Shown: piece after piece, positions 1 through 57,491 of the stretch
How positions within the stretch are numbered: the first letter of the stretch is position 1
How the letters are laid out: each line of letters opens with the position of its first letter
Assembly: GCA_017302035.1 (NCBI GenBank)
Contig: JAFLEA010000013.1
Coordinates: 1-57,491 of the forward strand
From: Lysobacterales bacterium
Lineage (GTDB): Bacteria; Pseudomonadota; Gammaproteobacteria; Xanthomonadales; Xanthomonadaceae
Length of the DNA: 57,491 nt
Direction of reading: 5' to 3'
The notes under the pieces: model-generated
The model's input: the letters and a program-made list of their open reading frames with translations, nothing else
The model's database searches: none
What the model was told of the DNA's origin: nothing
Program-made: the position numbers and the translations under genes

Positions 1-107
1 TAGATGTGGCCGTGCGCGAAATGGACCATCCCGAGGATGCCGTAGACCATCGTGTAGCCGATGGCGATCAGGCCATAGACCGCCCCCAGGGTCAGTCCGT
101 TGATCCC
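1..107 (-). CDS. partial LivH-type branched-chain amino acid permease (N-terminal fragment)
   Basis: Read on the minus strand, these bases are open and give a peptide containing NGLTLGAVYGLIAIGYTM, followed by VYGILGMVHFAHGHI before the window edge. That is the first membrane segment and conserved start of LivH-type inner-membrane permeases of branched-chain amino acid ABC transporters. The match stops near base 99-110, exactly where recognisable RNase R sequence begins on the other strand. No start codon is identifiable inside the fragment. Either a real gene reaches the window edge at a recombination junction, or the first ~100 bases were joined wrongly. The family assignment is from memory of the family signature and is fairly sure; the reason for the junction is not. 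Confidence 0.7.
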
Positions 108-2315
108 GAGGCCAACCGCTATGCCAACCCCATCCCCAGCCGCGAGGCGATCCTGGGCGTGCTGGAAGCGGCCGAAGGGCCGCAGACGGCCGAGGAACTG
201 TCGCGGCTGCTGGGCCTGGCGCAGGATGAAGCGCTGGACGCGCTGGGCAAGCGCCTGGGCGCGATGGTGCGCGACGGCCAGTTGATCCAGAACCGCCGTG
301 GCGGCTTCGCTCCGGTGGAGGCCACCGACCTGATCCCGGGCACGGTGATCGCCAATCCCGAGGGCTTCGGCTTCCTGCGCCCTGAGGCCGGTGGCGGCGA
401 CGACCTGTTCCTGCCGCCGGCCGAGATGCGCAAGGTCATGCACGGCGATCGCGTGCTGGCCAATGTCACCGGCATCGACCGCCGCGGCCGCCGTGAGGGC
501 AGCATCGCCCGCGTGCTCGAGCGCCGGGTCAACCGGCTGATCGGACGCTTCGGCACCGAGGCCGGGATCAGTTTCGTGGTCCCCGACGACCGCCGCATGC
601 AGCGCAACGTGCAGGTACCGCCGGACGGCACCGGCGGTGCGCGCGAAGGCCAACTGGTGGTGTGCGAGCTGGTGCAGGCCCCCGACGCGCGGCGTCCGCC
701 CATCGGCAAGGTGGTGGCGGTGCTGGGCGACGGCCTGACCCCGTCGCTGGTGGTGGAGGCGGCGATCCACGGCCACGACCTGCCGCACGAATTCCCGCCG
801 GCGGTGCTGGACGAGGCCACCGCGGTGCCGCTCACCGTCGAGCCTTCGATGATCGGCGAGCGCGTCGACCTGCGCGCCACCCCGCTGGTGACCATCGACG
901 GCGAGGATGCGAAGGACTTCGACGACGCCGTCTATTGCGAACCCAACCGCCAGGGCTTCCGCCTGGTGGTGGCGATCGCCGACGTATCGCACTACGTGCG
1001 TCCCGGCACGCCGCTGGACGAGGAGGCGCAGAAACGCGCCACCTCGGTGTACTTCCCCGGCTTCGTGGTGCCGATGCTGCCGGAGACGCTGTCCAACGGC
1101 ATCTGCTCGCTGAACCCGAAGGTCGACCGCATGTGCTTCGTCTGCGACATGCAGGTGGACCATGAGGGCGAGGTGGTGCGCTCGAAGTTCTACGAAGCGG
1201 TGATGAACTCGCACGCGCGCCTGACCTATACCCAGGTGTGGAAGGCGGTGGGCGAGGACGATGCCGAGGCCAGGGCGCAGGTCGGTGCGCTGTTGCCGAA
1301 CGTGCAACGCCTGCACCAGCTCTACCAGGTACTGGCCAAGGCGCGCGCGCGGCGCGGGGCGATCGAGTTCGAGAGTTCGGAAGTGCGCTTCGTGCTGGAC
1401 AACCGCGGCGAGGTCACCCAGGCCGGCATGCTGCTGCGCAACGACGCGCACAAGCTGATCGAGGAATGCATGATCGCCGCCAACGTCGAGGCGGCGCGGT
1501 TCCTGCTCAAGGCCGGGATCCCGGCCCCGTACCGCATCCACGACAAGCCGCCCGAGTCCAAGTACGCCGACCTGCTGGAGTTCCTCAAGGAGTTCAAGCT
1601 GAGCCTGCCGGCCTGGGGCAAAGTGGTGCCGGGCGACTTCACCCGGCTGCTGAAGAAGGTGCGCGATCGGCCCGATGCGGCGCTGCTGGAGTCGGTGCTG
1701 CTGCGCAGCCAGAGCCTGGCGGTGTACTCGCCGGACAACCTGGGCCACTTCGGCCTGGCGCTGGATGCCTATGCCCACTTCACCTCGCCGATCCGGCGCT
1801 ACCCGGACCTGCTGGTGCACCGCGCGATCAAGTACGGGCTGACGAAGAAGAATCCCGACGGCTTCCAGTATTCGGCCCGCGACATGGCCGCGCTGGCGCT
1901 GCAGTGCTCCGAGCGCGAGCGCCGTGCCGACGAAGCCGAGCGCGAGGTGGACGAACGCTACCGCGCCGCGTGGATGGAGCAGCACGTCGGCGGCCAGTTC
2001 GACGGCGTGATCAGCGGGGTGACCAGCTTCGGCCTGTTCGTGGAACTGGACCAGTCCAAGGTCAACGGCCTGGTCCACGTCACCCAGCTACCGCACGACT
2101 ACTACCACTTCGACCCGGTGCGCAAGACCCTGGGCGGCGAACGACGCGGCATGGAATACCGGCTCGGCGACCGGGTGCGGATCGTGGTGCTCAAGGCCAG
2201 CATGGAGGATCGCAAGATCGACTTCCGCCTGGTCGAGGACAAGGAAAAGGACGGCGGCCCGCCGCCACCGCCGCCGCGCGGCCAGCCGGCCAAGCGGACC
2301 AAGCAGAAGTATTGA
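102..2315 (+). CDS. rnr: ribonuclease R, 5' end lost or replaced
   Basis: 3'-5' exoribonuclease of the RNB family that degrades structured RNA in the cytoplasm. From base 102 the protein follows the family: a winged-helix start (NPIPSREAIL, then LGAMVRDGQL near 250), cold-shock domains, the RNB catalytic segment with the metal-binding aspartates in GEDAKDFDDAVYC (~900-940), and a C-terminal S1 domain (GVISGVTSFGLFVELD, ~2005-2050) ending in a proline- and lysine-rich tail. The frame stays open upstream to a GTG at base 6, but those ~32 codons are the antisense of a LivH-like sequence and do not look like an RNase R N-terminus. The native start is probably missing. rlmB follows 12 bases downstream, likely in one transcript. 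Confidence 0.9.
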   Translation, partial: DPEANRYANPIPSREAILGVLEAAEGPQTAEELSRLLGLAQDEALDALGKRLGAMVRDGQLIQNRRGGFAPVEATDLIPGTVIANPEGFGFLRPEAGGGDDLFLPPAEMRKVMHGDRVLANVTGIDRRGRREGSIARVLERRVNRLIGRFGTEAGISFVVPDDRRMQRNVQVPPDGTGGAREGQLVVCELVQAPDARRPPIGKVVAVLGDGLTPSLVVEAAIHGHDLPHEFPPAVLDEATAVPLTVEPSMIGERVDLRATPLVTIDGEDAKDFDDAVYCEPNRQGFRLVVAIADVSHYVRPGTPLDEEAQKRATSVYFPGFVVPMLPETLSNGICSLNPKVDRMCFVCDMQVDHEGEVVRSKFYEAVMNSHARLTYTQVWKAVGEDDAEARAQVGALLPNVQRLHQLYQVLAKARARRGAIEFESSEVRFVLDNRGEVTQAGMLLRNDAHKLIEECMIAANVEAARFLLKAGIPAPYRIHDKPPESKYADLLEFLKEFKLSLPAWGKVVPGDFTRLLKKVRDRPDAALLESVLLRSQSLAVYSPDNLGHFGLALDAYAHFTSPIRRYPDLLVHRAIKYGLTKKNPDGFQYSARDMAALALQCSERERRADEAEREVDERYRAAWMEQHVGGQFDGVISGVTSFGLFVELDQSKVNGLVHVTQLPHDYYHFDPVRKTLGGERRGMEYRLGDRVRIVVLKASMEDRKIDFRLVEDKEKDGGPPPPPPRGQPAKRTKQKY

Positions 2316-2327
2316 GGCGCACCACGC

Positions 2328-3074
2328 ATGAGCAGCAAGCAGAACCAGTGGATCGTCGGCGTGAACGCCGTGGCCTCGGCGGTCGAGCACGATGCCGAGC
2401 ACGTGCGCGAAGTGCTGGTCGAATCCGGCGCACGCAACCCGCGCCTGGTCGAAATCGAGGAACAGGCGCGGCGCCGCGGCATCGAGGTGCGCAAGGTCGC
2501 CGCGCAGGCGCTGGACGGGATCGGCGGCAACGTCCGCCACCAGGGCGTGGCCGCGCGCTACGCGGCGGTGAAGACCTGGGACGAACATGAACTGACCGGG
2601 CTGGTCGAAGCCGCCGAAGGCAAGGCGCTGCTGCTGGTGCTGGACGGCGTGCAGGACCCGCACAACCTCGGTGCCTGCCTGCGCAGCGCGGCGGCCGCCG
2701 GCGCCACCGCGGTGGTGATCCCCAAGGACAAGTCCGCGCCGGTGAACGCCACGGTGCGCAAGACCTCGGCCGGTGCGGCCGACCGCCTGCCGGTGGTCTC
2801 CGTCACCAACCTCTCGCGCACCCTGCGCGAGCTGCAAAAGCTGGGCGTGTGGATCTACGGCCTGGCCGGCGAAGTCGATCCGACCCTGTACTCGCTTGAT
2901 CTCAAGGGCAATGTGGCCCTGGTGCTGGGCGGCGAAGCCGAAGGCCTGCGCCGGCTCACACGCGAACACTGCGACGCCCTCGTCCGCATCCCCATGCCCG
3001 GCGAGATCGAAAGCCTCAACGTCTCCGTCGCCGCCGGCGTGTGCCTGTTCGAGGTGGTGCGGCAGCGGGGGTGA
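2328..3074 (+). CDS. rlmB: 23S rRNA (guanosine-2'-O)-methyltransferase RlmB
   Basis: SpoU-family (SPOUT) methyltransferase that methylates the 2'-OH of G2251 in the peptidyl-transferase loop of 23S rRNA, using S-adenosylmethionine. At 248 aa it has the usual length. An N-terminal substrate-binding domain (~1-75) precedes the knotted catalytic domain, which shows the three SpoU motifs: DPHNLGACLRSA (~107-118), LVLGGEAEGLRR (~199-210) and IPMPGEIESLNVSVAAG (~222-238). It sits directly behind rnr, a pairing common in gammaproteobacteria. The ATG lies 12 bases after the rnr stop, and no separate promoter is obvious. Confidence 0.95.
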   Translation: MSSKQNQWIVGVNAVASAVEHDAEHVREVLVESGARNPRLVEIEEQARRRGIEVRKVAAQALDGIGGNVRHQGVAARYAAVKTWDEHELTGLVEAAEGKALLLVLDGVQDPHNLGACLRSAAAAGATAVVIPKDKSAPVNATVRKTSAGAADRLPVVSVTNLSRTLRELQKLGVWIYGLAGEVDPTLYSLDLKGNVALVLGGEAEGLRRLTREHCDALVRIPMPGEIESLNVSVAAGVCLFEVVRQRG

Positions 3075-3110
3075 AGGGTAGGTTATGGGTGAATCGGTTG
3101 GAAGTGTGTT

Positions 3111-3421
3111 GTGAGCAAGATCATTAAATCGCTGCGTGACGACATGGTTGTGCTCCATCAGATCGGAGCAATTGACAAGGTGACGATGCGCGAGTTCGAT
3201 GCCATCTGCCTTCCGACCGTGCGAGAGTTCAACGCAGCCGACGTCAAGCGCCTGCGCGAATCTTTGGGGTTCAACCAGGCGTTGTTTGCGCGCCATCTGA
3301 ATACCACGGCCTCGACCGTGCGCAAGTGGGGCAGCGTGAAACCGGTCCCGCAGGCCCGGCACTGAAACTACTCAACATTCTCGACATTCTCGCGGATAAG
3401 GGCCTGCAGGCCCTTGTCTGA
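3111..3421 (+). pseudogene. HigA/NadS-like antitoxin regulator, frameshifted
   Basis: A small helix-turn-helix protein of the HigA/NadS antitoxin type, with MREFDAICLP and an HTH around LGFNQALFARHLNTTASTVRKW. The intact frame ends early at 3365, just after RKW. Reading on with one base restored near 3330 gives QRETGPAGPALKLLNILDI and then LADKGLQALV up to a stop at 3419-3421, which is the normal C-terminus of the family. A single-base deletion in the G run after the RKW codons explains this. No toxin gene fits in the 36 bases between rlmB and this GTG start, so it is an orphan. A sequencing error is possible. It begins the lower-GC islet. Confidence 0.72.
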
Positions 3422-3958
3422 CTAGTGGTCCTTGCTTCCCCATTTCCGCCAATCAGCTTTGGGTTGGTTTGCTGGCTGTGTAGCCTCCGGCGCAAGGCTG
3501 GGTTGCTGGATCACCGTGTTCTGCTGAACATTGATTTGCGTGCTCTGAATCGGGCCATCTGGATTTGCAATCCTGTCAGCAGCTTGATTGGCGCTGTTGA
3601 CTATCATGTTGGCATTGGCCCAAGCGGCAGCATATTGGCGCTGAGCTCGCATCATCGCTGCGGCATCATTGCGCTCGCCGTAGCCGATGACCTTTCCTTC
3701 CATTGTCTGTACCCAGTATTCACGAGTGTCACTACCGTCGGTGTCTAAAAGGGATGACGCCAGACAATAGAACAGCACCTTGGAGTCGTCTGGCCCGCTC
3801 TCTGCACTGACTGGCTTTCCAATCAATTTTGTGACTTCATTGAGCGTCATCCCTTTCTCAATCAGGGGGAAGTTCTTGTTGCGAGGACAGATTCGCGCTG
3901 ACGCATCTGTCCAAGCTATAGCAAGGAGCAGGGTTAGGGTGATTTGCAGTACGCGCAT
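3422..3958 (-). CDS. exported protein with a BamE/SmpA-like region
   Basis: A 178-aa protein with a clear N-terminal signal peptide (MRVLQITLTLLLAIAWTDASA, no lipobox). A short region, LIEKGMTLNEVTKLIGKPV (~30-50), has the pattern of SmpA/OmlA/BamE-like folds, in which a GM-x-x-x-EV stretch precedes a GxP turn. The C-terminal half is low in complexity, with many Gln, Asn and Ala (NVQQNTVIQQPSLAPEATQ), as in periplasmic linker segments. It is probably periplasmic; the function is unknown. Base composition is visibly more AT-rich than the flanks, and it sits between the broken antitoxin and a SeqA-like gene, so it is likely part of an acquired islet. A role in envelope assembly would be a guess. 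Confidence 0.6.
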   Translation of the reverse strand: MRVLQITLTLLLAIAWTDASARICPRNKNFPLIEKGMTLNEVTKLIGKPVSAESGPDDSKVLFYCLASSLLDTDGSDTREYWVQTMEGKVIGYGERNDAAAMMRAQRQYAAAWANANMIVNSANQAADRIANPDGPIQSTQINVQQNTVIQQPSLAPEATQPANQPKADWRKWGSKDH

Positions 3959-3993
3959 TGGTCTTGCTCCTCTAAGAAATGCTGAGCCTCAGC

Positions 3994-4425
3994 TCAGTCC
4001 ACCATCCGCACGTATTCCGGAATGGATGAGATCCCATTGGCGACGTTTGTTTCCTGGGCAATTCGCAGATGTCGTGAGCTTCTGTAGGCCTGCTCAGTTG
4101 CGAAAACTACATACCCATTTGGATCAAACAATGCACCTGGGAATCTAGCGAGATTGTTGTACCACATACCATCGCGGTGGTAGAGCGCATGTCTTGCGCC
4201 AACTCCCCAAAGCTCGTTCAGGCTCCTTCCAGAGAGTCTCGTAGCCGTCGGTGCAGACTGTGTCATGGTTCTGATTCCAGCTTCGAATTTCCCTGGCGTC
4301 ATTGGCTGTTTAGCTCCGCCAAGACCTGCCACTCTCCGTAGCACCGTATTCGGAGTGTCCTCAAACGGACGAGCCTGCTGCTGGAGCCATGCATACACAT
4401 CGTCATCAACTCGTATCGTAGGCAT
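3994..4425 (-). CDS. SeqA/RHH-like DNA-binding protein with uncharacterised C-terminal domain
   Basis: 143 aa. The N-terminus MPTIRVDDDVYAWLQQQARP followed by TPNTVLRRVAGL has the beta strand plus two helices of ribbon-helix-helix proteins and resembles the oligomerisation domain of SeqA. The C-terminal ~70 residues (YHRDGMWYNNLARFPGALFD, then GYVVFATEQAYR and NGISSIPEYVRM) form a second domain that I have seen in standalone proteins but cannot assign a function to. The start is the ATG at 4425, about 16 bases from a strong palindrome (4441-4460) that could be its own operator. Autoregulation is inferred from this arrangement, which is typical of RHH proteins. Confidence 0.6.
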   Translation of the reverse strand: MPTIRVDDDVYAWLQQQARPFEDTPNTVLRRVAGLGGAKQPMTPGKFEAGIRTMTQSAPTATRLSGRSLNELWGVGARHALYHRDGMWYNNLARFPGALFDPNGYVVFATEQAYRSSRHLRIAQETNVANGISSIPEYVRMVD

Positions 4426-4440
4426 CGTATTTCTCTGTCA

Positions 4441-4460
4441 TGTAACACTGTTACAGTGTT
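4441..4460. promoter_or_regulatory. overlapping palindromic operator upstream of the SeqA/RHH-like gene
   Basis: Two perfect inverted repeats overlap: TGTAAC-ACT-GTTACA (4441-4455) and AACACTG-TTA-CAGTGTT (4444-4460). They lie 15-35 bases upstream of the start of the minus-strand gene at 4425, in an AT-rich stretch where a promoter would be. Overlapping half-sites with roughly helical spacing suit cooperative binding by dimers. The bound protein is inferred to be the RHH-like neighbour. Confidence 0.55.
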
Positions 4461-4579
4461 CTACAGCGAGAATGTGCGGATGTCAAGAAGTGGCGGGGGC
4501 CATTCTGGGAGTCACAGGTATTGAGCTATCCAGGCAACTACTACGATGTAGGACCAAGCAGCTTGAGCGAAAGCGTTCG

Positions 4580-5245
4580 CTAAGCTGGAAATGGCGAAGG
4601 CCAGGCGTTGGCGATGCGGCAGAACAGCCTGGCGGTCTGCTCGGCGTCGTAGACGGCCGAGTGGGCGTCGGCGGCGTTCCAGTCGAAGCCGGCGGCCTGC
4701 ATGGCGCGGGCCAGCACGGTCTGGCCGTAGGCGACGCCGGCCAGGGTCACGGTGTCGAACACGCTGAAGGGGTGGAACGGGTTGCGCTTGTGGCCGCTGC
4801 GGGCGACCGCGGCGTTGACGAAGTTCAGGTCGAAGTGGGCGTTGTGCCCGACCAGGATCGCGCGCTGGCAGCCTTGGCGGCGCACCGCGGCGCGGACCTG
4901 GTTGAAGATGTGGCCCAGGGCGTCGCGCTCGGGCTTGGCCAGGCGGAACGGGTGGTCCAGGTCGATGCCGGTGACTTCCAGCGACTTGGGATCGATCTCG
5001 GTGCCGGGGGCGGGGATGAAGTGCGCGCTGGCGGTCTGGCCGGGGACGAACAGGCCTTGTTCGTCCAGCTCGATGGGAATGGCGGCCATTTCCAGCAAGG
5101 CGTGGCGGTTCCAGTCGAAGCCGCCGGTCTCCACGTCCACCACCACCGGCAGGAAGCCGCGGAAGCGGCGGGCCATCGCGCCCGGAGGCGCGGCAGGGGT
5201 TTCGTGTTCGGCTTCGGAGGGGGTGTCCGGATCGTTTCCGCTCAT
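4580..5245 (-). CDS. rnt: ribonuclease T
   Basis: DEDDh 3'-5' exoribonuclease that trims the 3' ends of tRNA (end-turnover) and other stable RNAs. All motifs are present: Exo[12 protein letters not shown], Exo[12 protein letters not shown] and Exo[17 protein letters not shown] with the catalytic His. The open frame continues upstream to 5338, but those residues look like translated intergenic sequence; the ATG at 5245 ([17 protein letters not shown]) gives 221 aa, slightly longer than the usual ~200-215 because of an acidic N-terminal tail. It faces the same way as the hvfABC operon, but 179 bases separate them, so it is probably transcribed independently. Confidence 0.93.
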
Positions 5246-5424
5246 GGGCAAAGGGTAGCAGAGCCGCCGTCCCGCACGCGCCTGGATGGGGTGCGCATGG
5301 AGCCGGGTGCGGTCGGCCACTCTCTGCTCTGGGGACACGGCGTCTGCCGGAGGTGCCGGCCGACAGTCGGCGCGTACCGCAGCCGGTACATGCGACGAGC
5401 GACAGTGCGGCTGCGGGTATGGCG

Positions 5425-6171
5425 CTAGGGTGGTTGGGTGCCCAGCAGGGTGCCTTCCTCGCGCATGCGCCGGAGCATGGCGGTGCCTTCGGCGAGGAAT
5501 GCGTCGGTGGCGGGGATGCCCGCCTCGCTGGCCAAAGCCTGCAGGCAGGCGCGACCGCTGCGCCCGCCGGCGCCCGCCAGCTCCAGCAGGCGGTACACCA
5601 GCGGGGAGATCGCGGCGAAGCGTGCGCGGCCGTCGGCGTCGCGGCGCACCAGCAGCAGGGTCGGCTCGGCGGGCGGAGTCATGGGCCGGTGCGACGGTCC
5701 GAGCGTATGCACCGGCCAGCGATAGGCCTGCGTGCGGATCCAGGGCGAAACCACGGGCACGCCTTCAAGCAGGTCGCCATCCGGATCGTGCGCGGGCAGC
5801 GGGCTGTCGTCGACCTGCACCGCCAGTTCGATCCATTCGTAGTGCGCCAGCTCGGCCAGCCACGGCGGATCGCCGGAAGTGTCATCGCGGGCTTCAAGGA
5901 AGCGGATGAATTCGCGCGCGATCTCCGGGAACAGCGGCGTGCGGCTGCGATGCTCGGCATAGAAGCGCCGAACCAGCGCCGTCCATCCTGCCTCGTCCAG
6001 GGTGCGGCGGATCACCGGGAAATTGCCGCCCAGCAGCCCGGCGATGTTGTTGAAGAACAGTTCGCGGTACACCGCCATCCGCCGCGGCTCGATCCCGGGC
6101 GGCGGCGGATGGGTTTCCGGATCGCGCAGGTGGGCGGCGAAGGCGGACTGGCGTTCGCGGAAGTCAGGCAT
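5425..6171 (-). CDS. hvfC: HvfC-type DUF2063 RiPP maturation partner
   Basis: DUF2063 protein that works with the DUF692 oxidase to modify cysteines of a copper-binding RiPP precursor (bufferin/HvfA systems). The family N-terminus is recognisable: [20 protein letters not shown], then [20 protein letters not shown] and NFPVIRRTL, with the conserved YR-x-LFFNN stretch. A mixed alpha/beta C-terminal domain follows (~150-248). The open frame extends to 6303, but the ATG at 6171 fits the family start and overlaps the end of hvfB by 8 bases, indicating translational coupling. It is the last gene of the operon; no DoxX-type hvfD follows. Confidence 0.85.
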
Positions 6172-7030
6172 GCACGGAGCCGGCGGCAGCCGATGCCGGC
6201 ACCGCGGCGCGCTGCAGGTCGCGGATCCGCGCCACTTCCGCCAGCAGCTCGGCCAGCGGCGGCAAGTTGAAGTCGCGCTCCAGCAGGGTGGGGTGCACGC
6301 CATGCAGGCGATAGGCCTCGGCCAGCAACTCCCATACGCCGGTCTTCACCGGCGCGCCGTGGGTGTCGACCTTCAGGTCCTCGGCTTCGTCGTAGTGGCC
6401 GGCGACGTGGTAGGACGCGATCCGCGCGCCCGGCATGGATGCCAGGAAGGCATGCGCGTCATAGCCGTGGTTGATCGCGTTGACGTAGACGTTGTTGACG
6501 TCCAGCAGGAGGTCGCAGTCGGCCTCCTCCAGCACCGCCCGGACGAACTGCGCCTCGTCCAGGTCATGGCCGTCGCCGGCGGGCGGATGCGCGGCGTAGT
6601 AGGAGACGTTTTCCACCGCGATGCGCCGGCCGAGCACGTCCTGCACGCGACGGATGCGCGCGGCGACGTGGCGCACCGCCTCGCCGGTGAACGGAATCGG
6701 CATCAGGTCGTACAGGTGGCCGTCATCGCTGCAGTAGCTCAGGTGCTCGCTGTACAGCGAGACACGATGGCGGTCGAGGAAGCGCCGGGTGCGCGCCAGG
6801 AAGGTCTCGTCCAGCGGCTCGGTGCCGCCGAGCGAGAGCGACAGGCCATGGCAGCTCAGGGGGTGGCGGGCCGCCAGCTCGTCCAGCGCCTCGCCCAGCC
6901 GGCCGCCGACGCCGATCCAGTTGTCCGGCGCGCATTCGAGGAAATCGAAGGCGCCGGCCGGCGCGGCGCGCAGCTCGTCGAGCAGTGCGCGCCGCAGGCC
7001 CAGCCCGGCGCTTACACCATCCCGCCGCAC
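6164..7030 (-). CDS. hvfB: HvfB-type DUF692 multinuclear iron oxidase (MNIO)
   Basis: TIM-barrel MNIO enzyme that uses a di- or tri-iron centre and O2 to convert precursor cysteines into thiooxazole or oxazolone/thioamide groups. Iron-ligand and family motifs are in order: [60 protein letters not shown] and YHVAGHYD, then HGAPV and LLERDFNLP. No ATG is available in frame. The GTG at 7030 gives [17 protein letters not shown] and lies inside the codons of the last EGKCG repeat of hvfA, so the two genes overlap by 19 bases. The 288-aa length is normal. Confidence 0.92.
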
Positions 7031-7632
7031 TTGCCTTCGCCGCACTTGCCTTCCCCGCACTTGCCTTCGGAAGTGGTCTTGCCGTCCGCCGGCTTGTGCA
7101 TGGCGGCGTGGTGGGCATCCATTTCGGCCTGGCTGATGAAACCGTCGCCGTCGGTGTCGATGGCAGCAAACGCGGCGTCCTTGCTGTCGCCGGACAGCGT
7201 CGGGACTTTGGTGCCGTGCGCGGTTGCGAACTCGGCGTGTGAGATGCGGCCGTCCTTGTCGGTGTCCATCCTCGCCATGCCGCAGCTTCCTTCGCGGCCC
7301 GCCTTGCCGGCTGCGGTGGGCCCGTTTAGCGGTGCTTGAACGTCGTCGTACACCTTGCCGTTGAGCGCGGCCTTGCCGGCTGCGGCGTCGTCGGCACGCT
7401 TCACGCCGGCTTCCTGAATACCCTTGGCGCTGGCTGCCGGTGCGACCATCCCGGCGCCGCACTTGCCTTCGCCGCACTTGCCCTCCCCGGCCTTGGCGGT
7501 GTCCTGGGCCGGCTCTGCGGCGGCGAGCATGTAACCCTGCGCCAGCGGCTGCATGGCGAAGGTGGCACCGCTGAGGGTCAGGCCGGCCAGGGCGGTGCCC
7601 AGGGCGACGGCGACGGGCTTCTGCTTGGACAT
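7012..7632 (-). CDS. hvfA: HvfA/bufferin-type copper RiPP precursor with two EF-hands
   Basis: Substrate of the HvfB/HvfC pair, predicted to be exported and to bind Cu(I) through modified cysteines. Residues 1-26 form a signal peptide ([17 protein letters not shown]). [14 protein letters not shown] is the usual mature start. Two EGKCG motifs follow at 50-59, a degenerate EGSCG at ~113-118, and three more EGKCG motifs at 189-203 ending GGMV. Between the clusters are two canonical EF-hand loops, [12 protein letters not shown] (123-134) and [12 protein letters not shown] (159-170). At 206 aa it is about twice the length of simple bufferins. The repeats are near-identical 15-bp DNA units. Calcium binding and copper sequestration are inferred from family and motif. 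Confidence 0.88.
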
Positions 7633-7709
7633 GGCGGGTACTCCGGGGTCGGGGCGCAGGGGGCGGTGCGCCGGCCGCTTGAGGCGGCCAGTCTACTCCC
7701 ATGCCTGAT

Positions 7710-9113
7710 TCATGGGCCAGGCGAATATCCCGGGAGCGTCAGTCGGTAAACCAGTACACGGCTGTCGTTGTCCAGCGGCGAATGGCAGCGCTGTCCGGTC
7801 ATGACGCAGTGGCGCGCAATGAAATCGTTGTCGTTGCCGACGAACAGGAAGTAGTCCTCGGGTGCCGCCGGATCGAGCACGGACACCAGGCCCATCGCCT
7901 CCCATTTCTCCGACAGTTGCCCCGGAACGAGATCCACGCGCGCCAGTTCCACCGGGTCGAGCATGTCCACCAGTTCCGTCCATGCGGCGGGCCGGATGCC
8001 CGGGCGCAGTACCGTGTCCTTCCGCCGTTGCAGCACCGACTCGGTGCCCGTCTCGTACACGGTGCCGGCCAGGTTGGTGGCCTCGTGCGTGTCGACCAGC
8101 AGGATGCGCTTGTAGACGGCGGGGGCATTGCTCTCGCTTCCCAGCCCGGCGCCGTCGCGGGAGAGCATCAGGAAACGGTGGCCGTCGAGCGCTCGAATCT
8201 CGCTTTGCGCCGCCGTGCGGTCGGGTTTGCCCGCGTCGCCGACATCGCGGTACACCGGCAGTTGCACCACGTGATGGCGCACGGGAGCGGTGGGTACCGG
8301 ATCCTGGCTCACGTCGTAGACGAGCACGCGCGTGTTGCGGCGGCCCTTGTGGCCATCGTCCGCGCTGTCTTGCATCAGCGCGCTCTGCAACACCACGAAC
8401 AGCGTGCGGCCGTCCGGCGAGAGCGACATGCCTTCGACGCCCTGGTTGTTGCGCCTGCCGGTCTGCGGGGGCCGCAGCGAGCCGAAGTCCGGCTGGCCGT
8501 CGCGGTACGGCGCAACCGCGGGCGGCGGCTGGATCACCCCGCGGAGCCGACCTTGCGGATCGAAGTAATAGACGTTGGCGGCGTACTCGTCGCCCACGTA
8601 GAACCCGCCGTCGGCGGTGAATTGCAGCGATTCGGCATCCAGCGAAACCTTGCCGGCACCGATGCCCTCATGCGGGGAGGGCAACAGCAGCCCTTGCTGG
8701 ACCTGGGTGCCCTTGCCCGGGTCGGCCCCGGTGAAGGGCTGGCCGTCGAAATCCCGCAACACCAGGCCGCCGTCCGGTTCGAGGGTCACGCGTCCGTCGG
8801 CTGGCGTGAAGCGCACGCGGAAGCGGTGCAGGCGTGCGCTGTAGTCGTAGAACAGCCGGGCTTCGGGATCGTTGCGACCGCGGTCCGGCAACGTCCACAG
8901 CACGCCCTCGTAGCCATCGCCGACACGACGCCAGTCGCGCACCTGCAGCGAGGAAAACGAGCCCAGCGTGTCGCCGAGGAAATCCACCGTGCCTGCATCG
9001 AGTCTACCGGTGCCGACCAACCCGTCGCTTTCCGCGGCGGGGGCGGTCAGTGGCATGCCCGCGCCGAGCGGGATGGACAGGCACAGTGCGACCGCCAGGC
9101 TGCGCAGGGTCAA
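7710..9113 (-). CDS. esterase-like activity of phytase family protein, secreted
   Basis: Secreted beta-propeller protein of the phytase-like esterase family (PF13449 type), expected to release phosphate from organic esters. It begins at a TTG (9113) whose last two bases lie in the TGA of the upstream TonB receptor (TTGA overlap), giving a signal peptide [17 protein letters not shown]. Family stretches include [79 protein letters not shown] and [10 protein letters not shown]. It is cotranscribed with the TonB receptor and downstream of a Pho-box-like site, so a role in phosphate scavenging is likely. The exact substrate is not shown by the sequence. Confidence 0.85.
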
Positions 9114-11428
9114 AATGCGAGCCCCAGCGTCATGAACACCTGGCGCGGCGCCGAGCTGTGCGCGACGACGACGGTGCCGTTCGGATCCACGGGTGCGAAC
9201 ACGCTGGTGTCGAGATTGGCCACATAGCGCTTGTTGGTCACGTTGGCGACGTTCATCGACACCTTCATCCCACTCAGCCTTCCCACCGCGCCGAAGTCGT
9301 AGCCGGCGCCCAGGTCGAAGACGGTGAAGCCGCCGAAGCCCTGGTCGTTGGTGTAGGTGTAGTAGCGCCTGCCGGTGTACTTGCCCTGCAGCGAGGCGAA
9401 CCAGTGGTTGTCCCGCAAGGTCAGCGCGCTGGCGAACATCTTGTCGGGCGTATCCACCTGGCGCTTGCCCGCCGTGGGACGCAGCACGCCATCCTGGATG
9501 TAGTCGTCGTTGTAGGTCGAGTGATTCAACGAGAGCGAGTTGTACCAGTCCAGCCAATGCACCGGTTGCCACATCAGGGCGAGTTCCAGGCCCTTGCTGT
9601 CGACGCCCCCCACGTTGTAGAAGCGGTTGCCGCAACCCGGGCCGTTGGGCTCGCGGGAATTGCAGGGGTTGTACTGCAGCAGGCGGTCCTCGAATTTCAC
9701 CGTGTACGCGGCGACCGACGCCTGCATGTCGCCCATCCGCACGCGATAGCCGCCCTCCAGGCTGGTCGAGCGCTCCGGCTTCAGCGGCTCGCCCTGCGAA
9801 TCCCACACGGCCTGGCTGACGGCCTGGGGGCCGAGCTTGAAGCCACCCTGGAACATCGCGATGTTCTCGGCATAGCTGGCGAACAGCTCCTGGTCCGGGC
9901 TTACCTCGAAGCGCACACCCACCTGGGGCAGGAAGCGGTCCCTGGCGCGCAGCGAGCCGGTCGCGAACTGACCACTGGAGGTCGGCGAAATCGGAGTCTT
10001 CGCGATACCCGGCATCGCCGCGGCATCGGATCGGGAGTCCGTGCTCTTGAAGCCGAAATCGACCAGAAGCCGTTCTTCCATCAGGTGCAGCGTGTCCTGC
10101 ACGTAGTACTGGCGGGTCCGCCAAGTGGTCTCCTGGGCAAAGGTGCCCGTATTCGGCTGGCCTGCCAGGTATCCGTTGAGGCTGCGCGGCCCCGTCACGT
10201 TGGTGAAGCTGTAGCGCTCGGCACTGCTGGTGTTGTCTTCCTGCCAGTAGCCGACCTGCAGGTGGTGGATGCCGATTTCCCATCCGGCGGAGAACAGGGC
10301 GCCGGAACGGTCGATGGAATAACGTGTATCGCGCAGCAGCAGTGGCAATTGTTCCGGCGTGTTGCGATTGGACCACCCGTAGTTCCAGTTGTTGCCGGCA
10401 CCCTTGTTCTCGTGGTGGTAGACCTGCGCGTGCAGGTCCACGCTGTCCGTCGGCGAGTAGTCGGCGGCGACGTAATAGAGGTCGTCGTCACGCAGCACCT
10501 GGCCGCCGGTGAAGGCGCCGTCGGCGTAGGTGTCCGGGCCGGACTTGTCGCAAAGCGCGGCCACCAGCGTGCCCGGATTGCAGTAGGCGCGGCTGAGCGC
10601 CTTGTCCCAGTCCGGCGCGTAGCCGCCCCAATCCCAGCCCAGCCGCGCCAGCGCATCCTTGGACATGTAGAAGTCGTTGGCCTGCGAGGTACGCGAGTAG
10701 TCGCCGAACGCCGAGATGGAGCCGCGATCGAAGTCGTACACCAGCTTGCCGTTGAACTGCCTGCCATAAGAGGTGTTGTAGGCCCGCTGATCCACGTACA
10801 GTTCGGAGCGGCTGTCCATGCCCGAGACATAGGCCGAGAAGCCGCCGAACTGGCCGGTATCGAGGCGCGCGAACGTGCGGCGATTGCCGTTGCTGCCGAA
10901 GCTCTGGCTCGCGCGCACGGAAAGGTCGTGGGCCGGATGGCCGCTGAAGTAGGTGACTGCGCCACCCAGGTTGCTGGTCGAGGCGATGCCCAGGTTGGCG
11001 ATGCCCATCGACAGGTCGGCGCGTGACAGGTTTTCCGGGATCAGCGCGCGGCTGATCGACAGTCCGTTGTAGTTGTTGTATGCCCCGTCGCCGAGCGGCA
11101 TGCCGTCGAGCGTGTAGCCCAGGCGCGTGGTGTTGAAGCCGCGCACGCTCAGCGACAGCGACTGCTCGTTCACGCCCAGTGCGTCCACCGATTGCATGTT
11201 GACGCCAGGCATCATGTTCAGCGCCTTCTGCACGCTGGCGCCGGGTGGCAATGCCACCATGTTTTCAGGCAGCAGGGTCTGGACCTGGCGCGACTGGCGG
11301 TGGCCGATGACCTGCATCTTGTCCAGGTCTACGGCCTTGTCGCCGGCCGGCGCCTGCTCGGCGGCCCGGGCGGCGGACATCATGACGAGAGTTGCCGCAA
11401 TGGCGGCAACGAGGGGTTTGGGGGACAT
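9110..11428 (-). CDS. TonB-dependent outer membrane receptor, Pho-linked
   Basis: Outer-membrane 22-strand barrel with plug, importing a substrate with TonB energy. The ATG at 11428 gives a 772-aa precursor with signal peptide (PLVAAIAATLVMMSAARA), a TonB-box-like DLDKMQVIG, a plug (VQKALNMMPGVNMQS, LSLSVRGFNTTRLGYTLDGM, LGIASTSNLGGAVTYFSG) and a barrel ending in the required aromatic residue (VFMTLGLAF). The open frame reaches 11467, but those codons look non-coding. It overlaps the phytase-like gene by 4 bases and has a PhoB-box-like site ~90 bases upstream. An organic phosphate ligand is inferred from this context; a xenosiderophore cannot be excluded. Confidence 0.92.
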   Translation of the reverse strand: MSPKPLVAAIAATLVMMSAARAAEQAPAGDKAVDLDKMQVIGHRQSRQVQTLLPENMVALPPGASVQKALNMMPGVNMQSVDALGVNEQSLSLSVRGFNTTRLGYTLDGMPLGDGAYNNYNGLSISRALIPENLSRADLSMGIANLGIASTSNLGGAVTYFSGHPAHDLSVRASQSFGSNGNRRTFARLDTGQFGGFSAYVSGMDSRSELYVDQRAYNTSYGRQFNGKLVYDFDRGSISAFGDYSRTSQANDFYMSKDALARLGWDWGGYAPDWDKALSRAYCNPGTLVAALCDKSGPDTYADGAFTGGQVLRDDDLYYVAADYSPTDSVDLHAQVYHHENKGAGNNWNYGWSNRNTPEQLPLLLRDTRYSIDRSGALFSAGWEIGIHHLQVGYWQEDNTSSAERYSFTNVTGPRSLNGYLAGQPNTGTFAQETTWRTRQYYVQDTLHLMEERLLVDFGFKSTDSRSDAAAMPGIAKTPISPTSSGQFATGSLRARDRFLPQVGVRFEVSPDQELFASYAENIAMFQGGFKLGPQAVSQAVWDSQGEPLKPERSTSLEGGYRVRMGDMQASVAAYTVKFEDRLLQYNPCNSREPNGPGCGNRFYNVGGVDSKGLELALMWQPVHWLDWYNSLSLNHSTYNDDYIQDGVLRPTAGKRQVDTPDKMFASALTLRDNHWFASLQGKYTGRRYYTYTNDQGFGGFTVFDLGAGYDFGAVGRLSGMKVSMNVANVTNKRYVANLDTSVFAPVDPNGTVVVAHSSAPRQVFMTLGLAF

Positions 11429-11517
11429 GCGGGTTTCCTCGGAGCGGCGCCGCGGCGGGCTGCCCATGCGGCTGGATCGGCTTTCGGCCTTGCGGGCCGG
11501 GATTCTCGCGATCGTTC

Positions 11518-11535
11518 GTTACCGCCCCGTTACAA
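11518..11535 (-). promoter_or_regulatory. PhoB-box-like site upstream of the TonB receptor/phytase operon
   Basis: On the minus strand this reads TTGTAAC-GGGG-CGGTAAC: two 7-mers 11 bp apart, the layout of the Pho box (consensus CTGTCAT-N4-CTGTCAT). It lies 90 bases upstream of the receptor start and matches three other sites in the pst/oprP region (CTGTAAC, ATGTAAC and CCGTCAC type halves). Individually weak, but convincing as part of the set. Confidence 0.55.
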
Positions 11536-11577
11536 CCGCGCCTGCGGACCGGACCCGCTCCCCGCGTTCCGGCGCGA

Positions 11578-12291
11578 TCAGGTCGTGCCGGTGGTGCTGG
11601 TGTCGTCGCGCTTGTCGCGCGGGGGCAGCGGCTGCTCGCCGTGGTGCAGGAACCACACGTTTTCGGCGATGTTGGTGGCGTGGTCGCCGATTCGTTCCAG
11701 GTTCTTGGCCATGAACAGCAGGTGCGTGCACGGGGTGATGTTGCGCGGATCCTCCATCATGTAGGTCAGCAGCTCGCGGAACAGTGCGGTGTACTGCTGG
11801 TCCAGGCGCGCATCGTTGTCGCGCACCTGCAGCGCCAGTTCGTCGTCGCCCTCGCGGTAGGCGCGCAGCGCCTGGCGCACCTGGCCGGCGGCCAGCAGGC
11901 CCAGCGCGCGCAGTCCGGCCACGTGCGGCAGCGGCGGGGCGGCGTTGAGCGCGATCGAGCGCTTGGCCACGTTGGCGGCATAGTCGCCGATCCGCTCGAT
12001 GTCGGCCGGGATCCGCAGGGCGGCCAGGATCTCGCGCAGGTCCCGCGCCATCGGCCCGCGCAGCGCCAGCAGCATCACGTCGTGGCTGATCCGGCGCTCG
12101 GCCTCGTCGATGGATTCGTCATTGGCCACGATCCTGCGCGCGGCGTTGTCGTCGCGGCGCTCGACCACGTCCAGCGCGGCCTCGAGCTGGGCCACGGCGG
12201 TCAGGCCCATGCGCACGACCTCATCGGCCAGGCGGCGCTGTTCCTCGTCGTAGCTTTTCACGATGTGCTCGTGGGGTTGCACGGTGCTCAT
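11578..12291 (-). CDS. phoU: phosphate signalling protein PhoU
   Basis: Negative regulator of the Pho response, linking the PstSCAB transporter to PhoR and limiting phosphate uptake. 237 aa with two PhoU three-helix repeats, each with the metal-binding pattern: RDLREILAALRIPADIERIGDYAAN and HLLFMAKNLERIGDHATNIAE. The ATG at 12291 shares one base with the pstB stop (ATGA), so it is coupled to pstB at the end of pstS2-pstC-pstA-pstB-phoU. The reading frame stays open upstream of the start only as a shadow of pstB. Confidence 0.96.
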   Translation of the reverse strand: MSTVQPHEHIVKSYDEEQRRLADEVVRMGLTAVAQLEAALDVVERRDDNAARRIVANDESIDEAERRISHDVMLLALRGPMARDLREILAALRIPADIERIGDYAANVAKRSIALNAAPPLPHVAGLRALGLLAAGQVRQALRAYREGDDELALQVRDNDARLDQQYTALFRELLTYMMEDPRNITPCTHLLFMAKNLERIGDHATNIAENVWFLHHGEQPLPPRDKRDDTSTTGTT

Positions 12292-13154
12292 CAGCCGAAC
12301 CTCCCGGTGATGTAGTCCTCGGTCTGGCGCTTCGAGGGGCTGGAGAAGATGACCTGGGTGCGGTCGTGCTCGACCAGGTCGCCCAGGTACATGAAGGCGG
12401 TATAGTCGGACACGCGTGCGGCCTGTTGCATGTTGTGGGTGACGATGGCGATGGTGTAGTCCGCCTTCAGTTCCTCGACCAGTTGCTCGATGCGGCTGGT
12501 GGAGATCGGGTCCAGCGCCGAGGTCGGCTCGTCCAGCAGCAGCACGTCCGGGCGCAGGGCCACGGCACGGGCGATGCACAGGCGCTGCTGCTGGCCACCG
12601 GACAGGCCCAGCGCGCTCTGGCCGAGCTTGTCCTTGACCTCGTCCCACAGCGCGGCCTGGCGCAGGGCCTGTTCCACGCGCACGTTCATTTCGGCCTTCG
12701 ACAGCTTCTCGTGGTGGCGGATGCCGTAGGCCACGTTCTCGAAGATGGTCATCGGAAACGGCACCGGCTTCTGGAACACCATGCCGACCTTGCTGCGCAG
12801 CCGGTTCATCGGATACTTGGGCGCAAGGATGTTCTCGCCGTCGAGCAGCACCTCGCCGCGCGCTTCCAGTTTTGGATAGAGCGCGTAGATGCGGTTGAAG
12901 ACGCGCAGCAAGGTGGACTTGCCGCAGCCGGAGGGACCGATCAGCGCGGTCACGCGCTTTTCCGGGATTTCCAGGTGGATGTTCTTCAGCGCATGGAACT
13001 TGTCGTAATAGAAGTCCAGGCCACGCGCGGCCAGCTTGACTGGCGTTGCGACATCGGCGCCGGCATGGGAGGCGACCGCGATGCGCGGCATCCCGGTCGC
13101 CTGCGCGGCGGGTTGTGGATCGTTCATGGCGAGGTTCCGGACGGGATCAATCAT
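12291..13154 (-). CDS. pstB: phosphate ABC transporter ATPase PstB
   Basis: Cytoplasmic ATPase subunit powering high-affinity phosphate import. It carries Walker [13 protein letters not shown], the Q-loop [19 protein letters not shown] typical of PstB, signature [14 protein letters not shown], Walker [14 protein letters not shown] and the H-loop THNM. The ATG at 13154 overlaps the pstA stop by 8 bases; a second ATG at 13127 (MNDPQPAAQ) is possible and would remove a poorly conserved tail. At 287 aa it is ~25 residues longer than the E. coli protein because of the N-terminus. Confidence 0.96.
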
Positions 13155-14013
13155 GGGAAATCCTGTTGCGCAGGAGCATGCCGCGGGCGGCCAGGCTGAC
13201 CAGCAGCACGAACACGGTCAGCACCAGCGCGCCGGCCCAGGCCAGCACCTGCCAGGATTCGTAGGGGCTGCCGGCGAACTGGTACATGACCACCGGCACC
13301 GAGGCCATCGGCCGGAAGATATTGGCGTTCCAGTACTGGTTGCCGAAGGCGGTGAACAGCAGCGGTGCGGTCTCGCCGGAGATGCGGGCCAGGGCCAGCA
13401 TGATGCCGGTGACGATGCCGGCGGCGGCGCTGCGGTACAGCACCTGCACGATCATCTTCCACTGCGGGATGCCCAGCGACAGTGCGGCCTCGCGCATCTG
13501 CACCGGCACCAGGCGCAGCATCTCGTCGGTGGTGCGCACCACCACCGGCAGCACGATGAAGGCCAGCGCCAGCGCGCCGGCCAGGGCCGAGAAGTTGCCG
13601 CCGGTCTGCATCACGAACAGGGTGTACACGAACAGGCCCAGCACGATCGACGGGGCCGACAGCAGGATGTCGTTGACGAAGCGCACCATCGTGCCGAACC
13701 TGCGCGCGTTGCCGTACTCGGCCAGCCAGGTGCCGGCGGCGATCCCCAGCGGGGTGCCGATGGCGATCGCCAGCGCGCACATCACCATGCTGCCGAAGAA
13801 GGCGTTGGCCAGGCCGCCCTGTTCCATCGGCGGCGGGGTCATCTTCGTGAACAGGTCCCAGTTGATCCCGGAGATGCCCTTGGCGATCAGGGTCCACAGG
13901 ATCCAGCCCAGGAAGAACAGGCCGAACAGCGCGGTGGCGCAGGCCAGTACCACGGCCACTGCGTTGATGATCCGGCGCCGCGTGTAAAGTGCCGAGGAAG
14001 CGGAGGCGGCCAT
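13147..14013 (-). CDS. pstA: phosphate ABC transporter permease PstA
   Basis: Inner-membrane permease forming the phosphate channel with PstC. 288 aa with six predicted membrane segments, starting with [20 protein letters not shown]. The EAA-type cytoplasmic loop contacting PstB is [22 protein letters not shown], preceded by [35 protein letters not shown] is another conserved stretch. Its ATG shares one base with the pstC stop (TGATG). Confidence 0.95.
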
Positions 14014-14978
14014 CAGTTGCCCTCCCTGCGTGCCAGTTGGGCCAGCATCAGCCGGGCGATGGCCAACACCACGAAGGTCACGATGAACAGCACGAAGCCC
14101 AGCAGCAGCAGCGCCGAGCGGTAGGTCTCGGTGGCCTCGCCGAAATCGTTGGCGATCAGCGCGGCGATGGTGGTGCCTGGCTCCAGCAGCGAAGGCGACA
14201 GCCGCACCGAGTTGCCGATCACGAAGGCCACGGCCATGGTCTCGCCCAGGGCCCGGCCCAGGCCGAGGAAGATGCCGCCGATCACCGCCGAGCGGGTATA
14301 GGGCAGGACGATGTCCCAGCTCACTTCCCAGCGGGTCGACCCCAGCGCATAGGCCGATTCCTTCAGCCGTGTCGGCACGGTGAGGAACACCTCGCGCATC
14401 ACCGATGAGATGAACGGGATCACCATGATCGCCAGCACGAAGCCGGCGGTGAGCATGCCGATGCCCAGCGGCGGGCCCTGGAACAGCGGGCCGATCAGCG
14501 GCAAGGTGCCGAGGTTGTCGTTGAGCCAGGGCGTGACGTATTCGGTCATCACCGGCACCAGCACGAACAGGCCCCACATGCCGTAGATGATCGAGGGGAT
14601 GCCGGCGAGCAGTTCGATCGCCGTGCCCACCGGCCCGCGCAGCCAGCGCGGCGCGACCTCGGTGAGGAAGAAGGCGATGCCGAAACTGACCGGGACCGCG
14701 ATCACCATCGCGATCAGCGCGGTGACCAGGGTGCCGTAGATCGGCGCCAGCGCACCGAACTTGTACTCCACCGGATTCCATTCGGCCGAGTAGAAGAAGC
14801 TCAGGCCCTGGGTCTGCAGCGCATGGCGACCGCCCCACAGCATCGACAGCGCCGCACCGGCCAGCGCGACCAGGACGAAGGCCACGCAGGCGACCAGCGC
14901 GTAGCGGAACAGCCGGTCGGCCCGTGCGTCGCGCAGGCCTCGGCTGTCGGACGGAACGGGAAGGGCGGTAGCGTTCAT
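14013..14978 (-). CDS. pstC: phosphate ABC transporter permease PstC
   Basis: Partner permease of PstA in the inner membrane. 321 aa with multiple hydrophobic segments and the PstC pattern IELLAGIPSIIYGMWGLFVL, VIPFISSVMREVF, and the coupling loop ESAYALGSTRWEVSWDIVLP followed by GLGRALGETMAVAFVIGN. The start (MNATALPVPSDSRGL) lies 76 bases downstream of pstS2, the only gap in the operon long enough to hold more than a ribosome-binding site. Confidence 0.95.
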   Translation of the reverse strand: MNATALPVPSDSRGLRDARADRLFRYALVACVAFVLVALAGAALSMLWGGRHALQTQGLSFFYSAEWNPVEYKFGALAPIYGTLVTALIAMVIAVPVSFGIAFFLTEVAPRWLRGPVGTAIELLAGIPSIIYGMWGLFVLVPVMTEYVTPWLNDNLGTLPLIGPLFQGPPLGIGMLTAGFVLAIMVIPFISSVMREVFLTVPTRLKESAYALGSTRWEVSWDIVLPYTRSAVIGGIFLGLGRALGETMAVAFVIGNSVRLSPSLLEPGTTIAALIANDFGEATETYRSALLLLGFVLFIVTFVVLAIARLMLAQLARREGN

Positions 14979-15054
14979 GGGGTCGTCCCTCCCGCCGTTC
15001 CGGCGCAAGCCGGAATCCTGCGATTCCGGCCGGGGGCTGGCCTGAGAGCCGTCT

Positions 15055-16146
15055 TCATTCGAATGCGTTCGCCCAGTACGCCTCGACCTGCCGCACCAGC
15101 TCCGGCGGCAGCGGCACGTAGTGCAGGTCCTGCGCCTGCGCCTGGCCCTGCTCGAAGGCCCACTTGAAGAACTCGCGCACGGCCCGGCTGCGTGCGGCAT
15201 CCTTCGGCTGCTTCGGCATCAGCATGAAGTTGGTGGCGGTGATCGGCCAGGCCTGCTCGCCGGGGGCATTGGTGATTACCAGGTTGAAGTCCCGGGCATT
15301 GGCCCAGTCGGCACTGGCCGCGGCGGCGGCGAAGCTCTCGGCGCTGGGCTGCACCCACTGTCCGGCGGCGTTCTGCAGCGAGGCGTAGGCCATCGCGTTC
15401 TGCAGCGCGTAGGCCAGTTCGACGTAGCCGATGCCGCCCTTGATCTGCTGCACGTAGCCGGCCACGCCCTCGTTGCCCTTGCCGCCCACGCCGGTGGGCC
15501 ACTGCAGCGAGGTGCCTTCGCCGACCTGGTCCTTCCACTCGGGGCTGACCTTGGACAGGTAGTTGCTGAAGTTGAAGGTGGTGCCGGAGCCGTCGGAGCG
15601 GTGGACCACGGTGATCTTGTCGGACGGCAGCGCCAGGCCCGGGTTGAGCGCGGCGATGGCCGGATCGTTCCAGGTGGCGATGTTGCCGCGGAAGATATCG
15701 GCCAGCAGCGGGCCGGTCAGGCGCAACCGGCCCGGCTCGATGCCCGGCAGGTTGAATACCGGGACCACGCCGCCGACGGCGGAGGGGAACTGGGCCAGGC
15801 CGGCCTGCGCCAGTTCTTCGCTGGGCAGCGGCTTGTCGGTGGAGCCGAAGTCCACGGTGCCGGCCTTGACCTGGGCGATGCCGCCGCCCGAGCCGATGGA
15901 CTGGTAGTTGAGCTTGCGGCCGGTGGCGGCGTTGTAGTCCGCCGACCACTTGGACATCAGCGGGTAGATGAACGAGGCGCCGGCGCCGGAGATCTCCGCG
16001 GCCACGCGCTCGCCGGCGGCCGGGGATGCGTCGGCCTGCGGCCCGCCGGTGGCGGTGGAAGCGGCGTCGCTGGACGGTTTGCAGCCGGAAACGGCGAGGC
16101 CGACAGCCAGGGACAGGACGAGGAGACGGACCGGAGTGGGCTTCAT
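15055..16146 (-). CDS. pstS: phosphate-binding lipoprotein PstS (second paralogue, operon-linked)
   Basis: Phosphate-binding component that feeds PstCA. 363 aa with a lipoprotein signal peptide (RLLVLSLAVGLAVSGC; lipobox VSGC) and an Ala/Ser-rich linker, so it is membrane-anchored rather than free. Phosphate-binding loops are intact: ISGAGASFIYPLMSKW, YQSIGSGGGIAQVKAGTVDF and HRSDGSGTTFNFSNYLS. It is first in the pstS2-pstC-pstA-pstB-phoU operon. The next gene upstream encodes a close homologue with a plain signal peptide; the pair arose by duplication but is diverged in the N-terminal and surface regions. A Pho-box-like site lies ~60 bases upstream. Confidence 0.95.
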   Translation of the reverse strand: MKPTPVRLLVLSLAVGLAVSGCKPSSDAASTATGGPQADASPAAGERVAAEISGAGASFIYPLMSKWSADYNAATGRKLNYQSIGSGGGIAQVKAGTVDFGSTDKPLPSEELAQAGLAQFPSAVGGVVPVFNLPGIEPGRLRLTGPLLADIFRGNIATWNDPAIAALNPGLALPSDKITVVHRSDGSGTTFNFSNYLSKVSPEWKDQVGEGTSLQWPTGVGGKGNEGVAGYVQQIKGGIGYVELAYALQNAMAYASLQNAAGQWVQPSAESFAAAAASADWANARDFNLVITNAPGEQAWPITATNFMLMPKQPKDAARSRAVREFFKWAFEQGQAQAQDLHYVPLPPELVRQVEAYWANAFE

Positions 16147-16204
16147 GGCGCGTGCGGGGTCTGGGCCGGCGGGGCGGCGGGTTGCCATATGGAATGCTGT
16201 TTTT

Positions 16205-16222
16205 GTTACAGCCTCGTGACGG
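16205..16222 (-). promoter_or_regulatory. PhoB-box-like site upstream of pstS2-pstCAB-phoU
   Basis: Minus-strand sequence CCGTCAC-GAGG-CTGTAAC, two 7-mers spaced by 4 bp. It lies 59 bases before the ATG of pstS2 and just after the terminator of pstS1, as expected for an independent PhoB-activated promoter. An AT-rich stretch with CATAT follows at the -10 distance. Confidence 0.65.
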
Positions 16223-16240
16223 CGGGCGGCCCGGCGCATG

Positions 16241-16277
16241 AAAGAAAAAAGGAGCGCGTGCCAACGGCACGCGCTCC
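16241..16277 (-). terminator. intrinsic terminator of pstS1
   Basis: A perfect 12-bp stem (GGAGCGCGTGCC / GGCACGCGCTCC, loop AAC) is followed on the minus strand by TTTTTTCTTT. It lies 31 bases after the pstS1 stop and separates pstS1 from the pstS2 operon. Confidence 0.9.
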
Positions 16278-16307
16278 GGCGAACGGCGGGGGGAGAGAAC
16301 CCGTCGT

Positions 16308-17330
16308 TCAAAACTTCATGGTCTGCGCCCAATAGGCCTCGATCTGCTTGACCAGCGCATCCGGCAGCGGCACGTAGTCGAGCTGGCGGGCCTGCTCGTC
16401 GCCGTTGGCGTACACCCAGCGGAAGAATTCGCGGGCGTTCTTGGCGCCGGCCAGGTTCTTGGGCTGCCGGTACATCAGGATGAAGTTGGTGGCGGTGATC
16501 GGCCAGGATTCCGCGCCCGGGGCGTTGGTCATCACCAGGTAGAAGTCCTTGGCCTTGGCCCAGTCGGCGTTGGCCGCGGCGGCGGCGAAGCTCTCCTGGC
16601 TGGGCTGCACGAAGCGGCCGGCGGCGTTCTTCAACGAAGCATGGGCCAGCTTGTTCTGCAGCGCATAGGACAGTTCGACGTAGCCGATGCCGCCCTTGAC
16701 CTGCTTGACATAGGCCGCCACGCCCTCGTTGCCCTTGCCGCCGATCCCGGCCGGCCACTGCACCGAGGTGCCTTCGCCGACCTTGTCCTTCCACTCGGGG
16801 CTGACCTTGGACAGGTAGTTGACGAAGTTGAAGGTGGTGCCCGAACCGTCGGAGCGGTGGACCACGGTGATCTTCTGGTCCGGCAGCGCCAGGCCAGGGT
16901 TGAGCGCGGCGATCGCCGGGTCGTTCCACTTGGCGATCTTGCCCAGGAAGATGTCGGCCAGGGTATTGCCGTCGAGCTTGAGCTGGCCCGGGGCGATGCC
17001 GGCGACGTTGAGAATCGGCACCACGCCGCCGATCACCGAGGGGAACTGGGCCAGGCCGAACCTGGACAGTTCCTCCGGCTTGAGCGGCGCGTCGGAGGAA
17101 CCGAAGTCCACGGTGGCGGCCTTGATCTGGGCGATGCCGCCGCCGGAGCCGATCGACTGGTAGTTCACCTGCTTGCCGGTGGCGGCCTTGTAGTCGGTGG
17201 ACCACTTGGTCATCACCGGATAGATGAAGGACGCACCCGCGCCGGTCACGTCGTTGGCGTGGGCGAACGGGACGAACGAGGCGGCCGCGAGCAGTGCGGC
17301 GGCGACGCGGGACTTGAACCTGAAGTTCAC
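16308..17330 (-). CDS. pstS: periplasmic phosphate-binding protein PstS (first paralogue)
   Basis: Soluble periplasmic phosphate receptor. Start chosen at the GTG at 17330, which has an AGGAG seven bases upstream and gives a normal signal peptide (RVAAALLAAASFVPFAHA) and 340 aa; longer frames cross the promoter. Binding loops: TGAGASFIYPVMTKW, YQSIGSGGGIAQIKAATVDF and HRSDGSGTTFNFVNYLS. It is monocistronic, with its own terminator and Pho-box-like repeats, and divergent from oprP. In related genera one copy of the pair is made in large excess under starvation; that role is inferred here. Confidence 0.95.
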   Translation of the reverse strand: MNFRFKSRVAAALLAAASFVPFAHANDVTGAGASFIYPVMTKWSTDYKAATGKQVNYQSIGSGGGIAQIKAATVDFGSSDAPLKPEELSRFGLAQFPSVIGGVVPILNVAGIAPGQLKLDGNTLADIFLGKIAKWNDPAIAALNPGLALPDQKITVVHRSDGSGTTFNFVNYLSKVSPEWKDKVGEGTSVQWPAGIGGKGNEGVAAYVKQVKGGIGYVELSYALQNKLAHASLKNAAGRFVQPSQESFAAAAANADWAKAKDFYLVMTNAPGAESWPITATNFILMYRQPKNLAGAKNAREFFRWVYANGDEQARQLDYVPLPDALVKQIEAYWAQTMKF

Positions 17331-17404
17331 GGGGGGCTCCTGGCGGTGGACGGGTCGGGAGGCGGCAACGGCCGCGTCATTTCGCGCCATTGGACCGTTG
17401 TCCG

Positions 17405-17444
17405 ATGACAGCGGCGCGTAGCCGAGATGACCGGAATGTGACGC
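17405..17444 (-). promoter_or_regulatory. PhoB-box-like repeats upstream of pstS1
   Basis: Minus-strand repeats GCGTCAC (17438-17444) and CGGTCAT (17427-17433) are 11 bp apart, and a CTGTCAT (17405-17411) lies exactly 22 bp further on, in phase with the helix. The block is 75-115 bases upstream of the pstS1 start. Tandem in-phase 11-bp units are how PhoB dimers bind. Confidence 0.65.
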
Positions 17445-17491
17445 CCAGGGGGAGGGCGTGGCCGACCGGCGCCGCTCCGGCGCGCCGGGCG

Positions 17492-17531
17492 ATGTAACCG
17501 TTCCGTCACCCTTGATTCGCGAGGCTGTCAA
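17492..17531 (+). promoter_or_regulatory. PhoB-box-like repeats upstream of oprP
   Basis: Plus-strand repeats ATGTAAC (17492-17498) and CCGTCAC (17503-17509) are 11 bp apart, with CTGTCAA at 17525-17531, again 22 bp further on. This mirrors the arrangement on the divergent pstS1 side, so both genes probably respond to PhoB. Confidence 0.6.
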
Positions 17532-17613
17532 ATCGGGGCCGCAACCTGAGCGGCGTCCATCGGGCCCTCGACTTCCCGCCCCCACCCACGCGTACGATCC
17601 TCAGGAGAGCCGC

Positions 17614-18834
17614 ATGCGCCATTCCCTTCTTGCCGTCGCAATCGCCATGGGCCTGGGCGGCACGGTTTCCTTCGAGGCCGCCGCGGCCGACACCGCCGAA
17701 GTGGCGGCGCTCAAGGCCGCGCTGGCCCAGTTGCAGGCCCAGCAGGCCGAACTGGTGGCCAGGGTGGCGGAACTGGAGACGCGCACCGATGCGCAGTCCG
17801 ACGTCAACATCGAGCAGGCCAAGACCAACGAATCGGTGGTGCCGGCGGTCGACTCGCTGAAGAAGCTGGTCAACGACACCAAGGTCGGCGGGCGCATCTT
17901 CTTCGACGTCACCAGCCGTACCGAAGAGGTCAACGGGGTCAGGACCAACAACACCGGCACCGGTTTCGACGTGACCCGGATGTACCTGAGCGTGGACCAC
18001 AAATTCGACAACGTCTGGTCGGCCAACCTGACGTCCGATGCGCAATACCTCTCGTTCGGCTCGGGCGCGGGCGCCAACCAGGCGCACAGCGTCGAGGTCT
18101 TCATCAAGAAGGCCTACGTGCAGGCCAAGTGGAGCGATGCACTGTTCATGCGGGTCGGCGCCGCCGACACGCCGTGGGTTCCGTTCGTCGAGAAGTACTA
18201 CGGCATGCGCTACGTGAACGGCGTGCTGTACGACCGGCTGTCGTACGGCACCTCGGCGGACTGGGGCCTGCACATCGGCGGCGAAACCGCCGGCGGCTTC
18301 AACTACGCCGCCGCGATCATCAACGGCCGCGGCTACCGCAATCCGTCGCGCAGCCAGCGGGTGGATTTCGAAGGGCGCGTCGGCTGGGCGCCGACGCCGT
18401 ACACCGTGGTCGCCGTGGGTGCCTATACCGGGCAGCGCGGCAACAACACCGCCACGGTCGATCCGCCGCACACCGCGCGGCGTCTGAGCGCCATGGCCGC
18501 CTATGCCGACACCAAGATGCGTCTGGGCGCGGAATGGTTCACCGCCGACAACTGGGCGGTCACCAACACGCTCGACGACACCGCCTCGGGCTGGTCGGCA
18601 TGGGCCAGCTATGCCCTGACCAAGAGCGGGATCACCGCCTTCGGCCGTTACGACGACGCCGATACCAGCAAGAAGTTGAACCCGTCCTACAACAACGCCT
18701 ACTGGCACCTGGGCGTGGAATTCCCGGTGGTCAAGGGCGTCAAGCTTTCGGCGGTGTACAAGGACACCACGGCCAAGGCCGCCAAGGAGACCCGGACCCG
18801 GGAACTCGGCGTCTGGGGCGACGTTCAGTTCTGA
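17614..18834 (+). CDS. oprP: OprP/OprO-type phosphate- or polyphosphate-selective porin
   Basis: Trimeric outer-membrane porin for phosphate or polyphosphate. ATG at 17614 with AGGAG upstream; the longer open frame back to 17458 runs through the Pho boxes and is rejected. 406 aa: signal peptide (SLLAVAIAMGLGG-TVSFEAAAA), an N-terminal periplasmic coiled coil (LKAALAQLQAQQAELVARV), then a beta barrel (GGRIFFDVTSRTEEV ... YALTKSGITAFGRYDD ... AVYKDTTAKAAK) ending in the C-terminal Phe. Divergent from pstS1, completing the route phosphate takes across the envelope. Confidence 0.9.
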   Translation: MRHSLLAVAIAMGLGGTVSFEAAAADTAEVAALKAALAQLQAQQAELVARVAELETRTDAQSDVNIEQAKTNESVVPAVDSLKKLVNDTKVGGRIFFDVTSRTEEVNGVRTNNTGTGFDVTRMYLSVDHKFDNVWSANLTSDAQYLSFGSGAGANQAHSVEVFIKKAYVQAKWSDALFMRVGAADTPWVPFVEKYYGMRYVNGVLYDRLSYGTSADWGLHIGGETAGGFNYAAAIINGRGYRNPSRSQRVDFEGRVGWAPTPYTVVAVGAYTGQRGNNTATVDPPHTARRLSAMAAYADTKMRLGAEWFTADNWAVTNTLDDTASGWSAWASYALTKSGITAFGRYDDADTSKKLNPSYNNAYWHLGVEFPVVKGVKLSAVYKDTTAKAAKETRTRELGVWGDVQF

Positions 18835-18864
18835 ATCCGGGCCGCCCGCGGTCGGCCGGGGCGC

Positions 18865-19521
18865 TCAGCCGGGCGTCTTGTCCGGCCAGCGGCACAGGTC
18901 GCGGATCACGCACTGCGGGCAGTCGGGCTTGCGCGCCTTGCACACGTAGCGCCCGTGCAGGATCAACCAGTGGTGCGCGTCGTGCATGAACTCGGCCGGC
19001 ACCCGCCTGAGCAGCCCGTCCTCGACCGCGCGCACGTCCTTGCCCGGGGCCAGGCCGGTGCGGTTGGCGACGCGGAAGATGTGGGTGTCCACCGCCATGG
19101 TCGGTTCGCCGAAGGCGGTGTTGAGCACCACGTTGGCGGTCTTGCGGCCGACCCCGGGCAGGGCTTCCAGCGCAGCGCGTTCGCGCGGCACTTCACCGCC
19201 GTGTTCGGCCACCAGGATCGCGCAGGTGGCGATCACGTTCTTGGCCTTGGCGTTGTACAGGCCGATGGTGGCGATGTGTTTCTTCAGCCCTTCCTCGCCG
19301 AGGGCCAGGATCGCCTGCGGGGTGTTGGCCACCGGGTACAGCCGGCGGGTGGCCTTGTTCACGCCGACGTCGGTGGCCTGGGCCGAGAGGATCACCGCGA
19401 CCAGCAGTTCGAACGGGGTGGAGTACTCCAGTTCGGTGGTCGGATGCGGATTGAGTTCGCGCAGGCGCGAGAACATCTCGCGGATCTGCTCGCGGGTCAT
19501 CATGCGCGCGCGCGCCGCCAT
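18865..19521 (-). CDS. nth: endonuclease III (DNA glycosylase/AP lyase)
   Basis: Base-excision repair enzyme removing oxidised pyrimidines. 218 aa, family-typical. It has the helix-hairpin-helix LPGVGRKTANVVLNTAF with the catalytic Lys, the catalytic Asp in VDTHIFRVANR, and the 4Fe-4S cluster C-x6-C-x2-C-x5-C in CKARKPDCPQCVIRDLC. The ATG at 19521 shares one base with the stop of the upstream small gene; an internal ATG at 19503 (MTREQIREMF) is an alternative. It converges on oprP with only 30 bases between. Confidence 0.95.
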   Translation of the reverse strand: MAARARMMTREQIREMFSRLRELNPHPTTELEYSTPFELLVAVILSAQATDVGVNKATRRLYPVANTPQAILALGEEGLKKHIATIGLYNAKAKNVIATCAILVAEHGGEVPRERAALEALPGVGRKTANVVLNTAFGEPTMAVDTHIFRVANRTGLAPGKDVRAVEDGLLRRVPAEFMHDAHHWLILHGRYVCKARKPDCPQCVIRDLCRWPDKTPG

Positions 19522-19892
19522 CAGCTGGACTGCCCGCCGCTGGCCTTGGCGCTGGCGCGGGCCAGGGCCGCGGCTGCGGCCGGCGGCAGTGCCACCGGGG
19601 CCGCACTCGCCGTGGCCGCCGCAGGCTGGGAGCCTGCAGCGCGGCGCGCGGCACGTTCGCGGGCTTGCCGGTCCAGCCGTTCGGCGCGCGCGCGATGGCG
19701 CGCGCGCGCCGCCCACGCGGTTCGCAGCTGATCCTGGGCTGCGCGCAGCGGCGCATCTTCCGCCGCGTCGCCCGTCGCGAACTGCATCAGGCCGGCGTCC
19801 AGCGCCGCATCGACGTCACCGACCCCGAGCAGCGCCAGCAACTGCCGGCGCAAGGCCTTGGCGCTGGTGCCGGCGTCGTACTGGCCCGCCAT
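19521..19892 (-). CDS. Ala/Arg-rich hypothetical protein upstream of nth
   Basis: 123 aa, not confidently recognised. A short N-terminal helical part (SAKALRRQLLALLGVGDVDA) leads into an Ala/Arg-rich probable helix (RTAWAARARHRARAERLDRQ) and an Ala/Pro-rich tail. In relatives nth is often preceded by rnfB, whose C-terminal tail has this same composition, so it may be a diverged tail or a fragment of an RnfB-like protein that lacks the ferredoxin domain; that is a guess. It is coupled to nth through a one-base overlap (ATGA-type) and starts 10 bases after an enoyl-CoA hydratase, so it is probably expressed. Confidence 0.5.
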   Translation of the reverse strand: MAGQYDAGTSAKALRRQLLALLGVGDVDAALDAGLMQFATGDAAEDAPLRAAQDQLRTAWAARARHRARAERLDRQARERAARRAAGSQPAAATASAAPVALPPAAAAALARASAKASGGQSS

Positions 19893-19901
19893 CGCCGTGC
19901 C

Positions 19902-20684
19902 TCAGCGGTTGCGGAACTGCGGCTTGCGCTTCTCGAGGAAGGCGCCGGTGCCCTCGCGCATGTCCTCGCTGGCGAACAGCAGGGCGAACTGCGCGGTCTC
20001 GAACTGCAGGCCTTCCTCGATCGCGCATTCCCCGCCCAGTACCACCGCGTCGAGTACGCCGCGCAGGGCCAGCGGCGCGGCGCTGGCCAGTTGCGCGGCG
20101 AGCTGCATCGTCTGTGCCTCCAGTTCGGCGGCCGGGACCACCCGGTTGACCAGGCCCAGTTGCAGCGCCCGCGCCGCATCGATCGGTACCCCGGTCAGGC
20201 ACAGCTCCAGCGCCGCGGCGCGGCCGGCCAGGCGCAGCAGGCGTTGGGTGCCCCCGAAACCGGGGACCAGGCCCAGGTTCACCTCCGGCTGGCCCAGCCT
20301 CGCGGTGTCGGCAGCGATCCGCAGGTGGCAGGCCATGGCCAGTTCCAGGCCACCGCCCAGTGCGTATCCGTTCAGCATTGCGACGACCGGCTTGGGCAGG
20401 CGCTCGATCCGGCGCATCAGGCGCTGGCCGACCAGCGAGAACTCGCGGCCCTCGATCGCGCTCAACCCGTTCATCTCGGCGATGTCGGCACCGGCCACGA
20501 AGGCCTTGGGGCCGCTGCCGGTCAGGACCAGCGTCCGCACCGCCGCATCCTCGGCGGCCGCGGCGAAAGCCGCATCCAGCGCCTCCAGGGTCGCCCGGTT
20601 CAATGCATTCAGCTTGTCCGGGCGATCGACGGTGAGGATGCGGACGCCATCGGCGTCGCGGCTGAGGACGGGGCTGGCCGTCAT
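19902..20684 (-). CDS. enoyl-CoA hydratase/isomerase family protein
   Basis: Crotonase-fold enzyme, probably hydrating 2-enoyl-CoA in beta-oxidation or amino acid breakdown. Start at the ATG at 20684 (MTASPVLSRDADGVRIL); the longer frame is a shadow. The oxyanion-hole residues are in PKAFVAGADIAEM and YALGGGLELAMACHLRIAA, and the glutamate is in LGQPEVNLGLVPGFGGTQRL, as in true hydratases. 260 aa. Its C-terminus is the canonical one (MREGTGAFLEKRKPQF). It probably forms an operon with the small gene and nth downstream. Confidence 0.88.
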   Translation of the reverse strand: MTASPVLSRDADGVRILTVDRPDKLNALNRATLEALDAAFAAAAEDAAVRTLVLTGSGPKAFVAGADIAEMNGLSAIEGREFSLVGQRLMRRIERLPKPVVAMLNGYALGGGLELAMACHLRIAADTARLGQPEVNLGLVPGFGGTQRLLRLAGRAAALELCLTGVPIDAARALQLGLVNRVVPAAELEAQTMQLAAQLASAAPLALRGVLDAVVLGGECAIEEGLQFETAQFALLFASEDMREGTGAFLEKRKPQFRNR

Positions 20685-20848
20685 GGGGGGACTCCTGGTC
20701 GGCAATGTGAAGGCGGGGGCGGGAACTTCCCGCCGGGGCGGCGGTCCCAAGGCCGTCCGCGCTGGCGGGCCGCCGGTGCGGCGGCTATCCTAGCGCGTCC
20801 GCTACCGCCGGGCTCCCGCCCGGCGCCACCCTTCCGGAGAAGAATTAG

Positions 20849-21550
20849 ATGAAGTTGCGTCCGATCGCTGTCGCCGTTGCCGCCCTGGCCCTGGCCGGCA
20901 GTGCTTTCGCCCAGGACACCGCGTCCGAGAAGGGCAAGCTGAGCTATTACTTCGGCTACGACTACGGCAGCAACCTGGCCGAGCTGCAGGAGCGCGGCGA
21001 GCCGCTCGACGTGAACTCCGTGGTCAAGGGTCTGCAGGATGCCCTGGCCAAGAAGCAGCCGGCGGTCAGCGCCGAACAGCTGAAGCCGGCGGTGGAGGCC
21101 TTCCAGAAGCGTGAACAGGCCCGCGCCCAGCAGGCCAAGGCGCAGTACGACAAGGCCGCTGCCGAGAACAAGACCCGCTCCGACCAGTTCATGGCCCAGA
21201 ACAAGGCCAAGCCGGGCGTGCAGACCCTGCCCAGCGGCGTGCAGTACCGCGTCCTGGAACAGGGCAAGGGCGCCAAGCCGACCCAGGCCAGCACCGTGCA
21301 GTTGGAAGTGGCCGGTCCGTTCCCGTTCGGCCAGCACCCGGAACAGGCGCGCCCGGCGCAGCAGATCCCCAACATCAAGGTCAGCGAAGTCGAGATGGCC
21401 GCCATGCGCGAGGTGCTGCTGCTGATGCCGGCCGGCTCCAAGTGGGAAGTGGCGCTGCCGCCGGACAAGGCCTACGGCGCCGATCCGCGCACCCCGTTCC
21501 CGCCGAACGTGGCGGTGGTGTTCGAGATCAAGCTGGTTTCGGTCAAGTAA
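20849..21550 (+). CDS. FKBP-type PPIase-like exported protein, degenerate C-domain
   Basis: 233 aa with a signal peptide (PIAVAVAALALAGSAFA). The N-terminal half is the FKBP_N dimerisation domain (KLSYYFGYDYGSNLAELQER ... VVKGLQDALAKKQPA) and a long helix (FQKREQARAQQAKAQYDKAA), as in Mip/FkpA proteins. The C-terminal half keeps the FKBP outline (LPSGVQYRVLEQGKGAKPT ... LPPDKAYGADPRTPFPPN-VAVVFEIKLV) but lacks the usual DG-x-x-FDSS segment and the tryptophan of the active site, replaced by a Pro- and Gln-rich stretch. It may therefore act as a periplasmic chaperone with little isomerase activity. RBS GGAGAAG precedes the ATG. Confidence 0.8.
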   Translation: MKLRPIAVAVAALALAGSAFAQDTASEKGKLSYYFGYDYGSNLAELQERGEPLDVNSVVKGLQDALAKKQPAVSAEQLKPAVEAFQKREQARAQQAKAQYDKAAAENKTRSDQFMAQNKAKPGVQTLPSGVQYRVLEQGKGAKPTQASTVQLEVAGPFPFGQHPEQARPAQQIPNIKVSEVEMAAMREVLLLMPAGSKWEVALPPDKAYGADPRTPFPPNVAVVFEIKLVSVK

Positions 21551-21656
21551 ATCCAGCCTCCGGGGATGCCGCCAAGGGTTCCGCGATCGCGCCGGCCTCG
21601 TGCCGGCGCTGTCGTTTCGGCAGGGCGCGTTTCCGCGCTACGCTTGCCCGGACCAT

Positions 21657-22508
21657 GTGCGGCCGACCGTGCTTCCGCTCCATTTCCCGCCCTCCGTCGA
21701 TCCGGCGCCCGCGCAGGCATCCTCCAGCCCGTGCGTGCGGGCCTGCCGTATCGGCGTGGACGGGCTGTGCGGCGGCTGCCTGCGCAGCCGCGACGAGATC
21801 GCGCGCTGGTCGCGGATGGACGAAGGCGAGCGGCGGCGGATGATGGACGGCGAACTGGCCGACCGCGAGCGCGAGCGCTTCGCTTTCCTGGCGTGCCTGC
21901 CCGAGCGGGCACGCCTGCGCGCGGCACTGTATCCGTTGCGCCAACCGCCGGCGGGCGAGGGCTGGAACCGTTCCGAACTGGAAGACCTGTTCCCGCCGGC
22001 GGCGGTGCCGGCCGAGGCCGCGGTGCTGGTCGGCCTGGTGCCGCGTGGCGACGCGGGCACCCAGGTGCTGCTGACCCGGCGCACCGACGCACTGCGCCAC
22101 CACGGTGGCCAGGTGAGCTTTCCGGGCGGCCGGGTCGAGGCGCACGACGCCGGAGTGCTGGCTGCGGCGTTGCGCGAGAGCGGTGAGGAAATCGCGCTGG
22201 ATGCCGCGCAGGTGGCGCCCCTGGGCTACCTGGATCCGCTGCTCACCGTCAGCGGCTTCCGGGTTACTCCGGTGGTGGCCGCGATCGATCCGGCCTACGT
22301 GCCGCGCCCGGATCCGGGCGAGGTCGCCGACGTGTTCGAGGTGCCGTTCGGGTTCCTGATGGCGGCGGCGAACCTGCGCCAGATCGAGGTCGAGTACAAC
22401 GGACGCCCGCGCAGCCTGCTCGAATACGACTGGCCGGGCCAGCGCATCTGGGGCGCGACCGCAGCGATCCTGTACAACCTGCGGCGCAGGCTGGAGGAGG
22501 GCGCATGA
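21657..22508 (+). CDS. DUF1289 domain fused to NUDIX CoA pyrophosphatase
   Basis: Two domains in one frame. Residues ~20-75 carry the DUF1289 cysteine motif SPCVRACRIGVDGLCGGCLR and SRDEIARWSRMDEGERRR. The remainder is a NUDIX hydrolase of the CoA-pyrophosphatase type (LLTRRTDALRHHGGQVSFPG, then GGRVEAHDAGVLAAALRESG with EE), which would cut CoA to 3',5'-ADP and 4'-phosphopantetheine. The start is uncertain: GTG at 21657 is used here; GTG at 21600 is the other option and neither has a clear RBS. It overlaps the next ATG by 4 bases. DUF1289 is often a separate small gene in relatives. Confidence 0.78.
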   Translation: MRPTVLPLHFPPSVDPAPAQASSSPCVRACRIGVDGLCGGCLRSRDEIARWSRMDEGERRRMMDGELADRERERFAFLACLPERARLRAALYPLRQPPAGEGWNRSELEDLFPPAAVPAEAAVLVGLVPRGDAGTQVLLTRRTDALRHHGGQVSFPGGRVEAHDAGVLAAALRESGEEIALDAAQVAPLGYLDPLLTVSGFRVTPVVAAIDPAYVPRPDPGEVADVFEVPFGFLMAAANLRQIEVEYNGRPRSLLEYDWPGQRIWGATAAILYNLRRRLEEGA

Positions 22509-23368
22509 GCGAAGCGGACTGGACCACGCTGGTGGCAGTGGATGCGCTGGCGGCGAGGCTGGGCGACCCCGCATTGCGCCTGCTCGATGCGCGCGCGGTC
22601 CTGGCCGATCCGGCCGCGGGCCGCGCCGCATACGCGGCCTCGCACCTGCCCGGCGCAATCCACGCCGACCTGGACCGCGATCTTTCCGAGCATGCGGTCG
22701 CCGGGCAGGGGCGGCACCCGCTGCCCGATCCCGCCGCATTCGCGCGCCGGGCCGGCGCGTGGGGCCTCGGACCTGCACAGCAGGTGGTGGTCTACGATGC
22801 CGGCGACGGCAGCATGGCCGCCGCGCGCGCCTGGTGGCTGCTGACAGTGCTCGGCCACACCCGCGTGGCCGTCCTCGATGGCGGACTGGCGGCGTGGCGC
22901 GCGGCGGGATTGCCGGAAACCGCCTCCCCCGAGGCGCCGGTGGCGTTGCCGCCGTATCCGGCCGCCGGTTTCGACCGTTCGCGGATCGCCGAGGCGGCCG
23001 ATGTGCTGTCGCGCCTCGGCGAGGCGCCAGGCTGGCTGCTCGACGCGCGCGCCGGGGAACGCTTCCGCGGCGAGGCCGAACCGATCGACCCGGTGGCCGG
23101 CCACGTGCCCGGCGCCCTCAACCGGCCGTTCGCGCTGAACCTGCGCGATGGACGTTTCCGTCCCGCGGACGAATTGCGCGCGGAACTCGAGCCGCTGCTG
23201 CACGGCCGCCCGCCTGCACAGGCGGTGCTGATGTGCGGTTCCGGGGTGACCGCCTGCCACTTGTTGCTGGCGATGGAATACGCCGGCCTGCCCGGCGCGC
23301 AGGTGTACGCCGGTTCCTGGAGCGGCTGGATCGCCGATCCGGCGCGCCCGGTGGCGAGCGGGCCGTAG
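22505..23368 (+). CDS. sseA: thiosulfate/3-mercaptopyruvate sulfurtransferase, tandem rhodanese
   Basis: 287 aa with two rhodanese domains (~8-130 and ~150-282). Structural motifs: RLLDARAVLADPAAGRAAY, SHLPGAIHADLD and VVVYDAGDGSMAAARAWWLL in the inactive first domain; WLLDARAGERFRGE and GHVPGALNRPF in the second. The active-site loop CGSGVTACH carries the catalytic cysteine and the G-S-G-V-T signature of mercaptopyruvate sulfurtransferases. The symbol follows this signature. The 4-base overlap with the NUDIX gene shows cotranscription. Confidence 0.85.
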   Translation: MSEADWTTLVAVDALAARLGDPALRLLDARAVLADPAAGRAAYAASHLPGAIHADLDRDLSEHAVAGQGRHPLPDPAAFARRAGAWGLGPAQQVVVYDAGDGSMAAARAWWLLTVLGHTRVAVLDGGLAAWRAAGLPETASPEAPVALPPYPAAGFDRSRIAEAADVLSRLGEAPGWLLDARAGERFRGEAEPIDPVAGHVPGALNRPFALNLRDGRFRPADELRAELEPLLHGRPPAQAVLMCGSGVTACHLLLAMEYAGLPGAQVYAGSWSGWIADPARPVASGP

Positions 23369-23380
23369 CGCGGCGCCGGC

Positions 23381-24157
23381 CTATTTCCCCAGCTTGGCCA
23401 GCAGTGCGTGCAGGCCGGCCTGGGTGTCCGGCTCGTACCAGCCATCGACGAAGCGGTCCAGATCCAGGTTTTCCGGCGCCAGCGCCTCCACCAGGTCGGC
23501 GCGCGCCCGTGAACGGGTGAGCAGCATCGGCGCGCGCGGCAAGGCCAGCAGCGTACCCAGCCACTCCAGCGCGCGCGGCAGCACCTGCCCGGCGTCGGCC
23601 AGTTCGTCGACCAGCCCGATCCGCAGCGCCTCCTCGGCCGGCACCATGCTGCCGCCGACCAGCAGCCGCTCGGCGCGGTAGCGGCCGATCACGCGCCGCA
23701 TCAGCCGCTGGGCACCGTCGGGCACGGCCAGGCCGACCTGGGTCTCGTTCATGCCGATCATGTAGGGCTTGGCCGGGTTCGGCGAGCGCGCCATCACCCG
23801 GTAGTCGCAGCACAGCGACAGCACGCAGCCGCCGGCGGGGGCGTGGCCGGCGATCGCCGCCGCCACCGGGATGCGCAGGCCCGCCAGCGCGCGCGCCGCG
23901 CCGAAGAACGCGCCCCAGGCCGCGTGCAGCGCCTGCCGGTCCTGGCCCAGCGACATCAGGTGCGGCACGTCCAGGCCGGCGGAGAAGATCCCGGTCGCGC
24001 CGGACAGCACCACCGCCTCGGCGTCGCCGGCCACCGCTGCGTCCAGCGCGGCGATCAATGCGCGGCACAGCGCCGGGTCCAGCGCATTCACCGGCGGCCG
24101 CGCCAGGCGCAGCTCGCGGATGCGGCCGTGGTCGAAGGTCTGCACGTGGTGGGTCAT
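23381..24157 (-). CDS. enoyl-CoA hydratase/isomerase family protein
   Basis: Crotonase superfamily, 258 aa from the ATG at 24157 (MTHHVQTFDHGRIRELRLAR). Conserved loops: VNALDPALCRAL, SGATGIFSAGLDVPHLM and GHAPAGGCVLSLCCDYRVMA. At the second catalytic position it has NETQVGLAVPDGAQRL, so one Glu is present, unlike the PEV of the crotonase at 19902; the reaction is probably an isomerisation or a hydration, unresolved. Convergent with the sulfurtransferase, 12 bases between stops; divergent from the copper chaperone gene. Confidence 0.82.
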   Translation of the reverse strand: MTHHVQTFDHGRIRELRLARPPVNALDPALCRALIAALDAAVAGDAEAVVLSGATGIFSAGLDVPHLMSLGQDRQALHAAWGAFFGAARALAGLRIPVAAAIAGHAPAGGCVLSLCCDYRVMARSPNPAKPYMIGMNETQVGLAVPDGAQRLMRRVIGRYRAERLLVGGSMVPAEEALRIGLVDELADAGQVLPRALEWLGTLLALPRAPMLLTRSRARADLVEALAPENLDLDRFVDGWYEPDTQAGLHALLAKLGK

Positions 24158-24201
24158 GGAGCGTCCGTGGTGGCGGGCGGGAGTGTCGGTATCATAGGCG
24201 G

Positions 24202-24678
24202 ATGCGCACGCAATGGATCCTTCCTTTCTGGTTGTCGCTGGCCGTCGCCGCGATGCCCCTGGCCACGTCGGCACACCCCGGCGACAAGCCGGCGCAGGCG
24301 CCCGCCTGCCTGGTGGTCGAGGACGGCTGGATCCGTCTGCCGCCGACGCCACGGCCGATGCTCGCCGGCTTCGGCCGCATCGCCAATCGCTGCAAGGAAG
24401 GGCAGGCGGTGGTGGCGGTGCGCAGCCCGCGATTCGGCGAGGTATCGCTGCACGAGACCCGCATGGTCGACGGCGTCAGCCGGATGCGCGAGCTGGAACG
24501 GCTGCCGGTCCCCGCCGGCGGGCAGGCCGTGCTGCAACCGGGCGGACTGCACCTGATGTTGATGGAGCCGGATGCGGTGCTGGCCGAAGGCGAACGGGTG
24601 CCGCTGGTGCTGGTGCTGGATGACGGGCGCGAGATCGGCGCCGAGCTGGTGGTGGCCAAGGCTGCACCCAGCCCCTGA
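24202..24678 (+). CDS. copper chaperone PCu(A)C
   Basis: Periplasmic Cu(I) carrier that delivers copper to cytochrome oxidase. 158 aa with signal peptide (FWLSLAVAAMPLATSA) and a cupredoxin-like domain. The metal ligands are visible as VSLHETRMVDGVSRM and GLHLMLMEPD (H-x-M). It faces the opposite way to the neighbouring crotonase; the universal stress protein follows 46 bases downstream. With the bufferin operon it is the second copper-handling locus in the window. Confidence 0.87.
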   Translation: MRTQWILPFWLSLAVAAMPLATSAHPGDKPAQAPACLVVEDGWIRLPPTPRPMLAGFGRIANRCKEGQAVVAVRSPRFGEVSLHETRMVDGVSRMRELERLPVPAGGQAVLQPGGLHLMLMEPDAVLAEGERVPLVLVLDDGREIGAELVVAKAAPSP

Positions 24679-24724
24679 TCGCAAGCAACGAACTGAGTGG
24701 CATGTGGCCACGAGGGAGACAGGC

Positions 24725-25633
24725 ATGAACGGGGCGGACCGGGCGAATCGAAGCGGGGCGCCGCCGCGAGGCATCCTGTTGGCAAGCGACCTCGGCGCGC
24801 GCAGCGACCGCGCATTCGATCGCGCCGTGCAGTTGGCCCGGGCCTGGGATGCGCGCCTGGTGGTGGCCACGGTGATCGAGGCGAACGCAGGCCAGGCCGA
24901 GGCGATGGTGGTGCGCGATCCGCCCGACTGGTACCGCGGCGAAGATCCGGTGCACGCCGCCGAACGGCGCCTGCTGGAAGATGCCTCGGCGCGCGGGGTG
25001 CGCGCCGCGTTGCGGGTGGAGCGGGGCACCCCGGACGAACGGCTGCTGGAGGTGGCGGACGAGGAAGGCTGCGGCCTGGTGGTGACCGGCGTGGCGCGGC
25101 ACGAATCGCTCGGGCGCACGGTGCTCGGTTCGACCGTGGACCGGCTGGCGCGGCGCTCGCAGGTGCCGGTGCTGGTGGTACGCGGGCGCGTGCACGCGCC
25201 CTACCGGCGCATGCTGGTGGCCAGCGACTGGTCGGCTTCGTCCGAGCACGCGCTGTGGACCGCGGCCACGCTGTTCCCGGATGCGGCGATCACCGTCCTG
25301 CACGGCTACGAGGTGCCGATGGCCGGGCTGATGGACGCCGCGCGCGACGGGATGCTGCAGGCGGCACGCGACCAGGCCCTGGCCGACGGTCGCCGGTTCA
25401 TCGACCGTTGCCGGCTGCCGGGCGGTTCCGGCAACGTCAGCCTGGTGGTCGAGCGCGGGGATCCGTCGTTGCTGATGCGGCTGTATGCCGGCCAGTTCCC
25501 GGTCGACCTGGCGGTGGTCGCGACCCATGGGCGTAGCGCGCTGTTCGACATGCTGCTCGGCAGCGTGGCCCAGCGCCTGATCGAGGACTCCCCGGTGGAT
25601 ACCCTGGTGGTGCGCGACCCGCGCACGGCCTGA
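24725..25633 (+). CDS. tandem universal stress protein (UspA family)
   Basis: 302 aa with two Usp domains (~14-150 and ~157-300). Each ends in the ATP-binding signature G-x2-G-x9-G-S/T: GVARHESLGRTVLGSTVDRL and THGRSALFDMLLGSVAQRL. Both domains retain nucleotide-binding residues, unlike many tandem Usps in which one is degenerate. Cytoplasmic stress-response role known for the family, details unknown. Convergent with the thioesterase gene, with the stops overlapping a small palindrome. Confidence 0.85.
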   Translation: MNGADRANRSGAPPRGILLASDLGARSDRAFDRAVQLARAWDARLVVATVIEANAGQAEAMVVRDPPDWYRGEDPVHAAERRLLEDASARGVRAALRVERGTPDERLLEVADEEGCGLVVTGVARHESLGRTVLGSTVDRLARRSQVPVLVVRGRVHAPYRRMLVASDWSASSEHALWTAATLFPDAAITVLHGYEVPMAGLMDAARDGMLQAARDQALADGRRFIDRCRLPGGSGNVSLVVERGDPSLLMRLYAGQFPVDLAVVATHGRSALFDMLLGSVAQRLIEDSPVDTLVVRDPRTA

Positions 25634-25643
25634 CCGGGTCAGG
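25629..25643. terminator. short palindrome over the convergent stops
   Basis: Perfect inverted repeat CCTGACC-G-GGTCAGG that contains the stop of the Usp gene and the stop of the thioesterase gene. It could form a small bidirectional hairpin but has no T-tract, so terminator activity is doubtful. Confidence 0.35.
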
Positions 25644-26054
25644 TGCAGGCGGCGCGGATCGCTTCGGGGAGCGGCACGCTCCTGCCGGTCCGGGTATCCA
25701 TCCAGACCACGACCACGTTGCCGTCCGAATACAGCACCCGCTCGTCCTTCTGGTCGAGGATGCGGTGGCCGATGGTCACGCTGCTGTTGCCCAGCTTCTC
25801 GACGAACAGCTCGACCACGACGTCGCCCGGCCACACGATCGGCATGCGGTAGTTGACGTTGGTCGCGGCCACCACCGGCATGACGGTCTCCTGCATCGAG
25901 AACGACACGCCCGGCACGGCGGCCAGCCAGCGCACCCGCGCCTCCTCCAGGTAGGAGACGTACTTGGCGTTGTTGACGTGGCCCATGCTGTCCATGTCGC
26001 GCCAGCGCACGCTGATCGGCACCCGGGCCAGCGGGGTATGGGAGGGGGTGACAT

Positions 26055-26058
<4 letters not shown>
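25639..26058 (-). CDS. acyl-CoA thioesterase (hotdog fold, 4HBT/YbgC-like)
   Basis: 139-aa hotdog-fold thioesterase hydrolysing acyl-CoA. The conserved start [20 protein letters not shown] holds the D-x-M-G-H-V-N-N catalytic pattern, followed by [10 protein letters not shown] and the core strands ([20 protein letters not shown] ... [12 protein letters not shown]). The ATG at 26058 overlaps the uvrA stop by 4 bases (ATGA), so it is translationally coupled to uvrA. Confidence 0.85.
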
Positions 26059-28976
<2,918 letters not shown>

Positions 28977-29116
28977 CGGGCAGGGGGTCCGTCTGGGGCT
29001 GTGGGGAAGGCCGGCAACGGCCAATCAATCAGCCTACCGGCCAGACGATTTGGGGGCAATGCGCGGTCCCGGCAAGCCGCACGCACGTGGCCAACGGCCC
29101 GGAAGGGACCAGGCGT

Positions 29117-29737
29117 TCAGGTGGACGCGACCGCCGCCGTTGCGGGCAACGGGGTGTCCAGCCACGGCAGCGCCTTCCCGACCAGCGGCCCGACCAGCAG
29201 CGCGAAGGCCACCGTGCCCACGCCGACGGCGCCGCCCAGCAGCCAGCCGGCCACCAGCGCCGAGCCTTCCAGCAGGGTGCGCACCAGCCAGATCGGCCAG
29301 CCCAGGCGCCGGTGCAGGCCGGTCATCAGCCCGTCGCGCGGCCCGGCGCCGAAGCGGGCGCCGATGTACAGCCCGGTGGCCAGCGCCAGCAGCACCAGCC
29401 CGGCGGCGAACGCCAGCACCTGCTGCCAGAGGACGTGGACGTCCGGCAGCAGCCACAGCCCGATCTCCGCGCTGGGCCCGATCAGCAGGGTGTTGAGTAC
29501 CGTGCCCAGTCCCGGCATCTGCCGCAACGGCCACCACAGCAGCAGCACCCCGGCGCCGACCACCACCACCACGGTGCCGAACGACCACCCGGTGGCCCGG
29601 GCCAGGCCCTGGGCGAGCACGTCCCACGGCGCCAGCCCCAGGTTGGCGCGCACCATCAGGCTCATGCCGATGCCGAACAGGAACAGGCCGACCAGCAGCT
29701 TGGCCAGGCGGCGGGGGAACAGGGGCGGGAGGGTCAC
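29117..29737 (-). CDS. YczE/YyaS/YitT-family membrane protein
   Basis: 206-aa inner-membrane protein with five to six hydrophobic segments. The beginning, [20 protein letters not shown] followed by [12 protein letters not shown], is typical of YczE/YyaS proteins of unknown transport role, and [17 protein letters not shown] is the second conserved loop. It ends in an Ala/Thr-rich tail. Standalone gene between uvrA and the rplU promoter, with 140 bases of unremarkable sequence before uvrA. Confidence 0.78.
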
Positions 29738-29848
29738 GCGAAGGCGCCGGAAAGGGGGGGCGGGGCGGGATCATATCGGCCAGGACGCAAAGCCGGGCCG
29801 GGGCGTTCCGCCCCGAGGTGCCGGAGGCTGAACGGCCTGTCCGGCAAC

Positions 29849-29878
29849 TTGCGAGTAACCGCTTGAATGCCTTACAAT
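29849..29878 (+). promoter_or_regulatory. sigma70 promoter of rplU-rpmA
   Basis: -35 TTGCGA (29849-29854) and -10 TACAAT (29873-29878) with an 18-bp spacer, 68 bases upstream of the rplU ATG. The AT-rich -10 stands out in this GC-rich region. The leader (~29885-29945) holds a possible GAGAGAC ribosome-binding region. Confidence 0.65.
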
Positions 29879-29945
29879 TCCGCTTCTGTCCGCCCTCGAT
29901 GGCGGCCAGGTCCAAGAATAACTACAGAACCGAGAGACCCAAGAC

Positions 29946-30254
29946 ATGTACGCAGTACTGGTAACCGGCGGTAAGCAATACCGCGTGGCGCAGGGCGAAA
30001 CGCTCCGCGTCGAGAAGCTCGAGGCCGAGGCCGGCAGCGAGATCAAGTTCGACAACGTCCTGCTGCTGGGCGACAGCGACGGCATCAAGGTCGGCGACGC
30101 GCTCAAGGGCGCCAGCGTGACCGCCAAGGTGGTCGGCCACGGCCGCGCCGACAAGGTCCGGATCATCAAGTTCCGCCGCCGCAAGCACCACATGAAGCGG
30201 CAGGGCCATCGCCAGCACTACACCGAAATCGAAATCACCGGCATCGCCGGCTAA
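29946..30254 (+). CDS. rplU: 50S ribosomal protein L21
   Basis: 102 aa, complete. Starts [20 protein letters not shown] and ends with the conserved [20 protein letters not shown] signature that binds 23S rRNA. First gene of rplU-rpmA, 18 bases before rpmA. Confidence 0.98.
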
Positions 30255-30272
30255 GCACAAGGAGAATTCGTC

Positions 30273-31758
<1,486 letters not shown>

Positions 31759-31775
31759 GGCACGGCAGTGGAACG

Positions 31776-31805
31776 CAAGAAACCCGGCCGGAGCCGGGTT
31801 TCTTG
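31776..31805. terminator. bidirectional terminator between obgE and rpsT
   Basis: Perfect 13-bp stem CAAGAAACCCGGC / GCCGGGTTTCTTG with loop CGGA, 17 bases after the obgE stop and 59 bases past the end of rpsT. A- and T-rich on both shoulders, so it can serve both convergent genes. Confidence 0.8.
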
Positions 31806-31864
31806 TAAGTGCCACTGCCTGGCAGGAAGCCGGCGCGGGCGCCGGCTTGCCCGGACCGTTGCGG

Positions 31865-32134
31865 TCAGGCGGCCTTGAGCGCCTTGATCCGGGCGTTCAG
31901 GCGGGCCTTGTGGCGAGCAGCCTTGTTCTTGTGGATCAGGCCGCGCGAGCTGAACCGGTCCAGGATCGGCTGGGCGGTGGCGAAGGCAGCCTCGGCGCCG
32001 GCAGCGTCGTTGGCGTCCAGGGCCTTGAGGACCTTCTTGACGGCGGTGCGGAGCTGCGAACGCTGGGCAGAGTTGCGCTGGTTGCGCACGACGGTCTGCT
32101 TGGCGCGCTTCTTGGCGGACTTGATGTTGGCCAC
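31865..32134 (-). CDS. rpsT: 30S ribosomal protein S20
   Basis: 89-aa helical protein binding 16S r[23 protein letters not shown] start, then [13 protein letters not shown] and [20 protein letters not shown]. Normal length. Divergent from murJ, as in many proteobacteria, with a good promoter upstream. Confidence 0.97.
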
Positions 32135-32191
32135 GACGGTGAATTCCCGAAATACTGTGTAATAGGTGCGGTTGGGTACAGCGAACGCGAA

Positions 32192-32220
32192 ATTATGGCG
32201 GATTCAAGCACTTGGGTCAA
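32192..32220 (-). promoter_or_regulatory. sigma70 promoter of rpsT
   Basis: On the minus strand, -35 TTGACC and -10 CATAAT are separated by 17 bp (CAAGTGCTTGAATCCGC), 58-86 bases upstream of the rpsT ATG. One of the best promoter matches in the window. Confidence 0.7.
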
Positions 32221-32250
32221 CTCCCCCTGCAGGGGCCCGGAGCCGGGCCG

Positions 32251-33810
32251 ATGAGCGACAACCGATTGCTGCGCTCGACCGCGGTTTTCAGCGGGATGAC
32301 CTTCCTGTCCCGGCTGGCCGGCTACCTGCGCGACTGGCTGCAGGCCAGCCTGTTCGGCGCCGGACCGGCGGTCAGCGCCTTCGTGGTGGCCTACCGGATC
32401 CCCAACTACCTGCGCCGGATCTTCGCCGAGGGCTCGTTCTCGGCGGCGTTCGTGCCGGTGCTGACCGAGCTCAGGCAGCAGGGCGACGACAAGGCGGTCC
32501 AGGACTTCCTCGACCACATCGCCGGCGCCCTGCTGGCCGCCGTGCTGGTGGTGACCGGACTGGGCATGCTGCTGGCGCCTTGGATCGCGCGGCTGTTCCT
32601 GCTGTTTGCCGGGCGCGAATCCGAGCTGGTGGCGCTGACCGCGCAGATGCTGCGGATCACCTTTCCCTACCTGGCGTTCATCTCGATGACCGCGTTGGCC
32701 GGCGGGGTGCTCAACACCTACCGGCGCTTCGGCCTGCCGGCGTTCACCCCGGTGCTGCACAACGTGGCGGTGATCGCGGCGATGCTGCTGCTGGCCGACC
32801 GGGTGGCGCCGCCGGAGAAGGCGCTGGCCTGGGGCGTGTTCGCCGGCGGCGCGGCGCAGATGCTGCTGCTGTGGCCGGCGATGGGGCGGCTGGGGCTGCG
32901 TCCGCGGTTCCGGCTGGGGTTTGGCCATCCGGGTGTGCGCAAGGTGTTCAGGCTGATGTTGCCGACGATCTTTTCCTCCTCGGTGGCGCAGATCAACCTG
33001 CTGGTGGGCACCGTGTTTGCCTCGCTGCTGGTGGTGCAGGCGCAGTCCTGGCTGTACTACTCCGACCGCCTGACCGAACTGCCGCTGGGCCTGTTCGGCG
33101 CGGCCATCGGCACGGTGATCCTGCCGCAGCTCTCGCGCAACTACGCCGAGGCCGATGCGCGCGGGTACTCGAAGTCGCTGGACTGGGGCCTGCGCATGAT
33201 CCTGCTGGTCGGGCTGCCGGCCGCGCTGGGCCTGGCGCTGCTGGCCGAGCCGTTGACCGCCTCGCTGTTCCGCTACGGCCGCTTCACCGAGCACGACACG
33301 CGCATGGTCGGCGCCAGCCTGACCGCGATGAGCTTCGGCATCCCGGCGTTCATGCTCAGCCGGGTGCTGCTGTCGGCGTTCTTCGCCCGCCAGGACACGC
33401 GCACGCCGATGTGGGTGGCCATCGCCACGGTGGCGGCGAACGTGCTGCTGACGGTCTCGCTGGTCACGCCCCTGTGGATGCGCGGGGTCGAGGCCGCCCA
33501 CGTCGGCATCGCCGCGGCCACCGCCGCCGCCGGCATCCTCAACGCGCTGCTGCTGTGGCGAATCCTGCGCCGGCGCGGGCTGTACGTGGCCGAGCCGGGC
33601 TGGTGGCGCTGGCTGGGGCGGATCGCGCTGGGGCTGGCGGCGATGGCCGCGGCGGTGCTGGTGGTGCGCGAATGGGTCGGCCAGTGGACCGCGCTGAGCG
33701 TGCAATGGCGCTGGATCTGGCTGCTGGCCGCGGTGGCCGCCGGCGCGCTGGCCTATGGCGGGGTGATGCTGGCCACCGGCCTGCGCCTGCGCCACCTGCG
33801 CGGGCCTTGA
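32251..33810 (+). CDS. murJ: lipid II flippase MurJ
   Basis: MOP-superfamily flippase moving lipid II across the inner membrane for peptidoglycan synthesis. 519 aa with about 14 membrane segments. Conserved MurJ stretches: STAVFSGMTFLSRLAGYLRD, YRIPNYLRRIFAEGSFSAAF (with the functional Arg residues), ITFPYLAFISMTALAGGVLN, YYSDRLTELPLGLFG and FFARQDTRTPM. ATG at 32251. First gene of a conserved murJ-ribF-ileS-lspA-ispH cluster. Confidence 0.96.
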   Translation: MSDNRLLRSTAVFSGMTFLSRLAGYLRDWLQASLFGAGPAVSAFVVAYRIPNYLRRIFAEGSFSAAFVPVLTELRQQGDDKAVQDFLDHIAGALLAAVLVVTGLGMLLAPWIARLFLLFAGRESELVALTAQMLRITFPYLAFISMTALAGGVLNTYRRFGLPAFTPVLHNVAVIAAMLLLADRVAPPEKALAWGVFAGGAAQMLLLWPAMGRLGLRPRFRLGFGHPGVRKVFRLMLPTIFSSSVAQINLLVGTVFASLLVVQAQSWLYYSDRLTELPLGLFGAAIGTVILPQLSRNYAEADARGYSKSLDWGLRMILLVGLPAALGLALLAEPLTASLFRYGRFTEHDTRMVGASLTAMSFGIPAFMLSRVLLSAFFARQDTRTPMWVAIATVAANVLLTVSLVTPLWMRGVEAAHVGIAAATAAAGILNALLLWRILRRRGLYVAEPGWWRWLGRIALGLAAMAAAVLVVREWVGQWTALSVQWRWIWLLAAVAAGALAYGGVMLATGLRLRHLRGP

Positions 33811-33841
33811 GGTCGATGCGGCCGGCTATACTTGGCGCCTG

Positions 33842-34837
33842 ATGAACAGGCTGTTCCGTGACGTCGATGGCGGGTCGCTGTGCCCGCGCGGCAGCGTGGT
33901 CTGCATCGGCGCCTTCGACGGCCTCCACCTGGGCCACCGGGCGCTGCTGCGCCATGCGGTCGCGCGCGCGCAGGCGCTGGGGCTGCCCGCGGTGGCGCTG
34001 AGCTTCGAGCCGTTGCCGCGCGAGTTCTTCGCCCGCGACAACCCGCCGCCGCGGCTGACCCTGCCGCGCGACCGCATCGGCGGCCTGCTGGCGCTGGGCG
34101 TGGACAGGCTCGGCCTGCTGCGTTTCGATCCGGCGCTGGCGGCGATGCCGGCGCAGGAGTTCGTGCGCCGGGTGCTGGCCGGACGGCTGGGTGCGCGCGA
34201 GGTGTGGATCGGGCCGGAGTTCCGCTTCGGCAACCGCCGCGGCGGCGACCTTGCCCTGCTGCAGGCGCTGGGCGCGGAGCTGGGTTTCGAGGCTGGCGAG
34301 ATCGAGCCGGTGACCGTGCCGATGAATGGGCAGGGCGAGCGGGTGTCGAGCACGCGCATCCGCGAGGCGCTGCGCGCCGGCGAGTTCGGGCAGGCGGCCA
34401 CGCTGCTGGGGCGGCCCTACGCCATCGGCGGGCGGGTGGTGCGCGGGCGCCAGCTCGGCCGCACCCTGGGGTTCCCCACTGCGAACCTGCGCTTTCCGAA
34501 GACGCCAGCGCTGTCGGGCATCTACGCCACCTGGGTGCATGGGGCAGGCGCGGGTCCGAACGGTGACGGGCGCTGGCCGTCGGTGTCCAGCTTCGGCACC
34601 CGGCCCACGGTCGATGGCGTGGAGCCGTTGCTGGAAGCGCACCTGTTCGACTTCGACGGCGACCTGTACGGGCGCCATATCGAAGTGGAGTTCGTCGCCA
34701 AGCTGCGCGACGAGGAGAAATTCCCCGACCTGGCGACGCTGACGGCGCAGATGCATCGCGATGCCGACCAGGCGCGGCAGGTGCTCGCTGATGCCGCGCA
34801 CCAGACCTCCATCCCACAAACCGCCACACGACGGTAG
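33842..34837 (+). CDS. ribF: bifunctional riboflavin kinase/FAD synthetase
   Basis: Makes FMN from riboflavin and then FAD. 331 aa: N-terminal adenylyltransferase with [16 protein letters not shown] (H-x-G-H) and [14 protein letters not shown]-terminal kinase with [20 protein letters not shown] and [14 protein letters not shown]. No FMN riboswitch fold was seen in the short leader. It ends five bases before the ileS start. Confidence 0.96.
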
Positions 34838-34841
34838 CACC

Positions 34842-37673
34842 GTGACCCAGGACTACAAAGCCACCCTCCACCTGCCCGCCACGGATTTCCCGATGCGCGG
34901 CGACCTGCCCAAGCGCGAGCCGGACACCCTGGCGCGCTGGGAGGCGCAGGACCTGTACGCGCAGTTGCGCGAGAACGCCAAGGGGCGGCCGCTGTTCGTG
35001 CTGCACGACGGCCCGCCGTACGCCAACGGTGCGATCCACCTCGGCCATGCGGTCAACAAGATCCTCAAGGACATCATCGTCAAGTCGCGCTACCTGGCCG
35101 GCTTCGACGCGCCCTACATCCCGGGCTGGGACTGCCATGGCCTGCCGATCGAGATCGCGATCGAGAAGAAGTGGGGCAAGGTCGGGGTCAAGCTCGACGC
35201 CACCGAGTTCCGCGCCAAGTGCCGCGAATATGCGCTGTCGCAGATCGAACTGCAGCGCAAGGACTTCAAGCGCCTGGGCGTGATCGGCGACTGGGAGCAT
35301 CCGTACCGGACCCTGGACTTCCGCTTCGAGGCCAACGAGATCCGCGCGCTGGCCAAGGTGATCGAGAACGGCCACCTGACCCGCGGAGTCAAGCCGGTGC
35401 ATTGGTGCTTCGACTGCGGCTCGGCGCTGGCCGAGGCCGAGATCGAGTACCAGGACAAGGTCTCGCCGGCGGTGGACGTGGCCTATGCCGCGCGCGATCC
35501 GCAGGCGGTGGGCAAGGCGTTCGGGGTCGAGGTGCCGGCCGATGTCGAGATCGCGGTGCCGATCTGGACCACCACGCCGTGGACGTTGCCGGCCTCGCTG
35601 GCGGTGTCGCTCGGACCGGAACTGGAGTACGCCCTGGTCGAAGGCCCGGCCCACGATGGCCGCCGCCGCTGGCTGGTGCTGGCCGACGCGCTGACCGAAC
35701 GCGCGCTGCAGCGCTACGGCGTCGCCGGCGTCGCGGTGCACGGCCAGGCGAAGGGTGCGGCGCTGGAGGGCCTGCTGCTCGCCCATCCGTTCTACGACGA
35801 GCGCGACATCCCCGTGATCCTGGGTGACCACGTGTCGGCCGAGGATGGCACCGGCGCGGTGCACACCGCGCCCGGACACGGCCAGGACGACTACGTGGTC
35901 GGCAAGGCCTACGGCCTGCTCGACAGGTACACCGCCGCGCAGATCAATCCGGTCGACGGCCGCGGCGTGTACCTGCCGTCCACCCCGGCCGCGCACGGGG
36001 TGGAGCTGGCCGGGCTGCACATCTGGAAGGCCAACGACGTCATCGTCGAGGTGCTGCGCGCCAGCGGCGCGCTGCTGGCGGCGGTCAAGCTCGAGCACAG
36101 CTACCCGCACTGCTGGCGGCACAAGACCCCGATCGCGTTCCGCGCCACGCCGCAGTGGTTCATCTCGATGGAGCAGGCCAACCTGCGCGCCGACGCACTG
36201 GCCGCCATCGACACGGTGAAGTGGTACCCGGAATGGGGCAAGGCGCGCATCGCCGGCATGGTCGAGGGCCGCCCGGACTGGACGATCTCGCGCCAGCGCA
36301 CCTGGGGCGTGCCGATCGCGCTGTTCGTGCACCGCGAGACCGGCGAGCCGCATCCGCGCAGCAGCGAACTGATGCGCCAGGTCGCGGAACGCGTGGAGCA
36401 GGGTGGCGTGGACGTCTGGTACACCCTGGATCCGGCCGAACTGCTCGGCGCCGAGGCGGTCGACTACGACAAGATCACCGACATCCTCGACGTCTGGTTC
36501 GATTCGGGCGTCACCCACGAATGCGTGCTGCTGGAGCGCGGCCTGGGCAAGCCGGCCGACCTGTACCTGGAAGGCTCGGACCAGCACCGCGGCTGGTTCC
36601 AGTCCTCGCTGCTCACCGGCGTGGCGATCGACAAGGCCGCGCCGTACCGGCAGTGCCTGACCCACGGCTTCACCGTGGACGAGCACGGCCGCAAGATGTC
36701 CAAGTCGCTCGGCAACGGCATCGAGCCGCAGGACATCATGAAGACCCTGGGCGCGGACATCCTGCGCCTTTGGATCGCCTCGGCCGACTACAGCAACGAG
36801 ATGTCGCTGTCGCAGGAGATCCTCAAGCGCAATGCCGATGCCTATCGCCGCCTGCGCAACACCGCGCGCTTCCTGCTGGCCAACCTGCACGGCTTCGAGC
36901 CGGCGCGCGACCTGCTGCCGCTGGAGGACATGGTCGCGCTGGACCGCTGGATCGTGCACCGCGCCTGGGAGGTGCAGGAGAAGGTCAAGGCCGCCTACGA
37001 GGACTACGATTTCGCCGCCATCGTGCAGGCGCTGCTGAACTTCTGCAGCGTGGACCTGGGTTCGCTGTACCTGGACGTGACCAAGGACCGGCTGTACACC
37101 ATGGGCGAGGATTCGCGCGGGCGGCGCAGCGCGCAGAGCGCGATGTTCCGCATCGCCGAGGCGTTCGTGCGCTGGATCGCGCCGGTGCTCAGTTTCACCG
37201 CCGACGAGCTGTGGGGCTATCTCCCCGGCGAGCGCAAGGACAACGTGCTGTTCGCCACCTGGTACGACGGCCTGGCGCCGCTCCCGGCCGGCGCCGAACT
37301 GGGTGCGGCCGAGTTCGACCGGTTGCTGGCCCTGCGCGAGCAGGTGGCCAAGGTGCTCGAACCGATGCGCGCCAACAGCCAGATCGGTGCGGCGCTGGAG
37401 GCCGAGATCACCGTGACCGCTGGCCCCGAAACCGCCGCGCGCCTGCAGCCGCTGGCCGAGGAACTGCGTTTCCTGTTCATCAGCGGTGACGTGACCGTGG
37501 TGCCGGCGCAGACCGACGACATCTTCGTCAGCGCCCAGCCCACGACCAAGGCCAAGTGCGTGCGCTGCTGGCACCATCGCGCCGACGTGGGCAGCGATGC
37601 GCGGCATCCGGAACTGTGCGGCCGCTGCGTGTCGAACATCGAAGGCCCGGGCGAAGCGCGCAGGTGGTTCTGA
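34842..37673 (+). CDS. ileS: isoleucyl-tRNA synthetase
   Basis: Class I synthetase, 943 aa, bacterial type. HIGH motif [16 protein letters not shown] motif KMSKSLGN, an editing CP1 domain ([29 protein letters not shown]) and the C-terminal zinc knuckle [12 protein letters not shown]...CGRC. Start is the GTG at 34842 ([20 protein letters not shown]), which fits homologues; an upstream open stretch is the end of ribF in another frame. Followed by lspA two bases later. Confidence 0.97.
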
Positions 37674-37675
37674 GC

Positions 37676-38179
37676 ATGGACACGACGCGTCCCAGCCCCA
37701 ATGCGATGGCATGGCTGCTGCTCTCGGCGGCGGTCATCGTCCTCGATCAGTGGAGCAAGGCCTGGGTGCTGTCCAGCCTGCCCGAGCACACCGCCGTGCC
37801 GGTAATCGATGGTTTCTGGAACTGGTACCGCACCTACAACACCGGCGCGGCCTTCAGCTTCCTGGCCAATGCCGGCGGCTGGCAGGCCTGGTTCTTCACC
37901 GTGCTGGCCTTCGCCATCTGCGGCCTGCTGACATGGTGGCTGTGGCGCACCCCGCGCGGCGAATGGCGCCAGGCACTGCCGTACGCGCTGGTGATCGGCG
38001 GCGCGCTGGGCAACGTGATCGACCGCCTCGTGCACGGCCACGTGATCGATTTCATCCAGTGGCACTGGCGCGGGCACTACTGGCCCGCGTTCAACCTGGC
38101 CGATGCGGCGATCGTGGGCGGCGCCATCGGCATCGCCGTGTTCGGCCTGTTCGACGGCAAGCGCAAGGCCGGGGAGTAG
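37676..38179 (+). CDS. lspA: lipoprotein signal peptidase II
   Basis: Inner-membrane aspartyl protease that removes signal peptides from prolipoproteins such as PstS2. 167 aa, four membrane segments. Catalytic residues lie in [20 protein letters not shown] and [23 protein letters not shown] is also conserved. Two bases after ileS. Confidence 0.95.
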
Positions 38180-38189
38180 ACTGCGCACC

Positions 38190-39140
38190 ATGGACGTGAT
38201 CCTGGCCAATCCCCGCGGTTTCTGCGCCGGCGTCGATCGCGCGATCGAGATCGTCAAGCGCGCGATCGAGACCCTGGGCGCGCCGATCTACGTGCGCCAC
38301 GAGGTCGTGCACAACCGTTTCGTAGTCGAGGACCTCAAGGAGCGCGGCGCGGTGTTCGTCGAGGAACTGGACGAGGTGCCGGATGGCGCCACGGTGATCT
38401 TCAGCGCCCACGGGGTGTCGCGCGCGGTGTGGAACGAGGCCGAGCGCCGCGGTCTGAAGATATTCGACGCGACGTGCCCGCTGGTGACCAAGGTGCACTT
38501 CGAGGTGGCCCGCCATTGCCGTGCCGGGCGTGACGTGGTGCTGATCGGCCACGCCGGGCATCCTGAGGTCGAGGGCACGATGGGGCAGTGGAACCGCGAG
38601 AATGGCGGCGGTGCGATCCACTTGGTCGAGGACATCGATGACGTGGCGACCCTGCAGGTCGGCCAGCCGGACAACCTGGCCTACACGACGCAGACCACGC
38701 TGTCGGTGGACGACACCCGCGGCATCATCGAGGCATTGCAGCAACGCTTTCCGGCGATCCAGGGTCCGCGTCACGACGACATCTGCTACGCCACCCAGAA
38801 CCGCCAGGACGCGGTGCGCGAACTGGCCGGGCGCTGCGACCTGGTGCTGGTGGTCGGTTCGCCCAACAGCTCCAACTCCAACCGCCTGGCCGAACTGGCG
38901 CGACGCGAGGGCGTGGAGTCCTACCTGATCGACGGTGCCCACGAGATCGACCCGGCCTGGATCGCCGGCAAACGCCACATCGGCCTCACCGCCGGCGCCT
39001 CGGCGCCGCAGGTACTGGTGGACGGGGTGATCGAGCGCCTGCGCGAACTGGGCGCCGGCCAGGTCGGCGAACTGGACGGCGAGCCCGAGGACATGGTGTT
39101 CGCCCTGCCGAAGGAACTGCGCCTGCGCCTGGTGGGCTGA
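38190..39140 (+). CDS. ispH: 4-hydroxy-3-methylbut-2-enyl diphosphate reductase
   Basis: Last enzyme of the MEP isoprenoid pathway, 4Fe-4S dependent. 316 aa. The three cluster cysteines are in [24 protein letters not shown] and [10 protein letters not shown]; the substrate-binding serine/asparagine loop is [12 protein letters not shown] and the glutamate is in [13 protein letters not shown] at 38190, ten bases after lspA. End of the cluster. Confidence 0.96.
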
Positions 39141-39148
39141 AGCGGCTC

Positions 39149-41482
39149 CTACACCATCCTGATGTCGAATTGGCGCAGCCGGCGCAGGATCTCGAACAGC
39201 AGCGCGCTGCGCACGCCAGCCGCCTGCCGTGGAGTGGCGACGAAGCCGCTGGCATTGAACACCACCTGGCCCTTGTCGCTGATGCCGTCGATCAGCACGC
39301 TCGGCGCCGGTGCCTCCAGGATCCCGGGGTGCTCGCGGAACGCCTGCAGCAGCAGTTCGCGGACCAGGTCCGCATCGGTGGCCAGCGGCATCGGCAGCAC
39401 GATCTTCACCAGTCCCTCGGCGTTGGAGTAGGTGCGGTTGCGCACCGCCTTGGTGATCAGCTCGGAGTTGGGCACCAGCACCGTGGTGCGGTCGCCGGTC
39501 TGGATCTCGGTGGCACGCACGTTGATCCGGCGGATGTCGCCTTCCGCGTCGCCGACCGACACCCAGTCGCCGACCTTGACCGGCCGCTCGGCCAGCAGGA
39601 TCAGGCCGGAGACGAAGTTCTGCACGATCGCCTGCAGGCCGAAGCCGATGCCGACCGACAGCGCGCTGGCGATCCACGCGATCCGCTCCAGGCCGACGCC
39701 GATGGCAGCCAGCGCCATCGCCACCGCGGCGACCACCCCGGCATAGCCGAACAGGGCGACCACCGAGGCGCGCATGCCGGGGTCCAGCGCGGTGGTCGGC
39801 AGGTAGCGCCGGTCCAGCCAGCGCTTGGCCAGGTGGAACATGCCCAGCGCCAGCAGGAACACCGCGACCGCCCGGACCACCCCGGCCGGGCTGAGCACCA
39901 GTTGACCGATGCTGATGCCGCGGGCCAGGCCCAGCGCGCGGGCGATCAGGTCCTCGCCCCCGGCGCCGTAGGGCATGGCCAGTGCGATCAGGCCCAGCAG
40001 TGCCAGCACCAGGCGCAGCACTGCCGACAGCACCACCGCCACCCGGTCGGCATGGCGCGGATTCAGGCCGAAGCGGTGTTCGATCCGGCGCCCGGCCAGG
40101 CCCTGGGCGCCGAACACCGCACAGGCCAGGTCGTCGACGAAGCGCATGCCCAGGTAGAGCGTGGCCAGGACCACCAGCGTCCACAGCATCTGCATCGCCA
40201 CGAAGCCGGCCAACGCCACGTACCCCGTCAGCAGTCCCAGCAGGCAGACCGCCACGCCGGTCCAGCCGATGCCCAGGACGATGTTGATCCAGGGCTTGAA
40301 GTGCGGCTGGGTGTCGGTCCCGGCCGCGTCCTGCGCCGCGCCGGTCGCGCGCAGCAGCCGGTGGATCCGCAGCAGCGTCCACAGCACCACCAGCGCCGGC
40401 ACCAGCGCCGCCAGCGCGGTGAGCGCCATCGCCAGCGGCAGGCTGACGTTGACCAGGGCGCCGATCCGCTGCGGCAGGGTGGCGACCACCATCGCCAGCG
40501 CCGCCGCCAGCGGCAACCAGCTCAGCGCGCGTGCGCCCTCGTCGGAGATTGCCGGCAGGCGCCAGGAGGGGCTGCGCACCGCCAGCAGGACCGTGCCCAG
40601 GGCGGTGACGAAGACCGCGAACACCAACAGTCCCCCGGCCAGGGCGGCCAGTTGGGCCACCGCGGCAGGTGGACTGGACGGCAGCAGCGCCAGGTCCAGC
40701 AGGACCACGATCCACCAGGCCGCCAGGGTCGACAGCAGCACCCGCGCCACCGCCGGCGCCGAGCGCCGCAACCGGCCCGGCGGGATGTGGCGGCCGACCA
40801 GCTTCGGCACCTTGCGCGCGCCGAACCAGCCGACCACCACCGCCACCAGCAAGGCCAGGCCGAGGTAGGCGGCCGAACGCACCGGTCCGGAGCGCCAGCG
40901 TGCGGCGACCGCGTCGAGAGTGTCATGCCACAGGCTGTCCACGCGCTGCTCGTCGCGGTCGCCGTTCTCGGCCAGGCCGCGCCAGAAGCGCAGGCTCCAG
41001 GGCGGCGTGGTGCGCTCGAACAACTGGTCATGGAAGGTCTGCTGCCGGGCCGCCGCGATCCGGTCGAGCAACTGGGCGCTTTCCACCGAGGCCAGCTTGG
41101 CCTGGCGCAGCTCCGCATCCAGCTCGCTGCGCTGCTGCTGCAGGCTGCGCCGCTCGCGGGTGATGTCGGCCGCTTCCTGGCCCTGGCCGGACGCGGCCTC
41201 GCCCAGTTCGGCCAGGCGCGCGTCCAGCGCCTGCAGTTGCGGCGCCCGCTCGGCACTGGCCTGTTCGGCCTGGGTCTGGATCTTCAGCACCGTGTTGCGC
41301 GCGTCCTGCAGCGCCGCATCGTCCTGCGGTGTGTCCAGTAGCGCGCCGATCCGCTCCAGCTGTTGCCGCCCCTTGTCCAGCGACGGTGCCTGTGCCAGGG
41401 CGGAGTGCGCGCTGGTCAGGGCCAGCAACAGGGCCAGCATGCGGAGGGGCAGCGAAGACGGAAGCAAGCGGTGACGCGGCAT
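39149..41482 (-). CDS. DUF3772-containing MscS-type mechanosensitive channel
   Basis: Large MscS relative. 777 aa from the ATG at 41482: signal peptide (SLPLRMLALLLALTSAHSALA), a periplasmic helical DUF3772-like domain with coiled coil (GRQQLERIGALLD ... RRSLQQQRSELDAELRQAKL), about ten membrane segments, then the MscS pore helix and cytoplasmic beta domain (SALSVGIGFGLQAIVQNFVS, GDWVSVGDAEGDIRRINVRA, VPNSELITKAVRNRTYSN). Convergent with ispH, 8 bases between stops. Probable role in osmotic downshock; the ligand or trigger is unknown. Confidence 0.88.
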   Translation of the reverse strand: MPRHRLLPSSLPLRMLALLLALTSAHSALAQAPSLDKGRQQLERIGALLDTPQDDAALQDARNTVLKIQTQAEQASAERAPQLQALDARLAELGEAASGQGQEAADITRERRSLQQQRSELDAELRQAKLASVESAQLLDRIAAARQQTFHDQLFERTTPPWSLRFWRGLAENGDRDEQRVDSLWHDTLDAVAARWRSGPVRSAAYLGLALLVAVVVGWFGARKVPKLVGRHIPPGRLRRSAPAVARVLLSTLAAWWIVVLLDLALLPSSPPAAVAQLAALAGGLLVFAVFVTALGTVLLAVRSPSWRLPAISDEGARALSWLPLAAALAMVVATLPQRIGALVNVSLPLAMALTALAALVPALVVLWTLLRIHRLLRATGAAQDAAGTDTQPHFKPWINIVLGIGWTGVAVCLLGLLTGYVALAGFVAMQMLWTLVVLATLYLGMRFVDDLACAVFGAQGLAGRRIEHRFGLNPRHADRVAVVLSAVLRLVLALLGLIALAMPYGAGGEDLIARALGLARGISIGQLVLSPAGVVRAVAVFLLALGMFHLAKRWLDRRYLPTTALDPGMRASVVALFGYAGVVAAVAMALAAIGVGLERIAWIASALSVGIGFGLQAIVQNFVSGLILLAERPVKVGDWVSVGDAEGDIRRINVRATEIQTGDRTTVLVPNSELITKAVRNRTYSNAEGLVKIVLPMPLATDADLVRELLLQAFREHPGILEAPAPSVLIDGISDKGQVVFNASGFVATPRQAAGVRSALLFEILRRLRQFDIRMV

Positions 41483-41562
41483 GCGGTATGGGGGCGCGGA
41501 ATGACAGGGCGCTAACTTAGCACCCATTCCCGGTGCTCACAGGCCGCGATCCGGGCTCACGG

Positions 41563-41916
41563 TCAGGACATGCCCTTGGCGAGCAGCAGCAGGCCGAGGG
41601 CGATGAACACCACGGCCATGAGCGCATTGGCACGGGCCTCCAGCCACAGCCGCAGTTTTTCCAGCAGGGGCATCGCACGGTCCGGCGCCAGCAGGAAGGC
41701 AAGCCACGGGGCGGCCACGGTGGTGGAAGCCAGCAAGGTGAAGGCCGATATCTTGGCCAGGTCGTGCAGCCCACCCTCTCCCGTGGCGCCGATCGCCAGG
41801 CCCCCGGCGATCGCCAACAGCAGGACCTTGGGATTGGCGATCGAGAGCGCCAGCCCCGAGGCCCAGCATGCCAGGCCGATGGCCAATGCCGATCGGAGGG
41901 TGCGTTTCATCGGCAT
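41563..41916 (-). pseudogene. GAP/LysE-like transporter, C-terminal fragment
   Basis: 117 aa resembling only the C-terminal half of GAP-family (LysE-like) membrane transporters: GLALSIANPKVLLLAIAGGL followed by AIGATGEGG, with three to four hydrophobic segments ending ALMAVVFIALGLLLLAKGMS. Full members are ~220 aa and start with a further bundle of membrane helices. The ATG (41916) lies 5 bases after the alkylsulfatase stop, and no further transporter sequence continues upstream, so the N-terminal half was lost. It may still be translated with the sulfatase. Confidence 0.55.
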
Positions 41917-41921
41917 GCGGC

Positions 41922-44015
41922 CTAGTCCGCGAACGACATCGCCGGCTGGATGGGCATCTGGAACGGTTTGGTCGTCGCTGGTACCTGGCGGGCGTTGCGC
42001 GTGCCCGGGAACACCTCGAAGTCGGGGGTGAACGGGGTCAGGGTGCCGGCCAGCTGCGCCAGCACGCCGCGCGTGCCGTCGAGGCGGGCCTTGCCCTCGC
42101 GTTCCAGCGATTCGAAGCTGGCGGTGCCCATCATGATCCGGTCCAGATCGGCGCGGTCCAGGGTGATGGTCAGGTCCGGCTGCGGGGCGCTGAAACCCTT
42201 GATGTTGGTGAGCGTGGCATTGCTCATCTCGATCAGGAACTTCTCGCCGTTGTCGGGAGTGACCAGGTTGATGGTGAAGCGCATGCCATCGGCCTTGGCG
42301 CTGTCCACGCTGATGCCGATGAAGTCCAGCCACTGATCGGTGGCCATGGCCCGGATCACGTCCGGCCCGGTCGAGTTGGGCGCCACGCCGGCCTGCATGC
42401 CGGAGCGCAGCTCATAGGCCATGTTGAGGTAGCTGTTGCGCAGGCTGGGCGACTCGCGCTGGTAGCCGAGTTGCTCGAAGGCATCCGCGAGCAGGTTGCG
42501 CGCGGGCTGGTTGGCCGGTTCGGCGAACACCAGCCGGTTGAGCAGTTCGGCCGCGTGCAGGTACTTGCCCTGGCCGATCAGCTCGTGGCCCTTGGCCAGG
42601 ATCCTGGCCGAGCCGCCCATCATTTCCACGTACAGCCGGCCGCTCTCTTGTTGCGGCAGCGGCTCGAGGTTGACCGGGTTGCCGTCCCAGAAACCGATGA
42701 AGCGGTTGATGATGCCGCGGCTGTTGATCGCCTCCGACCCATGGTAGCTGCGTGCGGCCCACTGCCGCTGCAGGCTCGGCGGCGAGTGGTAGACGTTGTG
42801 GACTTCGTTGATGGTCACGCCCTGGTTGGCCAGGCGCAGCACGCCGTTGTTCATGTTGGCGTACAGGTCGCGCTGCGCGCGCAGCACTTCCTGGATGCGG
42901 TCGTTGCCCCAGCGCGGCCAGCTGTGCGAGGCGAACAAGACCTCCATCCCCGCGAAGTGGTACAGCGCGGCGTTGATCTGCTTGGACCAGTTGAGGGCAT
43001 TGCGCACCGGCGCGCCGCGCAGGGTGTAGATGTTGTGGATGGTGCCGGTCACGTTCTCGCCCGCCCAGAACGCCTTCCAGTCGGGGAACCAGGTGTTCAT
43101 CCCCGACGGCGCCTCGGTGTCGGGGGTGTTCTGGAACACCATCTTCACGCCATCGACGGTGAGTTCCTCGAAATCCCCGGTGATGGTCACGTTCGGCGCG
43201 ATCAGGCCGGTGGCGCCCGCCGCCACGTTCTTGCCGATCGACTGGTCCACGTGGCCAAAGGGACTGCGCGCCAGCAGGGTCCCGTACTGCACGCGGCTGC
43301 GCCGGCTCATGGCGGTACCGGCGAAGACGTTCTCGGAGATCGCCTCGTGCAGGAAACCCTCGGGCGCGATCACCTTGACCTTGCCCGAACGCACGTCGGC
43401 CTCGTCGACCACGCCGCGCACGCCGCCGAAGTGGTCCACGTGCGAGTGCGAATAGACCACGGCCACCACCGGCCGGGTGCCGAGCTTCCCGTTGATCAGC
43501 GCCAGGGCGGCGCGCGCCGTCTCCGCGGCCGTCGCCGGGTCGAACACGATCCAACCGGTATCGCCCTGGATGAAAGTCACGTTGGCCAGGTCGAAGCCGC
43601 GTACCTGGTAGATCTTGCCGGGCAGCACCTCGTACAGGCCATAGCCCATGTTGAGGATCGCCTGGCGCTGCAGCGACGGATTGATGCTGTCGAAGTCCTT
43701 GCCTTGCAGCAGGAAGCTGTAGCTCTCCATGTCCCAGGCCACGTTGCCTGCGTCGGCCATGATCTTCTTGAACTTCGGCACGGCGAGCAGGCCGCGCCGG
43801 CTTTCCTCGAAGTCGCGCACGTCTTCGAACGGCAGCGCCTTCTTCACGCCGTTGCGCAGTTCGACGGTGAATTTGGACGGCGGCTTTCCCTCGGGATGGA
43901 AGTGGGCGTCGGCGGCGCCTGCGCCGGAATCGGCCGCGGCCGCGGGGCCACCCGCAAGGCCGGCGACGACGGCCGCGATGAAACACGACAGGACTCTGGA
44001 CGACGGACTGCGCAT
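41922..44015 (-). CDS. SdsA1-like alkylsulfatase, exported
   Basis: Zn-dependent type III alkylsulfatase that removes sulfate from primary alkyl sulfates such as SDS. 697 aa with signal peptide (SRVLSCFIAAVVAGLAGGPA). Metallo-beta-lactamase domain with HxHxDH motif YSHSHVDHFGGVRGV, further zinc ligands around VIAPEGFLHEAISENVFAG and MEVLFASHSWPRWGN. A dimerisation domain (RQWAARSYHGSEAINSRGII, NRLVFAEPANQPARNLLAD) and a C-terminal SCP2-like domain follow. Divergent from a LysR regulator that probably controls it. Confidence 0.93.
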   Translation of the reverse strand: MRSPSSRVLSCFIAAVVAGLAGGPAAAADSGAGAADAHFHPEGKPPSKFTVELRNGVKKALPFEDVRDFEESRRGLLAVPKFKKIMADAGNVAWDMESYSFLLQGKDFDSINPSLQRQAILNMGYGLYEVLPGKIYQVRGFDLANVTFIQGDTGWIVFDPATAAETARAALALINGKLGTRPVVAVVYSHSHVDHFGGVRGVVDEADVRSGKVKVIAPEGFLHEAISENVFAGTAMSRRSRVQYGTLLARSPFGHVDQSIGKNVAAGATGLIAPNVTITGDFEELTVDGVKMVFQNTPDTEAPSGMNTWFPDWKAFWAGENVTGTIHNIYTLRGAPVRNALNWSKQINAALYHFAGMEVLFASHSWPRWGNDRIQEVLRAQRDLYANMNNGVLRLANQGVTINEVHNVYHSPPSLQRQWAARSYHGSEAINSRGIINRFIGFWDGNPVNLEPLPQQESGRLYVEMMGGSARILAKGHELIGQGKYLHAAELLNRLVFAEPANQPARNLLADAFEQLGYQRESPSLRNSYLNMAYELRSGMQAGVAPNSTGPDVIRAMATDQWLDFIGISVDSAKADGMRFTINLVTPDNGEKFLIEMSNATLTNIKGFSAPQPDLTITLDRADLDRIMMGTASFESLEREGKARLDGTRGVLAQLAGTLTPFTPDFEVFPGTRNARQVPATTKPFQMPIQPAMSFAD

Positions 44016-44147
44016 GGCTGCTCCTGGGGAGGGCTCGAAGGCGGGCGAGCGTCGGATGACGCGGGAGGATGCTGGGTCTAGGATTGTGGAACCGGCCCGG
44101 AAAACCCGTCCAATGCGTTCTGGTCATGGGCGCGATACCTAAAGCAC

Positions 44148-45107
44148 ATGTCGATAAAGCTCCGGCAACTCAGCCATCTTCTTGCGCTTGACGAACACGG
44201 CAACTTCAGCCGGGCGGCCGCGTCCCTGCACATCAGCCAGCCGGCGCTGTCGCGCAGCATCCAGGGCCTGGAAGCCCAGATCGGAGCGCCGCTGTTCCTG
44301 CGCGAAGGCCATGGCGTGGTGCCCACGGACCTGGGCAGGGTGCTGATCGAACGCGCCCGCCAGATCACGCGCATGGCCGACGAAATGCACGACCAGTTGC
44401 TCGGCGGCCCCGCGATAGCCCGTCGCGAACTGATGGTCGGCGCCGGCCCCTTCCCCGCGGAGACCATCGTCGGTCGCGCGGTGGCAGGCTTCATCGAAGC
44501 GCATCCGCATTTCAGGCTGCGCATCGAAATCCGCAACTGGGACGAACTGCTGCCCCGGTTGAGGAATCAGGAGCTGGACCTGTTCGTGGCCGAGACCAGC
44601 ACGCTGGAGCAGGAGGCCGACCTGCAGGTCGAACCGCTCTCCAGGCATCCCCTCTACCTGGTCGCGCGCGCCGGCCATCCGCTTGCGGGGCAGTCCGGGA
44701 TCGGACTGGGCGAGATATTGCGCTATCCGCTCGCCGCGATGGCGCGGATCCCACCGCGCCTGCTGGAACCGGCACTGGCGGCGATCCCGCGTTCGCCGAC
44801 GAGCGTGCGCGACGTCAACGTGTTCCCGGCGCTGTCGTGCAGTGACTTCTCGCTGGTCAGGCAGGTCGTCTACGCATCCAACGTGGTCCTCGCCGCCAGC
44901 CTGCCCTGCGTCGCGCAGGCATTGGAGCGCAGGGAAATGGTGGTGCTGGGCGCGGAGCCATGGATGCAGCTCAACTATGGCATCGTCACCCTCAGGAGCA
45001 GGCCGCAGTTGAACATGGCGGTTGCGGAGTTCTGCGGATTCCTGAGGGCAGTCGAGCAGGCGGTTGTGGCGGAGGAGGGGGGGCTGGTCGCACGCTGGGT
45101 GCCGTGA
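44148..45107 (+). CDS. LysR-family transcriptional regulator
   Basis: 319 aa. N-terminal winged HTH (LRQLSHLLALDEHGNFSRAA, ASLHISQPALSRSIQGLEAQ, GAPLFLREGHGVVPT), then a periplasmic-binding-like effector domain. Divergent from the alkylsulfatase with a 132-base shared intergenic region, the usual layout for a LysR activator and its target; no definite T-N11-A box was picked out. The effector is probably a sulfate ester or its alcohol, by context only. Confidence 0.88.
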   Translation: MSIKLRQLSHLLALDEHGNFSRAAASLHISQPALSRSIQGLEAQIGAPLFLREGHGVVPTDLGRVLIERARQITRMADEMHDQLLGGPAIARRELMVGAGPFPAETIVGRAVAGFIEAHPHFRLRIEIRNWDELLPRLRNQELDLFVAETSTLEQEADLQVEPLSRHPLYLVARAGHPLAGQSGIGLGEILRYPLAAMARIPPRLLEPALAAIPRSPTSVRDVNVFPALSCSDFSLVRQVVYASNVVLAASLPCVAQALERREMVVLGAEPWMQLNYGIVTLRSRPQLNMAVAEFCGFLRAVEQAVVAEEGGLVARWVP

Positions 45108-45290
45108 GGCGCCGGCGCCCCGGACCAGGATCGGAGCGCGCGCCCGGGCCGGCGCGAGGTGACGCGGCCTCGGCGGGGGTGCGGGCAGCCGGGATCTCCC
45201 GCGTGCCAGCACCATATCGCGTGAGGCCCGGGCCGGCCGGCGGATTGCCGCTTTCTCGCCGGCCCGCTGGCCTGCCCGCGTCCGAACCGT

Positions 45291-45296
45291 TAGAAT
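45291..45296 (+). promoter_or_regulatory. possible -10 of the host tRNA-Thr promoter
   Basis: TAGAAT within CCGTTAGAATCCCG, 40 bases upstream of the split tRNA. The -35 position holds only a weak TGGCCT. After integration this promoter would transcribe the tRNA 5' half and then, ~110 bases later, the element's own tRNA-Thr. Confidence 0.35.
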
Positions 45297-45330
45297 CCCG
45301 CCCCCGGACGCGCTTGCGCGGCCGGCCATC

Positions 45331-45369
45331 GCCGGAATAGCTCAGTTGGTAGAGCGGCGCATTCGTAAT
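45331..45369 (+). pseudogene. 5' half of host tRNA-Thr(CGU), interrupted at the anticodon loop
   Basis: Acceptor strand GCCGGAA, complete D-arm (GCTCAGTTGGTAGAGC), anticodon 5' stem GCGCA, loop TTCGTAA and first 3' stem base. After position 39 the sequence leaves tRNA (CGCGACGCGG...). The missing half is found 12 kb away at 57364-57409: GCCGGAA pairs with its TTCCGGC, and GCGCA with TGCGT. The cut falls in the anticodon arm. Confidence 0.9.
45361..45369. other. attL core
   Basis: ATTCGTAAT, the 9-bp crossover core within the anticodon arm. On the host side it is preceded by GCGC and on the element side followed by CGCGACG. Joining the element's two flanks gives an attP of GCGATTCGTAATCGC, itself a near-perfect palindrome that mimics an anticodon stem-loop. 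Confidence 0.85.
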
Positions 45370-45454
45370 CGCGACGCGGTTGTCGTGGTGGCGGAGGCAG
45401 AAGGCATGCGGTACAAGGCTTTAGGGCCGCCAGCGGTCCGATGGCAAGGTGGCT

Positions 45455-45466
45455 CGGACACGGTTT
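45455..45466 (+). repeat. 12-bp repeat CGGACACGGTTT, left-end copy (candidate integrase arm site)
   Basis: An identical CGGACACGGTTT occurs at 57224-57235, near the other end. The copies lie 86 and 128 bases from their cores in the same strand orientation, as expected for arm-type binding sites of a tyrosine integrase on the two sides of attP. Only the sequence identity is observed; binding is inferred. Confidence 0.5.
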
Positions 45467-45477
45467 AAACAAGTTTC

Positions 45478-45553
45478 GCCGGAGTAGCTCAGTTGGTAGA
45501 GCACGTCATTCGTAATGATGGGGTCGTAGGTTCGATTCCTATCTCCGGCACCA
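45478..45553 (+). tRNA. tRNA-Thr (anticodon CGU), element-borne
   Basis: Complete 76-nt tRNA with encoded CCA. Acceptor GCCGGAG pairs with CTCCGGC; D-arm GCTC...GAGC; anticodon stem CGTCA / TGATG with loop TTCGTAA (anticodon CGT); T-arm GTAGG-TTCGATT-CCTAT. It differs from the reassembled host tRNA at 10 of 76 positions, mostly as compensating pairs in the stems (A7-T66 became G7-C66), so it is a functional but diverged copy. Its position inside the element, 108 bases from the left core, means it travels with the element and would supply the ACG-reading tRNA that integration breaks. Confidence 0.95.
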
Positions 45554-45563
45554 CTTGACGCCA

Positions 45564-45598
45564 GAAGGGCAGCCAGCAAGGCTGCCCTTCTTGCTTTT
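45564..45598 (+). terminator. intrinsic terminator after element tRNA-Thr
   Basis: Stem GAAGGGCAGCC / GGCTGCCCTTC (11 bp), loop AGCAA, then TTGCTTTT. Begins 11 bases after the tRNA CCA and separates it from the methyltransferase gene. Confidence 0.85.
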
Positions 45599-45688
45599 CG
45601 GAGCAAACAATACGCGGCAGTACGCGACAGTATGGATGGCTGAGCGGAGGCATCCGGCCATCCGCCTAGGCGATCCGAGGTAACCAAG

Positions 45689-47077
45689 TTGATTAGGAAG
45701 AAATATTCTGTTGCGGACTTCTTTGCTGGGTGCGGGGGGCTCTCTCACGGTTTCGAGCTGACCGGGCGGTTCAACGTCCTCCTGGGCTCAGACATCAAGC
45801 CCGAGGCGCTAGAGACGTTCGTCGAGAACCACGACAACGACCAGGGCAAGCCCGAGGCCATCCTTGAGGACATCCAAAAAGTCGCGCCCAAGGGCGTGCT
45901 CAAGATGCTGTCCCGTTTTGGGGTGAAGTCAGAGGGTCAGCTCGATTGCCTCATCGGTGGCCCGCCATGCGAGGGCTTCAGCCAGAACCGATCCATCAAT
46001 GCGGGAGGCAAGGTCACTGAGGGCACGGCCTCGCGTGTCAATCGCTTCATGGACGACCCGCGGAACCAGCTTTTCAAGTGGTACGTGGAGCTGGCCGCCT
46101 ATCTCAAGCCCCGAGTCGTCCTCATCGAGAACGTGCCGGACCTCGTCCGGCACAAGGACGGTGGGACGCTCAAGGAGATTCTCGACGCGCTGGACCGTGC
46201 TGGATACGTTGCCTCGGTAAGGGTGCTGCACGCTGCTGACTACGGGGTGCCCCAGATGAGGCGCCGCACCATCTTCCTCGGCCAGCGCAAGGAGGACTTC
46301 GCGCGTACGGGGATCAAGCTGCAATTCCCCGAGCCGACCCACAAGCCGTTCCCGCTCCACTACGAGGGCCTTGAGGAGGATCGCCTTTGGCTGCCCGGCG
46401 ACTCCGGCTATTGGCCTTCGGTGTGGGAGGCCATCGGAGACCTGCCTGCGCCCATCACCAAGGGCGCCGAGACGGCATTCATCCCGGCTGAGTACCCTTC
46501 AGCCGCCGACTCGGACCTGCGACGCTACTACCGTGGCTCCTCCCCGCAGATCTACAACCACGTTGCCCGACCGTTGGGTAAGAGCGGCTTGGAGAAGGTG
46601 CGAGCAATCGCAAAGGGGCAGGCGGCCTCGGACCTGCCGGACCACCTCCGCCCGAAGGCGTCCTACCACTACAGCTACGCCCGCCTGCGGTGGTCGGAGC
46701 CGGCGCGGACCATCACCAAGTTCTGCTATCACGTCGGGTCCGGCATGTTCGCCCATCCGGTCGAGGACCGTGCGCTCACGATGAGGGAGGCCGCGCGCCT
46801 TCAGACATTCCCGGACTCCTTCCGCTTCGTCTCGGACAACATCCGCGAACTGTCCGCAATGATCGGGTCGGCTGTGCCGCCCCTGCTCGCCAAGAAGATC
46901 GCGTGGTCAGTCTCGCGCTACCTGGACGAGATTCAGTTCGCCGACCTCTCGCCCGACGACAAGAAGCTGGTGCGGCCTCAGGCCACCGACGCCGTTCTCA
47001 AACGGCTACAGGGCGAGGAGTGGGGACACGAGGCGGAGCGGTTCGACCAGTCCGCGCTGTTCGCCGAGGAAGGCTGA
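45689..47077 (+). CDS. C5-cytosine DNA methyltransferase (type II modification enzyme)
   Basis: 462 aa, all motifs in order: I DFFAGCGGLSHGFE, IV GGPPCEGFSQN (catalytic Cys; Glu in place of the common Gln), VI VVLIENVPDLV, VIII QMRRRTIFLG, then a long target-recognition region (~215-330), IX ALTMREAARLQTFPDSFRF and X SAMIGSAVPPLLAKKIA. The start is a TTG at 45689 with GAGGT seven bases upstream. Its stop is 2 bases from that of the endonuclease gene, which faces it. Recognition sequence cannot be told from the sequence, but a NotI-type partner suggests a long GC-rich site. It protects element and host DNA. Confidence 0.92.
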   Translation: MIRKKYSVADFFAGCGGLSHGFELTGRFNVLLGSDIKPEALETFVENHDNDQGKPEAILEDIQKVAPKGVLKMLSRFGVKSEGQLDCLIGGPPCEGFSQNRSINAGGKVTEGTASRVNRFMDDPRNQLFKWYVELAAYLKPRVVLIENVPDLVRHKDGGTLKEILDALDRAGYVASVRVLHAADYGVPQMRRRTIFLGQRKEDFARTGIKLQFPEPTHKPFPLHYEGLEEDRLWLPGDSGYWPSVWEAIGDLPAPITKGAETAFIPAEYPSAADSDLRRYYRGSSPQIYNHVARPLGKSGLEKVRAIAKGQAASDLPDHLRPKASYHYSYARLRWSEPARTITKFCYHVGSGMFAHPVEDRALTMREAARLQTFPDSFRFVSDNIRELSAMIGSAVPPLLAKKIAWSVSRYLDEIQFADLSPDDKKLVRPQATDAVLKRLQGEEWGHEAERFDQSALFAEEG

Positions 47078-47079
47078 GC

Positions 47080-48138
47080 TCACCACTTGAAGTCAATCCA
47101 GTTGACGGGGTCGCCGGGTTTCCGGCGCCTCGACTGGGTTCGCTCCAACGTGGACTTGAGCAAGTCCAGCGACGGGATGTGGCCGATGCCCAGCATCGAC
47201 GTGAAGTCGGGGGCCGCAGCGTCATCCACGCGAGAGTTGCCTACCAACGTCTTGTCGTAGGCAAGATCGTACTGCTTGGTCTGCGGGTTCTCGTCCATCC
47301 GATAGACGACCATGTTCACGTTGCCGTCCTTCTTGTCCACAAAGGGTTCAGGCCGGAACGCTGTCGTCTGCTGGATGTACTCCAGCAGCACGTCCTGAAG
47401 AATCCAGATCGTCTTGCCACCCCAGCTCGCGGCAGCCTCGGACTTGGCGAACAGCTGCGAGGCCATGCGCCCGAACACCTGCCGGTAGTTGGGCGTATAG
47501 GGCGACTTGACCGCGCCGCGGAGCGAGCGCTGGTCACGTAGCGCCAGCACATCGGCCATGTGCTCCGTCAAGCCACCGCCTCGCGTGCTGGAGGTCATGA
47601 TCTCCAGGATGTAGGGGGCACCGATCAGCTTCGGGTGGTCGCCTCCCTCGCTCCAATCGACCTCCATCAGGATGTAGTCGAAGGTGAACTCGAAGAAGCG
47701 TCCTGCGAGCTCGTTCTCCTCGGAATCGTCGCTCGACGCGAACTTGAACTCCCACCAGCAGCGAACGTCGGCTCCAGACTTGATCGGAATCAGAGCCTTG
47801 ACCTCGGGAAGCATTACCGGAGGGCTGGTATGTAGCTCCATCATCCGCTTGGGACAGATGATCCACGGCTTCGACTTTGCCTCGAACCGTCGCTTGGTCG
47901 ATACGGTGCAGATGCCCAGAGGGGTGCGCGCCGCGGTGTAGTGCTTCGCGTAGATGGCGCGGTCATCGTCGGTGATGGCGGGACCGTTGGGGTCGAAGTA
48001 CGCCCGGTCACCCCGGTTCGCGGAGACGTCGCAGACCTTGCCCGTAAACGGGCAATTGCAGGTCAGCCAATTGGCATGGGGCTCAAGGAGGGCTTCTTCG
48101 TCCACCCGCCAGCCGAACAGTTCCGCGATCTTCGCCAC
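47080..48138 (-). CDS. NotI-family type II restriction endonuclease
   Basis: 352 aa. The N-terminus follows the iron-binding module of NotI: IAELFGWRVDEEALL, CNCPFTGKVCD, GICTVSTKRR and WIICPKRMM, giving the four-cysteine cluster positions. The nuclease region FEFTFDYILMEVDWSEG then YILEIMTSSTRGGGLTEHMA matches the NotI core, with Asp and Glu at the metal sites; where NotI has ExQ, this protein has EIM, so the third catalytic position should be checked. Start is the GTG at 48138. Convergent with the methyltransferase, a normal restriction-modification layout. Specificity is unknown; NotI itself cuts GCGGCCGC. Confidence 0.75.
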   Translation of the reverse strand: MAKIAELFGWRVDEEALLEPHANWLTCNCPFTGKVCDVSANRGDRAYFDPNGPAITDDDRAIYAKHYTAARTPLGICTVSTKRRFEAKSKPWIICPKRMMELHTSPPVMLPEVKALIPIKSGADVRCWWEFKFASSDDSEENELAGRFFEFTFDYILMEVDWSEGGDHPKLIGAPYILEIMTSSTRGGGLTEHMADVLALRDQRSLRGAVKSPYTPNYRQVFGRMASQLFAKSEAAASWGGKTIWILQDVLLEYIQQTTAFRPEPFVDKKDGNVNMVVYRMDENPQTKQYDLAYDKTLVGNSRVDDAAAPDFTSMLGIGHIPSLDLLKSTLERTQSRRRKPGDPVNWIDFKW

Positions 48139-48575
48139 CCAGACATCTCCCCCACTTATAGCGCGTCATCGGGATTCTCGCCGATGCCTACGCCTGAGGG
48201 TAGCTAATTCTTACTCGTGACCCAAGTCGAGTCCGGAAGCGATCCAGGCAGCCCGTGGCGCGTCCGGGACCGCGCGGCCTGATACCGAGCAGCCCGGACC
48301 GCGTCGCGCCGCACGGGCTCACCGGGGAGCCCGGACAAAGTGTTGGTGTCGGCGCGAGAGTCGGGCCGGTACTATGTGAACTAATCGGGCTGGCGACCAG
48401 GCCAGCCCGAGGATCGCCGGCAATGGCTATGGCGATCAGAAGTGCTTTCGGTGGCAAGAACAGCCGAGGCCAGCCCAGCGTGACGAACCGGGCAGCCCAT
48501 CTCTGCGACGCACAGCAGGCCCAGTCCCCCGGCGGCATCCCGCCGTCGCGGGAGCCCTGGAGATGGAGCACGCCT
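48139..48575. other. non-coding regulatory region between endonuclease and alpA
   Basis: 437 bases with no convincing gene. It separates the divergent restriction gene and the replication operon, so it should hold promoters for both. A hairpin TCGGGCTGGC-GACCAG-GCCAGCCCGA (48385-48410) follows a TACTAT (-10-like) at 48370-48375. The open frame running into alpA from 48255 has the codon use of non-coding DNA. Confidence 0.4.
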
Positions 48576-48878
48576 GTGACTACCCCCTACGAACCCAAGA
48601 AACTCTCCCCCGAGGAGATGGCGGAGCTGCACGCGCTCCCCGACGAAGCGCTGGCGACCGCCCAGGAGGCGGCCGCATTCCTGCGCCTCAAGTACAACAC
48701 CCTGTCGTGGTACCGCTGCAACGGCGGGGGCCCGAAGTACACCCGCGTCGGGCCGAAGCTGATCCGCTACCGCATGGGCGACCTGCGCGAGTACGCGAAG
48801 GGCCAGCCGATGGGCGAGGGAATGCGGAAGGTCGGCGCAGCGATGCTGGCGGCCCGCACCGCCAAGGCGGAGGGCTGA
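48576..48878 (+). CDS. AlpA/excisionase-like helix-turn-helix regulator
   Basis: 100 aa from the GTG at 48576 (VTTPYEPKKLSPEEMAELHA), with GGAG seven bases upstream. The MerR-type winged helix TAQEAAAFLRLKYNTLSWYR followed by GPKYTRVGPKLIRYRMGDLR is the family signature of AlpA and of satellite/plasmid helix-turn-helix regulators. In P4-like satellites AlpA activates int, and excisionases of the same fold direct excision; either role is possible. Three bases before the primase-helicase gene, so cotranscribed. Confidence 0.78.
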   Translation: MTTPYEPKKLSPEEMAELHALPDEALATAQEAAAFLRLKYNTLSWYRCNGGGPKYTRVGPKLIRYRMGDLREYAKGQPMGEGMRKVGAAMLAARTAKAEG

Positions 48879-48881
48879 CCG

Positions 48882-51290
48882 ATGGCCGCACAAGAAAACG
48901 CCCACGGCGTGCTAGACCGTGGGCGCAAGGTTACAACCGACCGGGAGACGGAGCCTGCCAGAGCTCACGGGATCAATGATGCCGTGGGGCGCAGCTCGCC
49001 GACGCCGTCATTCGACGTCGATGGTCTGATCCGCGCGGGCCTCACGCTGATCCCGCTCCACAGGTGGGACGCCAAGGACGCGAGGGGCCGAGACCGCGGC
49101 AAGACCCCGCGCGACGGCGCCTGGCAGGCCAGGGACTACGACAGCCGCGAGGTGGTCGAGGGCGCGCGGCGCGACGGCCGCAACGTGGGCGTGCGCCTGC
49201 CGCCGACGTGGATGGTGCTCGACGTGGACCCGCGCAACTTTGGCGGGAAGGACGACCCCGAGAACGCCGCCGGACGCGACCCGCTGGCCGAGCTGGCGCG
49301 CGACGCGATGCTCGACCTGTCGGCGTGCCCGCACGTCGTCACCGGATCGGGCGGGCACCACTACTACTTCCGCAAGCCCGCCGACGTGCAGCTCCTCGAC
49401 AGCCTGGAGACCTACCCCGGCGTGGAGTTCAAGAGCCAGGGCCGCCAGGTGGTGGCCCCCGGCTCCGTGCACCCGAACGGCCGGCGATACGAGTGGGACG
49501 ACCTGGCGCCGTTCCCCGAGGAGGCGCCGCAGGTGCCCGACGCGCTGCTGCGCCTCATCCGCCGGCCGATGCGGGCCCACGGCGAGGCGGCGGGCTTCGG
49601 CGAGCTCACGCCGGAGATGCTGGCGGAGACCCTGGAGCAGCTCGACCCCGAGGCGTTCGCCGAGCACGACAAGTGGCGCGACCTGATGATGGCCTGCCAC
49701 CACGCCACTGCGGGCGAGGGGCGGCAGGAGTTCATCGACTGGAGCACGCAGGACCCGAAGTACCGGGACGACGCGTGGATCATCGGCAGGCGCTGGGACT
49801 CGCTTCACGCCACCGCAGGCAAGGGCGGGCGGCCCATCACGGTGAAGCTGCTGCACAAGTTCGTGCAGGAGGTGGGAGGGCACGTCGCGCGCGTAGACGC
49901 AGCCGACGACTTCGACGCGTGGGAGGACGCCGAGGACCTGGGTTGCGGAGTGGACGACGCCGCGCTGCGCGAGCCGCCGAAGCTTGAGGGCAAGGCCGCC
50001 GTCCTGGAGGAGATGAACGCCCAGCACTGCGTCGTCATGGAGAACGGCAAGTTCCGCGTCTTCACCGAGGAGTTCGACCCGGTGCTCGGCAGGCACTTCT
50101 ACCAGCGCTCCACCAAGGAGGACTTCCAGAACCTCTACTGCAACAGCTTCGTCGAGCAGGTCAACGACAGGCCGACGACGCGGGCGCAGTTCTGGCTGAA
50201 GCACCCGCAGCGGCGCCAGTACAAGGGCGTCATCTTCGACCCCTCGGGCGACCACGCCGGGTGGCTGAACCTGTGGCGCGGCTGGGCGGTCGATCCGGCG
50301 CCGGGCGACTGGTCGCTGCTGGACCGCCTCATCCGCGAGGTGCTGACCGACGGCGACCCGCAGGGCTACCGCTACGTGCTGAACTGGATGGCCGCCATGT
50401 TCCAGCGTCCGTCCGAGGCCGCCGAGGTGGCTATCGCGTTCAGGGGCGCGAAGGGCACGGGCAAGGGCACGCTGGGCCGCGTCCTACAGCACATCGCCGG
50501 GGCACACGGCCTGCACATCAGCTCGCCGGAACACATCACGGGGCGGTTCAACTCGCACCTCCAGAACTGCATCTGCCTGTTCGCCGACGAGGCGTTCTGG
50601 GCGGGCGACAAGTCGGGCGAGGCGAAGCTGAAGGCGCTCGTGACGGAGCCGACGGTCGCCTACGAGGGCAAGGGGCGCGACGCCGTGATGGGGAAGAACT
50701 TGATCCACATCGTCATGGCCTCCAACTCCGACTGGGTCGTGCCCGCCGGCCTGGACGGCGAGCGGCGCTTCGCGGTGTTCGAGGTGAACGACTCCCGCAA
50801 GGACGACCACGAGTTCTTCCGCGCGCTTAACCGCCAGCTCGACAACGGGGGCCGCGCCGCCTTCCTGCACGACATGCTCGCGCGCGACATCCGGGGCTGG
50901 CACCCGCGAAACGACATCCCGCAGAACGGCGCGCTCGCCGAGCAGAAGCTGCGCGGCATGGACGCCGAGTTCTCCTGGTGGTACTCGCTACTGTACGAAG
51001 CCGAGCTGCCGGGCTACGACGAGGAAAGGGACTGGCAGGCCGGCGAGGTCGTGCTCGACAAGGCCGACCTGTACGAGAGCTACCTGGCCTTCGCCCGCAG
51101 CCGCACCCGGCACCCGAGGCCGCTGCCCGGCCTAGCGAGGGTGCTGCTCACCAAGGTCGGCGTTGAGTCGCGGCAGATCAGGAGCGGCACCCGCAAGGAC
51201 AAGCGCGTGTACGTCGTCCCCGCGCTCGACCAGGCGCGCGCCGCGTTCGCCGAAATCGTCAAGGCAAGCCCCTCGCAGCTCTGGGGTTGA
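48882..51290 (+). CDS. prim-pol/DUF5906 SF3-like primase-helicase
   Basis: Replication initiator of the element, 802 aa. The N-terminal AEP-type prim-pol (~40-230) has PTWMVLDVDPRNFGG (catalytic Asp pair), GSGGHHYYFRKP and GVEFKSQGRQVVAPGSVHPN. A linker PriCT-like segment (DKWRDLMMACHHATAGEGRQ) follows. The C-terminal DUF5906/SF3-like ATPase has Walker A FRGAKGTGKGTLGR, Walker B CICLFADEAFW, sensor HIVMASNSDWVVPAGLDG and Arg finger in ERRFAVFEV. Same architecture as satellite and plasmid replicases of the P4-alpha kind. A terminator follows. Confidence 0.9.
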   Translation: MAAQENAHGVLDRGRKVTTDRETEPARAHGINDAVGRSSPTPSFDVDGLIRAGLTLIPLHRWDAKDARGRDRGKTPRDGAWQARDYDSREVVEGARRDGRNVGVRLPPTWMVLDVDPRNFGGKDDPENAAGRDPLAELARDAMLDLSACPHVVTGSGGHHYYFRKPADVQLLDSLETYPGVEFKSQGRQVVAPGSVHPNGRRYEWDDLAPFPEEAPQVPDALLRLIRRPMRAHGEAAGFGELTPEMLAETLEQLDPEAFAEHDKWRDLMMACHHATAGEGRQEFIDWSTQDPKYRDDAWIIGRRWDSLHATAGKGGRPITVKLLHKFVQEVGGHVARVDAADDFDAWEDAEDLGCGVDDAALREPPKLEGKAAVLEEMNAQHCVVMENGKFRVFTEEFDPVLGRHFYQRSTKEDFQNLYCNSFVEQVNDRPTTRAQFWLKHPQRRQYKGVIFDPSGDHAGWLNLWRGWAVDPAPGDWSLLDRLIREVLTDGDPQGYRYVLNWMAAMFQRPSEAAEVAIAFRGAKGTGKGTLGRVLQHIAGAHGLHISSPEHITGRFNSHLQNCICLFADEAFWAGDKSGEAKLKALVTEPTVAYEGKGRDAVMGKNLIHIVMASNSDWVVPAGLDGERRFAVFEVNDSRKDDHEFFRALNRQLDNGGRAAFLHDMLARDIRGWHPRNDIPQNGALAEQKLRGMDAEFSWWYSLLYEAELPGYDEERDWQAGEVVLDKADLYESYLAFARSRTRHPRPLPGLARVLLTKVGVESRQIRSGTRKDKRVYVVPALDQARAAFAEIVKASPSQLWG

Positions 51291-51307
51291 GGGAGAACAG
51301 CATCACG

Positions 51308-51345
51308 GCCGTTCGACGCCTGACGTGTCGAACGGCTTCTTCTTG
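51308..51345 (+). terminator. intrinsic terminator of alpA-primase operon
   Basis: Stem GCCGTTCGAC / GTCGAACGGC (10 bp), then TTCTTCTTGCTCG, 17 bases after the primase stop. Confidence 0.75.
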
Positions 51346-51497
51346 CTCGTTTCGCTTTACGGATCATGCGCTTATGAATCGGCGAACAGCCCGAACGCGT
51401 TTCTCGGCTCCGAAATCGTTTTAGGATTTTTGGCGCCGCGCAGACCTCGCCGACACGCCACTCTGTTGCGGGGAGACTTTCGATTCGTCGTCGGTGA

Positions 51498-51578
51498 GAA
51501 ATAAGCTGTGCAAGTTGTTCAAGTTGTTCATAGATCAATAAAGCTAAGTAAAACAAAGAAAAAACAGCGAACAGCTTT
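51498..51578. other. candidate replication origin of the element
   Basis: The most AT-rich stretch of the element, with a tandem direct repeat CAAGTTGTT-CAAGTTGTT (51511-51528) and an A-rich run, bounded by an inverted repeat AAGCTGT (51503-51509) and ACAGCTT (51571-51577). It lies just downstream of the primase-helicase, as ori regions of satellites often do. No replication evidence; inferred only. Confidence 0.4.
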
Positions 51579-51885
51579 ACGCACGGCTTCCGAGTTGCCC
51601 TTGAGAATGTCGTGCTGCGCGTCGTGTGAGGGATTCGGCGCGGCCTGAGCCTGGCCGAGCGCGTCGGGCGTGGCGATCTACGCGGGGAACGCGGCCGGAT
51701 CGTCCTTCCGACCGTGTGCTTCCTGTCCCTCGCGCGCGAGGAGAAGCTCCCGCCGACCGTGGCCGAGCGCGCCGCCTGATCGCACATCAGAGGGTCGGGA
51801 CCGTCCAAGTCCTTGAGCCGACTGCTTGAACGATGGCGTGCCTGCGCGCGTAAGCACGACACGATCACGCCGTAAGCCACTTTTC

Positions 51886-52419
51886 ATGGAGACGGCGGCC
51901 GTGCAGTCCACCCCCAACTCGTTCACGCCCGAGCGGCGCGAGGTGTTCTTCCAGGTCCTGGAGGACACGTGCTCGCCCAAGCAGGCCGCGGCCGCGGCGG
52001 GCATCAGCAGGCAGACGGCCTTCTACCACAAGGCCAACGACGTCGAGTTCCGCACCCGGTGGGAGAAGGCGGTCGAGGTTGCCCTCGACTCGCTGCTGGA
52101 CGAGGCGTACAGGCGCGCGGCGCTCGGGTACGACGAGCCCGTGATCCACGGCGGCAGGCTCGCTACGGTGAGGGACCCGCAGAGCGGCGAGGAGCGGCCG
52201 CTCACGGTGCGCAAGCACAGCGACAGGCTCCTGGAGGTCCTCCTGAAGTTCCGCTACGGCGAGCAGATGGCGGACAGGCTGCGCGTCAGGGTCGAGGACA
52301 CGGGCCTGTCGGCCGACGCCCTGCTGGCGATGCCCGCCGACGAGCGCGCCCAGCTCGTGGCGCTGCTCTCCAAGTACAACGCGGCGCGGCCGCACGACGA
52401 GGAGCACGACGATGAGTGA
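51886..52419 (+). CDS. TerS-like small terminase subunit
   Basis: 177 aa from the ATG at 51886 (METAAVQSTPNSFTPERREV); the frame is open further up. HTH SPKQAAAAAGISRQTAFYHK, then FRTRWEKAVEVALDSLLDEA, YRRAALGYDEPVIHGG and RKHSDRLLEVLLKFRYGEQM. This order (HTH, short helix bundle, a beta turn with pairs of Asp/Glu and Val, and SD-x-LL-x-x-LLK) is that of phage TerS proteins. There is no TerL in the window, so it would redirect a helper phage terminase to the element, as in PICIs and SaPIs. It could instead be a regulator that resembles TerS. Confidence 0.65.
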   Translation: METAAVQSTPNSFTPERREVFFQVLEDTCSPKQAAAAAGISRQTAFYHKANDVEFRTRWEKAVEVALDSLLDEAYRRAALGYDEPVIHGGRLATVRDPQSGEERPLTVRKHSDRLLEVLLKFRYGEQMADRLRVRVEDTGLSADALLAMPADERAQLVALLSKYNAARPHDEEHDDE

Positions 52420-52657
52420 CAGGCTGAGCGTCGCCGAGGCCCTGGCCAAGGCGGAGCAGATCGAGGTCATGCTGGGCGCGATCCACGACACGGCGCCCGA
52501 GGCGGTCAAGGCGATGGGCGGGCGCGACGCCCTGGCCCGGGCGTCGGAGATGACGTGCCTCGGCCCGGTGCCGCGCCTGGACGCGGACGAGTGGGAGCGC
52601 ATGTCGCTGGAGTACGAGGCGCGGCGCGAGCATGGCAGCGTCAACCGCGGGCACTAA
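52412..52657 (+). CDS. small acidic hypothetical protein
   Basis: 81 aa, not recognised. Helical, acidic N-terminus (LSVAEALAKAEQIEVMLGAI), then DEWERMSLEYEARREHGSVN. Overlaps the TerS-like stop by 8 bases and the next gene by 26, so it belongs to the same operon. Codon use matches its neighbours, which supports it as real. Confidence 0.55.
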   Translation: MSDRLSVAEALAKAEQIEVMLGAIHDTAPEAVKAMGGRDALARASEMTCLGPVPRLDADEWERMSLEYEARREHGSVNRGH

Positions 52658-53075
52658 CGGGCACGCGGTCGCCGTCGAGGTGTGCGGGGTGCGATACCCC
52701 TCCGCCAGGCAGGCGGCCCAGGCGCTCGGCCTCAGCCCCAACCGGGTGTCGGTCCGGTGCCACTCCGACAGGTGGCCCGACTACCGCTGGCTCGGCGCGA
52801 CGCCCGGCCGGCGGGAGCTGACGCCCGAGGACAGGCGCATCGCCAGGCCCCTAACCGAGCCCGAGCGGTGGCCGAACGACGGCGGCGCGCGACGCGCCCC
52901 CGTGATGGACCCGAACTACGACCCGCCCAGGGTCGTGCGCCGGGTCGGCTGGCTCCGCTGCATGTGCTGCGGGCGGTCCCACTTCTCCGAGGACGTGGCC
53001 CGCGCCCGCATGTGCCTGGACTGCGGCGGGGCCGGCGGCATGCCGACCGGGCCGCGTCCCGACTGGGACGCCTGA
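52632..53075 (+). CDS. small protein with NUMOD-like DNA-binding start and zinc-knuckle-like cysteines
   Basis: 147 aa. Residues ~15-50 (VCGVRYPSARQAAQALGLSP, then NRVSVRCHSDRW) look like a NUMOD1-type helix-turn-helix found in phage homing endonucleases. Near the C-terminus CMCCGRSHF and CLDCGGAGG form two CxxC pairs 17 residues apart, a likely zinc ribbon. No nuclease motif is visible. Possibly a DNA-binding regulator or packaging factor of the element; this is inference. Confidence 0.6.
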   Translation: MAASTAGTNGHAVAVEVCGVRYPSARQAAQALGLSPNRVSVRCHSDRWPDYRWLGATPGRRELTPEDRRIARPLTEPERWPNDGGARRAPVMDPNYDPPRVVRRVGWLRCMCCGRSHFSEDVARARMCLDCGGAGGMPTGPRPDWDA

Positions 53076-53300
53076 CATTCCATCGGCGGGCGGCGCGAGG
53101 CCAAGCCCATGATTCGCAAGCCGCAGTGACGGCGGCAGCTTCGAGGGAAACACGTCCGGGAAACGATGGCGTTCGCGGCCAGCGCACCCCGACACATTGC
53201 AGGCATCCGGTCAGCGCACAGGCGCGCAGACCACCCCACGGCTGGGGATGCGCTCGTGACAGGCGACCGGAGGACCACAACCCACCGGAGCCCACGAGCA

Positions 53301-54026
53301 ATGAAGATCGAACTCAGCGACACCCCCCTCCTCAGCGCACAGCAGATCGGCGAGCTCGCCTCGACCCTGGACCTGCTGCACAAGCGCACCCTCGCCGCGA
53401 TCGAGCGGCTGAACAAGGACATCGCGACCCGCAAGCAGCAGATCGCCGCGCGCTGGAAGAGCGCTCCCGGCATCGGCATGGCCGACGTGGCCCGCTTCGC
53501 CGAACACGAGACGCTCGCCAGCGTCCGCGAGATCAAGGACAACTCCAAGGCCGAGCTGGACAAGATCATGAAGGACGCCGGCGCGCCGCACGCGCAGCTG
53601 GTCGCCCAGCGCCAGTTCTACGACTCCCCGGCCAAGGTCCTGGCCCGCGCCGCACTGGGCGACCCCAAGCGCACCGAGTACCTCCAGCAGCTCCAGCACG
53701 CCGGCCCCGCCGAGCTCGGCCACATGGCCCAGGTCGCCGTCGGCACGCGCAACGTCGCCCTGGCCTCCGCCGTGCTGTCCCTGATCGACCGCCTGCCCAC
53801 CAAGGACCGCCCGGTCGGCCCGGTCGAGCTGGCGACCGCGATGAAGCAGGACGACTTCCTGAAGGTGCAGGAGTACATCAAGCTGGGCGACGCGCGCCTC
53901 CAGGGCATCCTGGTCGCCATCCGCGCCTGGTACGCCGGCAAGTCCAACCCGCTCGGCTCGGTGCAGCTCGCCATGCGCGAGCGGGACATCGACCACGACC
54001 TGATCGGGGGCGACGGCGATGACTGA
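53301..54026 (+). CDS. hypothetical helical protein of the element
   Basis: 241 aa from the ATG at 53301 (MKIELSDTPLLSAQQIGELA) with GGAG ten bases upstream; the longer open frame reads through 135 bases of non-coding type. Predicted almost entirely helical: LHKRTLAAIERLNKDIATRK (coiled-coil-like), then ADVARFAEHETLASVREIKD and a second half rich in Leu/Ala. No family recognised. It could be structural or accessory; the size and position resemble scaffold-like or packaging genes of satellites, but nothing in the sequence proves this. It overlaps the next gene by 8 bases. Confidence 0.6.
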   Translation: MKIELSDTPLLSAQQIGELASTLDLLHKRTLAAIERLNKDIATRKQQIAARWKSAPGIGMADVARFAEHETLASVREIKDNSKAELDKIMKDAGAPHAQLVAQRQFYDSPAKVLARAALGDPKRTEYLQQLQHAGPAELGHMAQVAVGTRNVALASAVLSLIDRLPTKDRPVGPVELATAMKQDDFLKVQEYIKLGDARLQGILVAIRAWYAGKSNPLGSVQLAMRERDIDHDLIGGDGDD

Positions 54027-54300
54027 CCGGCGCGCCCACTACCCGCCGTGCCACCCGGCGATGCTGGCACTCGCGGCCCTGGTCGCGGCGATCCAGCACA
54101 GGTGCGACCCGTTCCCCGAGCTCGAGGCCGCAGCGGCCCGCAACGGCGTGGCCGTCGGCTCCGAGGAGTTCGACGAGGCCGCGGCGCTGGCCGGGCAGCC
54201 CTACTGCCGCGCGCTGGACCTGTACGTCGACCGCGAGACCAAGCGCAGGGCTGACGCCCTGGGGTCGGGGATGGCGCACCTGGCCTTCCTCCCGGCCTGA
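54019..54300 (+). CDS. small hypothetical protein
   Basis: 93 aa, unrecognised. HPAMLALAALVAAIQHRCDP is a hydrophobic helix, followed by an acidic region (SEEFDEAAALAGQPYCRALD) and YVDRETKRRADALGS. Coupled to the upstream gene by an 8-base overlap. Not clearly a membrane protein, because the hydrophobic stretch is short. Confidence 0.5.
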   Translation: MTDRRAHYPPCHPAMLALAALVAAIQHRCDPFPELEAAAARNGVAVGSEEFDEAAALAGQPYCRALDLYVDRETKRRADALGSGMAHLAFLPA

Positions 54301-54367
54301 CCCGAGCAAACCCGGCCGGGTTGGTTAGGTGCGCAGAGGGCAACGGGTGGCCCGGCCGTGTTTCGGA

Positions 54368-54398
54368 GGGGATGTCCCAAGGGCATCCCCTTCTTTTT
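54368..54398 (+). terminator. intrinsic terminator of the terS-to-54300 operon
   Basis: Stem GGGGATG / CATCCCC with an inner CCC/GGG pairing, then TTCTTTTT, 67 bases after the preceding stop. Confidence 0.8.
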
Positions 54399-54525
54399 CA
54401 TGCGCTTGCGGACCCTCGCGCGCCGACAGCAAGTTAGATGGCCTGAAAACAGCGTCGAGGGGGCTCCCGGATCGAGGGAACCGCGACCTAATGCCTACGT
54501 GCCCACCAACACGTAGGAGAACGCC

Positions 54526-55041
54526 ATGAAGCTGGAAGAGATGCCCACCAAGGACCTGCTGGCCCTGCACAACCAGATCGCCGACAAGCCAGCAGGCCCC
54601 AAGACCTTCGCGACCCGGGCCAAGCTCGTCGCCCGGATCGAGCAGGTCGCGGCCGACAAGAACATCGACCTGGCCTCGTTCGGGCAGCCGAAGAAGCCCA
54701 AGGTGACCGCGCAGCGCGCAGAGCCGAAGGCCGAGGTCACCGAGGCGCCCGAGGCCGCCGAGAAGAAGCCGCGCGGCCTCGGCGTGGGCGCGCTCGCACG
54801 CGCGATCCTGATGGACCCGGCCGGCCACCCGCACGCGCTTATCGCGGACATGGTCAACGCGCAGATCGAGGGCGCGGCTGCCACGGCCAAGTCGGTGCGC
54901 TGGTACGCCAACGACATGCGCAAGAGGGGCGTCGAGGTGCCGCCGCGTCAGAAGCACCACCCGGCCGACATGGACGAGGAGCAGTCGGCCGAGGCGCTGT
55001 CCACAGTTCGGGTGGTCGAGCCCGCGCCATCCGACGGCTGA
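54526..55041 (+). CDS. hypothetical protein with SAP-like start and Pro/Glu linker
   Basis: 171 aa, a real gene with its own leader and terminator. N-terminus MKLEEMPTKDLLALHNQIAD looks like a helical protein-interaction or SAP-like DNA-binding segment; a charged linker (PKKPKVTAQRAEPKAEVTEA) follows and then a winged-helix-like C-domain (VGALARAILMDPAGHPHALI, then KSVRWYANDMRKRGVEVPPR). DNA-binding accessory proteins of phages use the last pattern. Function unknown. RBS AGGAG is seven bases upstream. Confidence 0.65.
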   Translation: MKLEEMPTKDLLALHNQIADKPAGPKTFATRAKLVARIEQVAADKNIDLASFGQPKKPKVTAQRAEPKAEVTEAPEAAEKKPRGLGVGALARAILMDPAGHPHALIADMVNAQIEGAAATAKSVRWYANDMRKRGVEVPPRQKHHPADMDEEQSAEALSTVRVVEPAPSDG

Positions 55042-55065
55042 CGCCGTTCTCCCGTCGTGTACGAG

Positions 55066-55092
55066 AAAGGGCCACCGTCACGGTGGCCCTTT
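55066..55092. terminator. bidirectional hairpin terminator
   Basis: Perfect 12-bp stem AAAGGGCCACCG / CGGTGGCCCTTT, loop TCA, then CATTTCAT. Lies between the convergent genes ending at 55041 and 55133. Confidence 0.85.
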
Positions 55093-55132
55093 CATTTCAT
55101 CGCCTTGTGATGCGTCGCGCGCCGACTGCGGA

Positions 55133-55354
55133 TCAGGCGTGCACCTTTTCGAGTTCGTCCAGCTCGGTCAGACACTCTTCCAGCAGCAGCCGCAGTTCCA
55201 GCTTCGCCACCTCATCCTTCTGGAAGACCATGTGATCGCGGATGATGCCGATCAGGTCGTTTGCCTCACCGCTGACGCGGATGCGCTTGCCGACGTGTCG
55301 GCTCATCCGATCCTCGACGCGACGCCGCACCTGGACACGGGGATCGACTGTCAT
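55133..55354 (-). CDS. small hypothetical protein, operon partner of 55351-55869
   Basis: 73 aa (MTVDPRVQVRRRVEDRMSRH). Basic N-terminus, then EANDLIGIIRDHMVFQKDEV and an acidic helix ending KLELRLLLEECLTELDELEK, compatible with a small regulatory dimer such as an antitoxin. No recognised family. ATG overlaps the stop of the upstream gene (ATGA), so the two are translated together. Confidence 0.6.
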   Translation of the reverse strand: MTVDPRVQVRRRVEDRMSRHVGKRIRVSGEANDLIGIIRDHMVFQKDEVAKLELRLLLEECLTELDELEKVHA

Positions 55355-55869
55355 GCTGCCTTCTTCTTCTGCTTCTCCGCAGGCTTCTTGTCGGCCAACT
55401 TGCCGGCGTCGTACACCATGAGCGCGGTCTCCCACGCGCGCTGCGCGGTGGCCTTCGCCCTTGCGTCGTCGTACCCCTCGAACTCGCGGAGGTAGTCGGC
55501 CAATGCCAACATGGGCCAGGCATGGAATCCGTAGTTGTCCGCGAGGGTGATGTACGCCTGGTACCACTCATTCAGCTCGCTATCGAAGCTGCCGGAGTAA
55601 TAGACGCCGAACTCGTGCTGTGCAGTGTCTTCTCCCACATCCTTCACGACTGCGCCGTAGAGCAGGGCAACCTCGTCGTTGTTTTCCCGCTGCTGGCGCG
55701 CCTTCAGCACCGCGCTAGTGAGCAGCTTCCACGCTGACACTGCCCTCTCGCGCGAACCCTCCCAGTTCAACAGGTCGAACGCGATGGCGTTCAACTCGTT
55801 CCGGGCGAAGAAATACAGGGTGGTGGGGTGGCGGAGGGGCTTGGTGTAGCCGTTCTTGATGATGCTCAT
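55351..55869 (-). CDS. hypothetical protein, first gene of the integrase-proximal operon
   Basis: 172 aa. The ATG at 55869 is favoured over that at 55875 because GGAGAA then lies eight bases upstream. Tyr/Trp-rich: HPTTLYFFARNELNAIAFDL, GEDTAQHEFGVYYSGSFDSE and AYITLADNYGFHAWPMLALA, with a Lys-rich tail (KPAEKQKKKAA). No family is recognised. Divergence in composition from the GC-rich neighbours and the two-gene layout next to int are reminiscent of toxin-antitoxin or anti-phage modules, but no catalytic motif can be named. Confidence 0.6.
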   Translation of the reverse strand: MSIIKNGYTKPLRHPTTLYFFARNELNAIAFDLLNWEGSRERAVSAWKLLTSAVLKARQQRENNDEVALLYGAVVKDVGEDTAQHEFGVYYSGSFDSELNEWYQAYITLADNYGFHAWPMLALADYLREFEGYDDARAKATAQRAWETALMVYDAGKLADKKPAEKQKKKAA

Positions 55870-55966
55870 TTTCATTTCTCCAGATGGTTTTCACTGATCG
55901 GAATTGACCAGCTGGTAGGGGATGCTAAGCACACTTTTTGATGCCGTGAACTATTATTGCTGGGCA

Positions 55967-57193
55967 CTACGCGACCTCGCATTCGTTTGTTGACGGTGCG
56001 TCAGTAGGCGTGCTTGCGAGGCGTGGCGGCCACTCGCCCTCGGTCCATTCGAGGCCGAGCTGTTCGAGGATGTAGCGCGACGCGGCCTCCTGGTGGTTGC
56101 GCAGGTGCTCGGGGCCGACGTGTATGTAGCCCATCGTGACGTTGCTCGCCGCGTGGTTGAGCAGGTACTTCAGCTCAAGCAGCGGGACACCGGCCTGCAC
56201 GGCGAGCGTGGCGAACGTGTGCCGCAGGGCGTGGCCCGTCAGTCCGTCCAGCTCGTGCTGCGCGACCTCGGCGACGTGGCCCGACTTCGACTCGGCGGGG
56301 AACAGCCACGGGCTCTTGCGGTGCAGGCGCGGGTTCTCCTCGACGCGGTGGCCGAGCAGGTCGGCGAGCGGCCCCGACAGCGGCAGGTCGAACGCGCGGG
56401 TCGATCCGCCCTTGGGCTTGGGCACGTGCAGGCGCCCGGAGGCGAGGTCTAGGTCGGATGCGCGAGCCTCGCAGGCCGAGGTGCGCCGCATGCCCGTGAG
56501 CACCATGAAGAGGTGCAGGTCGCGGCGCACAGGGTGGAGCCCGAGCACCGCCTTGCCCCACGCCTTGAGCCTGTCCGTCGGCGCGTCCACCTTGCGACGC
56601 CGCAGCCCGTGGTAGTCCACGTTCCCGCAGGGGTTCGGCGGCAGGTCCGGGTGCTCGCGCAGGCCCCGGTTGTACACGGCCCTGAAGATGCGGAAGGCGT
56701 TGTCCGCCGAGGGCGCGCCGTGCCGCTCGGTGATGCGGCGGTGCCTGTCGCGCACGCCCGAGCGGTCCGCGCCGAGCTCGGCCAGCGGGCGGTCGAGCCA
56801 GTCGGACAGGTACTGCTCGCAGTTGTAGCGGTAGTCGTCCTTGGTCCTCGGGGACAGCGGCTTGGCCGCCAGGTGGAGGTCGAGCGCCTCGCGCAGGGTG
56901 ATCCCGCGCGCACGCGCCCGGCGGCGCTCCTCGTTCGGGTTGACCCCGCCGCGCATTCCGACCAGCGTCTGTCGGGCGGCGTCGCGGGCCTGCTTGGCGT
57001 CCATCGCCGGGTGGTCGCCCAGCTTCGTCCTGACCTGACGGCCGTTGACGAGGGACTGGACGTAGAAGCTGCGCTTGGTGGCGGTGACGATGAGGTAGAA
57101 CCCCCTCATCTCGGTGTCGGCGTACAGGACCGACTTGCCCGGCTCGGGGCGGGGCGCCCTCTCGACGAGGGACTGGGTGATCTTCGACTTCAT
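55967..57193 (-). CDS. int: tyrosine recombinase/integrase of the element
   Basis: 408-aa P4-type phage integrase: an N-terminal arm-binding DUF4102 domain (SVLYADTEMRGFYLIVTATK, LGDHPAMDAKQARDAARQTL), a core-binding helical domain (~105-200) and the catalytic domain with Arg in VLTGMRRTSACEA, Lys in HVPKPKGGSTRAF, HxxR in GHALRHTFATLAVQAG, a second His in YLLNHAASNVTM and the Tyr nucleophile in GYIHVG. GGAG five bases before the ATG. It adjoins attR, as usual, and points inward. The target is the anticodon loop of tRNA-Thr. Confidence 0.95.
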   Translation of the reverse strand: MKSKITQSLVERAPRPEPGKSVLYADTEMRGFYLIVTATKRSFYVQSLVNGRQVRTKLGDHPAMDAKQARDAARQTLVGMRGGVNPNEERRRARARGITLREALDLHLAAKPLSPRTKDDYRYNCEQYLSDWLDRPLAELGADRSGVRDRHRRITERHGAPSADNAFRIFRAVYNRGLREHPDLPPNPCGNVDYHGLRRRKVDAPTDRLKAWGKAVLGLHPVRRDLHLFMVLTGMRRTSACEARASDLDLASGRLHVPKPKGGSTRAFDLPLSGPLADLLGHRVEENPRLHRKSPWLFPAESKSGHVAEVAQHELDGLTGHALRHTFATLAVQAGVPLLELKYLLNHAASNVTMGYIHVGPEHLRNHQEAASRYILEQLGLEWTEGEWPPRLASTPTDAPSTNECEVA

Positions 57194-57216
57194 GCTGGCT
57201 CCGTGGGTGGCGGGGC

Positions 57217-57254
57217 CACGGCACGGACACGGTTTCGCACCACAAGGTGCCGTG
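57217..57254. repeat. inverted repeat upstream of int (candidate operator)
   Basis: CACGGCAC (57217-57224) and GTGCCGTG (57247-57254), an 8-bp inverted repeat spaced by 22 bases, 24 bases upstream of the int start. It overlaps the right copy of the 12-bp repeat (57224-57235). It could bind AlpA, an excisionase or the integrase. Confidence 0.45.
57224..57235 (+). repeat. 12-bp repeat CGGACACGGTTT, right-end copy
   Basis: Identical to 45455-45466, same strand, 128 bases inside the right core. Candidate arm-type integrase site. Confidence 0.5.
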
Positions 57255-57363
57255 TTCAGACGCGCCGTAAGTGCCCTGAAGCCTCATTAGGTCGCGGTTT
57301 TCCCTTGCTGTAAGCGCACTTAGGCCGTCTGATACCAAATCATGGCACTATGCGCGCGCAGCG

Positions 57364-57372
57364 ATTCGTAAT
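57364..57372. other. attR core
   Basis: ATTCGTAAT, identical to attL, preceded by element sequence (CGCGCAGCG) and followed by host tRNA (GCGTAGGTC). Confidence 0.85.
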
Positions 57373-57409
57373 GCGTAGGTCGTAGGTTCGATTCCTATTT
57401 CCGGCACCA
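57364..57409 (+). pseudogene. 3' half of host tRNA-Thr(CGU)
   Basis: Anticodon loop, 3' stem TGCGT, variable loop AGGTC, T-arm GTAGG-TTCGATT-CCTAT, acceptor 3' strand TTCCGGC and ACCA. TTCCGGC pairs perfectly with GCCGGAA of the 5' half at 45331, and would mismatch the element tRNA (GCCGGAG). This shows the halves once formed one gene. Confidence 0.9.
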
Positions 57410-57418
57410 GATCCCGAC

Positions 57419-57449
57419 AGGCCCCGCTTCGGCGGGGCTTCGTCGTTTC
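57419..57449 (+). terminator. intrinsic terminator of the host tRNA gene
   Basis: Stem GCCCCGC / GCGGGGC with TTCG loop, then TTCGTCGTTTC, 11 bases after the CCA end. The stem and loop resemble those after rpmA. Confidence 0.75.
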
Positions 57450-57491
57450 AGGGGCGGCGGCGTCTCGCCAGTGGAGACGCCGCGCGGCTAC

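Follow-up and report, generated by a model that had tools for sequence, protein, structure and literature searches.

A satellite-like integrative element that splits a tRNA-Thr(CGU) gene and carries a complete tRNA-Thr(CGU)

The question raised by this locus is what becomes of a host tRNA gene when an element integrates into it, leaves it in two pieces and brings along a complete tRNA with the same anticodon. The locus lies in a stretch of 57,491 nucleotides (the window) from a metagenome-assembled genome (MAG) of a Lysobacterales bacterium. The first-pass annotation had read it as a break-and-replace strategy, and the coordinates, core and base differences given there all proved accurate.

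The split gene and the carried tRNA

The following features were located at the two ends of the element:

45268..45296 (+), promoter-like sequence of the host tRNA, TGGCCT-17-TAGAAT, lying 34 nt before the split gene
45331..45369 (+), attL-side (5') half of the host tRNA-Thr(CGU)
45361..45369 (+), att core ATTCGTAAT in attL, in the anticodon loop
45370..45477 (+), spacer that separates the broken half from the replacement tRNA; related elements conserve it (alignment of 10)
45455..45466 (+), candidate arm-type integrase site CGGACACGGTTT, left copy, a 12-bp direct repeat with 57224-57235 (putative role)
45478..45553 (+), replacement tRNA-Thr, anticodon CGU, complete with CCA (ARAGORN; Rfam tRNA, 70.5 bits)
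45563..45591 (+), terminator-like hairpin after the replacement tRNA, 12-pair stem and T-rich tail
57224..57235 (+), candidate arm-type integrase site CGGACACGGTTT, right copy, direct repeat of the left one
57364..57409 (+), attR-side (3') half of the host tRNA-Thr(CGU), with the core at 57364-57372

Around the crossover, attL and attR have the 9 bp ATTCGTAAT in common and nothing more, and the 5' half is followed by CGCGACGCGG, which is not tRNA sequence. No tRNA is regenerated at a junction, as it is in a canonical restoring island. Neither half (45331-45369, 57364-57409) had an Rfam tRNA match at E<=1, and the single tRNA found by ARAGORN in the whole window was that at 45478-45553, in agreement with the proposal that neither half is a tRNA alone. 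When rejoined, the halves form a 76-nt tRNA with standard pairs in its four stems (7/4/5/5), and an uninterrupted gene 100% identical to it was present in 10 of 59 other genomes compared. Within the genus, tRNA-Thr(CGU) was unbroken in 14 of 17 genomes (the window's own genome counted among the 17) and split in three, namely the own genome, G001 and G005. The empty site could be seen in three loci of the same genus (L049, L051 and L057), where promoter region, tRNA and the radA flank (TIGR00416, 2.9e-183) are contiguous. In the relatives examined the gene was whole, rather than a 5' half running into unrelated DNA.

The carried tRNA differs from the rejoined host tRNA at 10 of 76 positions, and all four stems (7/4/5/5) pair in both, as expected from the compensated stems noted earlier. 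One terminator-like hairpin was found after it, where shuffled sequences gave 0.5 on average. A second intact tRNA-Thr(CGU), which would leave no need for a replacement, was sought in the own genome and none was found (BLAST, E<=0.001; half-tRNA patterns with up to 2 mismatches); this genome is a MAG of 2.91 Mb, 99.36% complete and in 125 contigs, from which a missing or strongly diverged copy could escape such searches. The remaining tRNA-Thr genes seen there were GGU and UGU. tRNA-Thr(UGU) probably reads ACG as well, and the lost tRNA-Thr(CGU) gene may therefore be non-essential. The carried tRNA is the only intact copy found here, but this does not extend to the Thauera and Azoarcus MAGs: of 15 genomes in which an element occupies the tRNA, these two possess a further intact tRNA-Thr(CGU).

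At the level of sequence, these comparisons and those below establish the split, the short core, the replacement, the lone intact copy found and the conserved layout. We consider it well supported (probability roughly 0.87) that a satellite-like element splits tRNA-Thr(CGU) and brings a whole replacement, which would be expressed, charged and cover the loss. In the proposed sequence of events, a tyrosine integrase would recombine the 9-bp core in the anticodon loop, and the host gene would be split because attP lacks a tRNA 3' part with which to rebuild it. The element brings a complete tRNA-Thr(CGU), followed by its terminator-like hairpin and encoded on the same strand 108 bp inward from attL; this tRNA would presumably be made and charged in place of the lost one.

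The element and its relatives

The genes of the window element are as follows:

45689..47077 (+), cargo: cytosine-5 DNA methyltransferase (PF00145, 1.1e-55; TIGR00675 dcm)
47080..48138 (-), cargo: 352-aa protein without family match
48255..48878 (+), helix-turn-helix protein, HTH_17 (PF12728, 3.5e-6)
48882..51290 (+), primase-helicase with Prim-Pol, PriCT_2 and DUF5906 (phrog_1156, 1.6e-127)
51826..52419 (+), small-terminase-like protein (phrog_4044, 2.1e-26)
52632-53075, 53166-54026 and 54526-55041 (+), small proteins without assigned function
55351..55875 (-), 174-aa protein without assigned function
55967..57193 (-), tyrosine integrase with arm-binding domain (PF00589, 3.6e-16; PF13356, 3.2e-11; phrog_1, 3e-46)

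No structural gene was detected among the 10 element proteins scanned (a few small ORFs lay outside the scan), and the small-terminase-like gene was the only packaging-type gene among them. The gene content suggests a satellite-like integrative element of ~12.0 kb. The 352-aa protein, with no match in Pfam, PHROGs, PADLOC or NCBIfam, is perhaps the partner nuclease of the methyltransferase, judging by position only. The product of 52632-53075 had an I-TevI_DNA-bd match below cutoff (2.2e-4), and that of 54526-55041 matched PHROGs of unknown function. Relatives of the element occur in IMG/VR; in phage and plasmid collections, integrases reached at most 33.4% identity among the 40 matches listed (with 95 and 69 further records).

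Twenty-one loci in isolates, MAGs and viral contigs (18 from the main comparison and 3 added later) combined a split tRNA, with both its halves, and a carried tRNA-Thr(CGU). The halves were on different contigs in two of these (Stenotrophomonas and Thauera), and in three (the inner P. broegbernensis element, G089 and Massilia) the split tRNA was itself a carried one. The tRNA-based searches were able to find CGU loops only. A search with the integrase alone gave break and replace in 12 of 15 loci at >=39% identity, and three of the 18 integrase-found loci (L131, L132 and L134, at 24-30% identity) had no tRNA-Thr(CGU) parts in the stretches examined. The distance from carried tRNA to broken loop was 147-157 nt in all 14 loci of the window integrase family and 123 nt in all five of a second integrase family. 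The window's layout occurs in isolates of P. broegbernensis, Arenimonas daejeonensis, Fulvimonas soli, Massilia pinisoli, Bordetella ansorpii and Azospira sp.; the carriers belong to Beta- and Gammaproteobacteria (NCBI classes). The elements measure about 9-13 kb, and the G089 remnant 3.5 kb. An Ottowia element sits at a non-tRNA site and still carries the tRNA.

The layout was present in at least 7 of 395 genomes of a family survey (own, G001, G005, G089, G091, G166 and G351), which scored only two candidates per genome and included a repeat search of 60 genomes. In the phylum the layout is rare, with one case in 397 other genomes of a random sample. This case, G747, is unconfirmed and was excluded from the counts: it has a broken 5' half and a tRNA, and its stretch L165 contained no 3' half, no tblastn match to five integrases and no integrase domain in 8 ORFs. 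A third pattern scan of viral contigs, with short spacing, gave no loci. Viral loci with a partial layout were left uncounted (L151, L155 and L159 with a 3' half, L161 with a 5' half and tRNA, L152 with a junction). In G257 (L111), a 3' part lies at a contig end. L154 terminates in a 3' half that belongs to a different tRNA-Thr, by eye UGU-like; no left end was found in the remainder of the record. With 26 rows in the integrase tree, G089 was set aside as a fragment, v161 and v162 as partial sequences from the contig of v150, and Melaina, Centralia and G091 as distant.

Alternative explanations and the source of transcription

Several other explanations were considered. That the layout is an artefact of metagenome assembly might be suspected because the window contig ends 82 bp past the 3' half and has an exact 127-bp overlap with C122; this C31/C122 overlap suggests an assembly-graph branch beside attR. 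However, the sister MAG G001 repeats the layout at this site with an integrase 98% identical, and an IMG/VR contig (L162), possibly from the window's own sample, has nearly the window's host flanks around element DNA that is only 92-96% identical. Isolate genomes with the same layout refute such an artefact in kind, and we regard it as having a negligible chance of being right. Scarcely more probable is an ordinary tRNA-targeting island, in which the 3' part in attP rebuilds the tRNA and the second tRNA is unrelated cargo. This does describe elements of X. cucurbitae and L. ruishenii, with integrases 97-99% identical, in which the tRNA is rebuilt at attL the usual way (the L. ruishenii one spans two contigs). 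In the window, it is refuted by the attL sequence, with CGCGACGCGG directly after the 5' half, the common part limited to 9 bp and neither half scoring as a tRNA. The carried tRNA might instead be a means of evading anticodon nucleases or other defences that cut tRNA, as its stems are unlike the host's in most rows and several elements have defence-like cargo. Known anticodon nucleases, however, cut the anticodon loop, which is identical in all rows (the search required this identity), and the Massilia and G089 elements carry a tRNA that does not differ from the one they split, leaving this explanation improbable. Codon supply for phage or satellite genes, with the isoacceptor match a coincidence or by-product, fares marginally better and is still improbable. 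ACG accounts for 50 of 125 Thr codons in 8 element genes versus 10 of 42 in 2 host genes, and searches based on the tRNA could not have picked up other isoacceptors; against it, ARAGORN found no tRNA inside the elements of integrase-found loci except tRNA-Thr(CGU) (a tRNA-Asn in L126 and a tRNA-Cys in L117 were outside), and the carried tRNA has a fixed place just inside attL.

A much closer question is whether, granted break and replace, transcription of the replacement starts at a promoter of its own in the spacer rather than at the host promoter. In the window, the promoter-like sequence upstream of the broken half matches 8 of 12 consensus bases, a score reached by 2 of 300 shuffles; it is weak by consensus and absent from the list of a stricter scan, and a better -35, TTGACC, is present in several other hosts. 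Host upstream sequences at first-level sites had 8-10 of 12 consensus bases in eight of eight cases (for Fulvimonas, 24 of 300 shuffles did as well). The window spacer (45370..45477) contained no promoter-like sequence beyond chance, its score being reached by 243 of 300 shuffles, and all 14 spacers tested from this family (of 16; v153 and v162 were not in the test) were no better than shuffles, although other promoter types would escape such a test. In contrast, the second integrase family has a promoter-like TATAAT or TATAGT 8 bp before the carried tRNA in five of five loci (shuffle-tested in 2), so promoter capture is not general, and host upstream sequences at L168 and L169 score just 7 and 6 of 12. 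A mycobacteriophage case is likewise described with a promoter of its own (PMC10865867). A spacer promoter is a serious possibility, to which we give somewhat less than an even chance.

For the window family, transcription may start at the host tRNA promoter and run through the broken half and the spacer into the replacement, which would amount to promoter capture; the replacement would then not be expressed from an excised element. Joining the 5' half to the 3' half of the carried tRNA would leave no more than 3 of the 5 pairs of the anticodon stem in 15 of 20 usable rows (Pbroeg_el1, whose carried tRNA is split, was omitted). Since the replacement would be independent of host stems, the element could enter hosts that keep the loop core even if a rebuilt hybrid tRNA would be unable to pair there.

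Nested elements, decay and known systems

An element inside the replacement tRNA of an earlier element was found in three host genomes, P. broegbernensis, G089 and Massilia. The oldest half in G089 carries 6 substitutions and an insertion, while the TTGACC-17-TAGAAT upstream of that half is preserved, as is the newest tRNA. A second P. broegbernensis integrase was first placed at L066:10992-12239, which had no family match; L066:12526-13443 is a better candidate (PF00589, 2e-11). In G166, the carried tRNA is the only tRNA-Thr(CGU) found, and neither a 3' half anywhere in the genome nor an integrase of this kind in a 20-kb stretch was detected. The replacement, being itself a target, could be hit by the next element, giving nested insertions and, upon element decay, lasting replacement of the host tRNA. 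Such cases suggest a route by which mobile DNA captures and then renews a host tRNA gene.

It is tempting to combine these observations into a scheme of integration-gated tRNA supply and serial turnover, with a promoterless replacement in the window family, integration as the expression switch, 'tree rings' of dead halves, a permanently changed lineage tRNA-Thr(CGU), freedom from host stems and one integrase family serving Gamma- and Betaproteobacteria. We put this scheme forward tentatively, at a little below even odds. Near-identical integrases occur with replacing or restoring left ends, which suggests that left ends are exchanged, and the switch between the two looks like an exchange of modules, as judged from the X. 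cucurbitae and L. ruishenii sequences. Break and replace, as first proposed for the window, is upheld by the 21 loci without being a fixed property of the integrase. Island-mapping tools that rely on a regenerated tRNA may miss such elements, and annotation may label the replacement as a native tRNA.

Gram-negative PICI satellites are described with an integrase, HTH regulator, primase and terminase-like gene (PMC10111431). The window element is similar in having an integrase, an HTH protein, a primase and a small-terminase-like packaging gene, with no structural gene among the 10 proteins scanned. It differs in that int stands alone at the far right end on the - strand and not beside alpA (HTH_17 is at 48255), and it does not show the int-alpA zone with genes mostly in one direction expected of such satellites. 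Anticodon-centred crossover is a usual class in the Islander database (2083 islands, PMC4383910), and the Stenotrophomonas P2-like phage Smp131 integrates in tRNA-Thr (PMC3931495); these also use a tyrosine integrase, but the tRNA is restored from attP. Lactobacillus johnsonii prophage Lj965, a prophage of another phylum, is cited in PMC10865867 as carrying a cognate tRNA with the junction tRNA not rebuilt. In Sinorhizobium meliloti prophages like Mesorhizobium phage Lo5R7ANS, integration inactivates tRNA Leu-UAG, and the carried replacement is reported to be closer to tRNAs of other species, for which tRNA gene diversification was suggested (PMC11476347). A tRNA broken by integration and replaced by a carried one is common to those prophages and the present case, in which the element and the tRNA are different and nesting and promoters were analyzed.

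The principle is already published, as tRNA-dependent lysogeny of actinobacteriophages (Guerrero-Bustamante & Hatfull 2024, PMC10865867), where a tyrosine integrase uses a core of 8-17 bp in a tRNA gene that is not rebuilt. The window element agrees with it in its tyrosine integrase, attB in a host tRNA gene, 9-bp core, absence of a tRNA at either junction and carriage of the cognate tRNA. The related phages Cain and Ximenita are described there as differing in replacing versus rebuilding, and the tRNA of Fionnbharth as overlapping an opposite-strand gene and having its own promoter. That account leaves open how frequent the strategy is beyond actinobacteriophages and how it relates to the usual restoring systems; the present elements bear on both, with carriers in Beta- and Gammaproteobacteria and near-identical integrases that replace or restore. 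The published carriers are complete temperate phages with tRNA-Lys, Ile2 and Leu, for which the need for the tRNA was tested, whereas those described here are satellite-like elements with tRNA-Thr(CGU), identified by sequence comparison. As far as literature searches show, carriage by satellite-like elements, serial nesting, swaps between replacing and restoring, possible promoter capture and lasting host tRNA replacement are new. Unlike in actinobacteriophages, the tRNA here lies just inside attL on the same strand, is replaced serially in nested elements and, in one family, is possibly read from the host promoter.

A host tRNA-Thr(CGU) split by an element that carries a second copy

ARAGORN found a single tRNA in the window (contig C31 of a 2.91-Mb MAG), a complete tRNA-Thr(CGU) with an Rfam score of 70.5 bits. 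It lies between two halves of another tRNA-Thr(CGU), neither of which was called by ARAGORN or matched an Rfam tRNA family.

45331-45369, 5' half of the host tRNA-Thr(CGU), attL side
45478-45553, complete carried tRNA-Thr(CGU), just inside attL, same strand as the broken gene
57364-57409, 3' half of the host tRNA-Thr(CGU), attR side

The halves overlap in ATTCGTAAT and, when rejoined, form a cloverleaf with 21 of 21 stem pairs. Compared with this rejoined form, the carried tRNA has differences at 10 of 76 positions and likewise keeps all stem pairs. Of 59 other genomes searched, 10 have an uninterrupted gene 100% identical to the rejoined sequence. These data bear out the first-pass annotation, which had proposed that an element breaks a host tRNA, that neither half is a tRNA alone and that a complete replacement with the same anticodon is carried. 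No further tRNA-Thr(CGU) was found in the 2.91-Mb MAG, which also has tRNA-Thr(GGU) and tRNA-Thr(UGU). Within the genus (17 genomes including this one), 14 have one uninterrupted copy, and the gene is split in three (this MAG, G001 and G005). Three genomes of this genus (L049, L051 and L057) show the empty site: there the tRNA is contiguous with its promoter region and with the radA flank seen on contig C122 of the MAG. C31 (57365-57491) and C122 (6955-7081) have exactly 127 bp in common, starting at tRNA position 32, which is probably an assembly-graph overlap.

The genes between the halves encode, in order, a cytosine-5 methyltransferase, a 352-aa protein for which no family match was found, an HTH protein, a Prim-Pol/DUF5906 primase, a small-terminase-like protein, small proteins without assigned function and a tyrosine integrase with an arm-binding domain, which adjoins attR. 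The 10 element proteins scanned, all but a few small ORFs, include no capsid, portal or tail protein, and, judged from its genes, the element resembles a phage satellite. The sequence CGGACACGGTTT occurs as a 12-bp direct repeat at 45455 and 57224 and is a candidate for an arm-type site. The attP implied by the element ends, GCGATTCGTAATCGC, reads as an inverted repeat centred on CGT, the pattern expected of two core-type sites, and may act as such. The slot directly behind the replacement tRNA is variable: methyltransferases, an Eco57I-type system or PRTase-CE, which are restriction-modification or defence-like genes, occupy it in five elements (window 45689-48138; L064:7425-9225; L138:8876-11199; L066:1583-8806; L160:362-1483), and such genes are absent there in some others examined. 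The Bordetella element contains a transposase gene with rve domains (L140:3249-4496).

Distribution, and replacement versus restoration

Scanning of GTDB contigs by integrase yielded 18 loci, 15 of them with integrase identity of at least 39%.

Break and replace, 12 loci: L117, L120-L127, L129, L130, L133
Restoring, 2 loci: L118 (L. ruishenii), L119 (X. cucurbitae)
Non-tRNA site, 1 locus: L128 (Ottowia), tRNA-Thr(CGU) nonetheless carried

Parts of the layout are on separate contigs in Stenotrophomonas (L121) and Thauera (L124), and the L. ruishenii element likewise spans two contigs. The family survey added G091 and G166, and IMG/VR added L153, L160, L162 and L167-L169; in L162, the host flanks are as in the window and the element DNA is 92–96% identical over the aligned parts. 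Both halves together with a carried tRNA occur in 21 loci (18 plus 3 from two comparison sets), a count without G166, for which no 3' half was found. Random sampling of the phylum gave the layout in 1 of 397 other genomes, a single unconfirmed case (G747), so it is rare; the tRNA-based searches demanded a CGU loop and were thus blind to the same strategy at other tRNAs. At the G747 locus (L165), two left-end-like units stand in tandem, with a tRNA-Thr(CGU) and a broken half; neither an integrase nor a 3' half turned up in the stretch examined, and the units are perhaps an old remnant. In a viral contig (L152:9661-10001), the integrase right end of one family is joined at the core to the left-end type and tRNA of the other, either a tandem junction or attP. 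In L154 (~1013, - strand), an element whose integrase is 73% identical terminates in a tRNA-Thr 3' half whose loop is of the UGU type, which may reflect a switch to another target tRNA.

In these loci, too, the carried tRNA shares the strand of the broken gene and lies just inside attL. The distance from the broken loop to the carried one is 147–157 nt in the window's integrase family (14 loci) and 123 nt in a second family ~40% identical to it (5 loci); G091 has 56 nt, and the inner P. broegbernensis element 238 nt. The shared core is 8–14 bp (18 rows); the host half in the Azospira row is partly N. Hypothetical hybrids of the host 5' half and the carried 3' half would keep at most three of five anticodon-stem pairs in 15 of 20 usable rows; in Azonexus, for example, the host stem is ACTGA/TCAGT, whereas the carried stem is GCGCA/TGCGA. 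Since most hybrid stems would mispair, replacement of the whole tRNA appears to free the element from host stem sequences, so that the loop core alone would have to match the host. Ottowia fits this requirement: its native loop is CTCGTAA versus TTCGTAA, its own tRNA (L149) is intact and the element is in a non-tRNA secondary site (L141:1950-2170 and ~13040). tRNA-Thr(CGU) occurs in a few discrete stem types (e.g., GCGCA/TGCGT and CGTCA/TGATG), which differ among related genomes (loci L034-L101), and the tRNA carried in the window is identical to the native tRNA of several of these.

The X. cucurbitae and Fulvimonas elements are 91% identical across 10.1 kb, reaching the right end, and differ in the left end, which is restoring in the former and replacing in the latter. 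In an integrase tree of 26 rows, which leaves 12 of its 22 inner branches unresolved, both restoring elements fall within the replacing group at separate places, one with Stenotrophomonas (support 97/83) and the other with the window's own group (93/93, short of the mark for firm support used in the tree). The simplest reading is that replacing and restoring left ends have been swapped as modules, in either direction.

Nested insertions and predicted transcription of the carried tRNA

In P. broegbernensis, the host tRNA (691432/717256) is split by one element, whose carried tRNA is itself split (691555/704740) by another; the latter brings a third, unbroken tRNA at 691793 and has an integrase candidate unlike that of the first. 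In G089, a Lysobacteraceae MAG, and in Massilia, an element-type spacer lies directly upstream of the split tRNA, and further upstream, behind a host promoter, there seems to be an older half in decay (by eye in Massilia); the oldest half in G089 has 6 substitutions and one insertion in 40 aligned columns. Searches of the G166 genome returned no 3' half and no tRNA-Thr(CGU) other than the carried one, and the 20 kb examined showed no such integrase, suggesting that replacement can become permanent. Of 15 genomes in which an element occupies the tRNA, 2 (Thauera and Azoarcus MAGs) keep another intact tRNA-Thr(CGU), so replacement is not strictly needed in every case. We infer the need for the carried tRNA, its expression and the mobility of the element.

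In the window's family, sigma-70 promoter scores of the spacers were no better than those of shuffles in all 14 tested of 16 loci (best score 4–7 of 12, reached by 77–287 of 300 shuffles). Host sequence upstream of the broken half scored 8–10 of 12 at all 8 first-level sites, values reached by 0–10 of 300 shuffles at seven sites and by 24 in Fulvimonas. Scoring covered these and three further sites (three more were unscorable), namely G089, Massilia and Bordetella, where the upstream sequence is the spacer or decayed half of an older element and scored 5–8 (reached by 67–289 of 300 shuffles); further upstream, G089 and Massilia have host promoter-like sequences of 10/12 and 8/12 by consensus score alone. 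Because the spacers are at shuffle level whereas the host upstream sequence is above it, a captured host promoter is predicted, with a probability of about one half, to drive the window's replacement tRNA. Against this, a stricter scan of 45150-45650 listed no promoter. A terminator-like hairpin is directly 3' of the carried tRNA. Spacers of the second family carry TATAAT or TATAGT 8 bp upstream of the tRNA (9–10 of 12 in all 5 loci; reached by 1 and 4 of 300 shuffles in the two loci compared), overlapping, by eye, a TAATAAGG-like repeat, possibly an arm site.

Relation to known systems

As far as our literature search shows, with most subscription papers outside it, satellite carriers, nested replacement and promoter use at attL were apparently undescribed before. 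The principle itself is already known. A tRNA-dependent strategy was reportedly not seen in one group of Sinorhizobium prophages (PMC12429752), the same principle was noted in other Sinorhizobium prophages (PMC11476347), and it was described and tested in mycobacteriophages, where it is named tRNA-dependent lysogeny (PMC10865867).
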